Notes under the pieces: generated by a model
Told to the model about the DNA's origin: nothing
The model's database searches: none
What the model saw: only the letters and a program-made list of their open reading frames with translations
Shown here: positions 1-43,872 of the stretch, in pieces
Layout: every line of letters begins with the position of its first letter
How positions within the stretch are numbered: the first letter of the stretch is position 1
From: a virus
Strand: one strand, 5' to 3'
DNA length: 43,872 nucleotides
Virus record (IMG/VR): IMGVR_UViG_3300017732_000017
Span: 1 to 43,872 of that record
Program-made: the position numbers and the translations under genes

Positions 1-123
1 TCTCCGCGACAGAAAGTATCATGAGCAACGTAAACGCTGGCGGCTTGATAGCTATGACCACAAACAGGACGACCTCGATTGATGTGTCGGGGTCGTCCCT
101 GACTTTACCCACAACAACAACAA
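1..123. repeat. Terminal direct repeat, left copy
   Basis: The first 123 bases are identical to the last 123 (43750-43872), read base by base at both ends. An exact overlap of this kind is what an assembler leaves when it linearises a circular or terminally redundant molecule. The repeat cuts through a small ORF and a hairpin, so I treat it as an assembly overlap and not as the physical phage end. The true terminal repeat, if any, could lie elsewhere. Confidence 0.95.
67..98 (+). other. Stable hairpin upstream of the Ubl gene
   Basis: Arms GGACGACCTCG (67-77) and CGGGGTCGTCC (88-98) pair over 11 bp with one G-T pair around a 10-base loop. The stem is followed by CTGACTTTA, not a clean T run, so it is a weak or factor-assisted terminator or an RNA-processing/protective stem. 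It overlaps the end of the 49-codon ORF that crosses the contig ends (second copy at 43816-43847). An unstructured CAA-rich leader follows it to the Ubl start. Confidence 0.6.
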
Positions 124-144
124 CAAACAACCCAAGGAAACACC

Positions 145-363
145 ATGAACATAACCATAAAGTATGGCATCAGCAATAGCATCACTAAAACAGTAGACGA
201 CGAATCTACTGTTGATGATGTTATCGACAGCAACACCCTTGCCGCTCTCAATGCCCCCGAAGGCATTGCTGTAGTGCGCAACGGAAACACGCTGTCCGAA
301 GACACATCGTTGTATGACGGCGATGTTATCTATCTGGAACAACGCTCTTCTAGCAAGGCGTAG
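145..363 (+). CDS. Ubiquitin-like beta-grasp protein (phage Ubl)
   Basis: A 72-residue protein with the pattern of a beta-grasp Ubl of the MoaD/ThiS/PRTRC-C type: strand MNITIKYG, strand SITKTV, helix at about 21-37, strand GIAVVRNG (40-47), then LYDGDVIYLEQ (57-67), the conserved 'DGD-V-I-x-L' last strand of the fold. A good Shine-Dalgarno (AAGGA) lies 7 bases before the ATG. It is the first gene of a cluster that also encodes E2-like, E1-like and JAB proteins, so it is probably the protein modifier those enzymes activate, conjugate and remove. Oddity: the C-terminus reads SSSKA with no diglycine, so either Ala is the reacting end or the JAB protein trims the tail first. Hairpins flank the gene on both sides, so its dosage may be set apart from the enzymes. 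The fold call is by eye. An unrelated small beta protein is the alternative. Confidence 0.75.
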   Translation: MNITIKYGISNSITKTVDDESTVDDVIDSNTLAALNAPEGIAVVRNGNTLSEDTSLYDGDVIYLEQRSSSKA

Positions 364-396
364 CTTTTAGCTCACGTTTCCAGATTGTTGTAAAAC

Positions 397-424
397 GTCC
401 CGCTCCCTGTGTAGGGAGCGGGAC
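397..424. other. Perfect 12-bp hairpin between Ubl and E2-like genes
   Basis: GTCCCGCTCCCT (397-408), loop GTGT, AGGGAGCGGGAC (413-424), all 12 pairs Watson-Crick. On the plus strand it is followed by TAACCC, with no T run; on the minus strand GTTTTA follows. It is therefore not a canonical plus-strand intrinsic terminator. It may be a leaky terminator, an RNase-processing site or a 3' stabiliser that lets the Ubl message exceed that of the enzymes. A CAA-rich leader without Shine-Dalgarno leads to the next gene. Confidence 0.75.
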
Positions 425-451
425 TAACCCAAACAAAAACAACCAAACAGT

Positions 452-1393
452 ATGATTGAAAATACCGAACTAATAATCAAGGGTAATACTCTTGTTCAAC
501 GCAAAACACTAGACTTGCCTCTAGAAAACAGTGAGAAAATCTTCACTGAATTCATTAACCGGCAGCAAAAAAACTCGTACGCACCTTGTTCTACTGACTA
601 TTTCAGTAAAATTTATCCTGAATTTGTAGAAAAGTCTTGGATGTTATCCAAAGACTTCAGTCAAGACTTCACTGCAGTACACAAAGTCAAACACTTCCCC
701 ATCAACCACGTTTACGGCTGGCGTTTGAATGACAGAGAACAAAGCTGCGTAGAAACTAGATCTTATTGGTTTACTTCTAGTGAATTAACACAGTCTCCTA
801 CTTACTCTGTTAATTACATAGCCTCAAACAGCTACGACACCGACACCGAGTTCTTAGCAGATCTAGATAAAAACTCACGAGACAACGTTAAATTTTTTCC
901 TAACAATCAAATCTTCTGGTCAGACCCACGCTTTGACTTGTTTGTAGCTAACTTCTTCCCTGAAAGTCCTCACGTTTACTTCTTTGCGATAGAAGCACAG
1001 ACTATTGACTTTATAAACAGAGAAAACAACAGAGTTATTCAAAGCCCAAGAATTCCTGTATGTCCAGCTTTGCCAAACATATACGACAACTCAAAAGTGT
1101 GTATGGGTTATGACTACGATGAAGCTATCAACGATTACGGCTACATGGACAAGCAGTTGATGATTCTAGATACTATACAAAAAACCTCATCTAATCGCGA
1201 TCTAGACGTAGATGGCACAAAAGCAAACATGACGGTAGACGAAAACAACAAGGCTATCCCAATACACAAAGAGACTATTTATCGAGCAGATAATTACTCT
1301 ACCGTACTAAGCGCAAGCGCGCCTTTCAGAGAAATAACTAACAGCAACATAATACAATTCGCTCAAACCTATATCAACAATGAACTCTTCTAA
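452..1393 (+). CDS. E2-like conjugating protein, PRTRC protein B-like
   Basis: 313 residues. The middle of the protein has the layout I know from PRTRC system protein B and related prokaryotic E2-like proteins: hydrophobic strand VYFFAI (175-180), then PALPNIYDNSKVCMG (205-219), matching the family's 'P.WNVYdDGsVCLG' block. C217 would be the acceptor of the Ubl thioester from the E1-like enzyme. The N-terminal ~150 residues and the C-terminal ~90 are not recognised. The gene follows the hairpin and an A/C-rich leader with no visible Shine-Dalgarno, and overlaps the next gene by 14 bases. It is probably cytoplasmic; no signal peptide or membrane segment is visible. The assignment rests on the Cys block and on the neighbours. 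A structure prediction showing the E2/UBC fold would settle it. Confidence 0.65.
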   Translation: MIENTELIIKGNTLVQRKTLDLPLENSEKIFTEFINRQQKNSYAPCSTDYFSKIYPEFVEKSWMLSKDFSQDFTAVHKVKHFPINHVYGWRLNDREQSCVETRSYWFTSSELTQSPTYSVNYIASNSYDTDTEFLADLDKNSRDNVKFFPNNQIFWSDPRFDLFVANFFPESPHVYFFAIEAQTIDFINRENNRVIQSPRIPVCPALPNIYDNSKVCMGYDYDEAINDYGYMDKQLMILDTIQKTSSNRDLDVDGTKANMTVDENNKAIPIHKETIYRADNYSTVLSASAPFREITNSNIIQFAQTYINNELF

Positions 1394-1859
1394 CACGCAC
1401 GAGCAGTCTTTAAAAAATATAATTGAAGACACTAATCAAGAACAAGTATCCTTTGACTACAAAAGCTCAGGTTATTTCAAGCGTATAAAGCTTTTAAATT
1501 CAAAACAAGAAGATGAAAATCTTCTTATAAATTTCGGAGAATACCAGCTTTTCAGAGCTTGGGTTAATGATCTTGAAATCAACGAAGAAAGAACCCGAAT
1601 AAAGCAAATAGCCAACGACCAAATGCCCATACAAGATCACCAAGTTCTAAGAAATCTTTACTTCGGCACCTACCCTAACTCAACAAAAGCTAAAAACGCT
1701 ATCCGACGTATGATTAAAAAGTACAAAGAGTTGTATTCAGATAAACCTAACAACAACACTAAGTATTTAACAGACCTAATAAAAGGCAAAGAACAATGTC
1801 TTGCTGCCGACTCTGCACAAGCAATCCGACAACAACTATCCAATCTAAATTATGAATAA
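1380..1859 (+). CDS. Unknown protein inside the Ubl cassette
   Basis: 159 residues, strongly charged and Lys/Asn-rich, predicted mostly helical by eye, with no family I recognise. A helix-rich middle (about 85-130) contains a basic stretch RRMIKKYKELY. It has only one cysteine (near the C-terminus) and so is not a RING-type zinc protein. It overlaps the E2-like gene by 14 bases and the E1-like gene by 8, so it is translationally embedded in the cassette. That makes an accessory role (target adaptor, E3-like factor, or the substrate itself) a reasonable guess, but nothing in the sequence shows it. I do not recall an equivalent in PRTRC or Bil operons. Confidence 0.8.
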   Translation: MNSSNTHEQSLKNIIEDTNQEQVSFDYKSSGYFKRIKLLNSKQEDENLLINFGEYQLFRAWVNDLEINEERTRIKQIANDQMPIQDHQVLRNLYFGTYPNSTKAKNAIRRMIKKYKELYSDKPNNNTKYLTDLIKGKEQCLAADSAQAIRQQLSNLNYE

Positions 1860-2637
1860 TAAAAACCACACAATACTTATAGGTGCAGGCGGCGTATCGT
1901 CCTACCTTGTGCCCGCATGGCGCAAAACATTCCCCCATGACAACCTTATTATCATGGACGGAGATCGCTTAGAAAAACGCAACCTTGACCGTCAGCTTTT
2001 CGATTCTAGTGCCATTGGTCAATACAAAGCAACAGCACTAGCAGAAAAATACGGTTGTAAAGCTATCAACGAATACTTTGACAGTACAAGTCTATCGTCC
2101 AACAGCCTAGAACCTAAAGACATCAACTGTGTTCTATGCGCCGTTGACAACCACGTAGCGAGATACGAAACAATTAAATTCAGCCACGATAACAGGTCTT
2201 GGGACATATCAGCAATCATCGGAGCTAATGAATACTGGACAAGCCAAGCATATATATTCAATCCAACAATCCAAGAAATGTACATCGACAACAAACCTTG
2301 GCCTTTGTTCAAGTATCCTGAAATTGCTACCGATAAATCTCACGACCCAACTAATCCAAGCTGCGTAGAACAACAAGAAAGCGACCCTCAGCTTGCTGGC
2401 GTTAATATGATTACCGCTAGCCTTATGATGCAATTAGCTCTGCGACACACTGAGCAATGCTTAATTGGTTCTGATGTATTCAGAGAACGAACCTTTGCAG
2501 ACTTAGCCTACGCACCTACAGAATTCCAAACAACTTTTGGAGCAACCCAAACTCAACAACTAATAGATCATGACAAAATCAAAGCACCCACAATCCAAGA
2601 AGAAAAAACCCGAGAAGATAACTTATTGCTTGCATGA
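1852..2637 (+). CDS. ThiF/E1-like Ubl-activating enzyme
   Basis: 261 residues with the ThiF/MoeB/E1 Rossmann adenylation fold: nucleotide loop GAGGVS (11-16), MDGD acidic pair (35-38), N44 and R47 in NLDRQ, K59, and CAVDN (96-100) near the end of the fold. A NPSC motif (168-171) precedes a long hydrophobic helix (about 183-198), the same arrangement as the PSC block in PRTRC-type ThiF proteins, so C171 is the candidate Ubl thioester cysteine. No pair of CxxC zinc motifs is present, unlike MoeB. It should adenylate the C-terminus of the 72-residue Ubl and pass it to the E2-like protein. The gene overlaps its upstream neighbour by 8 bases and the JAB gene by 68 bases, an unusually long overlap. 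Confidence 0.85.
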   Translation: MNNKNHTILIGAGGVSSYLVPAWRKTFPHDNLIIMDGDRLEKRNLDRQLFDSSAIGQYKATALAEKYGCKAINEYFDSTSLSSNSLEPKDINCVLCAVDNHVARYETIKFSHDNRSWDISAIIGANEYWTSQAYIFNPTIQEMYIDNKPWPLFKYPEIATDKSHDPTNPSCVEQQESDPQLAGVNMITASLMMQLALRHTEQCLIGSDVFRERTFADLAYAPTEFQTTFGATQTQQLIDHDKIKAPTIQEEKTREDNLLLA

Positions 2638-3445
2638 CAACGCAGTATATCAAGAGCACAAAAAACCTCTGTACAGTTGCTGGCGACAAGTAGACATCCC
2701 TGAAGCAGATGAAAACTTTAATGGTTTTACGTGGAACGGCCCCAAGATCCCCTACGATCTTTGGACTTACATTGTATTATTTCACAGATATTCTGTAAAA
2801 AAGCTTAACTCAGAAACCTTAAACTTCTTGTTCTTTGATCCCGATAACAAAAAAGAACCGTGGCAGTGTTGGGTTCCTCCTCAAAAAACTAGCGGCATGT
2901 CCGTAGAAACCGATACAGAACACGACCTATACGACAAAGAACGTAACAAATATCACAACCTGCAATTCGGCACTGTCCACAATCATGTAACCCTGAGTGC
3001 TTTTCAATCAGGCACTGACGAGATGGACGAGATAGAGAAAGAAGGCTTCCACATAACTGTCGGCGAATGCGATGAAGAAATCATAGATATACATGTACGT
3101 GCTGTTATGGAACAAGAACAGTACGATATAAATATTGCAGACATTGTAGAACTTCCCACTTGGATGCAATCTGTGCCAGAAAAATACCAAAAATACTTAA
3201 TTGTAAACAATTTGTTTTCAGTAAGCCTTGATGATTACGATGAAAAATCTGTTGCAGAGTTGTACGACCCTCAACTAACTAAGGTATCAAGAAATGTTGT
3301 GTCCTACCCAAAAAACAGAAAAAACTCTTTCATGCACCAACAAGGGAACCTGTATATTGGAGGAACTGCCGACCACCCGTGGGAAAATGACTTTAACAAC
3401 CTAGACCCTGTAAACCCTCAGTGGCCTAATAAATTTAAGTATTGA
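2570..3445 (+). CDS. JAB/JAMM-family metallo-isopeptidase (PRTRC-A-like)
   Basis: 291 residues. Residues 137-150 hold H137-x-H139, seven residues, S147-x2-D150, the exact spacing of the JAMM zinc motif. This is followed by GFHITVG (159-165), a strand-turn typical of bacterial JAB domains, including PRTRC protein A. E82 (in SETLNFLF) is the candidate catalytic Glu and is followed by the VPPQ..SG block (102-109). The likely role is trimming the Ubl precursor or removing the Ubl from targets. The N-terminus (residues 3-16) is very basic. The last ~70 residues are an unassigned extension. The start lies 68 bases inside the E1-like gene; no other Met occurs before the core, so that start is needed. 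The stop overlaps the next start (TTGA). The His-Asn-His triplet is part of JAMM, not an HNH nuclease. Confidence 0.85.
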   Translation: MTKSKHPQSKKKKPEKITYCLHDNAVYQEHKKPLYSCWRQVDIPEADENFNGFTWNGPKIPYDLWTYIVLFHRYSVKKLNSETLNFLFFDPDNKKEPWQCWVPPQKTSGMSVETDTEHDLYDKERNKYHNLQFGTVHNHVTLSAFQSGTDEMDEIEKEGFHITVGECDEEIIDIHVRAVMEQEQYDINIADIVELPTWMQSVPEKYQKYLIVNNLFSVSLDDYDEKSVAELYDPQLTKVSRNVVSYPKNRKNSFMHQQGNLYIGGTADHPWENDFNNLDPVNPQWPNKFKY

Positions 3446-3822
3446 AAGAATCTCAATTTAAAGCCTTTTTTGTCAAAGCTCTAAGAACTAATGGTTGTTT
3501 CGTTCAAACGATTGAAACGACCACAGGAAGAGGAGTCCCCGATCTTGTCGCTTTGCGCTCCAACCGTACATACTGGATAGAAATAAAAGTCGGATACGGT
3601 AACACCGTAACAATACGGCCAGAACAGTACGCTTGGATGCGCAAGGCCAAGGGTCAAAACGTAGATGTTTACGTTGCTATGCTTGACAAGAAAACTGACG
3701 AGCTCAAAGTCTTCGCTTCTTCAGAGGGAGTTCCTCGCGCAAAAGGATGGATGCTTGAATTTCCAATTTACGTGTTCCCAAAGAAAAATTTAGCCAAACA
3801 AATAACCCAATGGATACAATAA
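3442..3822 (+). CDS. VRR-NUC (PD-(D/E)XK) nuclease
   Basis: 126 residues starting at TTG, which overlaps the previous stop in TTGA. No ATG is near, and the family's N-terminal helix (ESQFKAFFVKAL) begins right after. Motifs: GVPDL (31-35) with D34, the EIK pair E47-x-K49, and RPEQ (59-62), the VRR-NUC signature. Stand-alone VRR-NUC proteins of this size are common in phage replication modules, where they act on branched or flapped DNA; here that role is inferred. The gene sits between the Ubl cassette and the DNA polymerase and overlaps the polymerase start by 13 bases, so the three are translationally coupled. Confidence 0.85.
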   Translation: MKESQFKAFFVKALRTNGCFVQTIETTTGRGVPDLVALRSNRTYWIEIKVGYGNTVTIRPEQYAWMRKAKGQNVDVYVAMLDKKTDELKVFASSEGVPRAKGWMLEFPIYVFPKKNLAKQITQWIQ

Positions 3823-5636
3823 AAGGGCTACAGCTACCCCTGTTCGACATTGAAAGCACTTGGCGACCACCCGCTAAAATACTCAACACCGCTAGCACAA
3901 TAGCAGTAGACTTAGAAACAAGAGATCCTTTCCTAAAAAGGAGAGGGCCCGGGTTTTTGTACGGTCAAGGAGAACCAATAGGAGTAGCCATTGCTACAAA
4001 AGAAGGTAAGATGTATTTACCTTTCAACCACCAAGGCGGAGACAATTTAGACCTATACCTAGTTAAAATGATAACTAAGGATTTTATGTCTAAAGCTGAC
4101 GAAATCGTCATGGCTAATGCCACTTATGATCTAGGTTGGCTGTTAGAGTGGGGCGTACCAATGCCCCGAGGAATTGTAAGAGACGTACAAGTAGCCGAAG
4201 CATTAATTGATGAGGAGCAACGATCTTACAGTTTAAACACGCTTTCTTTAAAGTATCTCAACGTAGAGAAAAACGAAAGTATGCTTAGGCAAGCTGCAGA
4301 AACCTATCGCATAAATCCTAAAAGCGAAATGTGGAAACTTCCTGCTCGCTACGTTGGAGCGTATGCTGAAGATGACGCAGCTCAAACGCTTTTATGCTAC
4401 GAGAAACAAAAACCTCAACTATCTGAGCTAGGCCTTTGGAAAGTATGGGATCTTGAATGCGACATAACCAAGATCTGCTCGAAGATGACTAGAAAAGGAA
4501 TCCGAGTAGACCTAGATGCTGCTTCCCAACTTAACGAAAAGCTTAAAAAAGAAGAAACAGAAATAAAAAACCGCCTACATTTTAACGTAAACTCAGCCAA
4601 CGAGGTTGCAAATTTCTTAGAGAAAACGTTCAAAGAAAAAGTACCTAAAACTCTCAAAGGAAACTATTCAATAACAGATCAATATCTCAACGAACTAGGC
4701 TACAAAGAAGCTAAAGAGATTGTACATTTACGACAACTAACTAGGCTTCGAAAGACCTTCATAGAAGAAGGTGTACTAGAAAAGAGCTACAAAGGACGCA
4801 TTCATGCGGAGTTTAAGCAAACTACGTCTGAAGATGGAGGAACTAGATCTGGCAGGTTTTCTTCTAAAAACCCAAACATGCAACAAGTACCTGCTCGTTC
4901 CGAAATAGGTCAGATAATACGGAAGCTGTACATAGCTGAAGAAGATTCCCTCTGGGCTAAGTGTGACTACAGTAGCCAAGAGCCTAGACTTCAGGTGCAT
5001 TACGGCATAGTTCTAGGATTAAAAGGAGCTAAGGAAGCAAAGAAAGCTTTCGACGAAGGCGTTAAAATCTACACGTTTTTAGAAGACAATACTGGACTGC
5101 CTTACGCCACCTGTAAGATGCTAGTCCTCGGCATTGGTTACGGCATGGGCGTCAACTCTATGGCTGATAAACTCAACATATCAGTCAACGAATGCGAACG
5201 TATTAGACAAACGTTTCAGCAAAAAGTGCCGTACATCCAACAACTTTTCGACAGGTGTCGAGCAAAAGCCCAAAAAGACGGCTTTATTCGCACTGTTCTA
5301 GGACGTCGTTCTAACTTCCCGTGGTGGGAGTCTGGTAACGAACGTGTCAAAGGATACGAAAATGCAAAGAAAAAGCTTGGCAGAAGCATCAGTAGAGCTT
5401 TTACCAATAACGCCCTCAATAGATTGATTCAGGGATCAGCTGCCGATCAAGCTAAACTAGCTATGAAACTTTGCGACGAGCAAGGTTTCGACATACGGCT
5501 TCCTGTCCACGATGAAATCAATGCGATTGTGCAGAACCCGAAACAAGCAACCGAAATAAAAGAGATCATGGAACAAGCCATTAAGTTTGAATTAGACTTT
5601 GTAGCTGACCTAGATCTCGGAACCAGTTGGAAATGA
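3810..5636 (+). CDS. polA: Family A DNA polymerase with 3'-5' exonuclease
   Basis: 608 residues. Exonuclease domain: ExoI D34/E36 (AVDLE), ExoII N103-x3-D107 (NATYD), ExoIII Y185-x3-D189. Polymerase domain: GGTRSGRFSSKNPNMQQVP (template-binding block), motif A D386 in DYSSQE, motif B K436-x3-L440-x3-Y444-G445, motif C HDE (567-569). There is no 5'-nuclease domain, as is usual in phages. L440 sits at the position of E. coli Pol I Phe762 and T7 Tyr526. Leu here is known as a major marine-viral variant. It replicates phage DNA together with the downstream primase and helicases. It starts inside the VRR-NUC gene (13-base overlap) and ends with an ATGA overlap onto the next gene. Confidence 0.97.
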   Translation: MDTIKGLQLPLFDIESTWRPPAKILNTASTIAVDLETRDPFLKRRGPGFLYGQGEPIGVAIATKEGKMYLPFNHQGGDNLDLYLVKMITKDFMSKADEIVMANATYDLGWLLEWGVPMPRGIVRDVQVAEALIDEEQRSYSLNTLSLKYLNVEKNESMLRQAAETYRINPKSEMWKLPARYVGAYAEDDAAQTLLCYEKQKPQLSELGLWKVWDLECDITKICSKMTRKGIRVDLDAASQLNEKLKKEETEIKNRLHFNVNSANEVANFLEKTFKEKVPKTLKGNYSITDQYLNELGYKEAKEIVHLRQLTRLRKTFIEEGVLEKSYKGRIHAEFKQTTSEDGGTRSGRFSSKNPNMQQVPARSEIGQIIRKLYIAEEDSLWAKCDYSSQEPRLQVHYGIVLGLKGAKEAKKAFDEGVKIYTFLEDNTGLPYATCKMLVLGIGYGMGVNSMADKLNISVNECERIRQTFQQKVPYIQQLFDRCRAKAQKDGFIRTVLGRRSNFPWWESGNERVKGYENAKKKLGRSISRAFTNNALNRLIQGSAADQAKLAMKLCDEQGFDIRLPVHDEINAIVQNPKQATEIKEIMEQAIKFELDFVADLDLGTSWK

Positions 5637-6184
5637 GTATAGAAGAACTAAAACAAAAAATAGAAAAAGTTAATCAAGACGACGATGTGTTGTCGGTAAT
5701 TAAGGGATACGGAAACGTTCTAGCAAACCTAGAAAAAAGTATTCAGCAGAAAGAAGAGGAAATTAAAACCCTCAAACGGGAGCAGAAACAAATAGCCGAA
5801 CGTACTTTGCCCGACATCATGGATGATGCTGGAATCAACGAAGTAACGTTAGCCAACGGCACTAAGATCGAATGCAAAGATTATATCTTTGCTCGTATCA
5901 AAGACGAGTTTACTGCTTTTAATTACCTTAAAGATAAAGGCGAAGATTCGATAATTGATAATAGGATACAAGTTAATCTGCCCAAAGGCTTTGAACAAGC
6001 AGCTCAAATGCTTATGAGTTTCTTAGAGCAAAACAACCTGCATAGCATGGCGCAACAAAAGAAGTCCGTGCATTTCAAGCGATTAGAGTCGTGGGTTCGT
6101 GATGCTTTAGAACGTGAAGATCTTAGTGATCTACCTAAAAACGCTTTTGGCGTATACGAAGGTCGCAAAGTTATCTTCAAATAA
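5633..6184 (+). CDS. Unknown coiled-coil protein of the replication module
   Basis: 183 residues from the ATG that overlaps the polymerase stop (ATGA). A TTG two codons earlier is possible but less likely. Residues ~3-60 form a charged heptad-like coiled coil (repeated E/K with I/L spacing), then a small beta-rich region containing EVTLANGTKIECK, and a helical C-terminus ending GVYEGRKVIFK. I do not recognise a family with certainty. It vaguely resembles phage Gam-like or other small proteins often found next to SSB genes. The position between DNA polymerase and the putative ssDNA-binding protein suggests a DNA replication or protection role. Confidence 0.85.
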   Translation: MSIEELKQKIEKVNQDDDVLSVIKGYGNVLANLEKSIQQKEEEIKTLKREQKQIAERTLPDIMDDAGINEVTLANGTKIECKDYIFARIKDEFTAFNYLKDKGEDSIIDNRIQVNLPKGFEQAAQMLMSFLEQNNLHSMAQQKKSVHFKRLESWVRDALEREDLSDLPKNAFGVYEGRKVIFK

Positions 6185-6238
6185 TCTGCCGCATTAGCGG
6201 AAAACATAAACACAAAACAAAATAACCAAAATAAAACT
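6185..6238 (+). promoter_or_regulatory. Small stem plus A/C-rich leader
   Basis: The stop of the preceding gene is followed by a short stem, GCCGC and GCGG around ATTA (about 6188-6200), and then about 38 bases made almost only of A and C with few T, ending ACT before the ATG. There is no Shine-Dalgarno. The same hairpin-then-CAA-rich-leader layout occurs before 145, 452 and 42850, so it looks like a recurring 5' element of this phage. Confidence 0.4.
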
Positions 6239-6973
6239 ATGTCATTCGACATCACACAAGCACAGGGCGTTGGCTCTGACAACTTGGAAGACTCTTCAGC
6301 TCTTCCTATCATTAGAATACTCCAAGACCAAAGTCCTGAGATTAACAAACGTAAGGACAAGTACATCGAAGGAGCAGAAGCTGGCGATTTGTACTGGAAC
6401 AGCGAGCAACGCACACTAGAGCGTCCTCTCAAGTTTATTCCAGTCAAAAGCGTAGCTTTGTACAGCGAATGGATACCCAAAGATGAGGGTGGCGGTCTTG
6501 TCGCCATTCACAACTTAGACATCGTTCATGACGAAAGGTACAAGAAAGATGTCAAGCGTCTCAATGACGAGTGGCTTGGCGACCACGAACTCAAGTACAC
6601 TCGTTACTGGATGATACTTGCCCACATTGATGGGGAGTGGCAAAAAGCTATGCTAGCTATGACCAGTACGCAACTTAAGGTAGCTCGCGAACTTTCTCGC
6701 GTTATCAAAAGTTTCAAGTACGAGTCTATGCCTGAAATCAATCCACCTATCTTTGCTAGGTCTTTTGAGCTGTCTACAATCGTTGAGAAAAATAAAGCCG
6801 ATCAAGAGTATTTCAACTTCACAGTTAAGCCTCTGGACGTCCTCGACTTTGACGAAGATAAAGAACTTCTTGAGCAGTCTTTTAGTTGCTTCAAAGATGC
6901 TTCCGAATCCTTGCCTAGCCCGGGCACAGTAGCAGCTCCAGTCGAGTTGCCTGTTGCTGGAGAACCTTTTTAA
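6239..6973 (+). CDS. Putative ssDNA-binding protein
   Basis: 244 residues with no textbook motif. It is an acidic protein with a probable beta-rich core (about 45-200: GDLYWNSEQRTLERPLKFIPVKSVALY, split by charged loops) and a disordered C-terminus rich in Pro/Val/Glu that ends AGEPF. A tail ending in acidic residue-Pro-Phe resembles the tip of bacterial SSB (DDIPF) that recruits replication enzymes. Position between DNA polymerase and primase also fits. It has its own A/C-rich leader, and a strong terminator follows 27 bases after the stop, so it may be made in larger amounts than its neighbours, as expected for an SSB. Function is inferred from context and tail only. Confidence 0.5.
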   Translation: MSFDITQAQGVGSDNLEDSSALPIIRILQDQSPEINKRKDKYIEGAEAGDLYWNSEQRTLERPLKFIPVKSVALYSEWIPKDEGGGLVAIHNLDIVHDERYKKDVKRLNDEWLGDHELKYTRYWMILAHIDGEWQKAMLAMTSTQLKVARELSRVIKSFKYESMPEINPPIFARSFELSTIVEKNKADQEYFNFTVKPLDVLDFDEDKELLEQSFSCFKDASESLPSPGTVAAPVELPVAGEPF

Positions 6974-6999
6974 TTTTTTCAGTATACTAGTCATATGCA

Positions 7000-7030
7000 G
7001 GGGGCCGTCGAAAGACGGCTCCCGTTTTAT
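7000..7030 (+). terminator. Terminator/attenuator with GAAA tetraloop before primase
   Basis: GGGGGCCGTC (7000-7009), loop GAAA, GACGGCTCCC (7014-7023) pair over 10 bp with one G-T, followed by GTTTTATT. This is a good intrinsic terminator lying between the putative SSB gene and the primase ATG at 7034. The tail touches the primase ribosome-binding region, so read-through would give primase and helicases at a lower level than the upstream genes. Confidence 0.75.
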
Positions 7031-7033
7031 TCC

Positions 7034-8557
7034 ATGAATTTAGCAAAAGAATTCCTATCTATATTCAGATCGCACCCTAATGTTTACGGGAGAACTGAAG
7101 TTACAGAAGGGTTTGATGAAAATGGTAAAGCCAACAGTAAAAGCTGGCTACAAAAAGAAGAACTTACAGAAAAAGTTTGGGAACAGCACTTAGCAGGAAA
7201 CCAGTCTATTGGCTGTGTTCCAATAAAACCTAACAACATGGTATCTTGGGGAGCTATAGACATAGACCTTTACCAAGAACAGTTGAACATGGAGTCTATT
7301 CTCAAAAAGATCTCCGAAGCATCTTTGCCATTTGTATTGTGCCGTTCCAAAAGCGGAGGAGGTCATCTATACCTGTTCCTAGAAAACCAAGTGCTAGCCA
7401 AGCAAATGGTAGAAAAGCTCGAAAAGTTTGCCGCATACTTTGGTCAAGGCGGCAGCGAAATATTTCCTAAACAAGTAACCATAGGCAAAGACGAAAACGA
7501 TGCAGACTACGGCAACTGGATAAACATGCCGTACAACGGAGAAACCAGTCTAAGATACGCACTTAACGAAGCAAACGACCGAGTGCCTATGGAAGATTTT
7601 CCCGAATACTGCAAAGCTCGTATGCTAACAGCAGCAGCTTTCAAAGATTTAGATCTTCCAGACATAGAAGAAATTTTACCAGAAGGCCCACCTTGTTTAA
7701 ATTACATCTTCAAAGAACGATCTGATCTTAACGAAATGCGTAACATTACACTGTCTAACGCAGCAGTGTATCTAAAAAAAGCACACGGAGACGAATGGCC
7801 TAATCACCTCAATACCCTAAATCAAAAGTTCTCCGAACCACTAGGAGACAGAGAACTAGAAGCCATAAAAAAATCCTATGAGAAAAAAGATTACCGCTAC
7901 CAATGCTCTAAAGAACCCTTGTGCCATTATTGCGATTCCCGAAAGTGTAAAGCTAAACAGTTCGGAATTGGCAAAGACGAAATTGTGCCGTCTAACCGTT
8001 CTCTTACCAAACTCAACACAGATCCCCCGCTCTGGTACATTACAATTGATAATAACCGGATCGCGCTTACTACCGACCAGCTATTCAACTTCACGCAATT
8101 CAACAAAAGATGCCTCGAAATTCTTAATAGAGTATTCCAACCTTATAAGCAATCCGAGTGGCTCGAAAATCTTGCATCTATTGTTCAAAATTGCACAATT
8201 ATTGACATACCTGAAGAGCTTACGGAAAAAGGTGTATTCCATGAAATTCTTCAAGACTTTCTTTTAGGAAGCCACGACGATGAATCCGCGCAATGTTTGA
8301 TACAAGGTATACCTTGGAGAACTTCCACCTCGTTTTATTTTAGACGTAAAGACTTACAAAAACGTCTCGATCTAGAAAAGTTTAAAGATTTAAAGGGCAA
8401 CGAAATAACGAACTTATTGAAGCAAAAGTACGAAGGACAAGCAAAAACACAACGCATAGGCTCGACTACGGTGCATTGCTGGAAGGTGCCTTCCAATCAC
8501 TTCCAAGATTCACCCGAGCTTGAACTCCTTGAATCCAAACCAAATGAACCTTTTTAA
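7034..8557 (+). CDS. Archaeo-eukaryotic-type DNA primase
   Basis: 507 residues from the ATG at 7034. An in-frame ATG 39 bases upstream is rejected because the terminator hairpin would lie inside the coding region and the added residues are not protein-like. AEP catalytic features: WGAIDID with D76 and D78, SKSGGGHLYLF (105-115) with H111, and GNWINMPY as the third motif. A four-Cys zinc site follows (C291, C297, C300, C305). The C-terminal ~190 residues look helical and may be a helicase-interaction domain. It resembles primases of the TOTE-conflict-element type found in phages. It should make primers for the family A polymerase. Its stop overlaps the next start by one base. Confidence 0.85.
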   Translation: MNLAKEFLSIFRSHPNVYGRTEVTEGFDENGKANSKSWLQKEELTEKVWEQHLAGNQSIGCVPIKPNNMVSWGAIDIDLYQEQLNMESILKKISEASLPFVLCRSKSGGGHLYLFLENQVLAKQMVEKLEKFAAYFGQGGSEIFPKQVTIGKDENDADYGNWINMPYNGETSLRYALNEANDRVPMEDFPEYCKARMLTAAAFKDLDLPDIEEILPEGPPCLNYIFKERSDLNEMRNITLSNAAVYLKKAHGDEWPNHLNTLNQKFSEPLGDRELEAIKKSYEKKDYRYQCSKEPLCHYCDSRKCKAKQFGIGKDEIVPSNRSLTKLNTDPPLWYITIDNNRIALTTDQLFNFTQFNKRCLEILNRVFQPYKQSEWLENLASIVQNCTIIDIPEELTEKGVFHEILQDFLLGSHDDESAQCLIQGIPWRTSTSFYFRRKDLQKRLDLEKFKDLKGNEITNLLKQKYEGQAKTQRIGSTTVHCWKVPSNHFQDSPELELLESKPNEPF

Positions 8558-10065
8558 TGAATGAAACAATATTTGTAGCTTCCGCAGGAACAGGCAAAAC
8601 AACAACCTTACTAAACAAACTAGAAGAACTTTTAAAACACACAGCTCCCGATAGAATCGTGTACACCACGTTTACTAATGCAGGAGCTAATGAAGCTATT
8701 GAACGAGCTTGCAAACGCTTTGATCTAAAGCCCGAGCAGTTTCCATACTTCAGAACTTTGCACAGCTTGTGCTACCGAAACATACGCAGGTATCCAATGT
8801 TAGGTTTTTCAGACTATATAGACTTTGGAAAAAACATTGGCTATCCGTTAAATGCGTTAAGAGCTATGTCTGCTAAAGATGGAACAGTAGATCCAAACTC
8901 AACAAGAGGTGATAAGCTTTTAGCTATGGACAACTTAATGCGCAATAAACGGATAAGCTCGTTTAAAAAAATGTGCTTTGATAAGTCTATTAACGGCCAA
9001 GAAACACCAGAAGTATTAGAACACTTCTCCAAGTCTTATCGAACCTACAAAGACTCTATAGCCAAGATAGACTTTACAGATCAACTAGAAATGTTCCTAG
9101 AACAAAACGAGCCTTTGGATGCGGATTATGTGTTTTGCGACGAGGCTCAAGACTTTTCTAAGTTGCAGTGGCGTATCATAGATTTGCTAGCTAAACCAAC
9201 TAAACACGTTTATGTAGCAGGGGATGACAAACAATCCATCTACGAGTTCAGCGGAGGCGATCCCGACGCGCTAATTCATAGAGTAGGGCGTAGAGTAATC
9301 TTAGACACTTGCTACAGGTTACCTAAATCCATACTAAACTTTGCAGAGTCTGTAGCCCGTAGGATACAAAACAAAACAGAATACTCTGTTGCCAGTAGAA
9401 CCGAAGGCGGAAACGTGCAGCATGTATCTAACTTAGATCGAATAGATATGAGTCAAGGTTCGTGGTTACTGCTAGGTAGAAACCGGTCGTTTCTACCCAT
9501 ACTAGAAGATGCTGTAATCAAAAAAGGCCACTTGTTCAAATCTATCGTATCTAACATAATTCCTGCAAACCTGCCCCCCGCTATAAAAGTATGGCAGTAT
9601 TTGCACCAAGGACTTCCAGCTTCCGCTAAAGACATAAAACCAATCTATCAAACCTATTTGCCCACGGGAAAACGAATAAAAAGAGGATTTAAAAAATTAA
9701 TGCAAGCGCTTCCCGATGACGAAGTTCTTACCTTAGATTGTCTAATAGAAAACTACGGATTGCTTTGCGATCTTCCGTGGGATCAAGCTTTCGAAATAAG
9801 CGACAGACTAAAAGCTTACTTGCAAAAAGCTTTTGCAAACGACAAAAGCAGAACAAGAATAGAAATTACAACAATACACGCTACCAAAGGTAGAGAAGCT
9901 GATAACGTAGTTGTCTTACCTGATATGTCTTGGACTACATGGAACTCGTTCAAAGAAAATCCCGACACGGAACACCGAACTTTTTATGTAGCTTGTACAC
10001 GAGCTAAAAACAATCTGTACATTCACCAACCTATCAGTGACAACTTTTACCAGTATCCGTCATGA
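8557..10065 (+). CDS. UvrD/Rep-like superfamily 1 helicase
   Basis: 502 residues with a full SF1A motif set: motif I ASAGTGKTTT (K14, T15), motif Ia YTTFTNAGANEAIERA, motif II DEAQD (195-199), motif III GDDKQSIYEFSGG, motif V TIHATKGREADNVV, motif VI FYVACTRAK near the C-terminus. It is shorter than UvrD or Rep (about 670-720 residues), so the 1B/2B insertions are reduced. A 3'-5' unwinding role in phage replication or recombination is inferred from the family. It overlaps the primase stop by one base and the SNF2 gene by four, indicating coupled translation. Confidence 0.95.
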   Translation: MNETIFVASAGTGKTTTLLNKLEELLKHTAPDRIVYTTFTNAGANEAIERACKRFDLKPEQFPYFRTLHSLCYRNIRRYPMLGFSDYIDFGKNIGYPLNALRAMSAKDGTVDPNSTRGDKLLAMDNLMRNKRISSFKKMCFDKSINGQETPEVLEHFSKSYRTYKDSIAKIDFTDQLEMFLEQNEPLDADYVFCDEAQDFSKLQWRIIDLLAKPTKHVYVAGDDKQSIYEFSGGDPDALIHRVGRRVILDTCYRLPKSILNFAESVARRIQNKTEYSVASRTEGGNVQHVSNLDRIDMSQGSWLLLGRNRSFLPILEDAVIKKGHLFKSIVSNIIPANLPPAIKVWQYLHQGLPASAKDIKPIYQTYLPTGKRIKRGFKKLMQALPDDEVLTLDCLIENYGLLCDLPWDQAFEISDRLKAYLQKAFANDKSRTRIEITTIHATKGREADNVVVLPDMSWTTWNSFKENPDTEHRTFYVACTRAKNNLYIHQPISDNFYQYPS

Positions 10066-11483
10066 AATACAAAACACCCCCATACAACCACCAAAAAAAC
10101 ATAGTAGAGCAATTTTACAACAGACCTTACGGAGCTTTGTTTTTAGAACAAGGCTTAGGCAAAACAAAAATATTGCTAGATATTGTAGCCAACAGTCCAG
10201 AAACCAATGCTGTCCTTGTGCTAGCTCCTAACGGGCTACATGCCAACTGGTACTACAAAGAAGTCAAAGAGCATTACGACGGAGCAATGGGTTTTTTTTG
10301 GCAAGGCCCTATTAAAACACAAAAAGCAAAAATAGCAGCTAATTTATTTTTTAGTGGAAAGCTTCCAGAAAACCACAAACGTTTTTTATTCATGAATAGC
10401 GAAGCTATCCGTACCAAACACGGGTACGAATTCGCGTTATTATTTCTACAAAGATTTCAAGATAACATGGTTGTTATCGACGAATCTTCGTGCATCAAGA
10501 ACCCAAAAGCAAAAGTAACCAAAGCAGCATTAAAACTAAGAAATAAATCAAAACGTAGATTCATCTTATCAGGAACTCCAATAACACAGGGGCCTATGGA
10601 TTTGTTCAGTCAAGCCAAGTTCCTAAGTGAGTATTCGATACCTTATAAGACGTACACTGCATACAAAGCTACATTCGCTATTGAAGAAATGAGGTATGCG
10701 GGAGCTAGGTCGTTTAAAAAGATTACAGGTTACAAAAACCTAGATCATCTAACTGACGTCATGAAACCTTTTTCAATTAGATTAAGGAAAAAAGATTGTT
10801 TAGATCTACCTGAAAAGCTCTGGCAGACCCAACTAGTAGCAATGACTGCTTCGCAGAAGAAAGCCTACGAAGATCTAAAGAACAACGCGCTTACCGTGTT
10901 AGAAGAATCTAAAACAGTAAGTAGCACTTTGCCATTAACTACCATAATTAAGTTACAGCAAATTTGTTCAGGCTTTGTAACTACCGATGAAGGCGAGGAA
11001 ATAGAACTTGATAACAACAAAATCAAAGCTTTACTTTCTATTGCAGAAACAACAAGACCTCTTGTAATTTTTTGCGCTTTTCGTAAAAACATAGCTCAAG
11101 TGATCAAGGCCATTTCCGAGATCTACGATCCATCTAAGATAGCTTGCATTGTTGGGGGCAACAAAAGCTCGGATCGTAGCTCGGAAGTGGCTCGCTTTCA
11201 AAGAGGCGACGCTCAATTTATGATTTGCACTTCAGCGGGAGCCAAAGGGCTAACCCTTACTAAATCTTCGCACCTAGTATACTACTCTAACAGTTACTCT
11301 CTAGAAACTAGATTGCAAAGCCAAGATCGCATACACCGTATTGGTCAAAACAATACATGCGTATACACAGACTTAGTAGTTCAAGGATCTATAGACGAAA
11401 AAATTCTTCAAATCCTACAAAGCAAAAAAGACCTGAGTAATATGGTCTTAGATGAACTTATAACTTTAATCAAACAAAGCTAA
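10062..11483 (+). CDS. SNF2-family superfamily 2 ATPase/helicase
   Basis: 473 residues. Motif I EQGLGKT (K34, T35), motif II DESS (140-143), motif III SGTP, C-terminal motif V AGAKGLTL and motif VI LQSQDRIHRIGQ, the last diagnostic of SNF2/Rad54-like ATPases. It is a minimal two-RecA-domain protein without accessory chromatin-type domains. Phage SNF2-like proteins are thought to remodel protein-DNA or branched DNA; the precise role here is unknown. It starts with an ATGA overlap on the SF1 helicase and ends one base into the muralytic enzyme gene. Confidence 0.95.
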   Translation: MKYKTPPYNHQKNIVEQFYNRPYGALFLEQGLGKTKILLDIVANSPETNAVLVLAPNGLHANWYYKEVKEHYDGAMGFFWQGPIKTQKAKIAANLFFSGKLPENHKRFLFMNSEAIRTKHGYEFALLFLQRFQDNMVVIDESSCIKNPKAKVTKAALKLRNKSKRRFILSGTPITQGPMDLFSQAKFLSEYSIPYKTYTAYKATFAIEEMRYAGARSFKKITGYKNLDHLTDVMKPFSIRLRKKDCLDLPEKLWQTQLVAMTASQKKAYEDLKNNALTVLEESKTVSSTLPLTTIIKLQQICSGFVTTDEGEEIELDNNKIKALLSIAETTRPLVIFCAFRKNIAQVIKAISEIYDPSKIACIVGGNKSSDRSSEVARFQRGDAQFMICTSAGAKGLTLTKSSHLVYYSNSYSLETRLQSQDRIHRIGQNNTCVYTDLVVQGSIDEKILQILQSKKDLSNMVLDELITLIKQS

Positions 11484-11851
11484 TGACCTTACTACAAATT
11501 ATGATGGTGTTAATCACCGTAGAAACAGGCGGCCATCCTGACCCTGCAAACGCAGTAGGAGACAACGGAAAAGCACTAGGCATTTTACAAATGCACAAAG
11601 CGTATGTAGCCGATGCTGCAGAACACGCCAATGTTACTTGGAGTCACGCCGACGCACTAGACCCTTCAAAAGCAAGAAAAATTTTCTTAGCTTACATGAA
11701 CAGGTATGCGAAAATGGAACACAAGCCTCATCACATGAGCTATGCGGAGTACGTTTCGAGAAAACACAATGGCGGCCCAACAGGCCATTTAAAAAATTCC
11801 ACAATTTCATATTGGCATAAAGTTAAAAGTTTAATTAGATCCGTCAATTAA
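11483..11851 (+). CDS. Lysozyme-like/lytic transglycosylase
   Basis: 122 residues of the lysozyme-like fold: VETGG (13-17) with E14 as the probable catalytic acid, then NAVGDNGKALGILQM (23-37), the strand-helix block shared by SLT and phage P5-type muralytic enzymes, and a late HNGG block. There is no clear cleavable signal peptide, though the first 12 residues are hydrophobic. It probably degrades peptidoglycan at lysis or entry. Unlike most phages, it sits at the end of the replication operon and not beside the holin candidates. Its 3' end overlaps the 3' end of the opposing minus-strand gene by 21 bases. Confidence 0.85.
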   Translation: MTLLQIMMVLITVETGGHPDPANAVGDNGKALGILQMHKAYVADAAEHANVTWSHADALDPSKARKIFLAYMNRYAKMEHKPHHMSYAEYVSRKHNGGPTGHLKNSTISYWHKVKSLIRSVN

Positions 11852-12040
11852 TCTTTCTAGCTCTACTACAGAACCTGCGGAAACAGTAGACAACAAAACT
11901 ATTTGTTCGTGCTTATCGTTTGTTTTACTAAAAGATTCAAACTGTACACCAGTGTCTGTACTAATGGCAACAAGTGCGCAATTCCAATCAGGATCTAACG
12001 TGTCTAAACATTTAGAAACTAAAGCATCGTTATTATTCAT
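11831..12040 (-). CDS. Small unknown protein at the late-operon end
   Basis: 69 residues from the ATG at 12040; a GTG three codons upstream (12049) is an alternative. The sequence (MNNNDALVSKCLDTLDPDW...) reads like a compact alpha/beta protein with VALVAIST-type strands and no known motif. It follows the metallophosphoesterase gene by 22 bases and is the last gene of the minus-strand unit, overlapping the lysozyme-like gene tail to tail. No function assigned. Confidence 0.65.
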   Translation of the reverse strand: MNNNDALVSKCLDTLDPDWNCALVAISTDTGVQFESFSKTNDKHEQIVLLSTVSAGSVVELERLIDGSN

Positions 12041-12062
12041 AGCAACCACAGCACTCTATTGA

Positions 12063-13106
12063 TTACAATAGCTTCCCTTTGTCTATCCTATAATTGTCTA
12101 CTTTAAAAATACCTGAAGAAGACAAATTCAACTCAGCAAAACCGTGATTCCACCTATTAAGAGGCATGTATTTAGGGCTAAGGTCGCACAAACAACCAAT
12201 AGACCAAGCAGTCATTACGGAACCTAAAATATCTGGGTCAGTATGCTCGCTTGTTTGATGGTGGTGCGAAACCATTACACTACTTTTAGCTTTGGTGTAA
12301 TAACCTTTAGCTACATTAACTGGAGAAAATACGCTTCTCACGTACTCATGCCCGTGAATAATAGGTAGATTTCCAATCTTAACAATTCGTTTTTCATTCA
12401 CCCATTCAACACCAAGAACATCTAAACCAAAAACATTTTCAAAATTAAAATGATCCAGCTCTAATAGCTCGGGAGCGCGGTTAGCCATATAAATCTGATA
12501 CCGCTCTTCATGATTGCCTTCTTTCCAAACGCAACGAATAGGAGCAATCTCGTTAAGCAACATGTCTAAAATCTGCCTGCAAATTTCAAGCTCTTCTTTA
12601 AAATGACGAGTCCCGGGATCTTTAGTAAACCTGCTCAAATGGTGGCAGTCCATAAAGTCCCCATTAATAAAAATAGTATCTGGCTGATACTCCTTAGCTC
12701 TGTCAATTACTGAAGTTAATGCAGAAACCGAATGAAACGGGACGTGTACATCAGAAATAATCAACACTTTACGTGCGTTTTTGTCTAACACATAAGGCGT
12801 GTAATCTTTATGATCCGCCGAAGGTATGCGATAAGGATTAGCTCTGTGAGTTTCTCCGTCGTGCGTTTTTTTAAGCTTACGGTATTTTCTCCCCTTCTCG
12901 CCAAAAGACCCGTTGTAATAACGCACAGCATTTCTAGCCTTTTCTACAGAATCAAAATGCTCTGGGTGATGCGTACATAAAGCGCGAGCTATAGTCTTAT
13001 GACCATAGCCCTTATACTTTTTTAGATAATCTAAAACAAGAACACCTCTAGGGGAATCGCTAATATTTGCCTCTCTTTCCTTTAGGACTGCTTTTAGTAC
13101 GCCCAC
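12063..13106 (-). CDS. Calcineurin-like metallophosphoesterase
   Basis: 347 residues. Metal-binding motifs in order: SDVH (118-121), NGD (148-150) plus D153, GNHE (197-200), IIHGH, and a late HHH block (SHHHQTSEH). These define the metallo-dependent phosphatase fold with two metal ions. The N-terminal ~100 residues contain a helix-turn-helix-like region (HKTIARAL, KARNAVRYYNG), suggesting nucleic-acid binding. Possible substrates are nucleic acids, cyclic nucleotides or tRNA ends, but the sequence does not decide. The start overlaps the upstream basic-protein gene by 47 bases; no better start exists before the HTH region. Confidence 0.85.
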   Translation of the reverse strand: MGVLKAVLKEREANISDSPRGVLVLDYLKKYKGYGHKTIARALCTHHPEHFDSVEKARNAVRYYNGSFGEKGRKYRKLKKTHDGETHRANPYRIPSADHKDYTPYVLDKNARKVLIISDVHVPFHSVSALTSVIDRAKEYQPDTIFINGDFMDCHHLSRFTKDPGTRHFKEELEICRQILDMLLNEIAPIRCVWKEGNHEERYQIYMANRAPELLELDHFNFENVFGLDVLGVEWVNEKRIVKIGNLPIIHGHEYVRSVFSPVNVAKGYYTKAKSSVMVSHHHQTSEHTDPDILGSVMTAWSIGCLCDLSPKYMPLNRWNHGFAELNLSSSGIFKVDNYRIDKGKLL

Positions 13107-13353
13107 CTTTGCCTTTCCAAAGTTCAGTGCAAGCTAAATGTTTAGCCGTTCCTGCTTTAGCCGTGCTACACTTGTGCCTAGCCCTAAAAGATTTACGAGC
13201 AGCAGGTGAATAATTGTGCCCGTAACCACTAGCTCCTGCATGTACTAGCTTCTTCTTGCCGCCAGAACAGTACAACTTCATGATTTTTTTGCCCGGGCGA
13301 CTGCTTTTTTTAACCTGCCCGCACTTCATAGATGCTTTAGGACTTTTTGACAT
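13060..13353 (-). CDS. Small lysine-rich marine-phage protein
   Basis: 97 residues, very basic, with four cysteines. The core reads KLYCSGGKKKLVHAG, GYGHN, ARKSFRARHKC, KHLACTELWKG, a pattern I know as a recurrent uncharacterised protein (DUF5872-like) of marine phages. The paired Cys and His suggest metal binding; the charge suggests DNA or RNA binding. It follows two other tiny basic proteins, all in the late unit, so a virion or DNA-condensing role is possible. Function is unknown. Confidence 0.75.
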   Translation of the reverse strand: MSKSPKASMKCGQVKKSSRPGKKIMKLYCSGGKKKLVHAGASGYGHNYSPAARKSFRARHKCSTAKAGTAKHLACTELWKGKGGRTKSSPKGKRGKY

Positions 13354-13357
13354 CGTA

Positions 13358-13459
13358 CTACTTTTTTTTCTTTTTTCCTGCCATTGGCCTTTTTTGGCCT
13401 TTGGCAGATTTAGATGGGCGTCCTACTTTACTTCCGTATGTTCCTTTTCCGTATGGCAT
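13358..13459 (-). CDS. 33-residue basic peptide
   Basis: ATG at 13459, TAG at 13358. The peptide starts MPYGKGTYGSKVGRPSK and ends in a run of five lysines. It lies four bases upstream of the 97-residue gene and four downstream of the 49-residue gene. Gly/Lys/Arg-rich peptides of this form accompany the same neighbours in other marine phages as I remember them. Too short for automatic ORF calling but well placed. Confidence 0.6.
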   Translation of the reverse strand: MPYGKGTYGSKVGRPSKSAKGQKRPMAGKKKKK

Positions 13460-13463
13460 AATA

Positions 13464-13613
13464 TTATTTACTTTTTTTAGCGGTTTTAGCTGATTGTTTA
13501 AATGCTTTAGCTGTCGGAGCACCTTTCGATCCCGGCTTTCTCATCCGTTCTTTTGACCCAGCTTTAATTCTTTTACGTTTAGCGTGAATATTTGCGTACA
13601 ATCCTCGTGACAT
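13464..13613 (-). CDS. 49-residue basic marine-phage protein
   Basis: ATG at 13613, TAA at 13464. The sequence begins MSRGLYANIHAKRKRI and contains RMRKPGSKGAPTAKAF, a wording I have met repeatedly in marine phage genomes as a conserved orphan. It is about one third Lys/Arg. It is transcribed with the late genes, just downstream of the putative holin. Its strong conservation despite its size suggests a real structural or nucleic-acid-binding role, which remains unknown. Confidence 0.75.
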   Translation of the reverse strand: MSRGLYANIHAKRKRIKAGSKERMRKPGSKGAPTAKAFKQSAKTAKKSK

Positions 13614-13621
13614 AATTATTT

Positions 13622-14032
13622 TTATTTAACTTGTGAACTTCCAAAATAAAAACCCAACAAAGCTAGCATTCCTTGCCGAACTTCGGGTAGCAAAACAAAA
13701 CCTTCTAAGTGTTTCCATTTGTCTGCGCCAATCCCTAAAAATTTAAATATTCCTAATTTCTGGGCTTCTACTGTAACGGGTATATCAAAAAACGCCATAA
13801 TAAACGGCGCAAATACTACAGAAAACAAAATGCACATAGCAATAAGCTTTCTAACCCACGCTCCACTTTCTCCCGATCTCTGAGCAGCTCTATCTGCGGA
13901 AGCGTCAGACACCTCCTGTTTTTTAATCATGGCCTGAATAGCGTTTGCTTGGATGTTCATTTGTGCAGAAATAAGTTTCATAACAAATCCCGTGACTCCA
14001 CCTCCAAGCATTGCCACTAACTCGCCTGTCAT
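13622..14032 (-). CDS. Membrane protein, holin candidate
   Basis: 136 residues. N-terminal hydrophobic/Gly-rich segment (LVAMLGGGVTGFVM), an amphipathic middle, a clear membrane helix KLIAMCILFSVVFAPFIMAFF (about 62-82, Lys at its edge), and a third hydrophobic segment near the end (MLALLGFYFG). Three-segment membrane proteins of this form are often annotated as holins or holin-associated in marine phages. The start overlaps the stop of the 55-residue membrane protein (ATGA). The muralytic enzyme is on the other strand, about 2 kb away. Confidence 0.65.
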   Translation of the reverse strand: MTGELVAMLGGGVTGFVMKLISAQMNIQANAIQAMIKKQEVSDASADRAAQRSGESGAWVRKLIAMCILFSVVFAPFIMAFFDIPVTVEAQKLGIFKFLGIGADKWKHLEGFVLLPEVRQGMLALLGFYFGSSQVK

Positions 14033-14196
14033 TTTTTGTCTTTAATCTCCTTTAAAACTTTTACAGTAGAAAGAATCATAAATATTACAGTAGATGCCGA
14101 AGCTATAACAGATAGCAACTCGTCTGTCCCTGCTAAAGCCAAGCCAGTTCCCGATCCTATTACACCTATTAATGACCTATCTACTATGTCTTTCAT
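14029..14196 (-). CDS. 55-residue two-helix membrane protein, holin-like
   Basis: ATG at 14196 directly follows the stop of the Fn3 protein; TGA at 14029-14031 overlaps the next start. Two hydrophobic stretches (SLIGVIGSGTGLALAG and LLSVIASASTVIFMILSTV) are followed by a charged tail ending KEIKDKK. Size, two helices and basic C-terminus fit a class II holin, and the next gene is a larger membrane protein, so the pair may be holin and holin partner. The assignment is by topology only. Confidence 0.6.
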   Translation of the reverse strand: MKDIVDRSLIGVIGSGTGLALAGTDELLSVIASASTVIFMILSTVKVLKEIKDKK

Positions 14197-14613
14197 TTAT
14201 GATCTTTCTATCACAAGCCTCCCGTACGAATCCCTGTAAGTTCTAATCCTAGCCTCGCGTGTGGGTTTTGTTTTAAAACTAACCTCTTCGCTTTTAATTG
14301 CGGCACCCTTTAAACTAGTAGGAGCTGCTGGAGGATATGTTCTAATGCTAACTATATTAGTATAATCAGATTCACCAAATTGATTCCAAGCTCTTACCCT
14401 ATACGCTAGTGTAGTTCCGATAGGAATAACACCATCCGTAAAGGTAGCGTCATCAGCGTTAGTTGCTGCGATGAGTAACCACTCTCCACCGTTTTGCTGC
14501 CGCCAAATCTCAAAGCCATCCTCGTTGTCCGAGTTGTCCTGCCACGTCAAAACTAGATCGGCTCCAATGAGAGTCGTCGTTGTGAACATTATGGCTGCTA
14601 AGAGTGTTTTCAT
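14197..14613 (-). CDS. Exported fibronectin type III protein
   Basis: 138 residues. The start MKTLLAAIMFTTTTLIGAD looks like a Sec signal peptide (basic n-region, hydrophobic core). It is followed by one Fn3 domain with the usual landmarks: LTWQDNSDNEDGFEIWR, then AYRVRAWNQFGESDY. A tail rich in Lys/Arg follows (about 98-138). Fn3 domains in phages usually sit on tail proteins and bind sugars or surfaces, but a free exported Fn3 protein is unusual. It lies between fibre genes and holin candidates and may act at the cell surface during lysis or superinfection exclusion. Whether the signal works is inferred. Confidence 0.75.
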   Translation of the reverse strand: MKTLLAAIMFTTTTLIGADLVLTWQDNSDNEDGFEIWRQQNGGEWLLIAATNADDATFTDGVIPIGTTLAYRVRAWNQFGESDYTNIVSIRTYPPAAPTSLKGAAIKSEEVSFKTKPTREARIRTYRDSYGRLVIERS

Positions 14614-14614
14614 G

Positions 14615-16009
14615 TTATGCAGGCTTCAACGCTATAGCTGCCTTTGCTCCTCTCGCGTTACCGCTGAAGGTAGCAGAGCGAGTATGAGAACCAGCAGTTG
14701 CCTCTATTTTTTCGTTTATGTTAATATAACCCTCATTTCGGAAATAAGTAGATACCACCTGAGTGCCGTCAGAAAAAGTAGCAGTTTTATCATCCTTGTT
14801 GCGACCAAAAGCGGTCACAATCATAGCGTTGTTGGTTTGTGTTGTTATGCTAATTGACCAAGCAGTATTGTAGCCCGTATGACCCTGACTATTACTTGCG
14901 TCTACTGGGGCGGTAGTGTCGCATCCAGAATAAGCACCTACCCAAACGTAATAATCTTCGTTTGAAGCAAACACATCATCCCAAGTTCCTGATGTTGCAG
15001 TAGCACTTGAAGTAGCTAGCTTCCAATAAATGCCAATGGTAGAGTAGCTGTCAATCTCAAGTACTTTAGTCCAGCCCGTTGGAGGTGATGACGTAAGATT
15101 AGTGGTAGTAGCAGTAACAACAATCATCAGCATAATGTCATTTGCTGAGACTGCTGGATAATTGACTGACATATCGCGGGGACTGCTATACCCACTATGA
15201 CCGCTATTAGAAGCTTGGTTCTCAAGTGTAATTCCTGATCCGCCGCTACTAACTAAAGGAGTTGTTGATGGTGTGAAATTGGCAGTGTAAGGTACGGTGT
15301 TTTTTACTATAAATTCTTGTATGTAACCTTTTGATGAATCATCAGCATTTCCTGGTGTTTTAAGCAAATTTAAATCTACTGTTGGAGCAAAATTAGTAAT
15401 ATAAGAACCAGAAGCTTCCGTTACAGTGCCGTTGATTCCAAGGTATGAACTACCGCTCGGTTGGAACGCCCAGTATATGTGGTTCCAAGCGTTAGCGTTT
15501 AAGACATGATCACCAATGCTTCTTCTACTGGTCGTAGCTCCAGTATGTTCATAAAATATAAATCTGTCGTAGTCAGTTGATAATGTTTCAAATTCTATAC
15601 CTGATCCTGATGTGTGCCAACCATCCCAACCAAGCAATCTTGCGGAGCTTCCACTTCCGTCATTTGAACAGTAAAACCAAAACTGAATGCTTAATGGGGA
15701 CGAAGAACCTACTTCTAAGCCTGCGGAAATTGTGCTGTCCAATTCCCAACCATCGGAATTTGCACCCGCTGGGTTGTATGCAGCCGTTGAGGAGCTATCC
15801 ATTTTGGTTTGGTCAGTGTTGATCACTGCATTTCCAGATCGGGTAAAAACATCAGTTGTGAGTGGGTGTGTCCCACCACTTAAAACATAGCCGTCAGCAG
15901 TCGTTGAACCATCTGCATCAGTAAATGGAACATACAACAGAACGTCTGAGGCTAGTGACGCACCTCCGCCACCACTAGTGGGCTTTAAACTGGATTTCCA
16001 GCGTAGCAT
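14615..16009 (-). CDS. Tail-associated protein with LamG-like domain
   Basis: 464 residues, Ser/Thr/Gly-rich. Residues ~90-240 form a concanavalin/LamG-like jelly roll: SIQFWFYCSND, RLLGWDGWH, DRFIFYEH, NAWNHIYWAFQ, SSYLGINGTV, IQEFIVKN. The second half (about 285-464) is a beta-sandwich often found in phage and bacterial surface proteins, with GWTKVLEI and YYVWVGAYSG strands and ending AAIALKP. It probably forms a carbohydrate-binding part of the adsorption apparatus. It follows the DUF4376-like gene by one base and precedes the Fn3 gene by one base. Confidence 0.75.
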   Translation of the reverse strand: MLRWKSSLKPTSGGGGASLASDVLLYVPFTDADGSTTADGYVLSGGTHPLTTDVFTRSGNAVINTDQTKMDSSSTAAYNPAGANSDGWELDSTISAGLEVGSSSPLSIQFWFYCSNDGSGSSARLLGWDGWHTSGSGIEFETLSTDYDRFIFYEHTGATTSRRSIGDHVLNANAWNHIYWAFQPSGSSYLGINGTVTEASGSYITNFAPTVDLNLLKTPGNADDSSKGYIQEFIVKNTVPYTANFTPSTTPLVSSGGSGITLENQASNSGHSGYSSPRDMSVNYPAVSANDIMLMIVVTATTTNLTSSPPTGWTKVLEIDSYSTIGIYWKLATSSATATSGTWDDVFASNEDYYVWVGAYSGCDTTAPVDASNSQGHTGYNTAWSISITTQTNNAMIVTAFGRNKDDKTATFSDGTQVVSTYFRNEGYININEKIEATAGSHTRSATFSGNARGAKAAIALKPA

Positions 16010-16010
16010 C

Positions 16011-16706
16011 TTATAGCTTCTCGTACTCAGCTTGGAAAGTTACAGTGAGGTCGCCAGCATCAGCTTTTGCTAGTGCGTTTTCCTCAGCCGTAAAACAATT
16101 CTTGATATGGGTGCTAACTAGAAAAACCATTTCGTTCCAGTCCTCTAGCGTGTTGTGCCGAAACTGTTTCTGCCAAATCTCCTGAGTTGATTCAATCTCG
16201 TTTCCTTCAGCGTCCAAGTCTGGGTACGTTACGGTGACACGTTTGTCCATCTTCCAACTAGCGTAACCAGTGGAGGATGGGTCTGCTGTTAACATAGACA
16301 ACACTGAGGTCATTTTAACCTGACTGTTCTCGTCTGTTCCTATACGCCAAAGATCCGAATTGCCATCAAGCCACTCAACGCCACCTTGCTCCACGTTCCA
16401 ACGATCAGAAGTAATTTTACTCTTAAGTCTATTTATTGCTGGTTCTTCTTCAAAGTCTATAACATCCCAAGCTTGCACCCATTCTTTACTAAAATCAGGA
16501 TAATTTCTATACTCAAACTTTTGCTGAACGTATTGCAAAGTGTTGTTGTACTCTGGCGTAGGGTCAATGGTGTAGATATAGCAATCAAAGTCTGCCAAGA
16601 CCCTTTTGTTTAAAGGATTAGGAAAAGATACCTGAGGGTTGTCTCGCTTTAACGAACCTTCGCTATACTTAGCGGGTACTCCATCTGTAAGTTTTAGTAT
16701 ATTCAT
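16011..16706 (-). CDS. Tail fibre-associated protein (DUF4376-like end)
   Basis: 231 residues. The N-terminus (NILKLTDGVPAKYSEGSLKRDNP, split after Gly) matches the opening common in phage fibre-assembly proteins. Residues ~95-215 hold RLKSKITSDRW, a W.DG....L.IGTD block and a helical end with CFTAEE, as in DUF4376-type domains of fibre chaperones or assembly proteins. It overlaps the preceding fibre gene by four bases, which fits a chaperone made with its fibre. It could instead be a minor fibre component. Confidence 0.65.
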   Translation of the reverse strand: MNILKLTDGVPAKYSEGSLKRDNPQVSFPNPLNKRVLADFDCYIYTIDPTPEYNNTLQYVQQKFEYRNYPDFSKEWVQAWDVIDFEEEPAINRLKSKITSDRWNVEQGGVEWLDGNSDLWRIGTDENSQVKMTSVLSMLTADPSSTGYASWKMDKRVTVTYPDLDAEGNEIESTQEIWQKQFRHNTLEDWNEMVFLVSTHIKNCFTAEENALAKADAGDLTVTFQAEYEKL

Positions 16707-18049
16707 GATGCTATTCCTGAAAACATTCCGTAAAGGTCAGACCCAACCTTCCAAAGAACTATTACATTTTTATTAGTTGCATCTAATGTTGGAGCTGATC
16801 CCCCAACCCATTTCGTAGTGCCCCACGTAATTGCGTAGCCCGAACCGTCATCCACAACTAATGTTATAGCTTCGCCATCAGCCAAACTATCAGTAATAGT
16901 TCCTACATCGTTAGAAAGCGTGAGGTTTTGAATAGTTCCGTTTGCAGCTTCCAACGTAAAAGAAACAGCCACACTAGCATTTGTGTAAACCTTTTCAATA
17001 ATCTCGCCATTAACATCTATAGATCCAACCGTAACCCCGTTAGTCGTTGTAGCTCCTCGACCCGTTACAGTGTTCAGCGTGTCTGCTTCAGCGGTTAAGT
17101 AAGTGGCAAGATCGGATATGTCGCTTTCAGTAATAGGGTCAACAGTAATAGCTTGCCCTGAAATGCTAAGATAGGTGCCCGAACCAGTTAGCGTTACGTT
17201 AGTGCTGTTATCTGCACCAGCCGCATCTACACCTAATGTAGTACGAGCTGCTGCCGCATTAGCGTCATCTACTAAACTGGCTCCAAACGTGCTAATCGTT
17301 GTACTAGCTGGCAAAGATAACGTTTTAAGATCAGCATCTACTTCGCTATCCATCAACGCACCTGCAAGAGTTACGTTATCTGCATCGGTTCTATCCGCCA
17401 AAGGCTCAATGGCATCAAACTTAACTTTGTCTGCACTAGACATCAGCCCCGCATTAGAACTATCCGCCGCTGTAATTACTGCATTAGTCCCCGTAGAAGA
17501 CGACACTGTAGAACTAGCCGCTGTCCAACTTAAATTAGTAGAACCACTCCCAGCTCCGTCATTGCTAACTTCCCAATCGGACGAAGATGATGTGCCTACT
17601 GCAATGTAAGCATTGTCTCCTGTTGTATCTATATAAATATCTCCGACTTTAGTAGGCGATCCAGAAGGAGCGCCTGACCCTGACGATATAATAGGAGCAC
17701 CTGCCTGCGATACATTTGCCGCATCTGTAACATCCGCATCTTCTTCAATGTTATTAAGTTTTGTTATTTGTGTTGCTGTAACAAATTTATGAGAAGAAGA
17801 GGAGTCGTCTATTTCATCTGAAATAGTTGGGCCTTGATAAATGTAAGCTGAACCATTGCAGCGATAAAATCCCGCAGGATAGCCCGAAGTAGCTCCCGTA
17901 ACTAACCAAACATCTCCTGAAGTGCCTCCTGTATGAGTATGCGGAAGACCCGCATAAGTAGAACGCTCTCCTGCAAATTTAGGAGTTAATTGCGCTTTAT
18001 CTATTGCGTCGTCTATTTCCTGACCTGTGTGTGAACTTTGATATGCCAT
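16703..18049 (-). CDS. Second tail fibre protein
   Basis: 448 residues, low-complexity and beta-rich (Ser/Thr/Ala/Asp), with repeated short 'NVTLAG', 'SADK', 'DADLKTLSL' style segments seen in trimeric fibres. The N-terminus MAYQSSHTGQEIDDAIDK matches that of the 844-residue fibre at 18838-21372 in 11 of 18 positions, so the two share an attachment motif. Residues ~135-170 contain a GAPSGSPTKVGDIYIDT loop typical of fibre shafts. It ends in a beta domain (about 350-448). Probably a receptor-binding or accessory fibre. Confidence 0.8.
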   Translation of the reverse strand: MAYQSSHTGQEIDDAIDKAQLTPKFAGERSTYAGLPHTHTGGTSGDVWLVTGATSGYPAGFYRCNGSAYIYQGPTISDEIDDSSSSHKFVTATQITKLNNIEEDADVTDAANVSQAGAPIISSGSGAPSGSPTKVGDIYIDTTGDNAYIAVGTSSSSDWEVSNDGAGSGSTNLSWTAASSTVSSSTGTNAVITAADSSNAGLMSSADKVKFDAIEPLADRTDADNVTLAGALMDSEVDADLKTLSLPASTTISTFGASLVDDANAAAARTTLGVDAAGADNSTNVTLTGSGTYLSISGQAITVDPITESDISDLATYLTAEADTLNTVTGRGATTTNGVTVGSIDVNGEIIEKVYTNASVAVSFTLEAANGTIQNLTLSNDVGTITDSLADGEAITLVVDDGSGYAITWGTTKWVGGSAPTLDATNKNVIVLWKVGSDLYGMFSGIAS

Positions 18050-18222
18050 TAGTCTCGTACTTGAAAAGTTTGCGAAGCAGACGTTGTAAAAGTTTCATGT
18101 CCCGAAGATCCGTCATCTGCAAGGAAATCTTCATAAGCAGCAGGTATACTTACAGAAGTAGACAGCTCTTCTATTTTAGCTAGCTCTTCAGCTAACGAAT
18201 AAGCTAAAGAATATACTAACAT
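18049..18222 (-). CDS. 57-residue protein between fibre genes
   Basis: ATG at 18222 overlaps the previous stop by one base (TAATG), and the TAA at 18049-18051 overlaps the start of the next fibre. This tight packing supports translation. The peptide is acidic with a short helix (SLAYSLAEELAKIEEL) and a Ser/Thr-rich tail. No family recognised; perhaps a small structural or fibre-linking piece. Confidence 0.6.
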   Translation of the reverse strand: MLVYSLAYSLAEELAKIEELSTSVSIPAAYEDFLADDGSSGHETFTTSASQTFQVRD

Positions 18223-18548
18223 TATGATCTAAAAGCCGGTATTTCAAAATATTTAATCCAAAGCTGTAAACTGGAAGCACTAGTAACAGTAAACCGAATA
18301 GAGTTTCCTGTAGCTCTAAGAGTATATCCTAGCTCTGTACCCGACGCAGCTAACGCCATGTTAGAAGTAGGGTCAGTAGGCAGCTTATAGTTAGAATAAA
18401 CGCCCTCGTTACCTACTTCTCGTTTTACCGTTACAGTACCTGTCCCCGACACATAATTTAAAGTAAACGCGTAAAGATGACCTGCCGTTGTTTCAATATC
18501 GTAATCGCCATTAGCGGTTACTAGCGTTTCTGTATTTAAATCAGCCAT
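18222..18548 (-). CDS. Small beta-rich tail protein
   Basis: 108 residues from the ATG at 18548; an earlier start at 18605 would overlap the upstream gene by 53 bases and adds residues that do not fit. The protein is a beta-sandwich-like sequence: YDIETTAGHLYAFTLNYV, GTVTVKREVG, SIRFTVTSASSLQLWIKYFEI. Proteins of this size and style are common between fibre genes of marine phages and are probably small virion or fibre-tip components. Confidence 0.7.
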   Translation of the reverse strand: MADLNTETLVTANGDYDIETTAGHLYAFTLNYVSGTGTVTVKREVGNEGVYSNYKLPTDPTSNMALAASGTELGYTLRATGNSIRFTVTSASSLQLWIKYFEIPAFRS

Positions 18549-18552
18549 AGCT

Positions 18553-18819
18553 TTATTCCGTAGTTGTGTAAGTTGGTTGTGCTGCAAGGAAAGCCGTATA
18601 AGCATCTTTAACTTCTTGAGTCCACGCCACAGAGGTTATTCCTTGAATTTCTGAATCTTCTCCAGACACATCAGCATCTGGAGCTAATACTCTGCGGAGA
18701 AAAGAACGACTAATTTCTTCGCCATCCTTTTTAATAATCGTAGCTGTCCTAATATGAACTAGTCGAAATTCGCCTACCAGTTCAATTTTGTCATCTAATG
18801 TTTCTTCTGTTAATGCCAT
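18553..18819 (-). CDS. Small unknown protein downstream of the main fibre
   Basis: 88 residues, acidic, starting MALTEETLDDKIELVGEF. It contains VHIRTATIIKKDGEEISRSFLRRVLAP (split after Glu), a beta-hairpin pattern I have seen in orphan proteins next to fibre genes of marine phages and cyanophages. It ends with a helix and TTTE. It lies 18 bases after the 844-residue fibre and four bases before the next gene. No function known. Confidence 0.7.
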   Translation of the reverse strand: MALTEETLDDKIELVGEFRLVHIRTATIIKKDGEEISRSFLRRVLAPDADVSGEDSEIQGITSVAWTQEVKDAYTAFLAAQPTYTTTE

Positions 18820-18837
18820 TATTTTTAAGGTTAAATA

Positions 18838-21372
18838 TTATACTCGATAAGATATAGAAATCATTACTTCTGAACTATTAGAAAAATTAGCATCCGTCAA
18901 ATTTGTAGTAACTCCCGCATTTGTTGTTTCCTGTAAATGTATATCTGTACTGCTAGTCTGATTCCATCCCATTGGAAAATCAGCAAATGAAATGTTTGAA
19001 AGACGAAGAGCAGCGGGAACCAAATTAGCGGTTAAATTTCTAGAAGCAAAGGGCAAGTTAGTTAATACAGCCGCGCCAGTTGATGATCCTTTTGAGGATA
19101 AAGACATATAACATGAAGCATTAACTAAATCTCCAATCTTCGTGTATGTTCCCACTTGATAGTTATATGAAACACCCGTGTTTCCTCCACCAAATGTAAT
19201 AGCTGGTGCCCAAGTTCCTTCTTCATAATCGTCTAGTTTATTTGCAGCGGCAGTGTCAGATCCAAAAGTAACTCCAGTTGAAAATCTACCTGTTCCCGTT
19301 ACATCTAGTGCATGTGCTGGAGCTGCAGGGCCAATTGCTACGTCGCCTGCTGTAGTAATTAAAAAGTTAGCAACCGAACCATCTACAGGGCGAAAAACAT
19401 GAACACCCGCATCATGATAAGCATTGTTACGGATATTCTCAGTAGCATGAGATGTCCCGTATAGTTCAATATGAGCACCACCGTTACCACCGCCTTGCAA
19501 AACAAGATTGCCATTGTCTACGCTTTCCTTGATAGTTCCCGAAACTTCTAGGTCGCCACCTGCTGAAAGAACGCCAGCAAATCTACCAGTTCCATTTACA
19601 TCCAACTTGTAAGAAGGTGTACTGTCGCCAATGCCTACATTGCCAGAGGAATCAATACGCATTCTTTCAACCTCTCCTACGTGCTGATTGTAAACCCCAA
19701 TAGCTTGTCCTACTGAACCAGTCCTAAATGCTATACCCGAAGGCATTGTTGAAGAGTTACTAAATGTTCCTTCAGCAATTCCAGCTATAGATGCCGTTCC
19801 TAGTATATTTGACTCAGATCCTGATGTGTGGTTTGCACCAAAGTAAACTGATCCTAAGTGTTCATTAACAACAGTTGCTCCAGATGTGTTCCAGCTTTCT
19901 AGGGACATGCCTCCAGCCGCTGCAGGAGAAGTGTTGGCGTCTGCTCTTTGGCCTCTAACTGTAGCAATTCCTGCTTCTTGGTTTGCATCACTGTTGCGTA
20001 CTAAAAGACCTACGCCAGTAGCACTAACTTCTAATTCCTCAGATGGAGATGCAGTACCAATACCTACATTGCCAGAGGAATCAATCCGCATATGTTCAGT
20101 TTGATTGGTTTCAAAGACTAAATTTCTAGAATTTTTAGCATTAAATCCCCAATCTAAACTAGAACCTCCGTTTCCGTTTGTTTTTATTTCTAAGCCATCC
20201 GCAATGTCTCCATTACCAAAAACCGCTATAGTTTCAGCAGTATCTGAATTAGAGCTTTTTACATGCAGTACCTTCGTTGGAGTAGCTTCTCCAATGCCGA
20301 CCTTGCCAGTTTGATTAATCCTTACTGCTTCTGAATCATCTATTTCAAAAGAAAACGAATTGTTTGTTGTAAACCTAAAAGGCTCTGTCTGACTGTCTGC
20401 CGTAGGCGTTTTAATTTGAAAATCTCTAAGTCCAATCGTGCCAACATCAGATTGAAATTTTGCTAAAACAACATTAGTGCCGTCGTTTCGTACTGTTACT
20501 TTTGAGTCAGGAGTAGCAGTCCCAATGCCTACGTTGCCAGAGGTATCAAAAGTCATTCTAGCAGCACTGTTGGTAAAGAACTGCAAAGGTGTTGTTCCAT
20601 TGCTTCCTAAATACGTTGCGTTTACTAAACTGTTAGTAAAAATTTGGCCCGCGCTTCCCAACGATCCAATAGATGAGGATATGTTTCCGCCATCCTGTTT
20701 AAAGACTAAATTGGGATTTGATTCTTCATCGGAGTCAAGCGTATCAGCTTCAATGATTATAGAGGCATCTCCAGTATTTCGTATATGAAAATCAGCAGCT
20801 ATAGTAGAAGTAGAAAAGTTAGTTCCGATGCCAACCTTGCCATCGGACTTAATCCGCATACGTTCTGTAGTGCCTGTATGAAATGTCAGCTCATCATTAA
20901 CAACGCTAATCTTTCCTTGTTGAGCCGAAGCTTTTTTAAAAATAAGATTTTTAGAATTAGCATCTCCTCCTTGTAAAGTAAGATCAGCTTGTGCCGTCGC
21001 TTCAATAGTTGTTGGAACTCCTATTGTTAAAGCTGTGTTTGTGCTTGTTAGGGTAGCTCCCGCTCCAGCCGTAAACGCAATTGAGTTTTCCGTAGGAAAA
21101 TAAATTCCCGTGTTAGTATCTCCTGTGTTGGTAATAGACGGAAGAGATGCTGTGCCATCAGCAACAGAAAATGTATTTGCTACTACGGATCCAGCAACAG
21201 TTACAGCCGACCCGCTGTCAGTGATAATGCTGTCAGTTATCGTGTTAGCCCCAGAAAACTTAGTAATTTTAGTTGCATTGCCAGATCCGTCTATAAGATC
21301 CCCTGATCGGGCTTTAACTTTAGCTATCGCTGCATCTACTTCTGCCCCTGTATTTGTACTATCGTATGCCAT
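18838..21372 (-). CDS. Main tail fibre with GNVGIG repeats
   Basis: 844 residues. At least five copies of a fibre repeat built on 'R-[IF]-[DK]-[ST]-x-G-[NK]-VGIG' followed by a Pro-containing turn are visible (for example SSGNVGIGTASPSEE). A C-terminal section contains NKLDDYEEGTWAPAI, the 'DYEEGTW' block typical of marine phage fibres, and then a probable receptor-binding beta domain. The N-terminus MAYDSTNTGAEVDAAIAK is shared with the second fibre. There is no peptidase S74-type self-cleaving end. It should form the trimeric fibres that contact the host, and sits right after the internal virion proteins, as gp17 does in T7. Confidence 0.9.
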   Translation of the reverse strand: MAYDSTNTGAEVDAAIAKVKARSGDLIDGSGNATKITKFSGANTITDSIITDSGSAVTVAGSVVANTFSVADGTASLPSITNTGDTNTGIYFPTENSIAFTAGAGATLTSTNTALTIGVPTTIEATAQADLTLQGGDANSKNLIFKKASAQQGKISVVNDELTFHTGTTERMRIKSDGKVGIGTNFSTSTIAADFHIRNTGDASIIIEADTLDSDEESNPNLVFKQDGGNISSSIGSLGSAGQIFTNSLVNATYLGSNGTTPLQFFTNSAARMTFDTSGNVGIGTATPDSKVTVRNDGTNVVLAKFQSDVGTIGLRDFQIKTPTADSQTEPFRFTTNNSFSFEIDDSEAVRINQTGKVGIGEATPTKVLHVKSSNSDTAETIAVFGNGDIADGLEIKTNGNGGSSLDWGFNAKNSRNLVFETNQTEHMRIDSSGNVGIGTASPSEELEVSATGVGLLVRNSDANQEAGIATVRGQRADANTSPAAAGGMSLESWNTSGATVVNEHLGSVYFGANHTSGSESNILGTASIAGIAEGTFSNSSTMPSGIAFRTGSVGQAIGVYNQHVGEVERMRIDSSGNVGIGDSTPSYKLDVNGTGRFAGVLSAGGDLEVSGTIKESVDNGNLVLQGGGNGGAHIELYGTSHATENIRNNAYHDAGVHVFRPVDGSVANFLITTAGDVAIGPAAPAHALDVTGTGRFSTGVTFGSDTAAANKLDDYEEGTWAPAITFGGGNTGVSYNYQVGTYTKIGDLVNASCYMSLSSKGSSTGAAVLTNLPFASRNLTANLVPAALRLSNISFADFPMGWNQTSSTDIHLQETTNAGVTTNLTDANFSNSSEVMISISYRV

Positions 21373-21377
21373 TGTGT

Positions 21378-24300
21378 TTAATCAAAAAGTTTACCTTGCC
21401 CTGATATTCTTTCAAACATAAGTTGTCTACGCATTGTGTCACGCAAATATTCATCTGAAACAAAACCTACCATTGTATCAAACATAGGTTCCGCAGGCCC
21501 AAAATTAGTCCACGGAAACGGAGAAAAATCTTTTGCTTTAGCCACTGTGTCCCACAAACTGTCATTTGCAGCGGAATCAGCAAGCTCGATTACATCTCTA
21601 TACATCTGACCAGCCATACCCCCATTAAGAATATCGTTAGTTTCCGTAAGTAAAGGAACAATCCCAGAAACTTTTAATATTCGCATCATATGCTGTTTAT
21701 CTAACGGCTTATCTCCTGCCCAAAAAGGCTCTCGGTTTTTAAGCAAATCCTTTAAAGAAACAATAGCGGTAGCCGATCCAAGCATCATACCTGAAACAAC
21801 AGCCATCTCTACTCGACGACTGCGCTTCACTAACTCCATAAAACGAGCATCGCCATTTCCCATTATAGCCAAACGCATTAACAACTTTTGGTGCATTGCT
21901 AAAGCCGTAGGCATATACAACCCAACCTGTCTTACAGTTTCACCTAAAAAAGTGCCTCGTTTAGTTCCAAATCTAGCAGAGGCTGCTTGTCTAGGATCTG
22001 CTTGAAGAGATCCCAAACGCATATGTTCGTCTAGCAGATTTTGAAACTTTCTCCGAATATCTACATTTTCTATATGAAATATAGAAAGCTGATCTCCTCT
22101 TATTAAGTTTTTATCCAGCTTTCGAAACTGCGCTTCAGTTATTCCAAAACGTTTTAGCGTGTTTTCAAAATCAGGAGTTAAAGGTTTAGAACTTTTTAAG
22201 ATACTAGCTAACGATCTCTGCGCCGCTATTAATGACGACATTTGAGAAATTTTAGTAAAGATTGCGGCCCCGCTGTACTTAATAACGTTTAAACTCAGTC
22301 TTTCAGGGACATTGTTTTTACGATCAATAGACGTATCTCCTAAAATTTTTCGAGTTGCTTGCAAATTACTATCGTAAGGAACAATCGTGTTTTTAAGCGC
22401 CAACGTAGCATCATCTCCTCTATTTTTGTAAATAGCTCGAATAGCTGGCAAATAAGAATCCATTACCATTCTAAGCGAACGGCCCATAGAAGAAGCCATG
22501 CCACTAGAGTATAAAGCAACAAACTGAGAAACTGGATCGCTTAAAGCTATAGTTACGCCAGAACCCTGCAAAGTTATAGCATTTGTTATATTAGTAATGT
22601 TTTGAGAAACATCAGCTATATTTTGATTAACAACAATATTAGCTTCACCCGTTATTTCATCAAAATGATTTTTAATTAGTTTAAGCTCTGCCTCTGTTCC
22701 ATTAAAGTTTTCAGAAATATGCGACCATGTTTTTTTAAAATCAGATCCTAAATGTTCAGTTATTGCTAAAGCTTTTCCCCGCAACTCTATCTGCTCTAAC
22801 AATGCTTGAGCCGTGTTAGACTTACCAAAAGCATCGTTGTACTCTACTTGCTTTCCAGCCTGATAGTGAATAGTTCTAGCCTTAGCAAGCGCTGCACCTT
22901 TTTTACCGCCGTGTACTTCTAAATCTATTTCTACATCGTTTAAGTACCCCGCTTGAATATCTTTATAAACAGCATCTACAAATTTCTCTTTTTCTTTTAA
23001 AGAAGTTGCATCGTTACTATATCCCATGCGCTCCCAATCAACATTGTCAGAGTTCATGTGAAAACTTTTCCAAGCCGATTCGTTTTTAACAATAGTATCT
23101 CTATTGTGCGTATTCGCTAAAAAATAACCATCTAGTTTACGAATACCCGCTCCATTAGCATTAAGCAAAATTCGCTGGTGTTCGAGAATAGTTTCTAAAG
23201 TTCTAGCTACTTCTTGAGCTTCCAAAGAAATACCTTCGGCTCTAGTGCTCGGATGCAAAGCCCGTTCTACTTCAACCCAAAAAGATTTAGCCTCGTCGTC
23301 ATACTTATCAAAATACCTTTCAACTCCGTTCCTAGCTAACGATCCTTTAAGTAAATGCGCAGCTTGGTTACGATAATACTCCATGCTACGATACACATTA
23401 TTTCCAGCATTCTCAAAAAAGCTACCTCCTTTTATAAAAGAACCATCTAGCTTTCCAGAAATATCAGCTCGTCCTTTAGCAGCAAGCCCTCCCCACTCTT
23501 CAAAAACCTTTCGTTGAAGTGTTTCCCTGTGAGCATTTAGAAAAACAGACCTGCGATACTCTTCTCTAATCTTAACGCGAGCATCTTTAATTTTACCAGA
23601 TGTAAAAGACTCCGCTGTAATTCCGTTGTTTTTAAGAAAGTTGCGTATGTTTTTTTGCTGATCCGTTAAACCCTCTGCGGTTTCACTAAAAAACTTAAAA
23701 GCATTATCTGTATTTTGACCGAAATCTTTTATTAACTGATCTATAACGTCTAAGTCTTTTTTAGCTAAATCTCTGTAACGCTCTACGCTTTTAACAACCG
23801 GACTATTTGGATACGCTTGCCCAATTTTTTGAACAAAATCTAAGTTAGTTTCGGGATCTGGCTCTAAATCAAAAATATTTTCAGGATAATCTACGCCTTC
23901 AGGTAATTCGTTATTTATAGTTTGACGAGCCTGTTCTTCGGGATTTAATCCACGAAACTCGCTAAACTCTTCTTCCATACGTCCAAGATTAACTTCATGA
24001 ACTTCCGCAACTTTTGCGGGATCAAACTCGGCTCCTGGAGCAACTTCAGCATCTGGAATATCTGAAACTTTACGCTTACGCTTACCTAAAAAAGAAATAC
24101 CCGAATCCGTTAAATGCGTAGATGGAAGCTTTAACTGTTCAACTTTGCCATCAACGTTTTTAAAGTTAAACTTCTTGTTTTTAAGAGAAGCAATAACGCT
24201 AGGATTTTCTAAAGCGTTTTTAGTCTTTCTTTTGCTATTTGCTTTAGCTGTATTAATAACCAAATCCCCAGTAGTTTCATCTACAGCAGAAATAAAACTA

Positions 24301-25235
24301 GAACTTGGATCGTAAAAAACCCTGACTCTACCATTAAATTCATCAGGCAATTTAGCATCCGCCAATCCTTGAGTTAAAACAGACTCGGCTTTAGCTATAG
24401 TTTTAAACACAGGATCAACCATTCCAGTATTCTGACCTGTAAACATTCGAGCTAATTGCTCAGAACGCATTTTTAAATTCTGGTCAAAACTATAAGCATC
24501 TGCAAAGCGACCCAATACAGAATTACCAATCCCTGAAATACCTGCGCTAGCAACAATAGTACCCCAATAATCCATAGCTCCTCTAGGATTTTGAAGCATT
24601 TCTTCTCGTTGTTGGTACAAACGTTCAGTAAACAACCCCGTAATAATAGCGTCTTCGGCAGCGCCAGTTAAAAACTTCTTCTTTTTAAAAACATTTGCTG
24701 CTTTCAAAAATTTAGAAGATTCTTGAGCAGCAGAGTTTACAATTTCACCGTAAACTTTTGTACTTGGTGTAAGGCTCCTAGACTGCATTATTGTTCTAAG
24801 AGTTGCAGAAGTAGCTAGTCGCCCAACCGCAGGAGCTACATAAAACTCCGGAGAAAATAACCCTGCAGTAAGAAACTGAGTTCCCATACCTACAATAGTC
24901 GAAGTAACTCCTTTTTCGTTTCTATCTATAGTTGTTTGAACCGCACTTTGAAAATCTCTATGCTCAATTATTTTTTCTGCCTGTTTTTCAGTTGTAGGCT
25001 CCGTCCAACGATAGCCCGGGTACTTTTCCTGAAGTTCTAAAACAGTATACTTTTGCCCAAAATTATCGTCTTCATCGTCTAAAAGCGTTAAACCGACTCC
25101 AAGAGTAGATTCTTGGAATCCTTGAGATATTCTAGCCCCTAAACTTAAAAGAAAATCAGGTTTTCTATAAAACTTAGCAGTAGTAGGTCTTTCTCTAAAC
25201 TCCTCTTCAACTGTTTGATTTAATAAAGAAGACAT
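21378..25235 (-). CDS. Large internal virion protein (T7 gp16-like position)
   Basis: 1285 residues. Mostly helical, with long charged stretches and several hydrophobic segments (GMGTQFLTAGLF, VASAGISGIGNSVLG, AVVSGMMLGSATAIVSL) suggestive of membrane insertion. No lysozyme/SLT motif is visible at its N-terminus, unlike T7 gp16. Its size and place, last of three proteins between tubular tail B and the fibre, match the ejection protein that lines the channel for DNA entry. Next gene upstream is two bases away. The assignment is by order and composition, not by motif. Confidence 0.75.
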   Translation of the reverse strand: MSSLLNQTVEEEFRERPTTAKFYRKPDFLLSLGARISQGFQESTLGVGLTLLDDEDDNFGQKYTVLELQEKYPGYRWTEPTTEKQAEKIIEHRDFQSAVQTTIDRNEKGVTSTIVGMGTQFLTAGLFSPEFYVAPAVGRLATSATLRTIMQSRSLTPSTKVYGEIVNSAAQESSKFLKAANVFKKKKFLTGAAEDAIITGLFTERLYQQREEMLQNPRGAMDYWGTIVASAGISGIGNSVLGRFADAYSFDQNLKMRSEQLARMFTGQNTGMVDPVFKTIAKAESVLTQGLADAKLPDEFNGRVRVFYDPSSSFISAVDETTGDLVINTAKANSKRKTKNALENPSVIASLKNKKFNFKNVDGKVEQLKLPSTHLTDSGISFLGKRKRKVSDIPDAEVAPGAEFDPAKVAEVHEVNLGRMEEEFSEFRGLNPEEQARQTINNELPEGVDYPENIFDLEPDPETNLDFVQKIGQAYPNSPVVKSVERYRDLAKKDLDVIDQLIKDFGQNTDNAFKFFSETAEGLTDQQKNIRNFLKNNGITAESFTSGKIKDARVKIREEYRRSVFLNAHRETLQRKVFEEWGGLAAKGRADISGKLDGSFIKGGSFFENAGNNVYRSMEYYRNQAAHLLKGSLARNGVERYFDKYDDEAKSFWVEVERALHPSTRAEGISLEAQEVARTLETILEHQRILLNANGAGIRKLDGYFLANTHNRDTIVKNESAWKSFHMNSDNVDWERMGYSNDATSLKEKEKFVDAVYKDIQAGYLNDVEIDLEVHGGKKGAALAKARTIHYQAGKQVEYNDAFGKSNTAQALLEQIELRGKALAITEHLGSDFKKTWSHISENFNGTEAELKLIKNHFDEITGEANIVVNQNIADVSQNITNITNAITLQGSGVTIALSDPVSQFVALYSSGMASSMGRSLRMVMDSYLPAIRAIYKNRGDDATLALKNTIVPYDSNLQATRKILGDTSIDRKNNVPERLSLNVIKYSGAAIFTKISQMSSLIAAQRSLASILKSSKPLTPDFENTLKRFGITEAQFRKLDKNLIRGDQLSIFHIENVDIRRKFQNLLDEHMRLGSLQADPRQAASARFGTKRGTFLGETVRQVGLYMPTALAMHQKLLMRLAIMGNGDARFMELVKRSRRVEMAVVSGMMLGSATAIVSLKDLLKNREPFWAGDKPLDKQHMMRILKVSGIVPLLTETNDILNGGMAGQMYRDVIELADSAANDSLWDTVAKAKDFSPFPWTNFGPAEPMFDTMVGFVSDEYLRDTMRRQLMFERISGQGKLFD

Positions 25236-25236
25236 A

Positions 25237-28200
25237 TCAATCAGTATATAGCTCGCTACGCTGCATCATGCTCAGAACCTTTTCATCGGTAATAGTTATT
25301 GTCCACTCATTAATAACAGCATCGGTTTCGGGATTTACCGCCCGAAATCTCCACTCTAAGTGAGACATAGATGGAACATCTTTAACTTCTTGAACCCCAA
25401 AAAACTCTGGTTTTTCTATCGCAGGTAGAGGTGGAGAATAAGTTACTATATCCCACCTACCCACTAATCCCGTAGTATCCGTACTATCAACCCATTCAAA
25501 AATTTCTTCCATTTTTTCTCTTTCTGGAACTTCTTGAATAACTTGATTCCAATAAATACTAGAACTTTCAATATTTTCTTTTACGTCTAAAGCATTAGCA
25601 TAAAGATTTAAAATAGGAGCCATTGAACGCCTAAATACATGTGCTCCTTGTCTTCCATAATGCGTTTCACTAAAACCCGGAGTCCGAGCGACGTTTGAAC
25701 TTCTTTTTTCCTCGTCTATTATATCTGCAATAGGCTGCTCTATTCTGTAAGCTTTAAAATTGTCAGAATACTTAGCAACTCGAACTAAGCCGTTACTAGA
25801 AGTTTCTCCTATTGTAGCTGCGCTACTCCAAGCAGTTGTATCCAATAATTCTTTAGCCCGCTCTTCATACGCTACTTTAGTTTCAATTAAAGTATCTACA
25901 GGTAAATCAAAAACATCTTCTTCATCAAAAAAAGCTTCTCCTGTAAGAACTTTATCTACTGCGCCCATACTTCGAGTAGCTACATCAAGCATACCAGCCT
26001 CCCCTACAAAAACTGGAATTGTAGAACTACTATGCGATCTAGTTGTTATGGCTCTTCCAGATTCATGAGGTTTAAACTCGTAATGAACTTTGCCCATTTG
26101 AGTTACTTTAATTGACGTTCCGTCACGCACACCTTCTAGCCACTGTTTTAAAGCTCTAGGAATTGAATCATCATTAGGAGCGTTTTTTACAGTATCTAAT
26201 AAACCTTGATAAACTGCGGGATGCGTGTTTTCTAAATCCGCTTCTTCCAGCATTTTTATAACTTCTTCTTTTTTGAACCAATGTATTTTGTTTGAAGGAA
26301 GCCCCCGTGAAACAGGGCCGTATGTAGTAGGTCTGATAGCAAAGCCCTTGCTTATATTATCTATAACCTTTGCCATCTCTGGGCCAATAGCCGTGTTAGA
26401 AGCTAATACACGGCCAACTTCTAGCATATCGGAATTTCTCTTGTTTTCAGAAATAGAAAAATCTTCCTTATCTACAAAAAGCTGCTGGTACCCATGTTCA
26501 ATATAATTTCTACCAGTAAGACTAGCAACTTTTTTGAAAAGCTTATTTTCTAGGGCTTTTCGGGCTTTTTCTTTTCTACCTCTATTTAATTTATCTCCTG
26601 CTATTTTCTTATAGTTTTCAAGTTCCGCTTTATAATCAGAATCTTGCTCTAAAACAACATGAGCATAAGTAAGTAGTTTATCAGTAAGGCTTGTAAACGC
26701 AAGACCCGCTTTAGGGCCAAGAATCTGCCTTCCAAAATAACGGGGATCTGAAACATAAGAAGGAACATCCGCAGACATTTCACTCAAACCCTCTATAGAA
26801 GTTCCAAAGAAACTTTCCATTTGAGCTTCCTCATTGTTTCCAGAATTAGCTGCAAACATTATCTGGAAATTTTCTATTTGCGATGGAGTAAATTGATCTC
26901 TGTAGTTTCTATCTCTTCTTAGTCGGTTGTTGTGTTCAGCAACCATCGCAAGCTCGTTATTTGTAAGTTTTACTTTAGAAGAATCAAAACCTCCTACTTT
27001 TTCACCAGAAGCCATCATAGACATCAAATCGAAAGGATTTGCATCTCCTTTAAAAGTTCTAACTTTAGTTAGTAACTCTTTTACCTGATCGTCTCCTGTA
27101 AAATTATGCTTGTAATCGTCTACCTTAGATAAAATTCTTGCTACAGCTCGTTGTTGAAACTCTGCATTTGGGTCTTTAAGGTCAGAAGATAGTCTTTGTT
27201 GAACAGCTTTCCAGTAATCTTCAGCAACTAATAATCTTTCAGTAAAAGAAGATTCGGAAAAAGCTTTTTGTATTTCAGCTCTTTCCAATAAATCTGCATT
27301 TGCTATTGATGGATGATCTTCCGGTAAAATACCTTCATAAAGAATAGGCACTATTCCTTTAAAAGAAGCATCCTCTATTTGAGCATTTTTATTAGCGGTA
27401 TAAAAAGGTTCTGTTAAATACTCTTTAAAGTCGCCTTCTGCATGATTAAAGCCAAGATTTGCTAAGTCTTCAGCCCTTTTAGCTTGAGCAAGCATTCTAG
27501 AAGGGTCTGAAAAATCCTCATCGCCTGCTTTACTAAGAGCTACAAACTCAGAGCTAATTTCAGAGCCGCGACCACCAGCAAACCGTTTATAATCTGCTGA
27601 ATTTTTATTTGTGATAGTGCGCTGATGCGCTTTTATTCTATGTACAGCGTCAGGAGAATAAGGATTTCCCTCAGCATCCGACAACAAATCAATAACTATT
27701 TCAGCATATTTAGAATATGCTGAAGGGTTTTTAAGAAACAACTCGTCATGCTTAGGATCAAGAAACTTATCAACAATATCGTTTGAAACTTTATCAAAAT
27801 CACCTTGATTTCGACCCTCCTGAAAATACAAAAGAAAAGTTTTTTGTGCGGCATTCGCATAGGAATCATTTACTTTTTTAGGATTGCCTTCTGCATCAGT
27901 TTTAAAAGTAAAATCCGTTCCCGCTAACTCCCTTCTATACCTAATCGCATTTTTATCAGAAGCTATTTTTTCAGATTCTCCTCTAAGAGTATTATCGCTT
28001 CTTCTAGATTCGTTTCTAAAACTCCTTCTTAGTCGAGTTAAAACAGAATCTCTATTTTTACCAGTAAGACTTCTGAATCCTTCTATTTGATTGTAGCTAT
28101 TTTCGTTTTCAAACCAAGATTCTATAGAATTGTATACAGGAGAATCGCCATCGGCATAAGTGTATGGATTTTCTTCAGATCGTAGGCTGTCTTTTACTTC

Positions 28201-28461
28201 TTTAATCTTTCCATCTAAAAACCCATTAAGGGCATCTTCTGTTTCCGAAAAAAACAGATCTCTATAAGTAGCTTGCTCTCTATCAAAAAGCTGCTGCTTA
28301 AATTCCCCAAGATTGCTTGCAGTGTTAGCTAAAGAAGCAAAAGCATTTGAAACCCCTTTACTAGTTACAGGTGTAGGAAAATTAGTCGGCAAAGATAGTT
28401 GCCCGCGCAATGGTGTAACTACAGAAGGTGCCGAACTAGAAAGTTGAGGAATTTTAGCCAT
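25237..28461 (-). CDS. Internal virion protein (T7 gp15-like position)
   Basis: 1074 residues, largely helical and charged, with few cysteines and no signal peptide. The N-terminus is Pro/Ser-rich (IPQLSSSAPSVVTPLRGQ). The length, composition and place between the 328- and 1285-residue genes match the middle ejection protein of T7-like phages. No catalytic motif is visible. The start has no clear Shine-Dalgarno (AT-rich TTTAATTATACG before ATG). The assignment is positional. Confidence 0.75.
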   Translation of the reverse strand: MAKIPQLSSSAPSVVTPLRGQLSLPTNFPTPVTSKGVSNAFASLANTASNLGEFKQQLFDREQATYRDLFFSETEDALNGFLDGKIKEVKDSLRSEENPYTYADGDSPVYNSIESWFENENSYNQIEGFRSLTGKNRDSVLTRLRRSFRNESRRSDNTLRGESEKIASDKNAIRYRRELAGTDFTFKTDAEGNPKKVNDSYANAAQKTFLLYFQEGRNQGDFDKVSNDIVDKFLDPKHDELFLKNPSAYSKYAEIVIDLLSDAEGNPYSPDAVHRIKAHQRTITNKNSADYKRFAGGRGSEISSEFVALSKAGDEDFSDPSRMLAQAKRAEDLANLGFNHAEGDFKEYLTEPFYTANKNAQIEDASFKGIVPILYEGILPEDHPSIANADLLERAEIQKAFSESSFTERLLVAEDYWKAVQQRLSSDLKDPNAEFQQRAVARILSKVDDYKHNFTGDDQVKELLTKVRTFKGDANPFDLMSMMASGEKVGGFDSSKVKLTNNELAMVAEHNNRLRRDRNYRDQFTPSQIENFQIMFAANSGNNEEAQMESFFGTSIEGLSEMSADVPSYVSDPRYFGRQILGPKAGLAFTSLTDKLLTYAHVVLEQDSDYKAELENYKKIAGDKLNRGRKEKARKALENKLFKKVASLTGRNYIEHGYQQLFVDKEDFSISENKRNSDMLEVGRVLASNTAIGPEMAKVIDNISKGFAIRPTTYGPVSRGLPSNKIHWFKKEEVIKMLEEADLENTHPAVYQGLLDTVKNAPNDDSIPRALKQWLEGVRDGTSIKVTQMGKVHYEFKPHESGRAITTRSHSSSTIPVFVGEAGMLDVATRSMGAVDKVLTGEAFFDEEDVFDLPVDTLIETKVAYEERAKELLDTTAWSSAATIGETSSNGLVRVAKYSDNFKAYRIEQPIADIIDEEKRSSNVARTPGFSETHYGRQGAHVFRRSMAPILNLYANALDVKENIESSSIYWNQVIQEVPEREKMEEIFEWVDSTDTTGLVGRWDIVTYSPPLPAIEKPEFFGVQEVKDVPSMSHLEWRFRAVNPETDAVINEWTITITDEKVLSMMQRSELYTD

Positions 28462-28468
28462 CGTATAA

Positions 28469-29455
28469 TTAAATATTAAATCCTAAAAATTTAGTTGCTC
28501 CCCTATCTTTAGCTTGAACTATCCCTCGTCCAATAGATGTAGTAGCGCCGCCCATGCCAGAAGCAAAGCCTGAAAACCCTTGAGCGCTAGCCGCAGAAGC
28601 TTGTGCGCTTGCAGTTTGTACTGCACTAGCGGCTCTAAGCTCGGCACCTGTTTCTAAAACTCTAGCTTCAATCTCACCAAGATCAGTAGCTGCCTTAGAA
28701 TTCCACACCATGTAATCGGATTGTCTTTTTAAATTTTCAGCTTCAAGGCTTAAAATAGTATCTTGAATATCTGTTTCCTGTCTTAAAATATTAGCTTTAA
28801 ACTTTAAAAACGAAGTTTCTTCTTCAGCAAGCCTTTCAATTCTTTCAATCCTTTTAATATTTTGGATAGTTGCTTTATTAGCGGCTCGCTCTACAGCTAC
28901 CATTTGATCGCTATATTCTATAACAGCTCTATCCGCTTCTCTTTGAAAAGTAGAATCTATAGAAGAAGCAATGCCCGAAGTTACAGACAGGCCCATAGAA
29001 GCTAGTTTTGCTTTTGTAGCAGCAGACTCGCTTGCTTTTAAAAATCTAATATTCTCAGTTTCTCTTTGAAACTTGTTTTGAGAAAGTTTTCGCTCTCTAG
29101 TAATTCCTAAATTATTTCTTGTAATATCCGCTTTTTGCTCCGCAACTTGTGTAGCAAGCTTATCGTGTTCAAGCATAGTCCTATTAGCTTGAATATCACC
29201 TTCTAGCCTAGCTTTTCGCCGATTAGCTTCTACAATTAATGCGTTTACTTTAAGATCTTCACTAGAAATCAAAGACTGTATGCTAGTCGCTTCAGACATA
29301 GCCCTAGATCTAGCCCCTTCAAGACGACCATTAACTAAATTACTAATGCGATTAAACTCTCCAGTAGTTTCCGCGTTTTTACTAGCTTTACGACCTTCTA
29401 CAAGAGAAGATACGCCGCCTATTATATTTAAACCTGCAGCTATAAGATTAAACAT
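28469..29455 (-). CDS. Internal virion/core protein (T7 gp14-like position)
   Basis: 328 residues. A hydrophobic, Gly-containing N-terminus (MFNLIAAGLNIIGGVSSLV) precedes ~220 residues of nearly continuous coiled coil (R/K/E/A-rich, about 25-265), and an Ala/Ser/Gly-rich tail follows (SAQASAASAQGFSGFASGMGG, split here by its helix end). This is the usual build of the small ejection protein that inserts into the outer membrane or bridges the core. A clear AGGAGA Shine-Dalgarno precedes the ATG. It lies two bases after tubular tail B. Confidence 0.75.
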   Translation of the reverse strand: MFNLIAAGLNIIGGVSSLVEGRKASKNAETTGEFNRISNLVNGRLEGARSRAMSEATSIQSLISSEDLKVNALIVEANRRKARLEGDIQANRTMLEHDKLATQVAEQKADITRNNLGITRERKLSQNKFQRETENIRFLKASESAATKAKLASMGLSVTSGIASSIDSTFQREADRAVIEYSDQMVAVERAANKATIQNIKRIERIERLAEEETSFLKFKANILRQETDIQDTILSLEAENLKRQSDYMVWNSKAATDLGEIEARVLETGAELRAASAVQTASAQASAASAQGFSGFASGMGGATTSIGRGIVQAKDRGATKFLGFNI

Positions 29456-29457
29456 AA

Positions 29458-32400
29458 CTATCTCCTATGCAAGTTGCCTCGTATTGTTACACCGAGTATG
29501 TTTAAAGGAAATGGTTTTCGCTGCTCTATCTGGAGCTGCTGCCCTCTTGAAGTATTGCTGTCCACAAGTATTTTTAAGTCTCCCGTATAAAATCCCGTAC
29601 TTTCTCTCACCACATTAAAAAACTCAGTAGTTGAGTTAATTACAACCCTATAACTTTCTAGCCCTCCTGCAACGCCACTTACGTCATACCGTTCATACGA
29701 ATCTTTTTTAAATCCATCTACTAGTATATCATCTAGGCCTGAAAAAGTGTGCTCGTAAATATCGGAATACCTAACACCCGCGTAAAGATCTAAAGAGTCT
29801 TTAACTCGTATGTATGCTTCTTCTAATTGGCTTTGTAAGCCCATAAGACCAATATTTCCTCGAACAAGCTCTGGAGCAAAAGGCAAAAATACAACTTTAG
29901 CCACATATTCAAAACCAACAGTAACTTTAGAAGCTGCTGTAGCTAAAACTAGACCCGAAGAGGGAATTTCATAATCTTGAAAAACAGCTTTTCCATCAGC
30001 AACTACGCCAACAATACTTTCATTGTACGCAGCAAACTCTGATGTCCAATCTGTTTTAGCCGTATCGGAAGACACCGTTTTAGAAGAATCAAGATGAACT
30101 ATTTCCGTCCTAGTTGTAAGAGCGTTAGGCGTAGACTTAAAACTAAGCCGCTCAATGTATACGTCGTATCTTCGAGCAGTTAGTATATACAGCTCCTCCT
30201 TTGCTAGATCAACATCGAAGCACGGAGCCGCTGCCATAGCTACTCCTATGTTGTGTCGAGACACCCCAAAAGAAGTGTCTCTTGCAGTGTAGTGCGGGAG
30301 AATAGAAATAAACACTCCATCTTCTCTAGTAACCCAAATACTAGGTTCCGGTGAATTTAAAATGCAAATAGTGCGAATTTGTTCATTTGGTTTTTGAAAA
30401 ACATGACTAGGAACTCTAGTACCATCATCAACCTCGTAAGATCTTTGATTATCGCTGTACCTTATCTCATGAATCCTTCTTCCAGAAACATGAACCATCA
30501 TCAAAGAGTTTCCTAAAGCAACAGGTGGCAATATAGAACCAATATCCGCTTGTTTTTCTACAAGGACTGTCGAAAAAGAAAAAACCCGGTTAGTTTGATT
30601 TACTCTCCACAACGCTCCCTCCATCCCAACAAGAACTTGAGAATGCCCACATATCCAGCGAATATTAGAGTAGCTAGCACCTGCAAATGCTAAACTAAAA
30701 CTAGTAGTAGCTAAAACAGTGTTGTCTTTTTCTACAGGACTAAAGTTAAAAAACCTATCCGTTTCCGAAGACCACATTGTTTGCGGATGAGTAGGTGTTC
30801 CGCCTAGTAAAAATCGTCCTGCAAAAAACCCGTTAGCTGCTGGATAGTTGTCGGTGTAAAAAGAACCATACCTCCAAACATCCGCAACCCCTTCTTTGGT
30901 TCTTTTAGCATCAGAATCATACGGTAGTGGAGCATCCACTACAACTTTAGCTTTTGTTGTGCTTTGAAGTGCATCCGCTTTTATAGTACAGTTTATAACT
31001 TGATCTGAAACAATAAACTGAATCTGGCGACCTTCGTCGTTTCCATAACTCAAAGAATCAGTCGAGTTATAATAAAGATCAAAAGCCGCAACATCCGACC
31101 TTAAAAAAGTTTCATTTAATTCAGTCCCTGTGACATCCTTTGTAGATACGCCGTCTACATGGTCAAACTCAACAGCAGGAGCTGCTACACCTGCGCTAGA
31201 GTTGTACTTAACAACAGAAACTTCGGAATTTGCTTTAAAAAATATACCGCTACTTGTAGCGTTTACTTCGTCTATACCAAAATACTGGTCAATCAACGCC
31301 CACTTAACAGTAGTTCCTGTACCTGCAGAACCTATATCCGTAAACCGGATATACGATCCAACAATATCTTCAGAAAAAATCTGCCCATCCGCTACTAGAA
31401 CCGTAGCCTGCGCTCCAATTGTAGTAAAAGTTGCTCCAGAAGCTATCGCCTCTATACGCACTTTTTTATCTATTCCTGTAGAAACAGATTTAACAGGCTT
31501 TACAATAGCTCGACTATTATCAGAACCGTCTACGCTAACAAACGTAGAAAGAACGTACTCTCCATTTTGCCTGTACGATATAAGATCTCCAGCAGAACGA
31601 GAAGAAAAATTTGTACCCACTACATGAATCGACACTCGGAAATCAAAATCGTCCAAGGTCATTGTAATATCAGAACTTTCCGGAGTTACTGGATTGTACG
31701 GGCCTGCTTCAAAATCTATAGCCTTGAACAACCAATCCCCCGCTGCGTTTCGATATAAAATGCTAGGAGGGTACTTTTTATGAGTAATGTATAAAGTATC
31801 TACGTTTGGAGTAATCCGAAGATCCGGTATATCGTCTACAGCGTAGTTTAGAGTAAAACCCGATGGAATAGTTGTTGCAGTGTGGAAACTAACGTCAGGT
31901 CTTGTTGATTCTCCTCCCAAATAATAAAGTCGTCTTGCTGCATGGGCTGCATTAGATCCGTCTGTTGTTAAAGTATTAAAAGCTACACCGTAGTCGGTTT
32001 GATGATCTTCGTAAGAAGGTCGCCATCCCGTGCCGTTGTAGTAATAATAAATATTAGTATTAGGGTTATTAAAAGCCGTAGTATTAAGATCGGTGTCTGT
32101 ATTGTTGCTAGCGTCCTGCTCTTTTATTACAATCGCAGTATACTGATAATCTAAAGCTCTAGCAAACAAACCAGCCCCTGTAAAAAATTCAGAATAGTCG
32201 GTTTTTACAGTGTGGATTGTAAAGTTTGTAGTACCGTCGGTGCTGGTTTTTTTGTAAACTTTATTTTCAGAATACTTAAAACCTCCGGTATCTGAAGTTG
32301 GAAAGTGGCTGGGAATATCTGTAGTTACAATATAAATACCATTTAGCTTCTCAGTCCCCGCATTTTTAACTACTGCAAAATCGTTAGAAGGTATAGGATC

Positions 32401-32709
32401 TAACTGGGAGGTTGTGCTTTTTCTGGGATCTATAACCCGAATACCGCTTTTAGATATTTCAAATAAAAAACTTTCGTTAGTAGAGGGTGCTAGACTAAAA
32501 AGCCTAGCTTTATCCGTATACGATATAGTAGTGGCAAGATCCCTAACAGTTCCGGGCCTTGCATAAATAGGCCCTTCCAAATCAGGTAGCATGTTTTCGC
32601 AAGTTTCGACACTCTTAGCATACTGCGTAGTGTCAGTCCTTGCAAACTGCTTATTAGGTAGTTCGCCCCCAGAAAAATCATGCTGGGTATAACTTACAGG
32701 AGTAGCCAT
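29458..32709 (-). CDS. Tail tubular protein B (nozzle)
   Basis: 1083 residues. The N-terminus carries the family landmarks: YTQHDFSGGELPNKQFARTD, then MLPDLEGPIYARPGT, the 'GG-L-...-N-...-G....RPGT' pattern of gp12-like nozzle proteins. Beta-rich middle; RFLLGGTPTHPQTMWSSETD, the 'RL..aG...nP..vW.S...d' block, lies near residue 635. It forms the tail nozzle below the adaptor. It overlaps the tail tubular A gene by one base. It is longer than T7 gp12 (~794 residues), with extra inserted domains in the middle. Confidence 0.9.
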   Translation of the reverse strand: MATPVSYTQHDFSGGELPNKQFARTDTTQYAKSVETCENMLPDLEGPIYARPGTVRDLATTISYTDKARLFSLAPSTNESFLFEISKSGIRVIDPRKSTTSQLDPIPSNDFAVVKNAGTEKLNGIYIVTTDIPSHFPTSDTGGFKYSENKVYKKTSTDGTTNFTIHTVKTDYSEFFTGAGLFARALDYQYTAIVIKEQDASNNTDTDLNTTAFNNPNTNIYYYYNGTGWRPSYEDHQTDYGVAFNTLTTDGSNAAHAARRLYYLGGESTRPDVSFHTATTIPSGFTLNYAVDDIPDLRITPNVDTLYITHKKYPPSILYRNAAGDWLFKAIDFEAGPYNPVTPESSDITMTLDDFDFRVSIHVVGTNFSSRSAGDLISYRQNGEYVLSTFVSVDGSDNSRAIVKPVKSVSTGIDKKVRIEAIASGATFTTIGAQATVLVADGQIFSEDIVGSYIRFTDIGSAGTGTTVKWALIDQYFGIDEVNATSSGIFFKANSEVSVVKYNSSAGVAAPAVEFDHVDGVSTKDVTGTELNETFLRSDVAAFDLYYNSTDSLSYGNDEGRQIQFIVSDQVINCTIKADALQSTTKAKVVVDAPLPYDSDAKRTKEGVADVWRYGSFYTDNYPAANGFFAGRFLLGGTPTHPQTMWSSETDRFFNFSPVEKDNTVLATTSFSLAFAGASYSNIRWICGHSQVLVGMEGALWRVNQTNRVFSFSTVLVEKQADIGSILPPVALGNSLMMVHVSGRRIHEIRYSDNQRSYEVDDGTRVPSHVFQKPNEQIRTICILNSPEPSIWVTREDGVFISILPHYTARDTSFGVSRHNIGVAMAAAPCFDVDLAKEELYILTARRYDVYIERLSFKSTPNALTTRTEIVHLDSSKTVSSDTAKTDWTSEFAAYNESIVGVVADGKAVFQDYEIPSSGLVLATAASKVTVGFEYVAKVVFLPFAPELVRGNIGLMGLQSQLEEAYIRVKDSLDLYAGVRYSDIYEHTFSGLDDILVDGFKKDSYERYDVSGVAGGLESYRVVINSTTEFFNVVRESTGFYTGDLKILVDSNTSRGQQLQIEQRKPFPLNILGVTIRGNLHRR

Positions 32710-33431
32710 TACTGCATTTGAGGAAATCGCTGAGACGCTGCAGAAGCGTGACCATAGACCATTTCCTGTAGAAACTCTGTAGATTTAAAAACCCTAGAAC
32801 TGTCTTGTTGCGCATCCCAAGAACGAGCAAAACGCCAGCAAGAAAGATACTCGTCTCTAAGGTCTTCAATATCTTCTTGCTGGCCCATATACCTAGCCAT
32901 CTTCCAAGCAAGGTAGTGCGCGATAACTGAACAAATTTCATAAGGAATGTTAGCTTCCGGAATATCATAAATGTAAGCGGCATAAATAGTCGCTTCATCC
33001 GATAAAATTACACCGCGCTCAAAATCAGAAGATACTAAATTTCCATGCAAGTCTGTAACCAACCTAAGTCTAACTAAACTAGAGTCGGGAGTATACTGCC
33101 TAGTCCACTTTACAGGAGGAGCTTCATAGTACACTCCAGAACTTTTTTCAAAAAGCCTAAAAGTAGATCCTGTATAAGAAGACGCTCCTGACAAAGTAAT
33201 ACTATACTTTGTGTCGGCGGCTGCTTCAGTTAGCGTGTCGGCGTCTATTTTTTCAGTCTTTAACGCATCTTTCCAAGGATAACTTCCCAAAACCCAATCC
33301 TTAGCGGATTCGTATCTCTGACTTAAACCCTTTGCTAATTTATTCGAAGCGCTGTCATACTCGGTTTGAGTAATACCAGAATGCCCCAAAATATTAGCAG
33401 CCTCGTTAGCTATCTCTAATATCGTTGCCAT
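32709..33431 (-). CDS. Tail tubular protein A (adaptor)
   Basis: 240 residues. The opening MATILEIANEAANILG and the phrases LSQRYESAKDWVLGSYPWKDA and ICSVIAHYLAWKMARYM are typical of gp11-like adaptor proteins that join portal and nozzle. The start lies directly behind a terminator whose 3' arm contains GAAGG, the only Shine-Dalgarno-like sequence, so translation or transcription of the tail genes may be limited there. It is followed by tubular tail B with a one-base overlap. Confidence 0.9.
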   Translation of the reverse strand: MATILEIANEAANILGHSGITQTEYDSASNKLAKGLSQRYESAKDWVLGSYPWKDALKTEKIDADTLTEAAADTKYSITLSGASSYTGSTFRLFEKSSGVYYEAPPVKWTRQYTPDSSLVRLRLVTDLHGNLVSSDFERGVILSDEATIYAAYIYDIPEANIPYEICSVIAHYLAWKMARYMGQQEDIEDLRDEYLSCWRFARSWDAQQDSSRVFKSTEFLQEMVYGHASAASQRFPQMQ

Positions 33432-33433
33432 TG

Positions 33434-33472
33434 TAAAAAAAGACCTTCAGCCCAAGTAAGAGCTGAAGGTCT
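33434..33472 (-). terminator. Intrinsic terminator after the capsid genes
   Basis: On the minus strand AGACCTTCAGC and GCTGAAGGTCT (plus positions 33462-33472 and 33441-33451) pair perfectly over 11 bp around a 10-base loop, followed by seven further T (33434-33440). It lies between the 151-residue gene and tail tubular A, so capsid-region transcripts should exceed tail transcripts. The 3' arm doubles as the Shine-Dalgarno region of tail tubular A. Confidence 0.9.
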
Positions 33473-33493
33473 GAAAAAGCAAGCGTATTTAAG

Positions 33494-33949
33494 CTAGGCT
33501 TTAATAGTGTAGTAGATGTTTCCCTTAACGATAGCTCCGTTAGCAAGATCACCCGACTGAGGGTTGATAAAGATCAAAGAAGGTACGGTAAGTTCTACAT
33601 TGATTGCGCTTTTAAGCGTAAGTAGCGTATTTGCTACAAAAGCTTCAGCCTCACCCAAACTTTTATCCGTGTCTACAGCGGCTGATATAGGAGTGTGTCC
33701 TGCATCAAAATCTGCAACGGCATCATCTGAGATGAGTTCAATCTTTAGAATCTCTACATTGGCTTCGTCAAATCGACCAATTACCACAGGGTTAGAAACG
33801 CCTGATCCGGTACTATTAGTATAGTTGACTTCAGCACGGCGAATGCGCGCACCTTGTTCATCTATGTTATAATACTTGTCATCAGAAGCTGATTCAACCC
33901 GATCAAGGTGAGCGGTTTTTTCAACTGTTGAGTATGTTATAGCTGCCAT
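33494..33949 (-). CDS. Putative head decoration or capsid-associated protein
   Basis: 151 residues, beta-rich, starting MAAITYSTVEKTAHLDRV. It contains KIELISDDAVADF and ends GNIYYTIKA; no catalytic residues, no Cys. It lies 28 bases downstream of the major capsid gene with its own AAAGGA Shine-Dalgarno and before a strong terminator, so it shares the high expression of the capsid gene. This fits an abundant capsid decoration protein. No sequence family is recognised. Confidence 0.7.
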   Translation of the reverse strand: MAAITYSTVEKTAHLDRVESASDDKYYNIDEQGARIRRAEVNYTNSTGSGVSNPVVIGRFDEANVEILKIELISDDAVADFDAGHTPISAAVDTDKSLGEAEAFVANTLLTLKSAINVELTVPSLIFINPQSGDLANGAIVKGNIYYTIKA

Positions 33950-33977
33950 TATTTTATATCCTTTCAGTTATAGGTTA

Positions 33978-35006
33978 TTAATCGAGGCAGTTAATCTTAC
34001 AAGTAACTTCCCCAGACATACGGGTAGCACCCATAGAAAGGCTCAAGTACATGTAAGGCTGATTCCGCTTAGAACCATCGCGCCACATTTCAATGCCCAG
34101 ATCCTTGCCGTAAGCAACTTTCAAAGCATCCTGCTTTGCTACGATAACTTGACGAGGATCGCCAGCAGTACCTGCACCCTTGAGCAACTCGCTTCGTAGG
34201 AAACGGAAGTTCATGAACGTGGTAGCTTGACCTTCAGCCAAAGCTTTACGTGTAGCAAAATCGCTGTTGATAACTTCATCAATGCCTAAAAGCTGTTCAG
34301 CTTGGCTAGAAGTAATCCAGCAATCCAATGTTTCGTCTGCGTCTACAGCTTCAAGGCGCTCCATCGTAAAACGAGCGGCTTTCAACTTATCCAGAGTAAT
34401 ACCGGAATTTGCGGCAGCACCGCCAGCAACAAAATCCACAGCAATGTCGATACCTTCAGCATCGCCAGCTTGCAGAGTAAAGTTTCCTGCGGTTGTGATT
34501 GGACGAGAAACACCAGCGGAAAGAGATCCAACAGTAATTTTGTCAGAGTTAGTTCCAACAAAAGCAACTGAAGTGCCTCCTGATTTTCCTGTCTTTGCCG
34601 TACCGAAAATAGCGTCTAAGACAATCTTGTCCATCTTACGATGAGCTGCTGCTGTAAGAGCAGTAACGTAAGCGTTAGTTGGATCTGAAGCGAGACGGAT
34701 AAGATCCTTCATCTCGACATACTTACCTTGATGGTAATCATCCAACCCAATTTGTCTACGATCTACGGAAATTTCCGAGACGGGATTATCTGCATAACGC
34801 ACGTTATCGCTAATAAGCTCATCGCCAACGCCCATGCGTTCGTAGTATTGGAATTCGCTATCTTGCGATACGACATCAAAATACTTAGCAAAACGCGTGT
34901 CCATTTGCTGGAACTGTTGCTGAAAACCATCGTTATACAGTTGAATATACGAAGTTTCTATTGCAGAGGCTCCTGTGCCTCCACCACTTGAAATACCTAC
35001 GGCCAT
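33978..35006 (-). CDS. Major capsid protein
   Basis: 342 residues. The N-terminus is Gly/Ser-rich; residues ~25-120 (FQQQFQQMDTRFAKYFDVV, VGDELISDNVRYADNP, RRQIGLDDYHQGKYVEMKD) read like the N-arm and E-loop of HK97-fold capsid proteins of podoviruses. ALTAAAHRKMDKIVLDAIFG is the spine-helix region, and the C-terminal part contains the A-domain (about 220-300). It follows scaffold across a terminator, so it likely has its own promoter or gets read-through. A weak AGAAAG precedes the ATG. Confidence 0.88.
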   Translation of the reverse strand: MAVGISSGGGTGASAIETSYIQLYNDGFQQQFQQMDTRFAKYFDVVSQDSEFQYYERMGVGDELISDNVRYADNPVSEISVDRRQIGLDDYHQGKYVEMKDLIRLASDPTNAYVTALTAAAHRKMDKIVLDAIFGTAKTGKSGGTSVAFVGTNSDKITVGSLSAGVSRPITTAGNFTLQAGDAEGIDIAVDFVAGGAAANSGITLDKLKAARFTMERLEAVDADETLDCWITSSQAEQLLGIDEVINSDFATRKALAEGQATTFMNFRFLRSELLKGAGTAGDPRQVIVAKQDALKVAYGKDLGIEMWRDGSKRNQPYMYLSLSMGATRMSGEVTCKINCLD

Positions 35007-35072
35007 TATATTGACTTTCTGTTAATAATTAAAATTAAATTAGTTATCTGTATAAGCTACCCTTCCGGACTT

Positions 35073-35117
35073 AAAAAATGCTTTATCGGGACTAAAGAGC
35101 TACCCCAATAAAGCATT
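35073..35117 (-). terminator. Intrinsic terminator between scaffold and capsid
   Basis: On the minus strand AATGCTTTAT (plus 35108-35117) pairs with ATAAAGCATT (plus 35077-35086) over 10 bp, with inner GGG/CCC reinforcement, followed by a T run (plus A at 35073-35078). It ends messages from terminase through scaffold, so separate initiation or read-through is needed for the capsid gene. Confidence 0.85.
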
Positions 35118-35140
35118 GACATTAAAAAACCGTTCCTTTG

Positions 35141-36088
35141 TCAAGAAATATTGTCAGGGTACGCTATTTTATACAACCGCTCATTTGCAGCTAATAACCG
35201 TTCCTTTTCTTGCACAGACAAATCGGGATCTCTTTTTGTTAATCGTTTCCAAGCTTCCGAACTGTGAAGTGTTTGTATTTCCCTCTTAGCATCGTCGGGC
35301 GTACTAATAGTACGACCGTCTACTTTGGTAGTTACAGCCTGATCGTCTTGAATATTGTTACCGTGATTTGCAAACGCCTTAACAAAATCTGGATGATTTA
35401 TAATATTTACAGGCATAAGCTTTCGTAGCTCTTCTGGAAAAAACTGATTATACCCATAGTTAGCGGCTTCAATAGTAGAACGATAAGCAGGGCCGAACTC
35501 AGCATAAAGTTCAGACATGTACTTCTTAACATTTTTATCCAAATCTTGAGAAGCTAAGGATCTTTGATTTGCTTCCGTTTGTTCTAAGTTTTCAACTAAA
35601 GAACTTAACTGGTCTTGAGTTAGATTGGAGTTTTTAGCTAAGCTTTTGTAAGCATCTCTTCGATCCTCGCTAAGCTGAGAAAAAACATCCTCCCCTTCTT
35701 CAGTCTTACCTAAAACAATATTTTCAGGTACTAAATACGAGTCTGCTGTTTCAGGGACGCCTAGATAGGTGTTGTACCAATCTTGTTTTTCCTCTTTAGA
35801 AGATTCAGGCTTTAGTGCAGGAATTTTATCCCCGCCTATCAACTTCTCCTGATTCCAAACTTGCTTTGCCAACCCTCTAATAGCGTCTCCAGTATCTTCT
35901 GTAGATAAAAGATTTTGAAGAGTTTTGCTAGACCTGTATTGCTCCTCGATAGTTCCGATTAAAGCATTGCTTGGCTTTTGGGTTTCATCAGCCCCTTCGG
36001 GAATGCCTCCTGCTCCAATAGAAGCTGCTTCAACCTCTTGAGGAGTTTCTTGCACCTCTTGAGGAAGTTCTTGTATTACGTCACTCAT
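35141..36088 (-). CDS. Scaffolding protein
   Basis: 315 residues, acidic, rich in Gln/Glu, with a low-complexity N-terminus (MSDVIQELPQEVQETPQEVE) and a helical C-terminal half (about 165-315) with charged coiled-coil segments. This composition and its position just before the capsid gene are standard for podovirus scaffold (T7 gp9-like). The gene overlaps the 114-residue gene by four bases. It should direct procapsid assembly and leave before or during packaging. Confidence 0.8.
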   Translation of the reverse strand: MSDVIQELPQEVQETPQEVEAASIGAGGIPEGADETQKPSNALIGTIEEQYRSSKTLQNLLSTEDTGDAIRGLAKQVWNQEKLIGGDKIPALKPESSKEEKQDWYNTYLGVPETADSYLVPENIVLGKTEEGEDVFSQLSEDRRDAYKSLAKNSNLTQDQLSSLVENLEQTEANQRSLASQDLDKNVKKYMSELYAEFGPAYRSTIEAANYGYNQFFPEELRKLMPVNIINHPDFVKAFANHGNNIQDDQAVTTKVDGRTISTPDDAKREIQTLHSSEAWKRLTKRDPDLSVQEKERLLAANERLYKIAYPDNIS

Positions 36089-36429
36089 ATTATTTCGTTA
36101 GTTACAACTGAATCCAAACCCATATCTTCAAGGTCTTCTCCAGTTAGCTTTTTTTGTTTTTCTTGGTATTGTTTAATGGCCTGTTCCAGAAGTTCATCCT
36201 CTGTCATAGCCATGTTCTTAATAATAGAATGAATAAATCGCTGACGTTCGTCTTTGCGAATAAGAGCTTCGTTTTCACTAGAAGCTACATAATTAGTAAT
36301 ACCCGAAGATTTGAGCCAAATAGAAAGCAAAGCTCTGCCATCTGGCGTGTCAAAAACCGCTTTGGTTAATTCGGAATTAGTCTTCTTGTTTTTTAAAGCG
36401 CGGATCTTTTCCGCTAAGGTTGTAAACAT
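36085..36429 (-). CDS. Small unknown head-region protein
   Basis: 114 residues, helical, charged. It starts MFTTLAEKIRALKNKK and contains ALLSIWLKSSGITNYVASSENEALIRKDERQ (split mid-helix), then EQAIKQYQEKQKK. It lies between portal and scaffold and overlaps both genes by one and four bases. Small helical proteins at this place are common in marine podoviruses and may assist procapsid assembly. No family recognised. Confidence 0.75.
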   Translation of the reverse strand: MFTTLAEKIRALKNKKTNSELTKAVFDTPDGRALLSIWLKSSGITNYVASSENEALIRKDERQRFIHSIIKNMAMTEDELLEQAIKQYQEKQKKLTGEDLEDMGLDSVVTNEII

Positions 36430-38045
36430 TATATTTGTCCAAGACCTTGAGCTTGGGCAGACGCTGTATCTTTTAAGGCTCCCGCAAGTGCAGCAGCATT
36501 TTGAGCGTTAGCTGCTTGTGCAGCCATTTGGTCTCTTTCTTGTTTTGCTTGTTGTATTTGTTCCTGAGATTTCAAAATTCTTTTCGGAGCTTCTCTCAAA
36601 GTAGCAAGCTCTTGTCCTAACGAGGCTGTGTCAATACCATCTGTAATGGATGGGTCAATAGCTCGGTAGGCAGAAACGTCATTAAGGAACTGCATAATAT
36701 TTGCAGCCTTTGATGAAAGTTGCGCTTTAGCGGCAGGAGAAGTAAACGATACATCCAAAGGAACTCCTTTTGCTGGAGGCTCTGGCAACAACCCTGCTCG
36801 GTCTAAGTAAAAGTAGGTGTCTTCAATTAAAGGAGACGCGCATTCGGCTTCAAAACGGCCAACCACGCTAGATAGTTGACGAAGCATTTCAGTCCTATCG
36901 TCTTGTATTTCAAGAACGCTTTGACGCTCGCGTTTACGATTACGCAAAAGCCAATCCACATGAAAAGTCTTGGCAATCTGTTCTCGCTTTTGGTTCATAA
37001 CCTCCAACGTTATATTGAAGTTAGACCCCATTCGCAAAGTTTCAGGAGCCGTAGTCCCGGGCGTTTTAAAGTTTATCGCCGCAGGTACATAAGAAATAGG
37101 TAGCAAGTATCCATCATCGTCCACGAACATCGGAGGTCTATTGGCTAGCTGGGCAGACTGCACCAACTCGCGGTACATGACATTCAATAAACGAATGTCG
37201 GGCATCGCTATGTTCCCCGGGCCCCTTCCATACACTTCCCCCGCCAAAGTAGACCAACGCGGAACTTTATAAGGAAAACGGTCGTAGCCTTTTTGACGAA
37301 GAACTAAGTTTTCGCTGTCTATAAAATAGGTAGAAACAAAAGCTTTTTTGGTATCTACCTTTTCCGTGTGAGCCTCAAGAGGGTCTACTAGGTGGGTAAC
37401 AATATAAGAAAAGTCTTCGTTTTCTTTTTCCATCGCGTCGGTAAACACCGCATCAGGAAACTGGCCCTCAATCTGGGCTTTGGTCATCGGAAAGTCGCGA
37501 GCTATAACATTAACCATTCCACGATGATCTTCGTCAATGTGAACTGCAGATAGTGGATACGCTCTAAAATACGGCAACTTCATGTCGCCGTCCCATTCGT
37601 TCAGCATAACGCCCGTACCATACGCGCACAAATCTAACAGCATCTCTTTAGATGCTTGAGCAAAACGCGAACGCGGATCGGCAAACACCGTAAATATCTT
37701 TTCAGAAACCTCTTCCAAGTACGATTGCATTTCAAAACTTAACTGAGTAAACGGAACGCCCTTAACTCCCAAACTAAACCAGCGATCCGAAGGATCTAGT
37801 ATGTGAGCATACAATCCCGAAGCCAAAGTATCCAAAGCCCAAAGAGCCGTGCTGTCAGTAATCTGCTCGGTACGTCGGTCGCCCTGAGTTTTGTGAGATG
37901 TCGTGGCTTCGTAAAAACCCAAAGTATTAGGACGAAGATACTTTCGTATCGCCTCGTGTTCGTGGCGATACATGCCCGAGCGATTCTTCGCTCTGGTGTA
38001 ACGATCTAAAAACTCTTGGTTTATTGTTTTAAAATTATCAGCCAT
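36429..38045 (-). CDS. Portal (head-tail connector) protein
   Basis: 538 residues. The N-terminal region (FLDRYTRAKNRSGMYRHEHE, YLRPN, TEQITDSTALWALDTLASGL, LDPSDRWFSLG) is the standard opening of T7-like connector proteins (Head-tail_con family). Crown and wing regions follow, and the C-terminus is a Gln/Ala-rich helix (QEQIQQAKQERDQMAAQ, about 490-510), as in T7 gp8. It forms the dodecameric ring through which DNA enters. GGAG lies at proper distance before the ATG. It overlaps the upstream 197-residue gene by eight bases. Confidence 0.93.
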   Translation of the reverse strand: MADNFKTINQEFLDRYTRAKNRSGMYRHEHEAIRKYLRPNTLGFYEATTSHKTQGDRRTEQITDSTALWALDTLASGLYAHILDPSDRWFSLGVKGVPFTQLSFEMQSYLEEVSEKIFTVFADPRSRFAQASKEMLLDLCAYGTGVMLNEWDGDMKLPYFRAYPLSAVHIDEDHRGMVNVIARDFPMTKAQIEGQFPDAVFTDAMEKENEDFSYIVTHLVDPLEAHTEKVDTKKAFVSTYFIDSENLVLRQKGYDRFPYKVPRWSTLAGEVYGRGPGNIAMPDIRLLNVMYRELVQSAQLANRPPMFVDDDGYLLPISYVPAAINFKTPGTTAPETLRMGSNFNITLEVMNQKREQIAKTFHVDWLLRNRKRERQSVLEIQDDRTEMLRQLSSVVGRFEAECASPLIEDTYFYLDRAGLLPEPPAKGVPLDVSFTSPAAKAQLSSKAANIMQFLNDVSAYRAIDPSITDGIDTASLGQELATLREAPKRILKSQEQIQQAKQERDQMAAQAANAQNAAALAGALKDTASAQAQGLGQI

Positions 38046-38631
38046 CGTATTCTCCTATCATTGGAGGATTCCTTAAAAATTCAGATGTCGCCGCACGTTG
38101 AGATCCTCCGCGAGCAGCTCTACCGCCAGTCATTATTTCTCCAATACCCAAAGCTCTCGCAGGTGCAGTCTGCCTAATCATGCCTTCGCCAGTCAAAGCG
38201 CGACGATTAGCTTCTTCTAACTTTTTTTGTTCTTCTTCGGCTAAAAGCTCTTGTTCCCTAAAACGTTTGCGCTGCTCTTCCAACTGCTCGTTAAAGGTAT
38301 TTACGACGCCCTCAAAAGAAGTAAGCATATCATCTAAACGAGTACTTGCAATATCTGTAGTTTCTTTAGCACCCGACAATAGTTTATTAAGCTCTCTTCG
38401 CTGCTCCGAGCTAAAATTTCTTATAAGACTAAGGATCTGCTCCCCTTCTCCTATAATGCTGTCTGTGCTTAAACCGGATCCTCCAGTCCTTACATATTCT
38501 CGAAGAGAAGTTTGTTGAGGAAATTGCTCAGAAACCAACCTTGCAGTTTCTATCTCCGCTAAACCGCCAACAGTATCCAAGTAAGAGCTGTCTTCGTCTA
38601 AAACGTCGAATATATAAGAATCGTCGGCCAT
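38038..38631 (-). CDS. Unknown coiled-coil protein between terminase and portal
   Basis: 197 residues. The N-terminus MADDSYIFDVLDEDSSYLD is acidic. Residues ~70-145 form a long charged coiled coil (QRRELNKLLSG, FNEQLEEQRKRFREQE, LLAEEEQKKLEEANRRAL), and a Gly/Arg-rich C-terminus (GRAARGGSQRA) ends with NPPMIGEYDG. It is in the packaging/head block and overlaps the portal start by eight bases. It may be a minor head or scaffold-helper protein. No family recognised. Confidence 0.8.
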   Translation of the reverse strand: MADDSYIFDVLDEDSSYLDTVGGLAEIETARLVSEQFPQQTSLREYVRTGGSGLSTDSIIGEGEQILSLIRNFSSEQRRELNKLLSGAKETTDIASTRLDDMLTSFEGVVNTFNEQLEEQRKRFREQELLAEEEQKKLEEANRRALTGEGMIRQTAPARALGIGEIMTGGRAARGGSQRAATSEFLRNPPMIGEYDG

Positions 38632-38666
38632 CCAAAAGATTTACATTTAGCTTTAAACAAAATTAG

Positions 38667-39989
38667 TCAAGCGAAGATGTCATACTCCACCTGAGCAGTG
38701 CGAGCTTCTTCTGTCATTTTACTAATACGGCCCTCATTCTTACGCAAGCCTACTGCTAATGTCCGAAACGCATCAGCACCGTGCGAAGCCCAGTTGTGAT
38801 CGGGGCGGGTAGAAAACGTCTGATTCTCCTCGCTCCACTTCTTCGAATAGCTCTTCAAACAATTAACACCGTGTTTTGTCCGAACCTTGTCAAAGTAGCA
38901 ATTTGTTAAAGTATTACGGCAAGCTTCGATGCCGTCCTGCAAAGAAAGTTTGGGGACTGCTCGAAACCGAAGACCTGCCTTCCTCGCAGCCTCCAGCCGA
39001 GATTCGCCAGTCCCCAGCTCCTTAACCTTTATATCATGCGGAGCCAAATGATTCTTGAATGAAACATCGTGTTCCTGCGCCCAATCGCGCAAGTAGTTAA
39101 TATAATGAGCCAATCCTTCGTTGTTGTTCTCGTAGTAATCAACAAGGCGTATCTCCGAATGAAGCTGCTGGCAAAACCAAATACTAGTAGCGTCGCTCAT
39201 ACCCAAGTCCCACGCGGTGGTCACGGGAAGCAACGGGTCAATAGACACCTCCCCAATCCGCTTATCTTTGTAGATACTGCGAAACTGGTTCTGGTAGTAC
39301 GCCCCCTGAAGCGATACTTCGAAACTAGTAAAGAACTCCTGCTGAAACAACGAGTCATCCTTTAACTCATTGCGAGCTTGCTTGAGGTCATCCGCTGTCA
39401 AAACTTTGCAATCCTTCGCCGTCAACTTACTATGAAACCAGCCTTTTGTGGTTTTTGCAGTGTTAAGCATATCCAACCCGTGGTTGCTGCCGCGAGGTGT
39501 GTAGATCCACATAGCCCAACCTTCGTTTTCTGCAAGGATCGGCGAAGTCAACTTCCACACTAACGGATTCATCAGGGGCCACTCCGAAAACACAATGCCT
39601 ACAGGATTAGCTCCAACGAACCTATCGGGCTCATCCGCTCCCATAATCTGTATAACCGATCCATTCTTTAGCTCCAACCGCATCTCAGCATTCTGCCTAC
39701 GAGCTACCAACTCCTCGGGAAAACTATCCAAGAACTTATTCCCATCCTTAGACATTCCCGTCCACGCAATCCGTCGCCCTTGGTTTAAGTACGGATACAC
39801 AATCCAGTAAGTGCCCACCCGCATCTGACTAGCTAACGCTGTCCAATTAATTGCAGTATAATCCTTACCGTGACGCCGAGGCCAAACTACCACGGCTCGC
39901 TTGCCGCCAGCAGCCATATACTTCCAAAGCGGCAACTGATACCAACGAGGCTTCCAACCCTTGGCGGGTAGCTGAACATTATTACTCAT
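38667..39989 (-). CDS. terL: Terminase large subunit
   Basis: 440 residues. ATPase: Walker A-like WPRRHGKDYT (36-45, K42), Walker B-like GIVFSEW (131-137, E136), and an ITTP-like coupling motif IYTPRGSNHG. Nuclease: TTAWDLGMSDATSIWF with the first catalytic Asp, LAPHDI with a second, and DHNWASHGADAFR near the C-terminus with the third. It cuts and pumps phage DNA into the procapsid. It overlaps the small-subunit gene by eight bases. Placement first in the late unit differs from T7, where terminase is last. Confidence 0.95.
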   Translation of the reverse strand: MSNNVQLPAKGWKPRWYQLPLWKYMAAGGKRAVVVWPRRHGKDYTAINWTALASQMRVGTYWIVYPYLNQGRRIAWTGMSKDGNKFLDSFPEELVARRQNAEMRLELKNGSVIQIMGADEPDRFVGANPVGIVFSEWPLMNPLVWKLTSPILAENEGWAMWIYTPRGSNHGLDMLNTAKTTKGWFHSKLTAKDCKVLTADDLKQARNELKDDSLFQQEFFTSFEVSLQGAYYQNQFRSIYKDKRIGEVSIDPLLPVTTAWDLGMSDATSIWFCQQLHSEIRLVDYYENNNEGLAHYINYLRDWAQEHDVSFKNHLAPHDIKVKELGTGESRLEAARKAGLRFRAVPKLSLQDGIEACRNTLTNCYFDKVRTKHGVNCLKSYSKKWSEENQTFSTRPDHNWASHGADAFRTLAVGLRKNEGRISKMTEEARTAQVEYDIFA

Positions 39990-40539
39990 TTACTGCTACT
40001 ATCCCCTGCGAATCTTCGTCGGGGCCTAAGTCGTCAAACTCCGCGTACTCCGAATCGTCAACTAACTCTGCCTCTTTCATCAACTTCTCCTGACTCATAT
40101 CCCCATAGTTGACCAATGTTACATTAACATTCATGTCGTTGTTACGCTGAGTATCGACGCTCTTAAGCGGCGGAGTCGTGTACGGAACTAAAAATTTGCA
40201 GATAGCTGCCTTGTCCTTGTCGGGCAACCGCCCCTTGGTGTCTTTAGCCAACATACGGAACAACTCCTCGATAGGATGTATCCCGTACTTCATGATTAAC
40301 TCCCGCATCTGCCGCTGAGTATCCTCGCTACTAAGATCCAGTGGCACTGTCATACTCTTAGAGGCTTTAGGTTTTTTCAACCTATCTCCCGTGCGAGAAG
40401 CTCCTTGGGTTCCGTGCTTGTATTCCAAGCCCATAGCCTTAGCTCGCTTGGTCTTTAGATCTATGGTGTACTTGATTTTTCCTTTACGGTCAAGAGAAGC
40501 GTACTGAGCGCGCTCTTCGTCGGTCATTTCAACGGGCAT
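39982..40539 (-). CDS. Probable terminase small subunit
   Basis: 185 residues, first gene of the late unit. The basic N-terminal half (KIKYTIDLKTKRAKAMGLEY, RLKKPKASKSM) could bind DNA. A helical middle follows (QRQMRELIMKYGIHPIEEL, DKDKAAICKFLVPYTTPPL), and the C-terminus is strongly acidic (EYAEFDDLGPDEDS). The acidic tail resembles parts of small terminases that contact the large subunit. Its place immediately before terL supports the call. An alternative ATG lies four codons in. No Shine-Dalgarno is visible. Confidence 0.75.
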   Translation of the reverse strand: MPVEMTDEERAQYASLDRKGKIKYTIDLKTKRAKAMGLEYKHGTQGASRTGDRLKKPKASKSMTVPLDLSSEDTQRQMRELIMKYGIHPIEELFRMLAKDTKGRLPDKDKAAICKFLVPYTTPPLKSVDTQRNNDMNVNVTLVNYGDMSQEKLMKEAELVDDSEYAEFDDLGPDEDSQGIVAVNE

Positions 40540-40571
40540 ACTTTAAAACTAACAAAGCCAACAGACATCAG

Positions 40572-40577
40572 TGTCAA
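40572..40577 (-). promoter_or_regulatory. TTGACA -35-like element before terminase
   Basis: A perfect TTGACA on the minus strand lies 33 bases upstream of the small terminase ATG. The matching -10 region (TGTTAG at 17-base spacing) is poor and would leave a leader of only a few bases, so the site is offered as a candidate only. Other -10-like sequences (TATAGT) lie further upstream. Confidence 0.25.
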
Positions 40578-40585
40578 TCAGCAAT

Positions 40586-40617
40586 GTGTGATTTTTGTGA
40601 TTTTAAAGAAATCACAC
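40586..40617. promoter_or_regulatory. Inverted repeat, operator candidate
   Basis: GTGTGATTT (40586-40594) and AAATCACAC (40609-40617) are perfect 9-base inverted repeats separated by 14 bases, and a second TGTGATTTT lies between them (40596-40604). The arrangement sits directly upstream of the late unit and could be an operator bound by a dimeric regulator, or a hairpin. The half-site spacing differs from that of CRP. Confidence 0.45.
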
Positions 40618-40869
40618 GTAACTACTATAACGATCAGTAGGTTATACATAATGTTAGAATGTGTGAGATATTCTAGGAATTTTTTTTACCCCTATAAATT
40701 TTTAATTTGAAAACTACAGACGAAAATAAACACACAAAACGTAAGTCGTTGATAAAGCTAATAGATTTATAAGTTTGAAACGTGGAATCACATGCCCACA
40801 CAATCTAACAAAACTTGGAAAATCAAAAAATGAATGCTGGAGTCGGGTCTCTACTGTTCTGTTTCCACC

Positions 40870-41180
40870 GATTTCCCCCATGGCCCCCCCTTCCGTAGAT
40901 CCCAAGTCTTAGTACCCCCGCCCCTTGCTCCCATGGAACCCTCTGACTCTAGCAGCGGCAGGAATCTCGCCAGCAGAGCTGTCATGCTTCCTGCATCGCA
41001 GCCGTAACAGGGCCCACCCTTCTCCTAACCCCGAGGGTCGCGGGCTCCCCTCGCCCTTGGAGACCCCTACGCGGGGAGCGAAAGGTACGATGTACCTTGG
41101 GGACAATAGTTCAGGGCTCCCAAGGGTTCCTAGCTGCGTGTGTGCACGTGCTAACCCAAGCCCCCAACGAACCAAGGCTT
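40870..41180. other. GC-rich non-coding block with overlapping hairpins
   Basis: Two counted 60-base lines here are 63% and 67% G+C, while a line of the internal virion gene at 23041 is 33%. ORFs in both strands (for example 40925-41242 plus, 40909-41175 minus) have atypical composition and no start context, so I read the block as non-coding. Clear stems: AAGGTAC/GTACCTT around GAT (41082-41098), and CCTTGGG (41095-41101 region) with CCCAAGG about 20 bases downstream. The two stems share the CCTT bases and cannot form together. Possible roles: replication origin, packaging site or regulatory RNA. Confidence 0.5.
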
Positions 41181-41278
41181 CTTCCTTTCTTCTCTTTCTT
41201 ATCCAGTGCTTTATGTACCTATCGTTAGTGTGTGGATTGTAGATCTATCACATCCTTAGTAGTAAAGGGGTGTGTGTC

Positions 41279-41309
41279 TTGTGTGTAACCTATCTAATCT
41301 GTATATAAT
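41279..41309 (+). promoter_or_regulatory. Candidate early promoter
   Basis: TTGTGT (41279-41284), 17 bases, TATATA (41302-41307), overlapping a perfect TATAAT at 41304-41309 (19-base spacing). This is the best sigma70-like match I see upstream of the plus-strand unit. A transcript from here would carry a ~600-base leader including the paired segments at 41634-41809 before the first clear gene at 41912. Confidence 0.4.
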
Positions 41310-41414
41310 ATGAAACGAATCCTAGTTACCTGTCTTGAAGTAATCGCAGTCCCATTGATTGCAGTACACCTCTTTGTCTTACTAACCATTGCAGCGGATT
41401 TACTTCTGCCTTAA
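41310..41414 (+). CDS. Possible 34-residue membrane peptide
   Basis: ATG at 41310, TAA at 41414. After MKRILVTCLE the peptide is almost entirely hydrophobic (VIAVPLIAVHLFVLLTIAA). There is no Shine-Dalgarno, and if the TATAAT just before the ATG is a real -10, the start would not be transcribed from it. The ORF may be chance. It is recorded because it is the only protein-like short ORF in the divergent region. Confidence 0.25.
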   Translation: MKRILVTCLEVIAVPLIAVHLFVLLTIAADLLLP

Positions 41415-41633
41415 GTTACCTTCGCAATTGATTTTTTTTCTCTCTCTCTCTACAGATAACTTGATGATAGCAGAAGACTCACAAGCCACCGTGTGCGTGA
41501 CCGTCTTGTCCTTCGCCTTTAGTATGGAGTAGCTGCTTCGTCACATATTCCCTCCCTCTGCGACAAAGCTAGCATCCATCCTAAAGCGCTCGGCAAGACT
41601 CGAAAATCCAACGCGATCTTCCCATTGCAAAAA
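41415..41633. other. Intergenic stretch, pyrimidine tract
   Basis: It holds T8 followed by a CT repeat (41432-41451), and a 22-codon ORF at 41464-41532 that I do not trust. No gene or hairpin of note otherwise. Confidence 0.4.
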
Positions 41634-41809
41634 CAAATTGGCCCAGAGGGCACCCCAATTTGCAACGCTACGCATTGTCCCCAAACCTTATGTGCAATTC
41701 GGGTGGTTGCTGGTGCCTCCGGCCGCGCAACAAAATAAATCACCCGACCGCTCCTGTCGTAAAGTCCATATTAGAGTTCGCTATTGCAGTCATGTAGATT
41801 GTTTGGGGA
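41634..41809 (+). ncRNA. Candidate structured RNA or structured 5' leader
   Basis: Three sets of long complementary segments. (1) CAAATTGG (41634-41641) with CCAATTTG (41655-41662), containing an inner CCC-AGA-GGG stem. (2) TCCCCAAAC (41678-41686) with GTTTGGGGA (41801-41809), nine perfect pairs enclosing the third. (3) TCGGGTG (41699-41705) with CACCCGA (41741-41747), continued inward by GTTGC/GCAAC (41706-41710 and 41727-41731) and a GCC-TCC-GGC tip. The nesting is consistent with one folded RNA about 175 bases long upstream of the 41912 gene. I cannot match it to a known family. It is not a tRNA or recognisable tmRNA. Confidence 0.45.
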
Positions 41810-41911
41810 TTTTGGCAACGGGCCCCTTCTTCTGCTAGCACCAATTTATCCTCCGAGAAGTGAGCTAAGGTTAGTTCGCAAGCGAGGATTTACAATATAA
41901 CATATAACATC

Positions 41912-42394
41912 ATGAATACTAACATCACATCCATACGAACAGCATTCTACAACCCGACCAGTGAATCATATCGCGTGGTTCTCGAGGATGCTCCCAAGGA
42001 GTGTACGGTGCGCTTTCGGAACATCCAAGGGATTGCCACAGTTGCTCTCGCGGCCAACGCGCCGCGTATGTCCGAAGCTACAGTCAAAGCTCAACAGCTG
42101 GTCAATGCAACCTTGTCTGCTGAGTCCCTCGATTCTCAGGAAATACGGGATAGAATCCAAGCGATACAGGCAACAGCAGTCCGTGAATTAAAGGCTCTGG
42201 GAACGAACTACCACGCAAAAGTGGCAAGCCTACTGCAAGGCAAACAGGTCGCTTGGGAGGAGCAGTTCTTCACCCCCAAAGAGGAAGTTATCTACCCAGA
42301 CGGCAGCCTCGATGACCGGACGATGCCAGAACAATCCTACGTCCAACTCATCCCCGCCGCGATTGCCGATGACGAACAGGAGGTGGTACTGTGA
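41912..42394 (+). CDS. Unknown early protein
   Basis: 160 residues, first clear gene of the plus-strand unit. The N-terminus (SESYRVVLEDAPKECTVRFR) is beta-like; residues ~55-110 are helical and Ala/Gln-rich; the C-terminus is acidic (IADDEQEVVL). No motif recognised. Codon use is richer in G/C than in the replication genes. First genes of phage early units often act on the host, but nothing in this sequence shows how. It overlaps the next gene at GTGA. Confidence 0.75.
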   Translation: MNTNITSIRTAFYNPTSESYRVVLEDAPKECTVRFRNIQGIATVALAANAPRMSEATVKAQQLVNATLSAESLDSQEIRDRIQAIQATAVRELKALGTNYHAKVASLLQGKQVAWEEQFFTPKEEVIYPDGSLDDRTMPEQSYVQLIPAAIADDEQEVVL

Positions 42395-42705
42395 GCGACG
42401 ATATGCTTGAAGGAATCTTGCGAGTGCTTGCTGCTCTGTCGCCCGAAGTGCCACGTTTAACCTTCGGCAATTGGGAAGTATCTCCTACTGCAAGAGCTTG
42501 TAGTGAAATCCAGTTGTACGGAGATACACGGCCCCCGCGCGATAATTGGGTCGAGCCGTTTGCAGAACCTCCCGCCGAGGATCTCCACCAATGGCCCTCG
42601 AGTTACTTCACCGACTCTGGTGATGACCCCGAGATGCAGATGCCAATGCTCACAGTCTCCTCTTGGGACGCGAGCAAGCGTGGCCGCCAATCTTGGCAAT
42701 CATAA
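42391..42705 (+). CDS. Unknown early protein, GTG start
   Basis: 104 residues beginning at the GTG that overlaps the previous stop (GTGA); an internal ATG at codon 5 is the alternative. Acidic and Pro/Trp-rich in its second half (RPPRDNWVEPFAEPPAEDLH). No motif recognised. A strong terminator starts six bases after the stop. G+C is higher than in the rest of the genome. Confidence 0.65.
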   Translation: MSDDMLEGILRVLAALSPEVPRLTFGNWEVSPTARACSEIQLYGDTRPPRDNWVEPFAEPPAEDLHQWPSSYFTDSGDDPEMQMPMLTVSSWDASKRGRQSWQS

Positions 42706-42710
42706 CATTC

Positions 42711-42750
42711 AGGAGTCTAGTGCCCATCGCGGGTGCTAGGCTCCTTTTTT
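42711..42750 (+). terminator. Intrinsic terminator after the first early genes
   Basis: AGGAG and CTCCT plus CTAGTGCCC and GGGTGCTAG (two wobble pairs) form a ~15-bp stem with one mismatch around ATCGC, followed by six T (42745-42750). A second small stem, GGGGT/ACCCC at about 42775-42788, and a C/A-rich leader follow before the next gene. Confidence 0.9.
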
Positions 42751-42849
42751 CGTATTCAAACCCTATGGTACGGGGGTTAAGACCCCTGCGACCCCACAAC
42801 ATACCAAACAACCTACCCTCCAATAAAGTTCCAGCACTAACTTGATTTT

Positions 42850-43059
42850 ATGAACATAACTAAAGCAGCCAACATCATCGACCTCTACGTCAAAACACTA
42901 TTCAGCGAAGATTGTATCGTCACTATCAAGTCGATCAATCTCGATAACCAAGCCTGCACTGCCAAATTCACAGTAGTTGCAGACCACTTAATCTCCATGC
43001 GACTCAGCATGTCAATAACATCACTAGAACTATTAGAAATCGCCGCATCAAATGAATAA
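42850..43059 (+). CDS. Unknown small early protein
   Basis: 69 residues: a short helix (AANIIDLYVKTLF), a beta stretch (CIVTIKSINL, CTAKFTVVA) and a final helix (SLELLEIAAS). Preceded by a C/A-rich leader with no Shine-Dalgarno. Its stop overlaps the following start by eight bases. No family recognised. Confidence 0.7.
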   Translation: MNITKAANIIDLYVKTLFSEDCIVTIKSINLDNQACTAKFTVVADHLISMRLSMSITSLELLEIAASNE

Positions 43060-43258
43060 CATACCCACATCAGAACTCGAAGCAGAGTTGCGCATTCGTC
43101 GCAAAGCAGCTCTACAAGCTTCAATCAAACGAAACGCCGACACTGTAGCAGATACCGCATGTATACTGCCTGCACTGTTCACCAAATTCACTAACTTCAC
43201 TAAAGAAGTTGGTTCAGAAGTACGTCAACTAGGTAAAGACTTTCGTAACAATGGATAA
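43052..43258 (+). CDS. Unknown small basic early protein
   Basis: 68 residues, helical, basic N-terminal half (LEAELRIRRKAALQASIKR) and a KFTNFTKEVGSEVRQLGKD helix. It overlaps both neighbours by eight bases, which supports translation. No family recognised. A DNA- or membrane-surface-binding helix protein is possible. Confidence 0.7.
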   Translation: MNNIPTSELEAELRIRRKAALQASIKRNADTVADTACILPALFTKFTNFTKEVGSEVRQLGKDFRNNG

Positions 43259-43355
43259 CCTACTACTATTCGCCCTCGTAATATACTTCACTTGGCAGTT
43301 CGCTGCTGGGTACTCGCACAAAGATCACAAAGATCATGGAGATTCTAACTCTTAG
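43251..43355 (+). CDS. 34-residue single-span membrane peptide
   Basis: ATG at 43251 overlaps the previous stop; TAG at 43355 lies inside the next gene. One membrane segment (NLLLFALVIYFTWQFAAGY) is followed by a His/Asp/Lys tail (HKDHKDHGDSNS) that could bind metal. Overlaps on both sides support expression. Confidence 0.55.
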   Translation: MDNLLLFALVIYFTWQFAAGYSHKDHKDHGDSNS

Positions 43356-43572
43356 CCTAATTGCAGGACTCGGTATATTGTTCACTCTTGTGCGCACTGT
43401 GCCGTACAAATTTCTTATCCGTCACCACATCTGGTTCGACATATTCTTCACTGCACTACTGCCGTGGTTATTCGCTGGCAGCTTGCAGGGTATGATGATC
43501 GCCGTGTTCAGTGGCATCACTGTCACTGTCAGTCTTTGTATACTATCTATCTTCACCCCCAAACCAACCTAA
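43336..43572 (+). CDS. Small integral membrane protein
   Basis: 78 residues with three hydrophobic segments: ILTLSLIAGLGILFTLV, WFDIFFTALLPWLFAG and MIAVFSGITVTVSLCILSIF, joined by a short basic loop (VPYKFLIRHH). It overlaps the 34-residue membrane peptide by 20 bases and is followed by a terminator. It may be an early membrane modifier such as a superinfection-exclusion protein, or a holin-like protein; there is no motif to choose. Confidence 0.75.
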   Translation: MEILTLSLIAGLGILFTLVRTVPYKFLIRHHIWFDIFFTALLPWLFAGSLQGMMIAVFSGITVTVSLCILSIFTPKPT

Positions 43573-43592
43573 AGATCAGGGGTCAAACCAAC

Positions 43593-43619
43593 AGCTCCTC
43601 ACTAGTTGAGGAGCTTTTT
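43593..43619 (+). terminator. Intrinsic terminator
   Basis: AGCTCCTCA (43593-43601) and TGAGGAGCT (43607-43615) pair over nine bases around CTAGT, followed by TTTT (43616-43619). It closes the small early gene block. Confidence 0.92.
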
Positions 43620-43634
43620 CGCGACAAAGTTCAG

Positions 43635-43666
43635 ACAGCACTAGCAGGTAGCACAGCACTAGCAGG
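43635..43666. repeat. Short direct repeat, 18-base period
   Basis: ACAGCACTAGCAGG occurs at 43635-43648 and again at 43653-43666, just before the 49-codon ORF. It may bind a regulator or simply be a local duplication. Confidence 0.7.
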
Positions 43667-43681
43667 ACAGTTACAAATTTT

Positions 43682-43831
43682 ATGCGGACAATGCTAGCAA
43701 AGGTACTAGCCTTCTTGCTTCCAGTGTTCATCGAAGCCATGATACAAGTTCTCCGCGACAGAAAGTATCATGAGCAACGTAAACGCTGGCGGCTTGATAG
43801 CTATGACCACAAACAGGACGACCTCGATTGA
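43682..43831 (+). CDS. 49-residue membrane-anchored peptide across the contig junction
   Basis: ATG at 43682, TGA at 43829-43831. A hydrophobic segment (MLAKVLAFLLPVFIEAMI) is followed by a very charged tail (RDRKYHEQRKRWRLDSYDH), the build of a single-span membrane protein with a cytoplasmic tail. Its 3' end lies inside the 123-bp terminal repeat, so the left copy (1-82) shows only the truncated end. The stem-loop at 43816-43847 overlaps its stop. It directly precedes the Ubl gene on the circle. No family recognised. Confidence 0.55.
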   Translation: MRTMLAKVLAFLLPVFIEAMIQVLRDRKYHEQRKRWRLDSYDHKQDDLD

Positions 43832-43872
43832 TGTGTCGGGGTCGTCCCTGACTTTACCCACAACAACAACAA
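43750..43872. repeat. Terminal direct repeat, right copy
   Basis: Identical to 1-123. Joining the two copies gives a circular map of 43,749 bp and a continuous early unit from 41912 through the ends to 11851. Confidence 0.95.

Follow-up and report, generated by a model that had tools for sequence, protein, structure and literature searches.

A divergent viral cassette predicted to encode a reversible ubiquitin-like conjugation pathway beside phage replication genes

The stretch of DNA analysed here, referred to as the window (43,872 nucleotides), is IMG/VR record IMGVR_UViG_3300017732_000017, a complete 43.7-kb tailed-phage genome with a 123-bp direct repeat at both ends. Five tightly packed genes, in the order Ubl-E2-helical-ThiF-JAB, are followed directly by genes for a nuclease and a family A DNA polymerase (PolA) (Table 1). 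All five open reading frames were found where the original prediction had placed them (145–3445), and its description of consecutive, mostly overlapping genes was accurate, as the genes overlap from E2 onward and 88 nt separate Ubl and E2. The cassette lies in the replication module and the structural genes are on the opposite strand. The small hydrophobic protein encoded upstream of Ubl, on the other side of the terminal repeat, had 51 ORF matches in relatives, the best of which were 0.5–1.0 kb upstream of Ubl.

Table 1. Positions of the cassette genes and associated features in the window
Feature	Position	Strand	Remarks
Ubl, single beta-grasp domain, 72 aa	145..363	+	C terminus ...RSSSKA; Pfam ThiS 8e-4
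12-bp G+C-rich hairpin, GTCCCGCTCCCT-GTGT-AGGGAGCGGGAC	397..424	+	between Ubl and E2; without T run in window
E2-like protein, PRTRC_B / Prok-E2_D related, 313 aa	452..1393	+	N209-x7-C217-x-G, N248-x-D250-L251
Small mainly helical protein, 159 aa	1380..1859	+	positional counterpart of the 108–121 aa protein of relatives
E1-like ThiF-fold adenylating enzyme, 261 aa	1852..2637	+	GxGG, D36/D38, R47-Q48, K59, D99, C171
JAB/JAMM metallopeptidase, 291 aa	2570..3445	+	E82, H137, H139, S147, D150
PD-(D/E)XK-type nuclease (Hjc / VRR-NUC like)	3442..3822	+	conserved neighbour
Family A DNA polymerase	3810..5636	+	PF00476 9e-55; conserved neighbour
Small hydrophobic protein, probably two-TM	43336..43572	+	upstream of Ubl across terminal repeat
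Direct terminal repeat, 123 bp	43750..43872		same sequence as 1–123

The first gene product, which ends in YDGDVIYLEQRSSSKA, had been predicted to be a beta-grasp Ubl like PRTRC protein C. The beta-grasp assignment was supported by the match to ThiS and by the best PDB sequence matches of the family profile, which were redesigned ubiquitins (6.5e-4 and 2.2e-3), but homology to PRTRC protein C was not detectable, with no PRTRC_C model match and an hhalign E value of 0.083. The two proteins would nevertheless share a role, and have a similar T/S-K-G/A tail. The window Ubl is 49% identical to that of relative L008, and the SKA tail was invariant in a 20-sequence Ubl alignment (A6). In relatives L154, L158, L159, L160, L047 and L048 the Ubl is found as a tandem precursor with the tail repeated at every domain end, an arrangement that resembles polyubiquitin. 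The SSKA tail is therefore probably the processed, conjugated C terminus of the Ubl. A precedent for conjugation via a C-terminal Ala is provided by bacterial cGAS, the C terminus of which is Gly or Ala (PMC10097602).

The ThiF protein includes the motifs GAGGVS, MDGD, NLDRQ and NPSC, the last containing C171, and matched Pfam ThiF (8.8e-11) and TIGR03736 PRTRC_ThiF (1.2e-8). Alignment with the PRTRC_ThiF set using hhalign gave 7.6e-24, and the profile had its best sequence matches in PDB with UBA3 and UBA2, from the NEDD8 and SUMO E1s. D36, D38, N44, K59 and D99 were invariant where aligned, R47/Q48 were present in 122/123 sequences and C171, the putative E1 catalytic Cys, in 108/110. In the JAB protein, HNHVTLSAFQSGTD supplies H137, H139, S147 and D150 and, with E82 as the JAMM glutamate, the E + HxH + SxxD metal-binding motif is complete; these residues were also invariant where aligned. 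This protein matched TIGR03735 PRTRC_A (8.9e-5; hhalign against the PRTRC_A set, 3.2e-16). It lacks a C-terminal extension found in relatives, and in its N-terminal part W65 and W98 are conserved in most sequences and there is no invariant Arg.

The 313-aa protein, with C217 within PNIYDNSKVCMG, had been proposed to be an E2. When used alone it matched no family in the profile-library scans. Among the members of its family, 14/33 matched PF14460 (best 5e-9) and 7/33 matched TIGR03737 (best 1.5e-5), and hhalign against the PRTRC_B set gave 3.9e-7 (probability 92.8%) and placed N209 and C217 in register. Both residues were present in 103/103 ungapped sequences, and N-x-D-L was found in place of a downstream His in 41/41 E2s of the window clade (clade I). 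N209 precedes C217 by eight residues, the same distance as separates the HPN Asn from the Cys in canonical E2s. The putative E2 assignment is drawn from profile homology, through the Prok-E2_D matches of relatives, and from the conserved N-x7-C motif; the fold was not supported by structure search. The model of the protein (pLDDT 70, pTM 0.66) had no significant Foldseek match in PDB or BFVD; the E2 chains at ranks 9 and 17 had low probability and were not counted.

The product of the gene between E2 and ThiF occupies the same slot in relatives, with weak sequence support (4/5000 shuffles scored at least as well). Its AF2 model is helical at low confidence (pLDDT 57) and it did not match the PRTRC E and F models. 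It probably acts as an adaptor or recruits substrates, which is a guess on our part.

The hairpin located between the Ubl and E2 genes had a z score of -4.67 against shuffles in the window. A hairpin was present in this position in 36/53 non-redundant loci, 28 of them with a T run, compared with means of 0.25 and 0 in shuffles. At the control position after JAB hairpins were also present but fewer (19/86). The hairpin 3' of Ubl is often terminator-like, which is consistent with an excess of Ubl over the enzymes. A scan of positions 1–4000 for terminator and promoter consensus sequences gave nothing above shuffles, and Rfam had no match in the window or in eight relatives. In relatives, the motif GTCC..AAACTGCTC was considered as a hammerhead-like element, but this reading was rejected because the core sequence did not fit and Rfam was silent.

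Single-protein scans of viral contigs with the window ThiF and E2-like queries gave no matches, and relatives were recovered using alignments. Two scans of IMG/VR found about 126 viral contigs with relatives, and in most of them ThiF, JAB and E2 occur together. In the ThiF-seeded scan, JAB was present in 66/67 newly fetched loci and E2 in 64/67, the exceptions being mostly cut by contig ends. Family HMMs made without the window sequence scored the window proteins at 4e-23 (Ubl), 1.6e-7 (E2-like), 1e-57 (ThiF) and 4.5e-64 (JAB); these scores and the co-occurrence in the scan indicate that the cassette is more than a chance assembly. The catalytic residues of the cassette proteins are essentially invariant, and loss of C217, C171 or the JAMM residues across homologues, which would have spoken against the pathway, was not seen. 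PolA is downstream of the cassette in 52/52 clade I loci with more than 5 kb of downstream sequence. The cassette genes are under purifying selection (dN/dS 0.085–0.36), and their divergence parallels that of the polymerase (Mantel r 0.74–0.87 without the window, p = 0.0005).

The cassette is likely to encode a complete, reversible Ubl conjugation pathway belonging to the phage, and to form, within the PRTRC and type 6d systems described below, a divergent branch found in viruses. The original prediction of a complete Ubl, E1, E2 and JAMM set in a phage is upheld by the relationship to PRTRC A, B and ThiF and by the conservation of the residues it named. Judging from the conserved nucleotide-binding residues, the ThiF-fold enzyme would activate the Ubl by ATP-dependent adenylation of the Ala72 carboxylate at its C terminus, after which C171 would take the Ubl as a thioester and pass it to C217 of the E2-like protein. 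N209 and the N248-x-D250-L251 block may aid transfer of the Ubl to an amino group of the substrate. The JAMM protein would take the Ubl off substrates and, where tandem or extended precursors exist, trim them after SKA.

Reversible protein tagging during phage replication is the most likely role on the sequence evidence. The favoured substrates are proteins, of the phage or of the host, that belong to the replication stage, because the cassette is flanked by a conserved small membrane protein on one side and by the nuclease and DNA polymerase on the other, and diverges with the polymerase; this is a guess, to which we give slightly less than even weight. The replication linkage could also reflect mere placement in an early-gene region. 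Somewhat more doubtful is a broader proposal, in which reversible tagging serves to control phage DNA replication and the Ubl pathway is essential and vertically inherited across a widespread phage lineage. The conjugation tail (SKA) would then be new, as would the arrangement of the E2 active site, which combines N-x7-C and N-x-D-L. If so, ubiquitin-style regulation would be core virus biology rather than host defence.

Other roles were considered. A defence or superinfection-exclusion module that tags structural or signalling proteins of rival phages, in the manner of Bil or type II CBASS, is favoured by kinship in architecture and chemistry: PADLOC E1-E2 models match the ThiF family (best 8e-10), the anti-phage Cap2-like model NF058523 weakly matches the window ThiF, and the bacterial Bil operon combines the same four activities. 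However, the cassette includes no BilA, BilB, BilC or CBASS partner. Phage-borne defence genes usually vary in placement, whereas this cassette occupies one fixed site beside PolA throughout the 52 clade loci and its divergence tracks that of PolA, and we regard this role as unlikely. Counter-defence, in which the Ubl and JAMM protein compete with or strip host conjugates of the Bil or Cap2 type and the E1 and E2 make decoys, seems unlikely too, and slightly more so. Ubl-based defences are encoded by hosts (PMC10097602) and the well conserved JAMM peptidase could act on such conjugates, but to strip them a phage would not need to retain the Ubl, E1 and E2 together with their active sites, the SKA tail is characteristic of the phage clade, and no loss of the module was seen among the clade I loci examined.

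In a sulfur-carrier pathway the Ubl would act as ThiS/MoaD and the E1 as ThiF/MoeB, with JAB releasing the carrier, to provide the sulfur with which tRNA, nucleotides or DNA are modified. JAB-linked sulfur operons are known (Iyer et al. 2006, PMC1779556), the best Pfam match of the Ubl is ThiS, and ThiF/MoeB models match the E1. This role is improbable given the dedicated E2-like protein with its invariant Cys, the Ala at the end of the Ubl tail, an E1 profile nearer to UBA3 and UBA2 than to ThiF or MoeB, and the fact that no rhodanese, SirA or thiotransferase was identified among the window proteins scanned. Least probable of all is a structural or assembly role, in which the resemblance to a Ubl pathway would be superficial and the Ubl and JAB proteins would help to assemble virions as lambda TAPI/TAPK do. 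Homologues of E2, JAB and ThiF are among the listed virion proteins of phage Arash (PMC10585845), but the lambda-type pair has no E1 or E2 (Iyer et al. 2006, PMC1779556), and the cassette of the window lies within the replication module, on the other strand from the structural genes.

In bacteria, Ubl conjugation has been described chiefly in defence systems (Bil, CBASS). The cassette points to ubiquitin-like pathways being carried by viruses. The prediction of PRTRC-type cassettes dates from 2006, and no role for them was found in the searched literature. A compact, complete set fixed beside the replication genes of many related phages offers a small, testable model, in which the targets of PRTRC-like tagging become answerable by infected-cell proteomics.

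Related cassettes are present in the deposited phages Salmonella phage Arash, Vibrio phage D69, Bacillus phage KLEB27-3, Acinetobacter phage ME3 and Burkholderia phage BgVeeders33. As in the window, ThiF adjoins JAB and in most there is an E2-like protein with N-x7-C, but they are distant, with 18–28% identity in ThiF and GTKG tails where the Ubl was seen; the Ubl precursor of D69 carries GTKG in three repeats. In one member of the scanned set, which is probably BgVeeders33, A, B and ThiF reach the NCBI grade for PRTRC. Related ThiF, JAB and E2 proteins (Gp246-248) were reported from mass spectrometry of the Arash virion (PMC10585845). The coverage values look unusual and we have weighed this evidence lightly. 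The earlier statement that no phage system of this composition had been characterised agrees with the searched literature, where we found no study of such a viral Ubl system and no description of the deposited-phage cassettes as a Ubl pathway, but single genes of these cassettes had already been annotated as PRTRC-like in deposited phages.

Type II CBASS resembles the proposed pathway in using E1-E2 conjugation via a C-terminal Gly or Ala and removal by a JAB protein (Cap2/Cap3; PMC10097602), but there E1 and E2 form a single fusion protein, and what is conjugated is a cGAS-like enzyme rather than a Ubl. The more distant link to Bil (BilABCD) that had been suggested holds for the shared activities (Ubl, E2, JAB, E1) but not for the features that define Bil. 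BilA comprises two Ubl domains and ends in Gly, whereas the window Ubl is a single domain ending in Ala; BilB has a Cys-Glu-His-His motif, whereas positions C+6, +8 and +13 in the window E2-like protein are Asp, Ala and Gly; and BilD combines inactive and active adenylation domains with a Cys domain, whereas the window encodes a single 261-aa adenylation protein. Profile searches of the window proteins gave no matches to BilA, BilB or BilC and a BilD match only at E = 0.036, and the cassette was rejected as a Bil system.

The resemblance to PRTRC cassettes is closer, and the original claim that the set of four is shared with them was right in outline. Ubl, E2-like, JAB and ThiF are found in one operon on mobile replicons in both cases, and profile comparison relates the window proteins to PRTRC A (TIGR03735), B (TIGR03737) and ThiF (TIGR03736), with model scores for ThiF and A that fall far short of the NCBI PRTRC cut-offs (ThiF 34.5 of 144.75 bits, A 22.1 of 101.8 bits). 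The canonical PRTRC order is ParB-E-C-F-B-A-ThiF, and no ParB, E or F was identified in the window cassette, the neighbours of which are the nuclease and DNA polymerase. The Ubl tail is SSKA in the window and G-x-K-G/G-D-R-G in PRTRC, and the FTH His of the PRTRC E2 is missing from the window E2, which has N-x-D-L. The window also has the five-gene content (Ubl, JAB, E1, E2 and an alpha-helical protein, the last matched by kind of protein) of operon type 6d (row 6d) of Iyer, Burroughs and Aravind 2006 (PMC1779556), which was bacterial in that survey and is phage-borne here. Both probably include a JAB with an N-terminal domain, which in type 6d has conserved Arg and Trp, and both have an E2-like protein with a Cys that is not preceded by His. 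The highly conserved C-terminal Gly of the type 6d Ubl is replaced by Ala in the window clade, and the absolutely conserved His downstream of the Cys in the type 6d E2 is absent from the window E2. From these sequence comparisons, the window set can be assigned to the type 6d operons of Iyer et al., the 'PRTRC' operons of NCBI, as a divergent branch.

The five overlapping or closely spaced ORFs of the original prediction, and the residues named in them, were all present in the window at their expected places. The virus record of 43,872 bases begins and ends with the same 123 bp in direct orientation and is therefore a whole genome, some 43.7 kb long. The gap between the Ubl and E2-like genes is 88 nt, and consecutive genes overlap from the E2-like gene as far as the DNA polymerase gene. 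The nearest relatives of the polymerase were those of phage DSL-LC04 and Pelagibacter phage HTVC023P (39%), and neither phage has annotated cassette genes beside its polymerase gene. The archaeo-eukaryotic primase matched the AEP domain of TOTE conflict systems (PF22548) and phrog_21866. A small hydrophobic protein is conserved upstream of Ubl among relatives (51 matching ORFs).

Features of the window and of related phage loci
Feature	Position	Strand
Direct terminal repeat	1-123 and 43750-43872	
Ubl	145-363	+
Hairpin	397-424	
E2-like	452-1393	+
Helical protein	1380-1859	+
ThiF (E1-like)	1852-2637	+
JAB	2570-3445	+
Replication module 3' of cassette: PD-(D/E)XK nuclease, DNA polymerase A, two Pam3-like proteins, AEP-type primase, two helicases		+
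Primase	6995-8557	+
Structural genes: portal-like head-tail adaptor, major head protein, tail proteins		-
Small hydrophobic protein	43336-43572	
Arash 66-aa Ubl ORF	L002:107-307	
D69 Ubl precursor	L005:1382-2173	
D69 ThiF 5' open frame	L005:4950-5184	

Scans with JAB and ThiF patterns recovered 80 and 78 viral loci, respectively, together about 126 distinct contigs by name, some near-identical. Across 166 viral, phage, plasmid and MAG loci, ThiF and JAB were each found in 161, E2 in 136 and Ubl in 94; among 67 new ids seeded by ThiF, JAB was present in 66 and E2 in 64, absences falling mostly at contig ends. In clade I, which includes the window and has the helical protein, JAB follows ThiF directly, while a second group has one extra gene in between. 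The polymerase gene (PolA) lay 3' of the cassette in all 52 clade I loci with enough sequence. Ten MAG contigs were found by scanning genomes, the nearest in a Sneathiella MAG, which may be a binned phage. Distant versions occur in deposited phages, and strong PRTRC matches (best values 3.4e-86 for ThiF, 1.2e-66 for A and 4.4e-60 for B) came from a single one of the scanned members, probably Burkholderia phage BgVeeders33. The ThiF frame of Vibrio phage D69 continues open 5' of the annotated start yet contains no ATG, GTG or TTG there; an unusual start codon, a frameshift or a sequence error are the alternatives.

Active-site residues were invariant or nearly so in 106-128 homologues. Protein distances for all five genes tracked those of PolA (Mantel r 0.78-0.90, or 0.74-0.87 with the window left out; p = 0.0005), and median dN/dS ranged from 0.085 (ThiF) to 0.36 (helical protein), with PolA at 0.053. 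By these sequence comparisons, the cassette has a long history in the lineage and has been retained.

The window ThiF matched Pfam ThiF (8.8e-11) and, as top NCBI model, PRTRC_ThiF (1.2e-8); its family aligned with the PRTRC_ThiF set at 7.6e-24 (hhalign), and the closest PDB sequences to the profile were NEDD8 and SUMO E1s. JAB matched PRTRC_A (8.9e-5, NCBI models; 3.2e-16, hhalign). The window JAB is without the C-terminal extension of roughly 80-100 aa seen in clade relatives. The helical protein is the positional counterpart of the relatives' protein, with which it shares a weak motif match. No family model matched the window E2-like protein by itself; an HMM built from 21 relatives, with that protein left out, detected it at 1.6e-7. 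Within this family, 14 of 33 members matched Prok-E2_D (best 5e-9) and seven of 33 matched PRTRC_B. Profile-profile comparison of the clade proteins with PRTRC_B and phage E2-D proteins gave 3.9e-7, aligning C217 with the PRTRC_B Cys and N209 with its Asn. N209 lies eight residues N-terminal of C217, the spacing between the Asn of the canonical E2 HPN motif and the Cys, and N-x7-C was found in nearly all relatives. The predicted structure of the E2-like protein is of moderate confidence.

Ubl matched ThiS (8e-4, Pfam), the top PDB matches of its profile were redesigned ubiquitins, and no link to PRTRC_C was detectable by hhalign. It ends SSSKA, and 36 distinct relatives end ASSKA; SKA is invariant across a 20-sequence alignment, with one or two residues added in a few relatives. 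In contrast, PRTRC_C and the Arash/D69-type Ubls end G-x-K-G or similar. Four relatives (L154, L158, L159, L160) have two tandem Ubl domains, each ending ANSKA, two more (L047, L048) are likewise tandem with QKA and TKAHDKG tails, and the D69 precursor repeats GTKG three times. The simplest reading is that the tail would be the mature, conjugated end, freed by JAB. A conjugating Ala has a precedent in cGAS of type II CBASS (PMC10097602). Salmonella phage Arash has an unannotated Ubl ORF ending TGTKG, overlapped in another frame by annotated gp251.

A G+C-rich hairpin lies directly 3' of Ubl in 36 of 53 non-redundant loci, with a T run in 28; shuffled sequences gave means of 0.25 and 0 loci, respectively. 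At the comparison site 3' of JAB the counts were 19 and 10 of 86. The window hairpin (z = -4.67) has no T run. Partial termination or 3'-end protection by the hairpin may provide Ubl in excess over its enzymes. Seven relatives (L020, L022, L025, L027, L029, L031, L034) share a recurrent RNA-like motif 3' of Ubl, about GTCC..TGAG..AAACTGCTC, in two copies in L020 and with no Rfam match.

Judged from their families, the parts point to a ubiquitin-like relay with reversal. An Anabaena plasmid has dnaN, gamma/tau and polymerase genes adjoining a cassette, a Bacillus velezensis plasmid has PolIII alpha near a ThiF gene, and neighbours of distant viral cassettes include, in small numbers, Mgm101, RecT, Whirly and DnaB families. 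In the phages and plasmids examined, the neighbouring replication genes favour a replication-stage substrate, the alternative being that the cassette lies beside them for its early-region location. Virion proteomics of Arash reported the related proteins Gp246, Gp247 and Gp248, in a text that never mentions ubiquitin or ThiF (PMC10585845).

No account of a phage Ubl-E1-E2-JAMM pathway turned up in searches of the open PMC library, which covers open-access papers and few preprints. Compared feature by feature, the window cassette is a member of neither the strict PRTRC cassettes nor the Bil systems, to which the original prediction had likened it. Operon type 6d of Iyer et al. (2006) has a Ubl C-terminal Gly and an E2 His, neither of which is found here, but in gene content the window cassette fits it.

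Follow-up and report, generated by a model that had tools for sequence, protein, structure and literature searches.

Operon organization

The analysed stretch of phage DNA (43,872 nucleotides; hereafter called the window) carries an operon in which the gene for a ubiquitin-like protein (Ubl) comes first, followed by those for a Prok-E2_D-like E2, the small ORF3, a ThiF-type E1, and a JAB metallopeptidase, all on the plus strand (Table 1). The E1 matches Pfam ThiF (E 9e-11). Its G-x-GG loop and the Arg, Lys, Asp, and Cys residues that mark an E1 adenylation domain are kept in nearly all of the aligned relatives, and by motif matching, Arg47, Lys59, and Asp99 are equivalent to the MoeB ATP-site residues Arg73, Lys86, and Asp130 (PMC12355090). 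In the JAB protein, Glu82, His137, His139, Ser147, and Asp150 are invariant in an eight-sequence alignment and compose the complete JAMM motif (E, HxH x7 S x2 D), and Lys59 and Trp65 are conserved in the N-terminal region.

Table 1. Positions of the Ubl operon and its neighbouring features in the window.
Feature	Position	Strand	Description
Ribosome-binding site of the Ubl gene	134..138	+	AAGGA, from the sequence; 6 bases 5′ of the ATG
Ubl gene	145..363	+	72 aa, predicted beta-grasp protein; ATG...TAG ORF, stop TAG 361-363
Ubl tail codons	346..360	+	S68-S69-S70-K71-A72, from the family alignment
E2-like protein	452..1393	+	313 aa, with an invariant Cys217 (codon 1100-1102); distantly related to PRTRC protein B and Pfam Prok-E2_D
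ORF3	1380..1859	+	159 aa; related loci carry a small counterpart between E2 and E1
E1/ThiF-family enzyme	1852..2637	+	261 aa; loop GAGGVSS, R47, K59, D99, Cys171 (codon 2362-2364)
JAB/JAMM metallopeptidase	2570..3445	+	291 aa; E82, H137-N-H139, S147, D150; motif 2978-3019
VRR-NUC nuclease and family-A DNA polymerase	3442..5636	+	replication genes directly 3′ of JAB, likewise in related phages

The second gene is assigned by profile similarity around Cys217, and its product is best described as a predicted E2 with a putative UBC fold. The window protein has no match in Pfam and is not among the 5 of 22 E2 homologues that match Prok-E2_D (best 5e-8). In an hhalign comparison, the window E2 family matched PRTRC protein B with 97% probability, with the invariant Cys217 aligned. 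The AlphaFold2 model of this protein is poor (pLDDT 63); neither a Foldseek search with the model nor a profile search of the PDB sequences with the E2 family returned a match.

The E1, the E2-like protein, and the JAB occur with the Ubl in most of the loci that extend far enough. A VRR-NUC homologue is found in 29 of the 42 close and intermediate loci and a DNA polymerase in 26 of them, usually directly downstream. Since these genes recur beside the Ubl operon, the system is a standing part of the replication module in this marine phage lineage. The replication genes of the window lie on the plus strand, and the structural genes, at 12063-40539, on the minus strand; a search for tRNA genes and Rfam families within the window found none.

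Fold and C-terminal end of the Ubl

The 72-aa ORF is predicted to encode a beta-grasp protein with the fold that defines ubiquitin-like proteins. AlphaFold2, run on the family alignment, produced a confident beta-grasp model (mean pLDDT 91), with strands at residues 2-7, 11-16, 41-45, 48-50, and 61-66. The tail has no secondary structure, and the confidence is low at the final residues, as expected of a Ubl. Foldseek retrieved ubiquitin (E about 2e-4), SAMP1, and others with this model, and the structural alignments with ubiquitin and SUMO gave VIA Z scores of about 9. Residues 1-71/72 pair with residues 1-76 of ubiquitin and 18-93/94 of SUMO2, and thus the tail is of Ub/SUMO length: the six residues R67-A72 stop where the Gly-Gly of ubiquitin and SUMO stops, and the K-A or K-G position lies about six residues after the last strand, as far as in the Ub/SUMO tail. 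In Pfam, the closest match is ThiS, which is below threshold (20.4 bits versus a cut-off of 22.5).

The C-terminus reads LEQRSSSKA (DGDVIYLEQRSSSKA), with no Gly past DGD. The window Ubl, with its SSSKA end, therefore lacks the C-terminal diglycine or glycine expected of Ubl modifiers. The initial annotation had already pointed out this glycine-free tail, and our reading of the ORF at 145-363 and the ends of the close relatives described below bear it out.

Conservation of the C-terminal tail

We collected relatives by searching IMG/VR with a JAB alignment, which yielded 80 loci; the Ubl tail played no part in this search. The window E1, used as a single query in IMG/VR, retrieved no close relative, whereas the JAB alignment did, and profile searches recovered the Ubl, E2, E1, and JAB together in the related loci. 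Counting the window, there are 25 close loci with 23 distinct DNA sequences; every one of them ends in S-S-K-A, and their Ubl homologues share 39-49% identity with the window Ubl. Each of the four residues is encoded by two or three synonymous codon forms while the amino acids are constant, and the columns about 12-22 residues before the Ubl end mostly hold three to eight amino acids among the same loci. These comparisons exclude S-S-K-A as an accident of a single phage and indicate strong purifying selection on the tail. In the GTDB contigs, one very close system is present in a Sneathiella MAG, and several more are in Verrucomicrobia and other MAG bins, which are possibly phage contigs.

When the deep relatives are included, Gly47 and Lys71 are the only invariant columns of the 28-sequence Ubl alignment, and Gly8, Leu35, and Ala72 are kept at 90% or more. 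The deep relatives end in NSKA, NSKA-HG, HSKA-S, HSKA-A, NQKA-A, HEKA-LA, NTKA, NTKA-L, and NTKA-NELELVAA; in single Ubls, K-A is followed by zero to two residues and once by eight. K-A is the very C-terminus in 24 of the 33 single-Ubl systems, and nearly all of the others add a short, trimmable extension. The lone Gly-type tail among the 33 is CAKG-K. Strict preservation of the ending across dozens of related phages makes it very probable that the phage tag truly works through lysine-alanine.

A freely drifting end was also considered, and the initial annotation had named free variation of the tail among homologues as the observation that would speak against its significance. We rejected it: the alignment shows no such variation, with S-S-K-A constant in the 25 close loci and Lys71 and Ala72 kept in the deep alignment.

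Tandem Ubls and the Lys-(Gly/Ala) end

Several relatives encode Ubl domains in tandem, and the junction between the domains always falls right after K-A or K-G (marked here by a slash). The joins are MEKA/SDELVT and then NSKA/V in locus L047, SQKA/AVYT and then SQKA/A in L052, and HDKG/ADAVVT and then HDKG/LLG in L053. The four-domain Ubl protein of phage KLEB27-3 contains GVKG/MARTV repeats, that of phage D69 contains GTKG three times, and GTKG/NDI is also among the observed joins. The constant location of the junctions after K-A or K-G argues both for precursor maturation by the JAB at this position and for a window Ubl whose encoded SKA end is mature as it stands.

Poly-Ubl precursors with two to four or more domains, the units of which end in K-G or K-A, were observed in phages at L011 (3031-3780), L005 (382-1173), L191 (a Ubl ORF of 368 aa), L047, L052, and L053. 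In L085, two separate, neighbouring Ubl genes (3357-3548 and 3622-3807) lie in one operon, and both end in KAGTKG. In L149-L178, which are PRTRC-like loci in viral or prophage contigs, many Ubls extend about 60 residues past GTKG, and the JAB would have to remove these extensions.

We then counted the ends of all Ubl domains with an E1 in the same locus. In this HMM-anchored census, 108 of the 109 domain ends are Lys-Gly or Lys-Ala, with many of the rows being close kin and the counts thus not independent; only L055 (GTDG) departs from this. The ends divide into 72 K-G, 36 K-A, and 1 other once the automatic calls for L164 and L055 are corrected by hand. In the PRTRC/phage Ubl superfamily, the place of the "diglycine" is thus taken by Lys-(Gly/Ala), and the window falls within a large Lys-Ala clade. 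The E1 tree requires no fewer than four switches between Gly and Ala: one for the large Ala clade that includes the window, one each for Pelobacter and phage ME3, and a return to Gly in L045 and L053. Ala also arose separately in one plasmid PRTRC system and two phage types. A further Ala case, L215/L221 (VGTKA/SDL), is outside the E1 tree.

The residue at position 15 of the E1, in the GxGGxG loop (window codon 1894-1896), is Val in 27 of the 29 Ala-tail systems and Thr, Ile, or Asn in all 20 Gly-tail systems. In Pelobacter PRTRC (GTKA), it is Val, and its GTKG sisters have Thr, which makes this an independent switch. ME3 and L215/L221 have K-A tails yet carry Thr15. Since position 15 is the best of more than 200 columns, the tree gives only three independent pairs, and these exceptions exist, an adaptation of Val15 to the Ala tail is kept as a lead only; the residue seems mostly to track by descent.

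Relationship to PRTRC systems

The plasmid PRTRC systems, covered in NCBIfam by families of the TIGR03735 type and fitted by the type 6d operon in Iyer et al. 2006 (PMC1779556), resemble the window operon in two ways. First, both combine a Ubl, an E2 (Prok-E2_D / protein B), a ThiF E1, and a JAB (protein A) in one operon, and the E1 and JAB alignments together with the E2 profile comparison place the window proteins in these component families. Second, the Ubl tails share the form x-x-K-G/A at an equal position. Plasmid PRTRC protein C ends in AGTKG, VGTKG, YGRKG, or FGAKG, with one case extended past VGRKG, and that of Pelobacter propionicus pPRO1 ends in AGTKA. The initial annotation had stated that PRTRC-C departs from Gly-Gly, and the K-G at the homologous position agrees with this. 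In an hhalign comparison, the window Ubl and PRTRC protein C matched weakly (4% probability, E 0.009), but end to end and with the tails in register.

The two also differ. PRTRC systems have the plasmid ParB/E/F cassette, whereas the window has phage replication-module genes; moreover, the window differs in the order Ubl-E2-ORF3-E1-JAB, in the tail Ala in place of Gly, and in its more ThiS-like Ubl body. The nearest NCBIfam models are PRTRC ThiF for the E1 (34.5 versus a cut-off of 144.75 bits) and PRTRC protein A for the JAB (22.1 versus 101.8 bits), and PRTRC_C does not match the window. The type 6d traits include a largely helical companion protein and a JAB-N domain (PMC1779556); the candidates for these here would be the small ORF that separates E2 from E1 and the JAB N-terminal region with Lys59 and Trp65. 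The highly conserved C-terminal glycine of type 6d Ubls is Ala in the window clade and Gly in the PRTRC-like sister systems. The sequence comparisons are best read as a distant relationship to plasmid PRTRC (type 6d), with the same component families; the window system is not a formal PRTRC member, because the cut-offs are not reached and the terminal Gly is missing. A search of the open-access literature yielded no publication that brings PRTRC, phage, and ubiquitin-like together, and we know of no function for the PRTRC systems.

The PRTRC-like operons of large phages (Salmonella phage Arash, Vibrio phage D69, Bacillus phage KLEB27-3, and Acinetobacter phage ME3) similarly combine a JAB and an E1 with a Ubl, mostly with E2-like genes nearby. 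Their tails are GTKG, GVKG, or GNKA, with tandem Ubls; PRTRC-like phage Ubls end in TGTKG, TGNKG, AGTKG, and the like, and that of ME3 ends in GNKA-A. They differ from the window in being mostly Gly-terminal, in gene order, and in sequence, with proteins about 17-28% identical to those of the window.

In phage Arash (L003), the annotated CDS gp251c (102-320) is in the wrong frame, and the overlapping frame at 107-307 encodes a PRTRC-C-like Ubl with an RTGTKG end. In ME3 (L004, KU935715), the JAB gene at 748-3858 is split. Its first part stops at VVVMDIH; an interruption of about 660 bases, which holds a tRNA gene, then separates it from a piece that encodes SHVNMSAFFSS. Behind this piece, a group I intron (Rfam RF00028, 81 bits, 1874-2210) lies inside the JAMM active-site motif; the ORFs after the intron may be homing-endonuclease genes, and the remainder of the JAB is at 3208.

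Proposed conjugation cycle

To our knowledge, conjugation via a C-terminal Ala is not known biochemically for any beta-grasp Ubl, and we know of no biochemistry or experiment on any member of the superfamily. The chemistry has a precedent in CBASS. The CBASS cyclases have a C-terminal Gly or Ala in 1,583 sequences; replacing the Gly by Ala retains the thioester and part of the conjugation, while a C-terminal Ser, Val, Arg, or Trp abolishes the E1/E2 conjugation (Jenson et al., PMC10097602). In a Bacillus cereus cyclase, Ala331 was mapped as the residue joined to PspA lysines (PMC11153139). These results indicate that E1-E2-JAB machinery can work chemically with an Ala terminus, whereas it could not with a Ser terminus.

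The window system and CBASS (Cap2 E1-E2, Cap3 JAB; PMC10097602, PMC11153139) are alike in conjugation, predicted for the window, through a C-terminal Gly/Ala that is reversed by a JAB. In CBASS, however, the modifier is a cyclase (CD-NTase) with variable penultimate residues and the E1 and E2 are fused, whereas the window modifier is a predicted beta-grasp protein with an invariant penultimate Lys and the enzymes are all separate; no CD-NTase gene is among the window operon genes. The Bil defence systems and the ThiS/ThiF sulfur carriers have Ubl/E1 chemistry and the beta-grasp fold in common with the window. The similarity to Bil is a weak one in the E1 (BilD E 0.036); PADLOC gave only weak E1 matches.

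We consider it likely that the phage encodes an E1-E2-JAB conjugation system in which the Ubl serves as modifier and works through Lys71-Ala72 at its C-terminus. From the observed genes, protein families, tail conservation, and junction positions, we infer the following chemical steps, target, and biological role. The ThiF-type E1 would adenylate the Ala72 carboxylate and then form a thioester with the Ubl, which would pass to Cys217 of the Prok-E2_D-like E2 and become attached via Ala72 to an amine on the target. Since the operon lies in the replication module, the target is perhaps a replication or host protein, and this location suggests proteins of replication or host takeover. The JAB would cut the bond after K-A and, in the relatives with tandem or extended Ubls, would also mature the precursor there. 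Lys-(Gly/Ala) would thereby take the role of the Gly-Gly of ubiquitin.

Alternative explanations

The initial annotation had left three options for such a tail: activation of the Ala itself, trimming to Ser by the JAB, or a different chemistry. Activated Ala fits best, given the terminal K-A in most single Ubls, the short extensions in the others, and the tandem junctions. Trimming of K-A or more, which would make the encoded end a precursor and leave a mature Ubl ending in Ser, is disfavoured and is the least probable of the readings weighed here. In its favour are the presence of a JAB and the conservation of the serines within the close clade, but such trimming would not explain the invariant Lys and Ala: in the deeper relatives, N, H, T, Q, E, or D stand in for the Ser but K-A or K-G is retained, the tandem junctions fall after K-A or K-G, and Ser is among the termini that abolished conjugation in CBASS (PMC10097602). 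Alternatively, Lys71 could be the reactive group, for example as an acceptor in chain formation, with Ala72 as a mere cap. The Lys is indeed more conserved than the last residue, being present in 108 of the 109 domain ends; nevertheless, an acceptor Lys would not need the last residue to be limited to Gly or Ala across the superfamily and to form the junction, and we regard this role as very improbable.

Two further explanations dispense with conjugation altogether. The Ubl might be a ThiS/MoaD-like sulfur carrier with a thiocarboxylate on Ala72, in line with the ThiF-like E1 and with ThiS as the closest Pfam match. This match is below the cut-off, however, the carrier's Gly-Gly is absent, the operon encodes a JAB and an E2-like protein, and neither a sulfurtransferase nor any other sulfur pathway gene was recognised nearby; a sulfur carrier thus seems quite improbable. 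The SKA end might instead be a recognition tag or degron that is bound non-covalently by the E1, the JAB, or a host protease, a possibility that we judge unlikely. We know of no conjugate, and the Ubl body also has nearly invariant columns, as such a tag would allow. Against it, a catalytic E1 with its Cys, an E2-like protein with an invariant Cys, and a full-motif JAB accompany the Ubl in most of the sufficiently long loci, and a C-terminal degron would not explain K-A or K-G at the internal tandem junctions.

Implications

The Lys-Ala modifier is best read as a variant of the Lys-Gly pattern of PRTRC/type 6d. More broadly, we lean towards a superfamily of phage and plasmid beta-grasp modifiers that uses Lys-(Gly/Ala) for Gly-Gly, in which the window clade would run the entire cycle from adenylation to JAB cleavage on a C-terminal Ala, within a core replication module, and tag replication or host proteins. 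If so, an E1 could activate even a genuine beta-grasp modifier that lacks a terminal glycine. The "diglycine" rule would then ask for a small residue, either Gly or Ala, which in this Ubl superfamily is preceded by an invariant Lys, and dozens of phage and plasmid systems, as yet uncharacterised, would gain a concrete and testable cut-site rule. Trypsin would leave one Ala on the substrate lysine, and diglycine-remnant proteomics would therefore miss the conjugates; the remnant mass would be +71.04 Da (71.037) for Ala, and +57.02 Da for the Gly of the sister systems, which is isobaric with carbamidomethylation. Finally, the ubiquitin-like pathway would belong to the core gene set of the phage replication module, rather than being a host defence gene.
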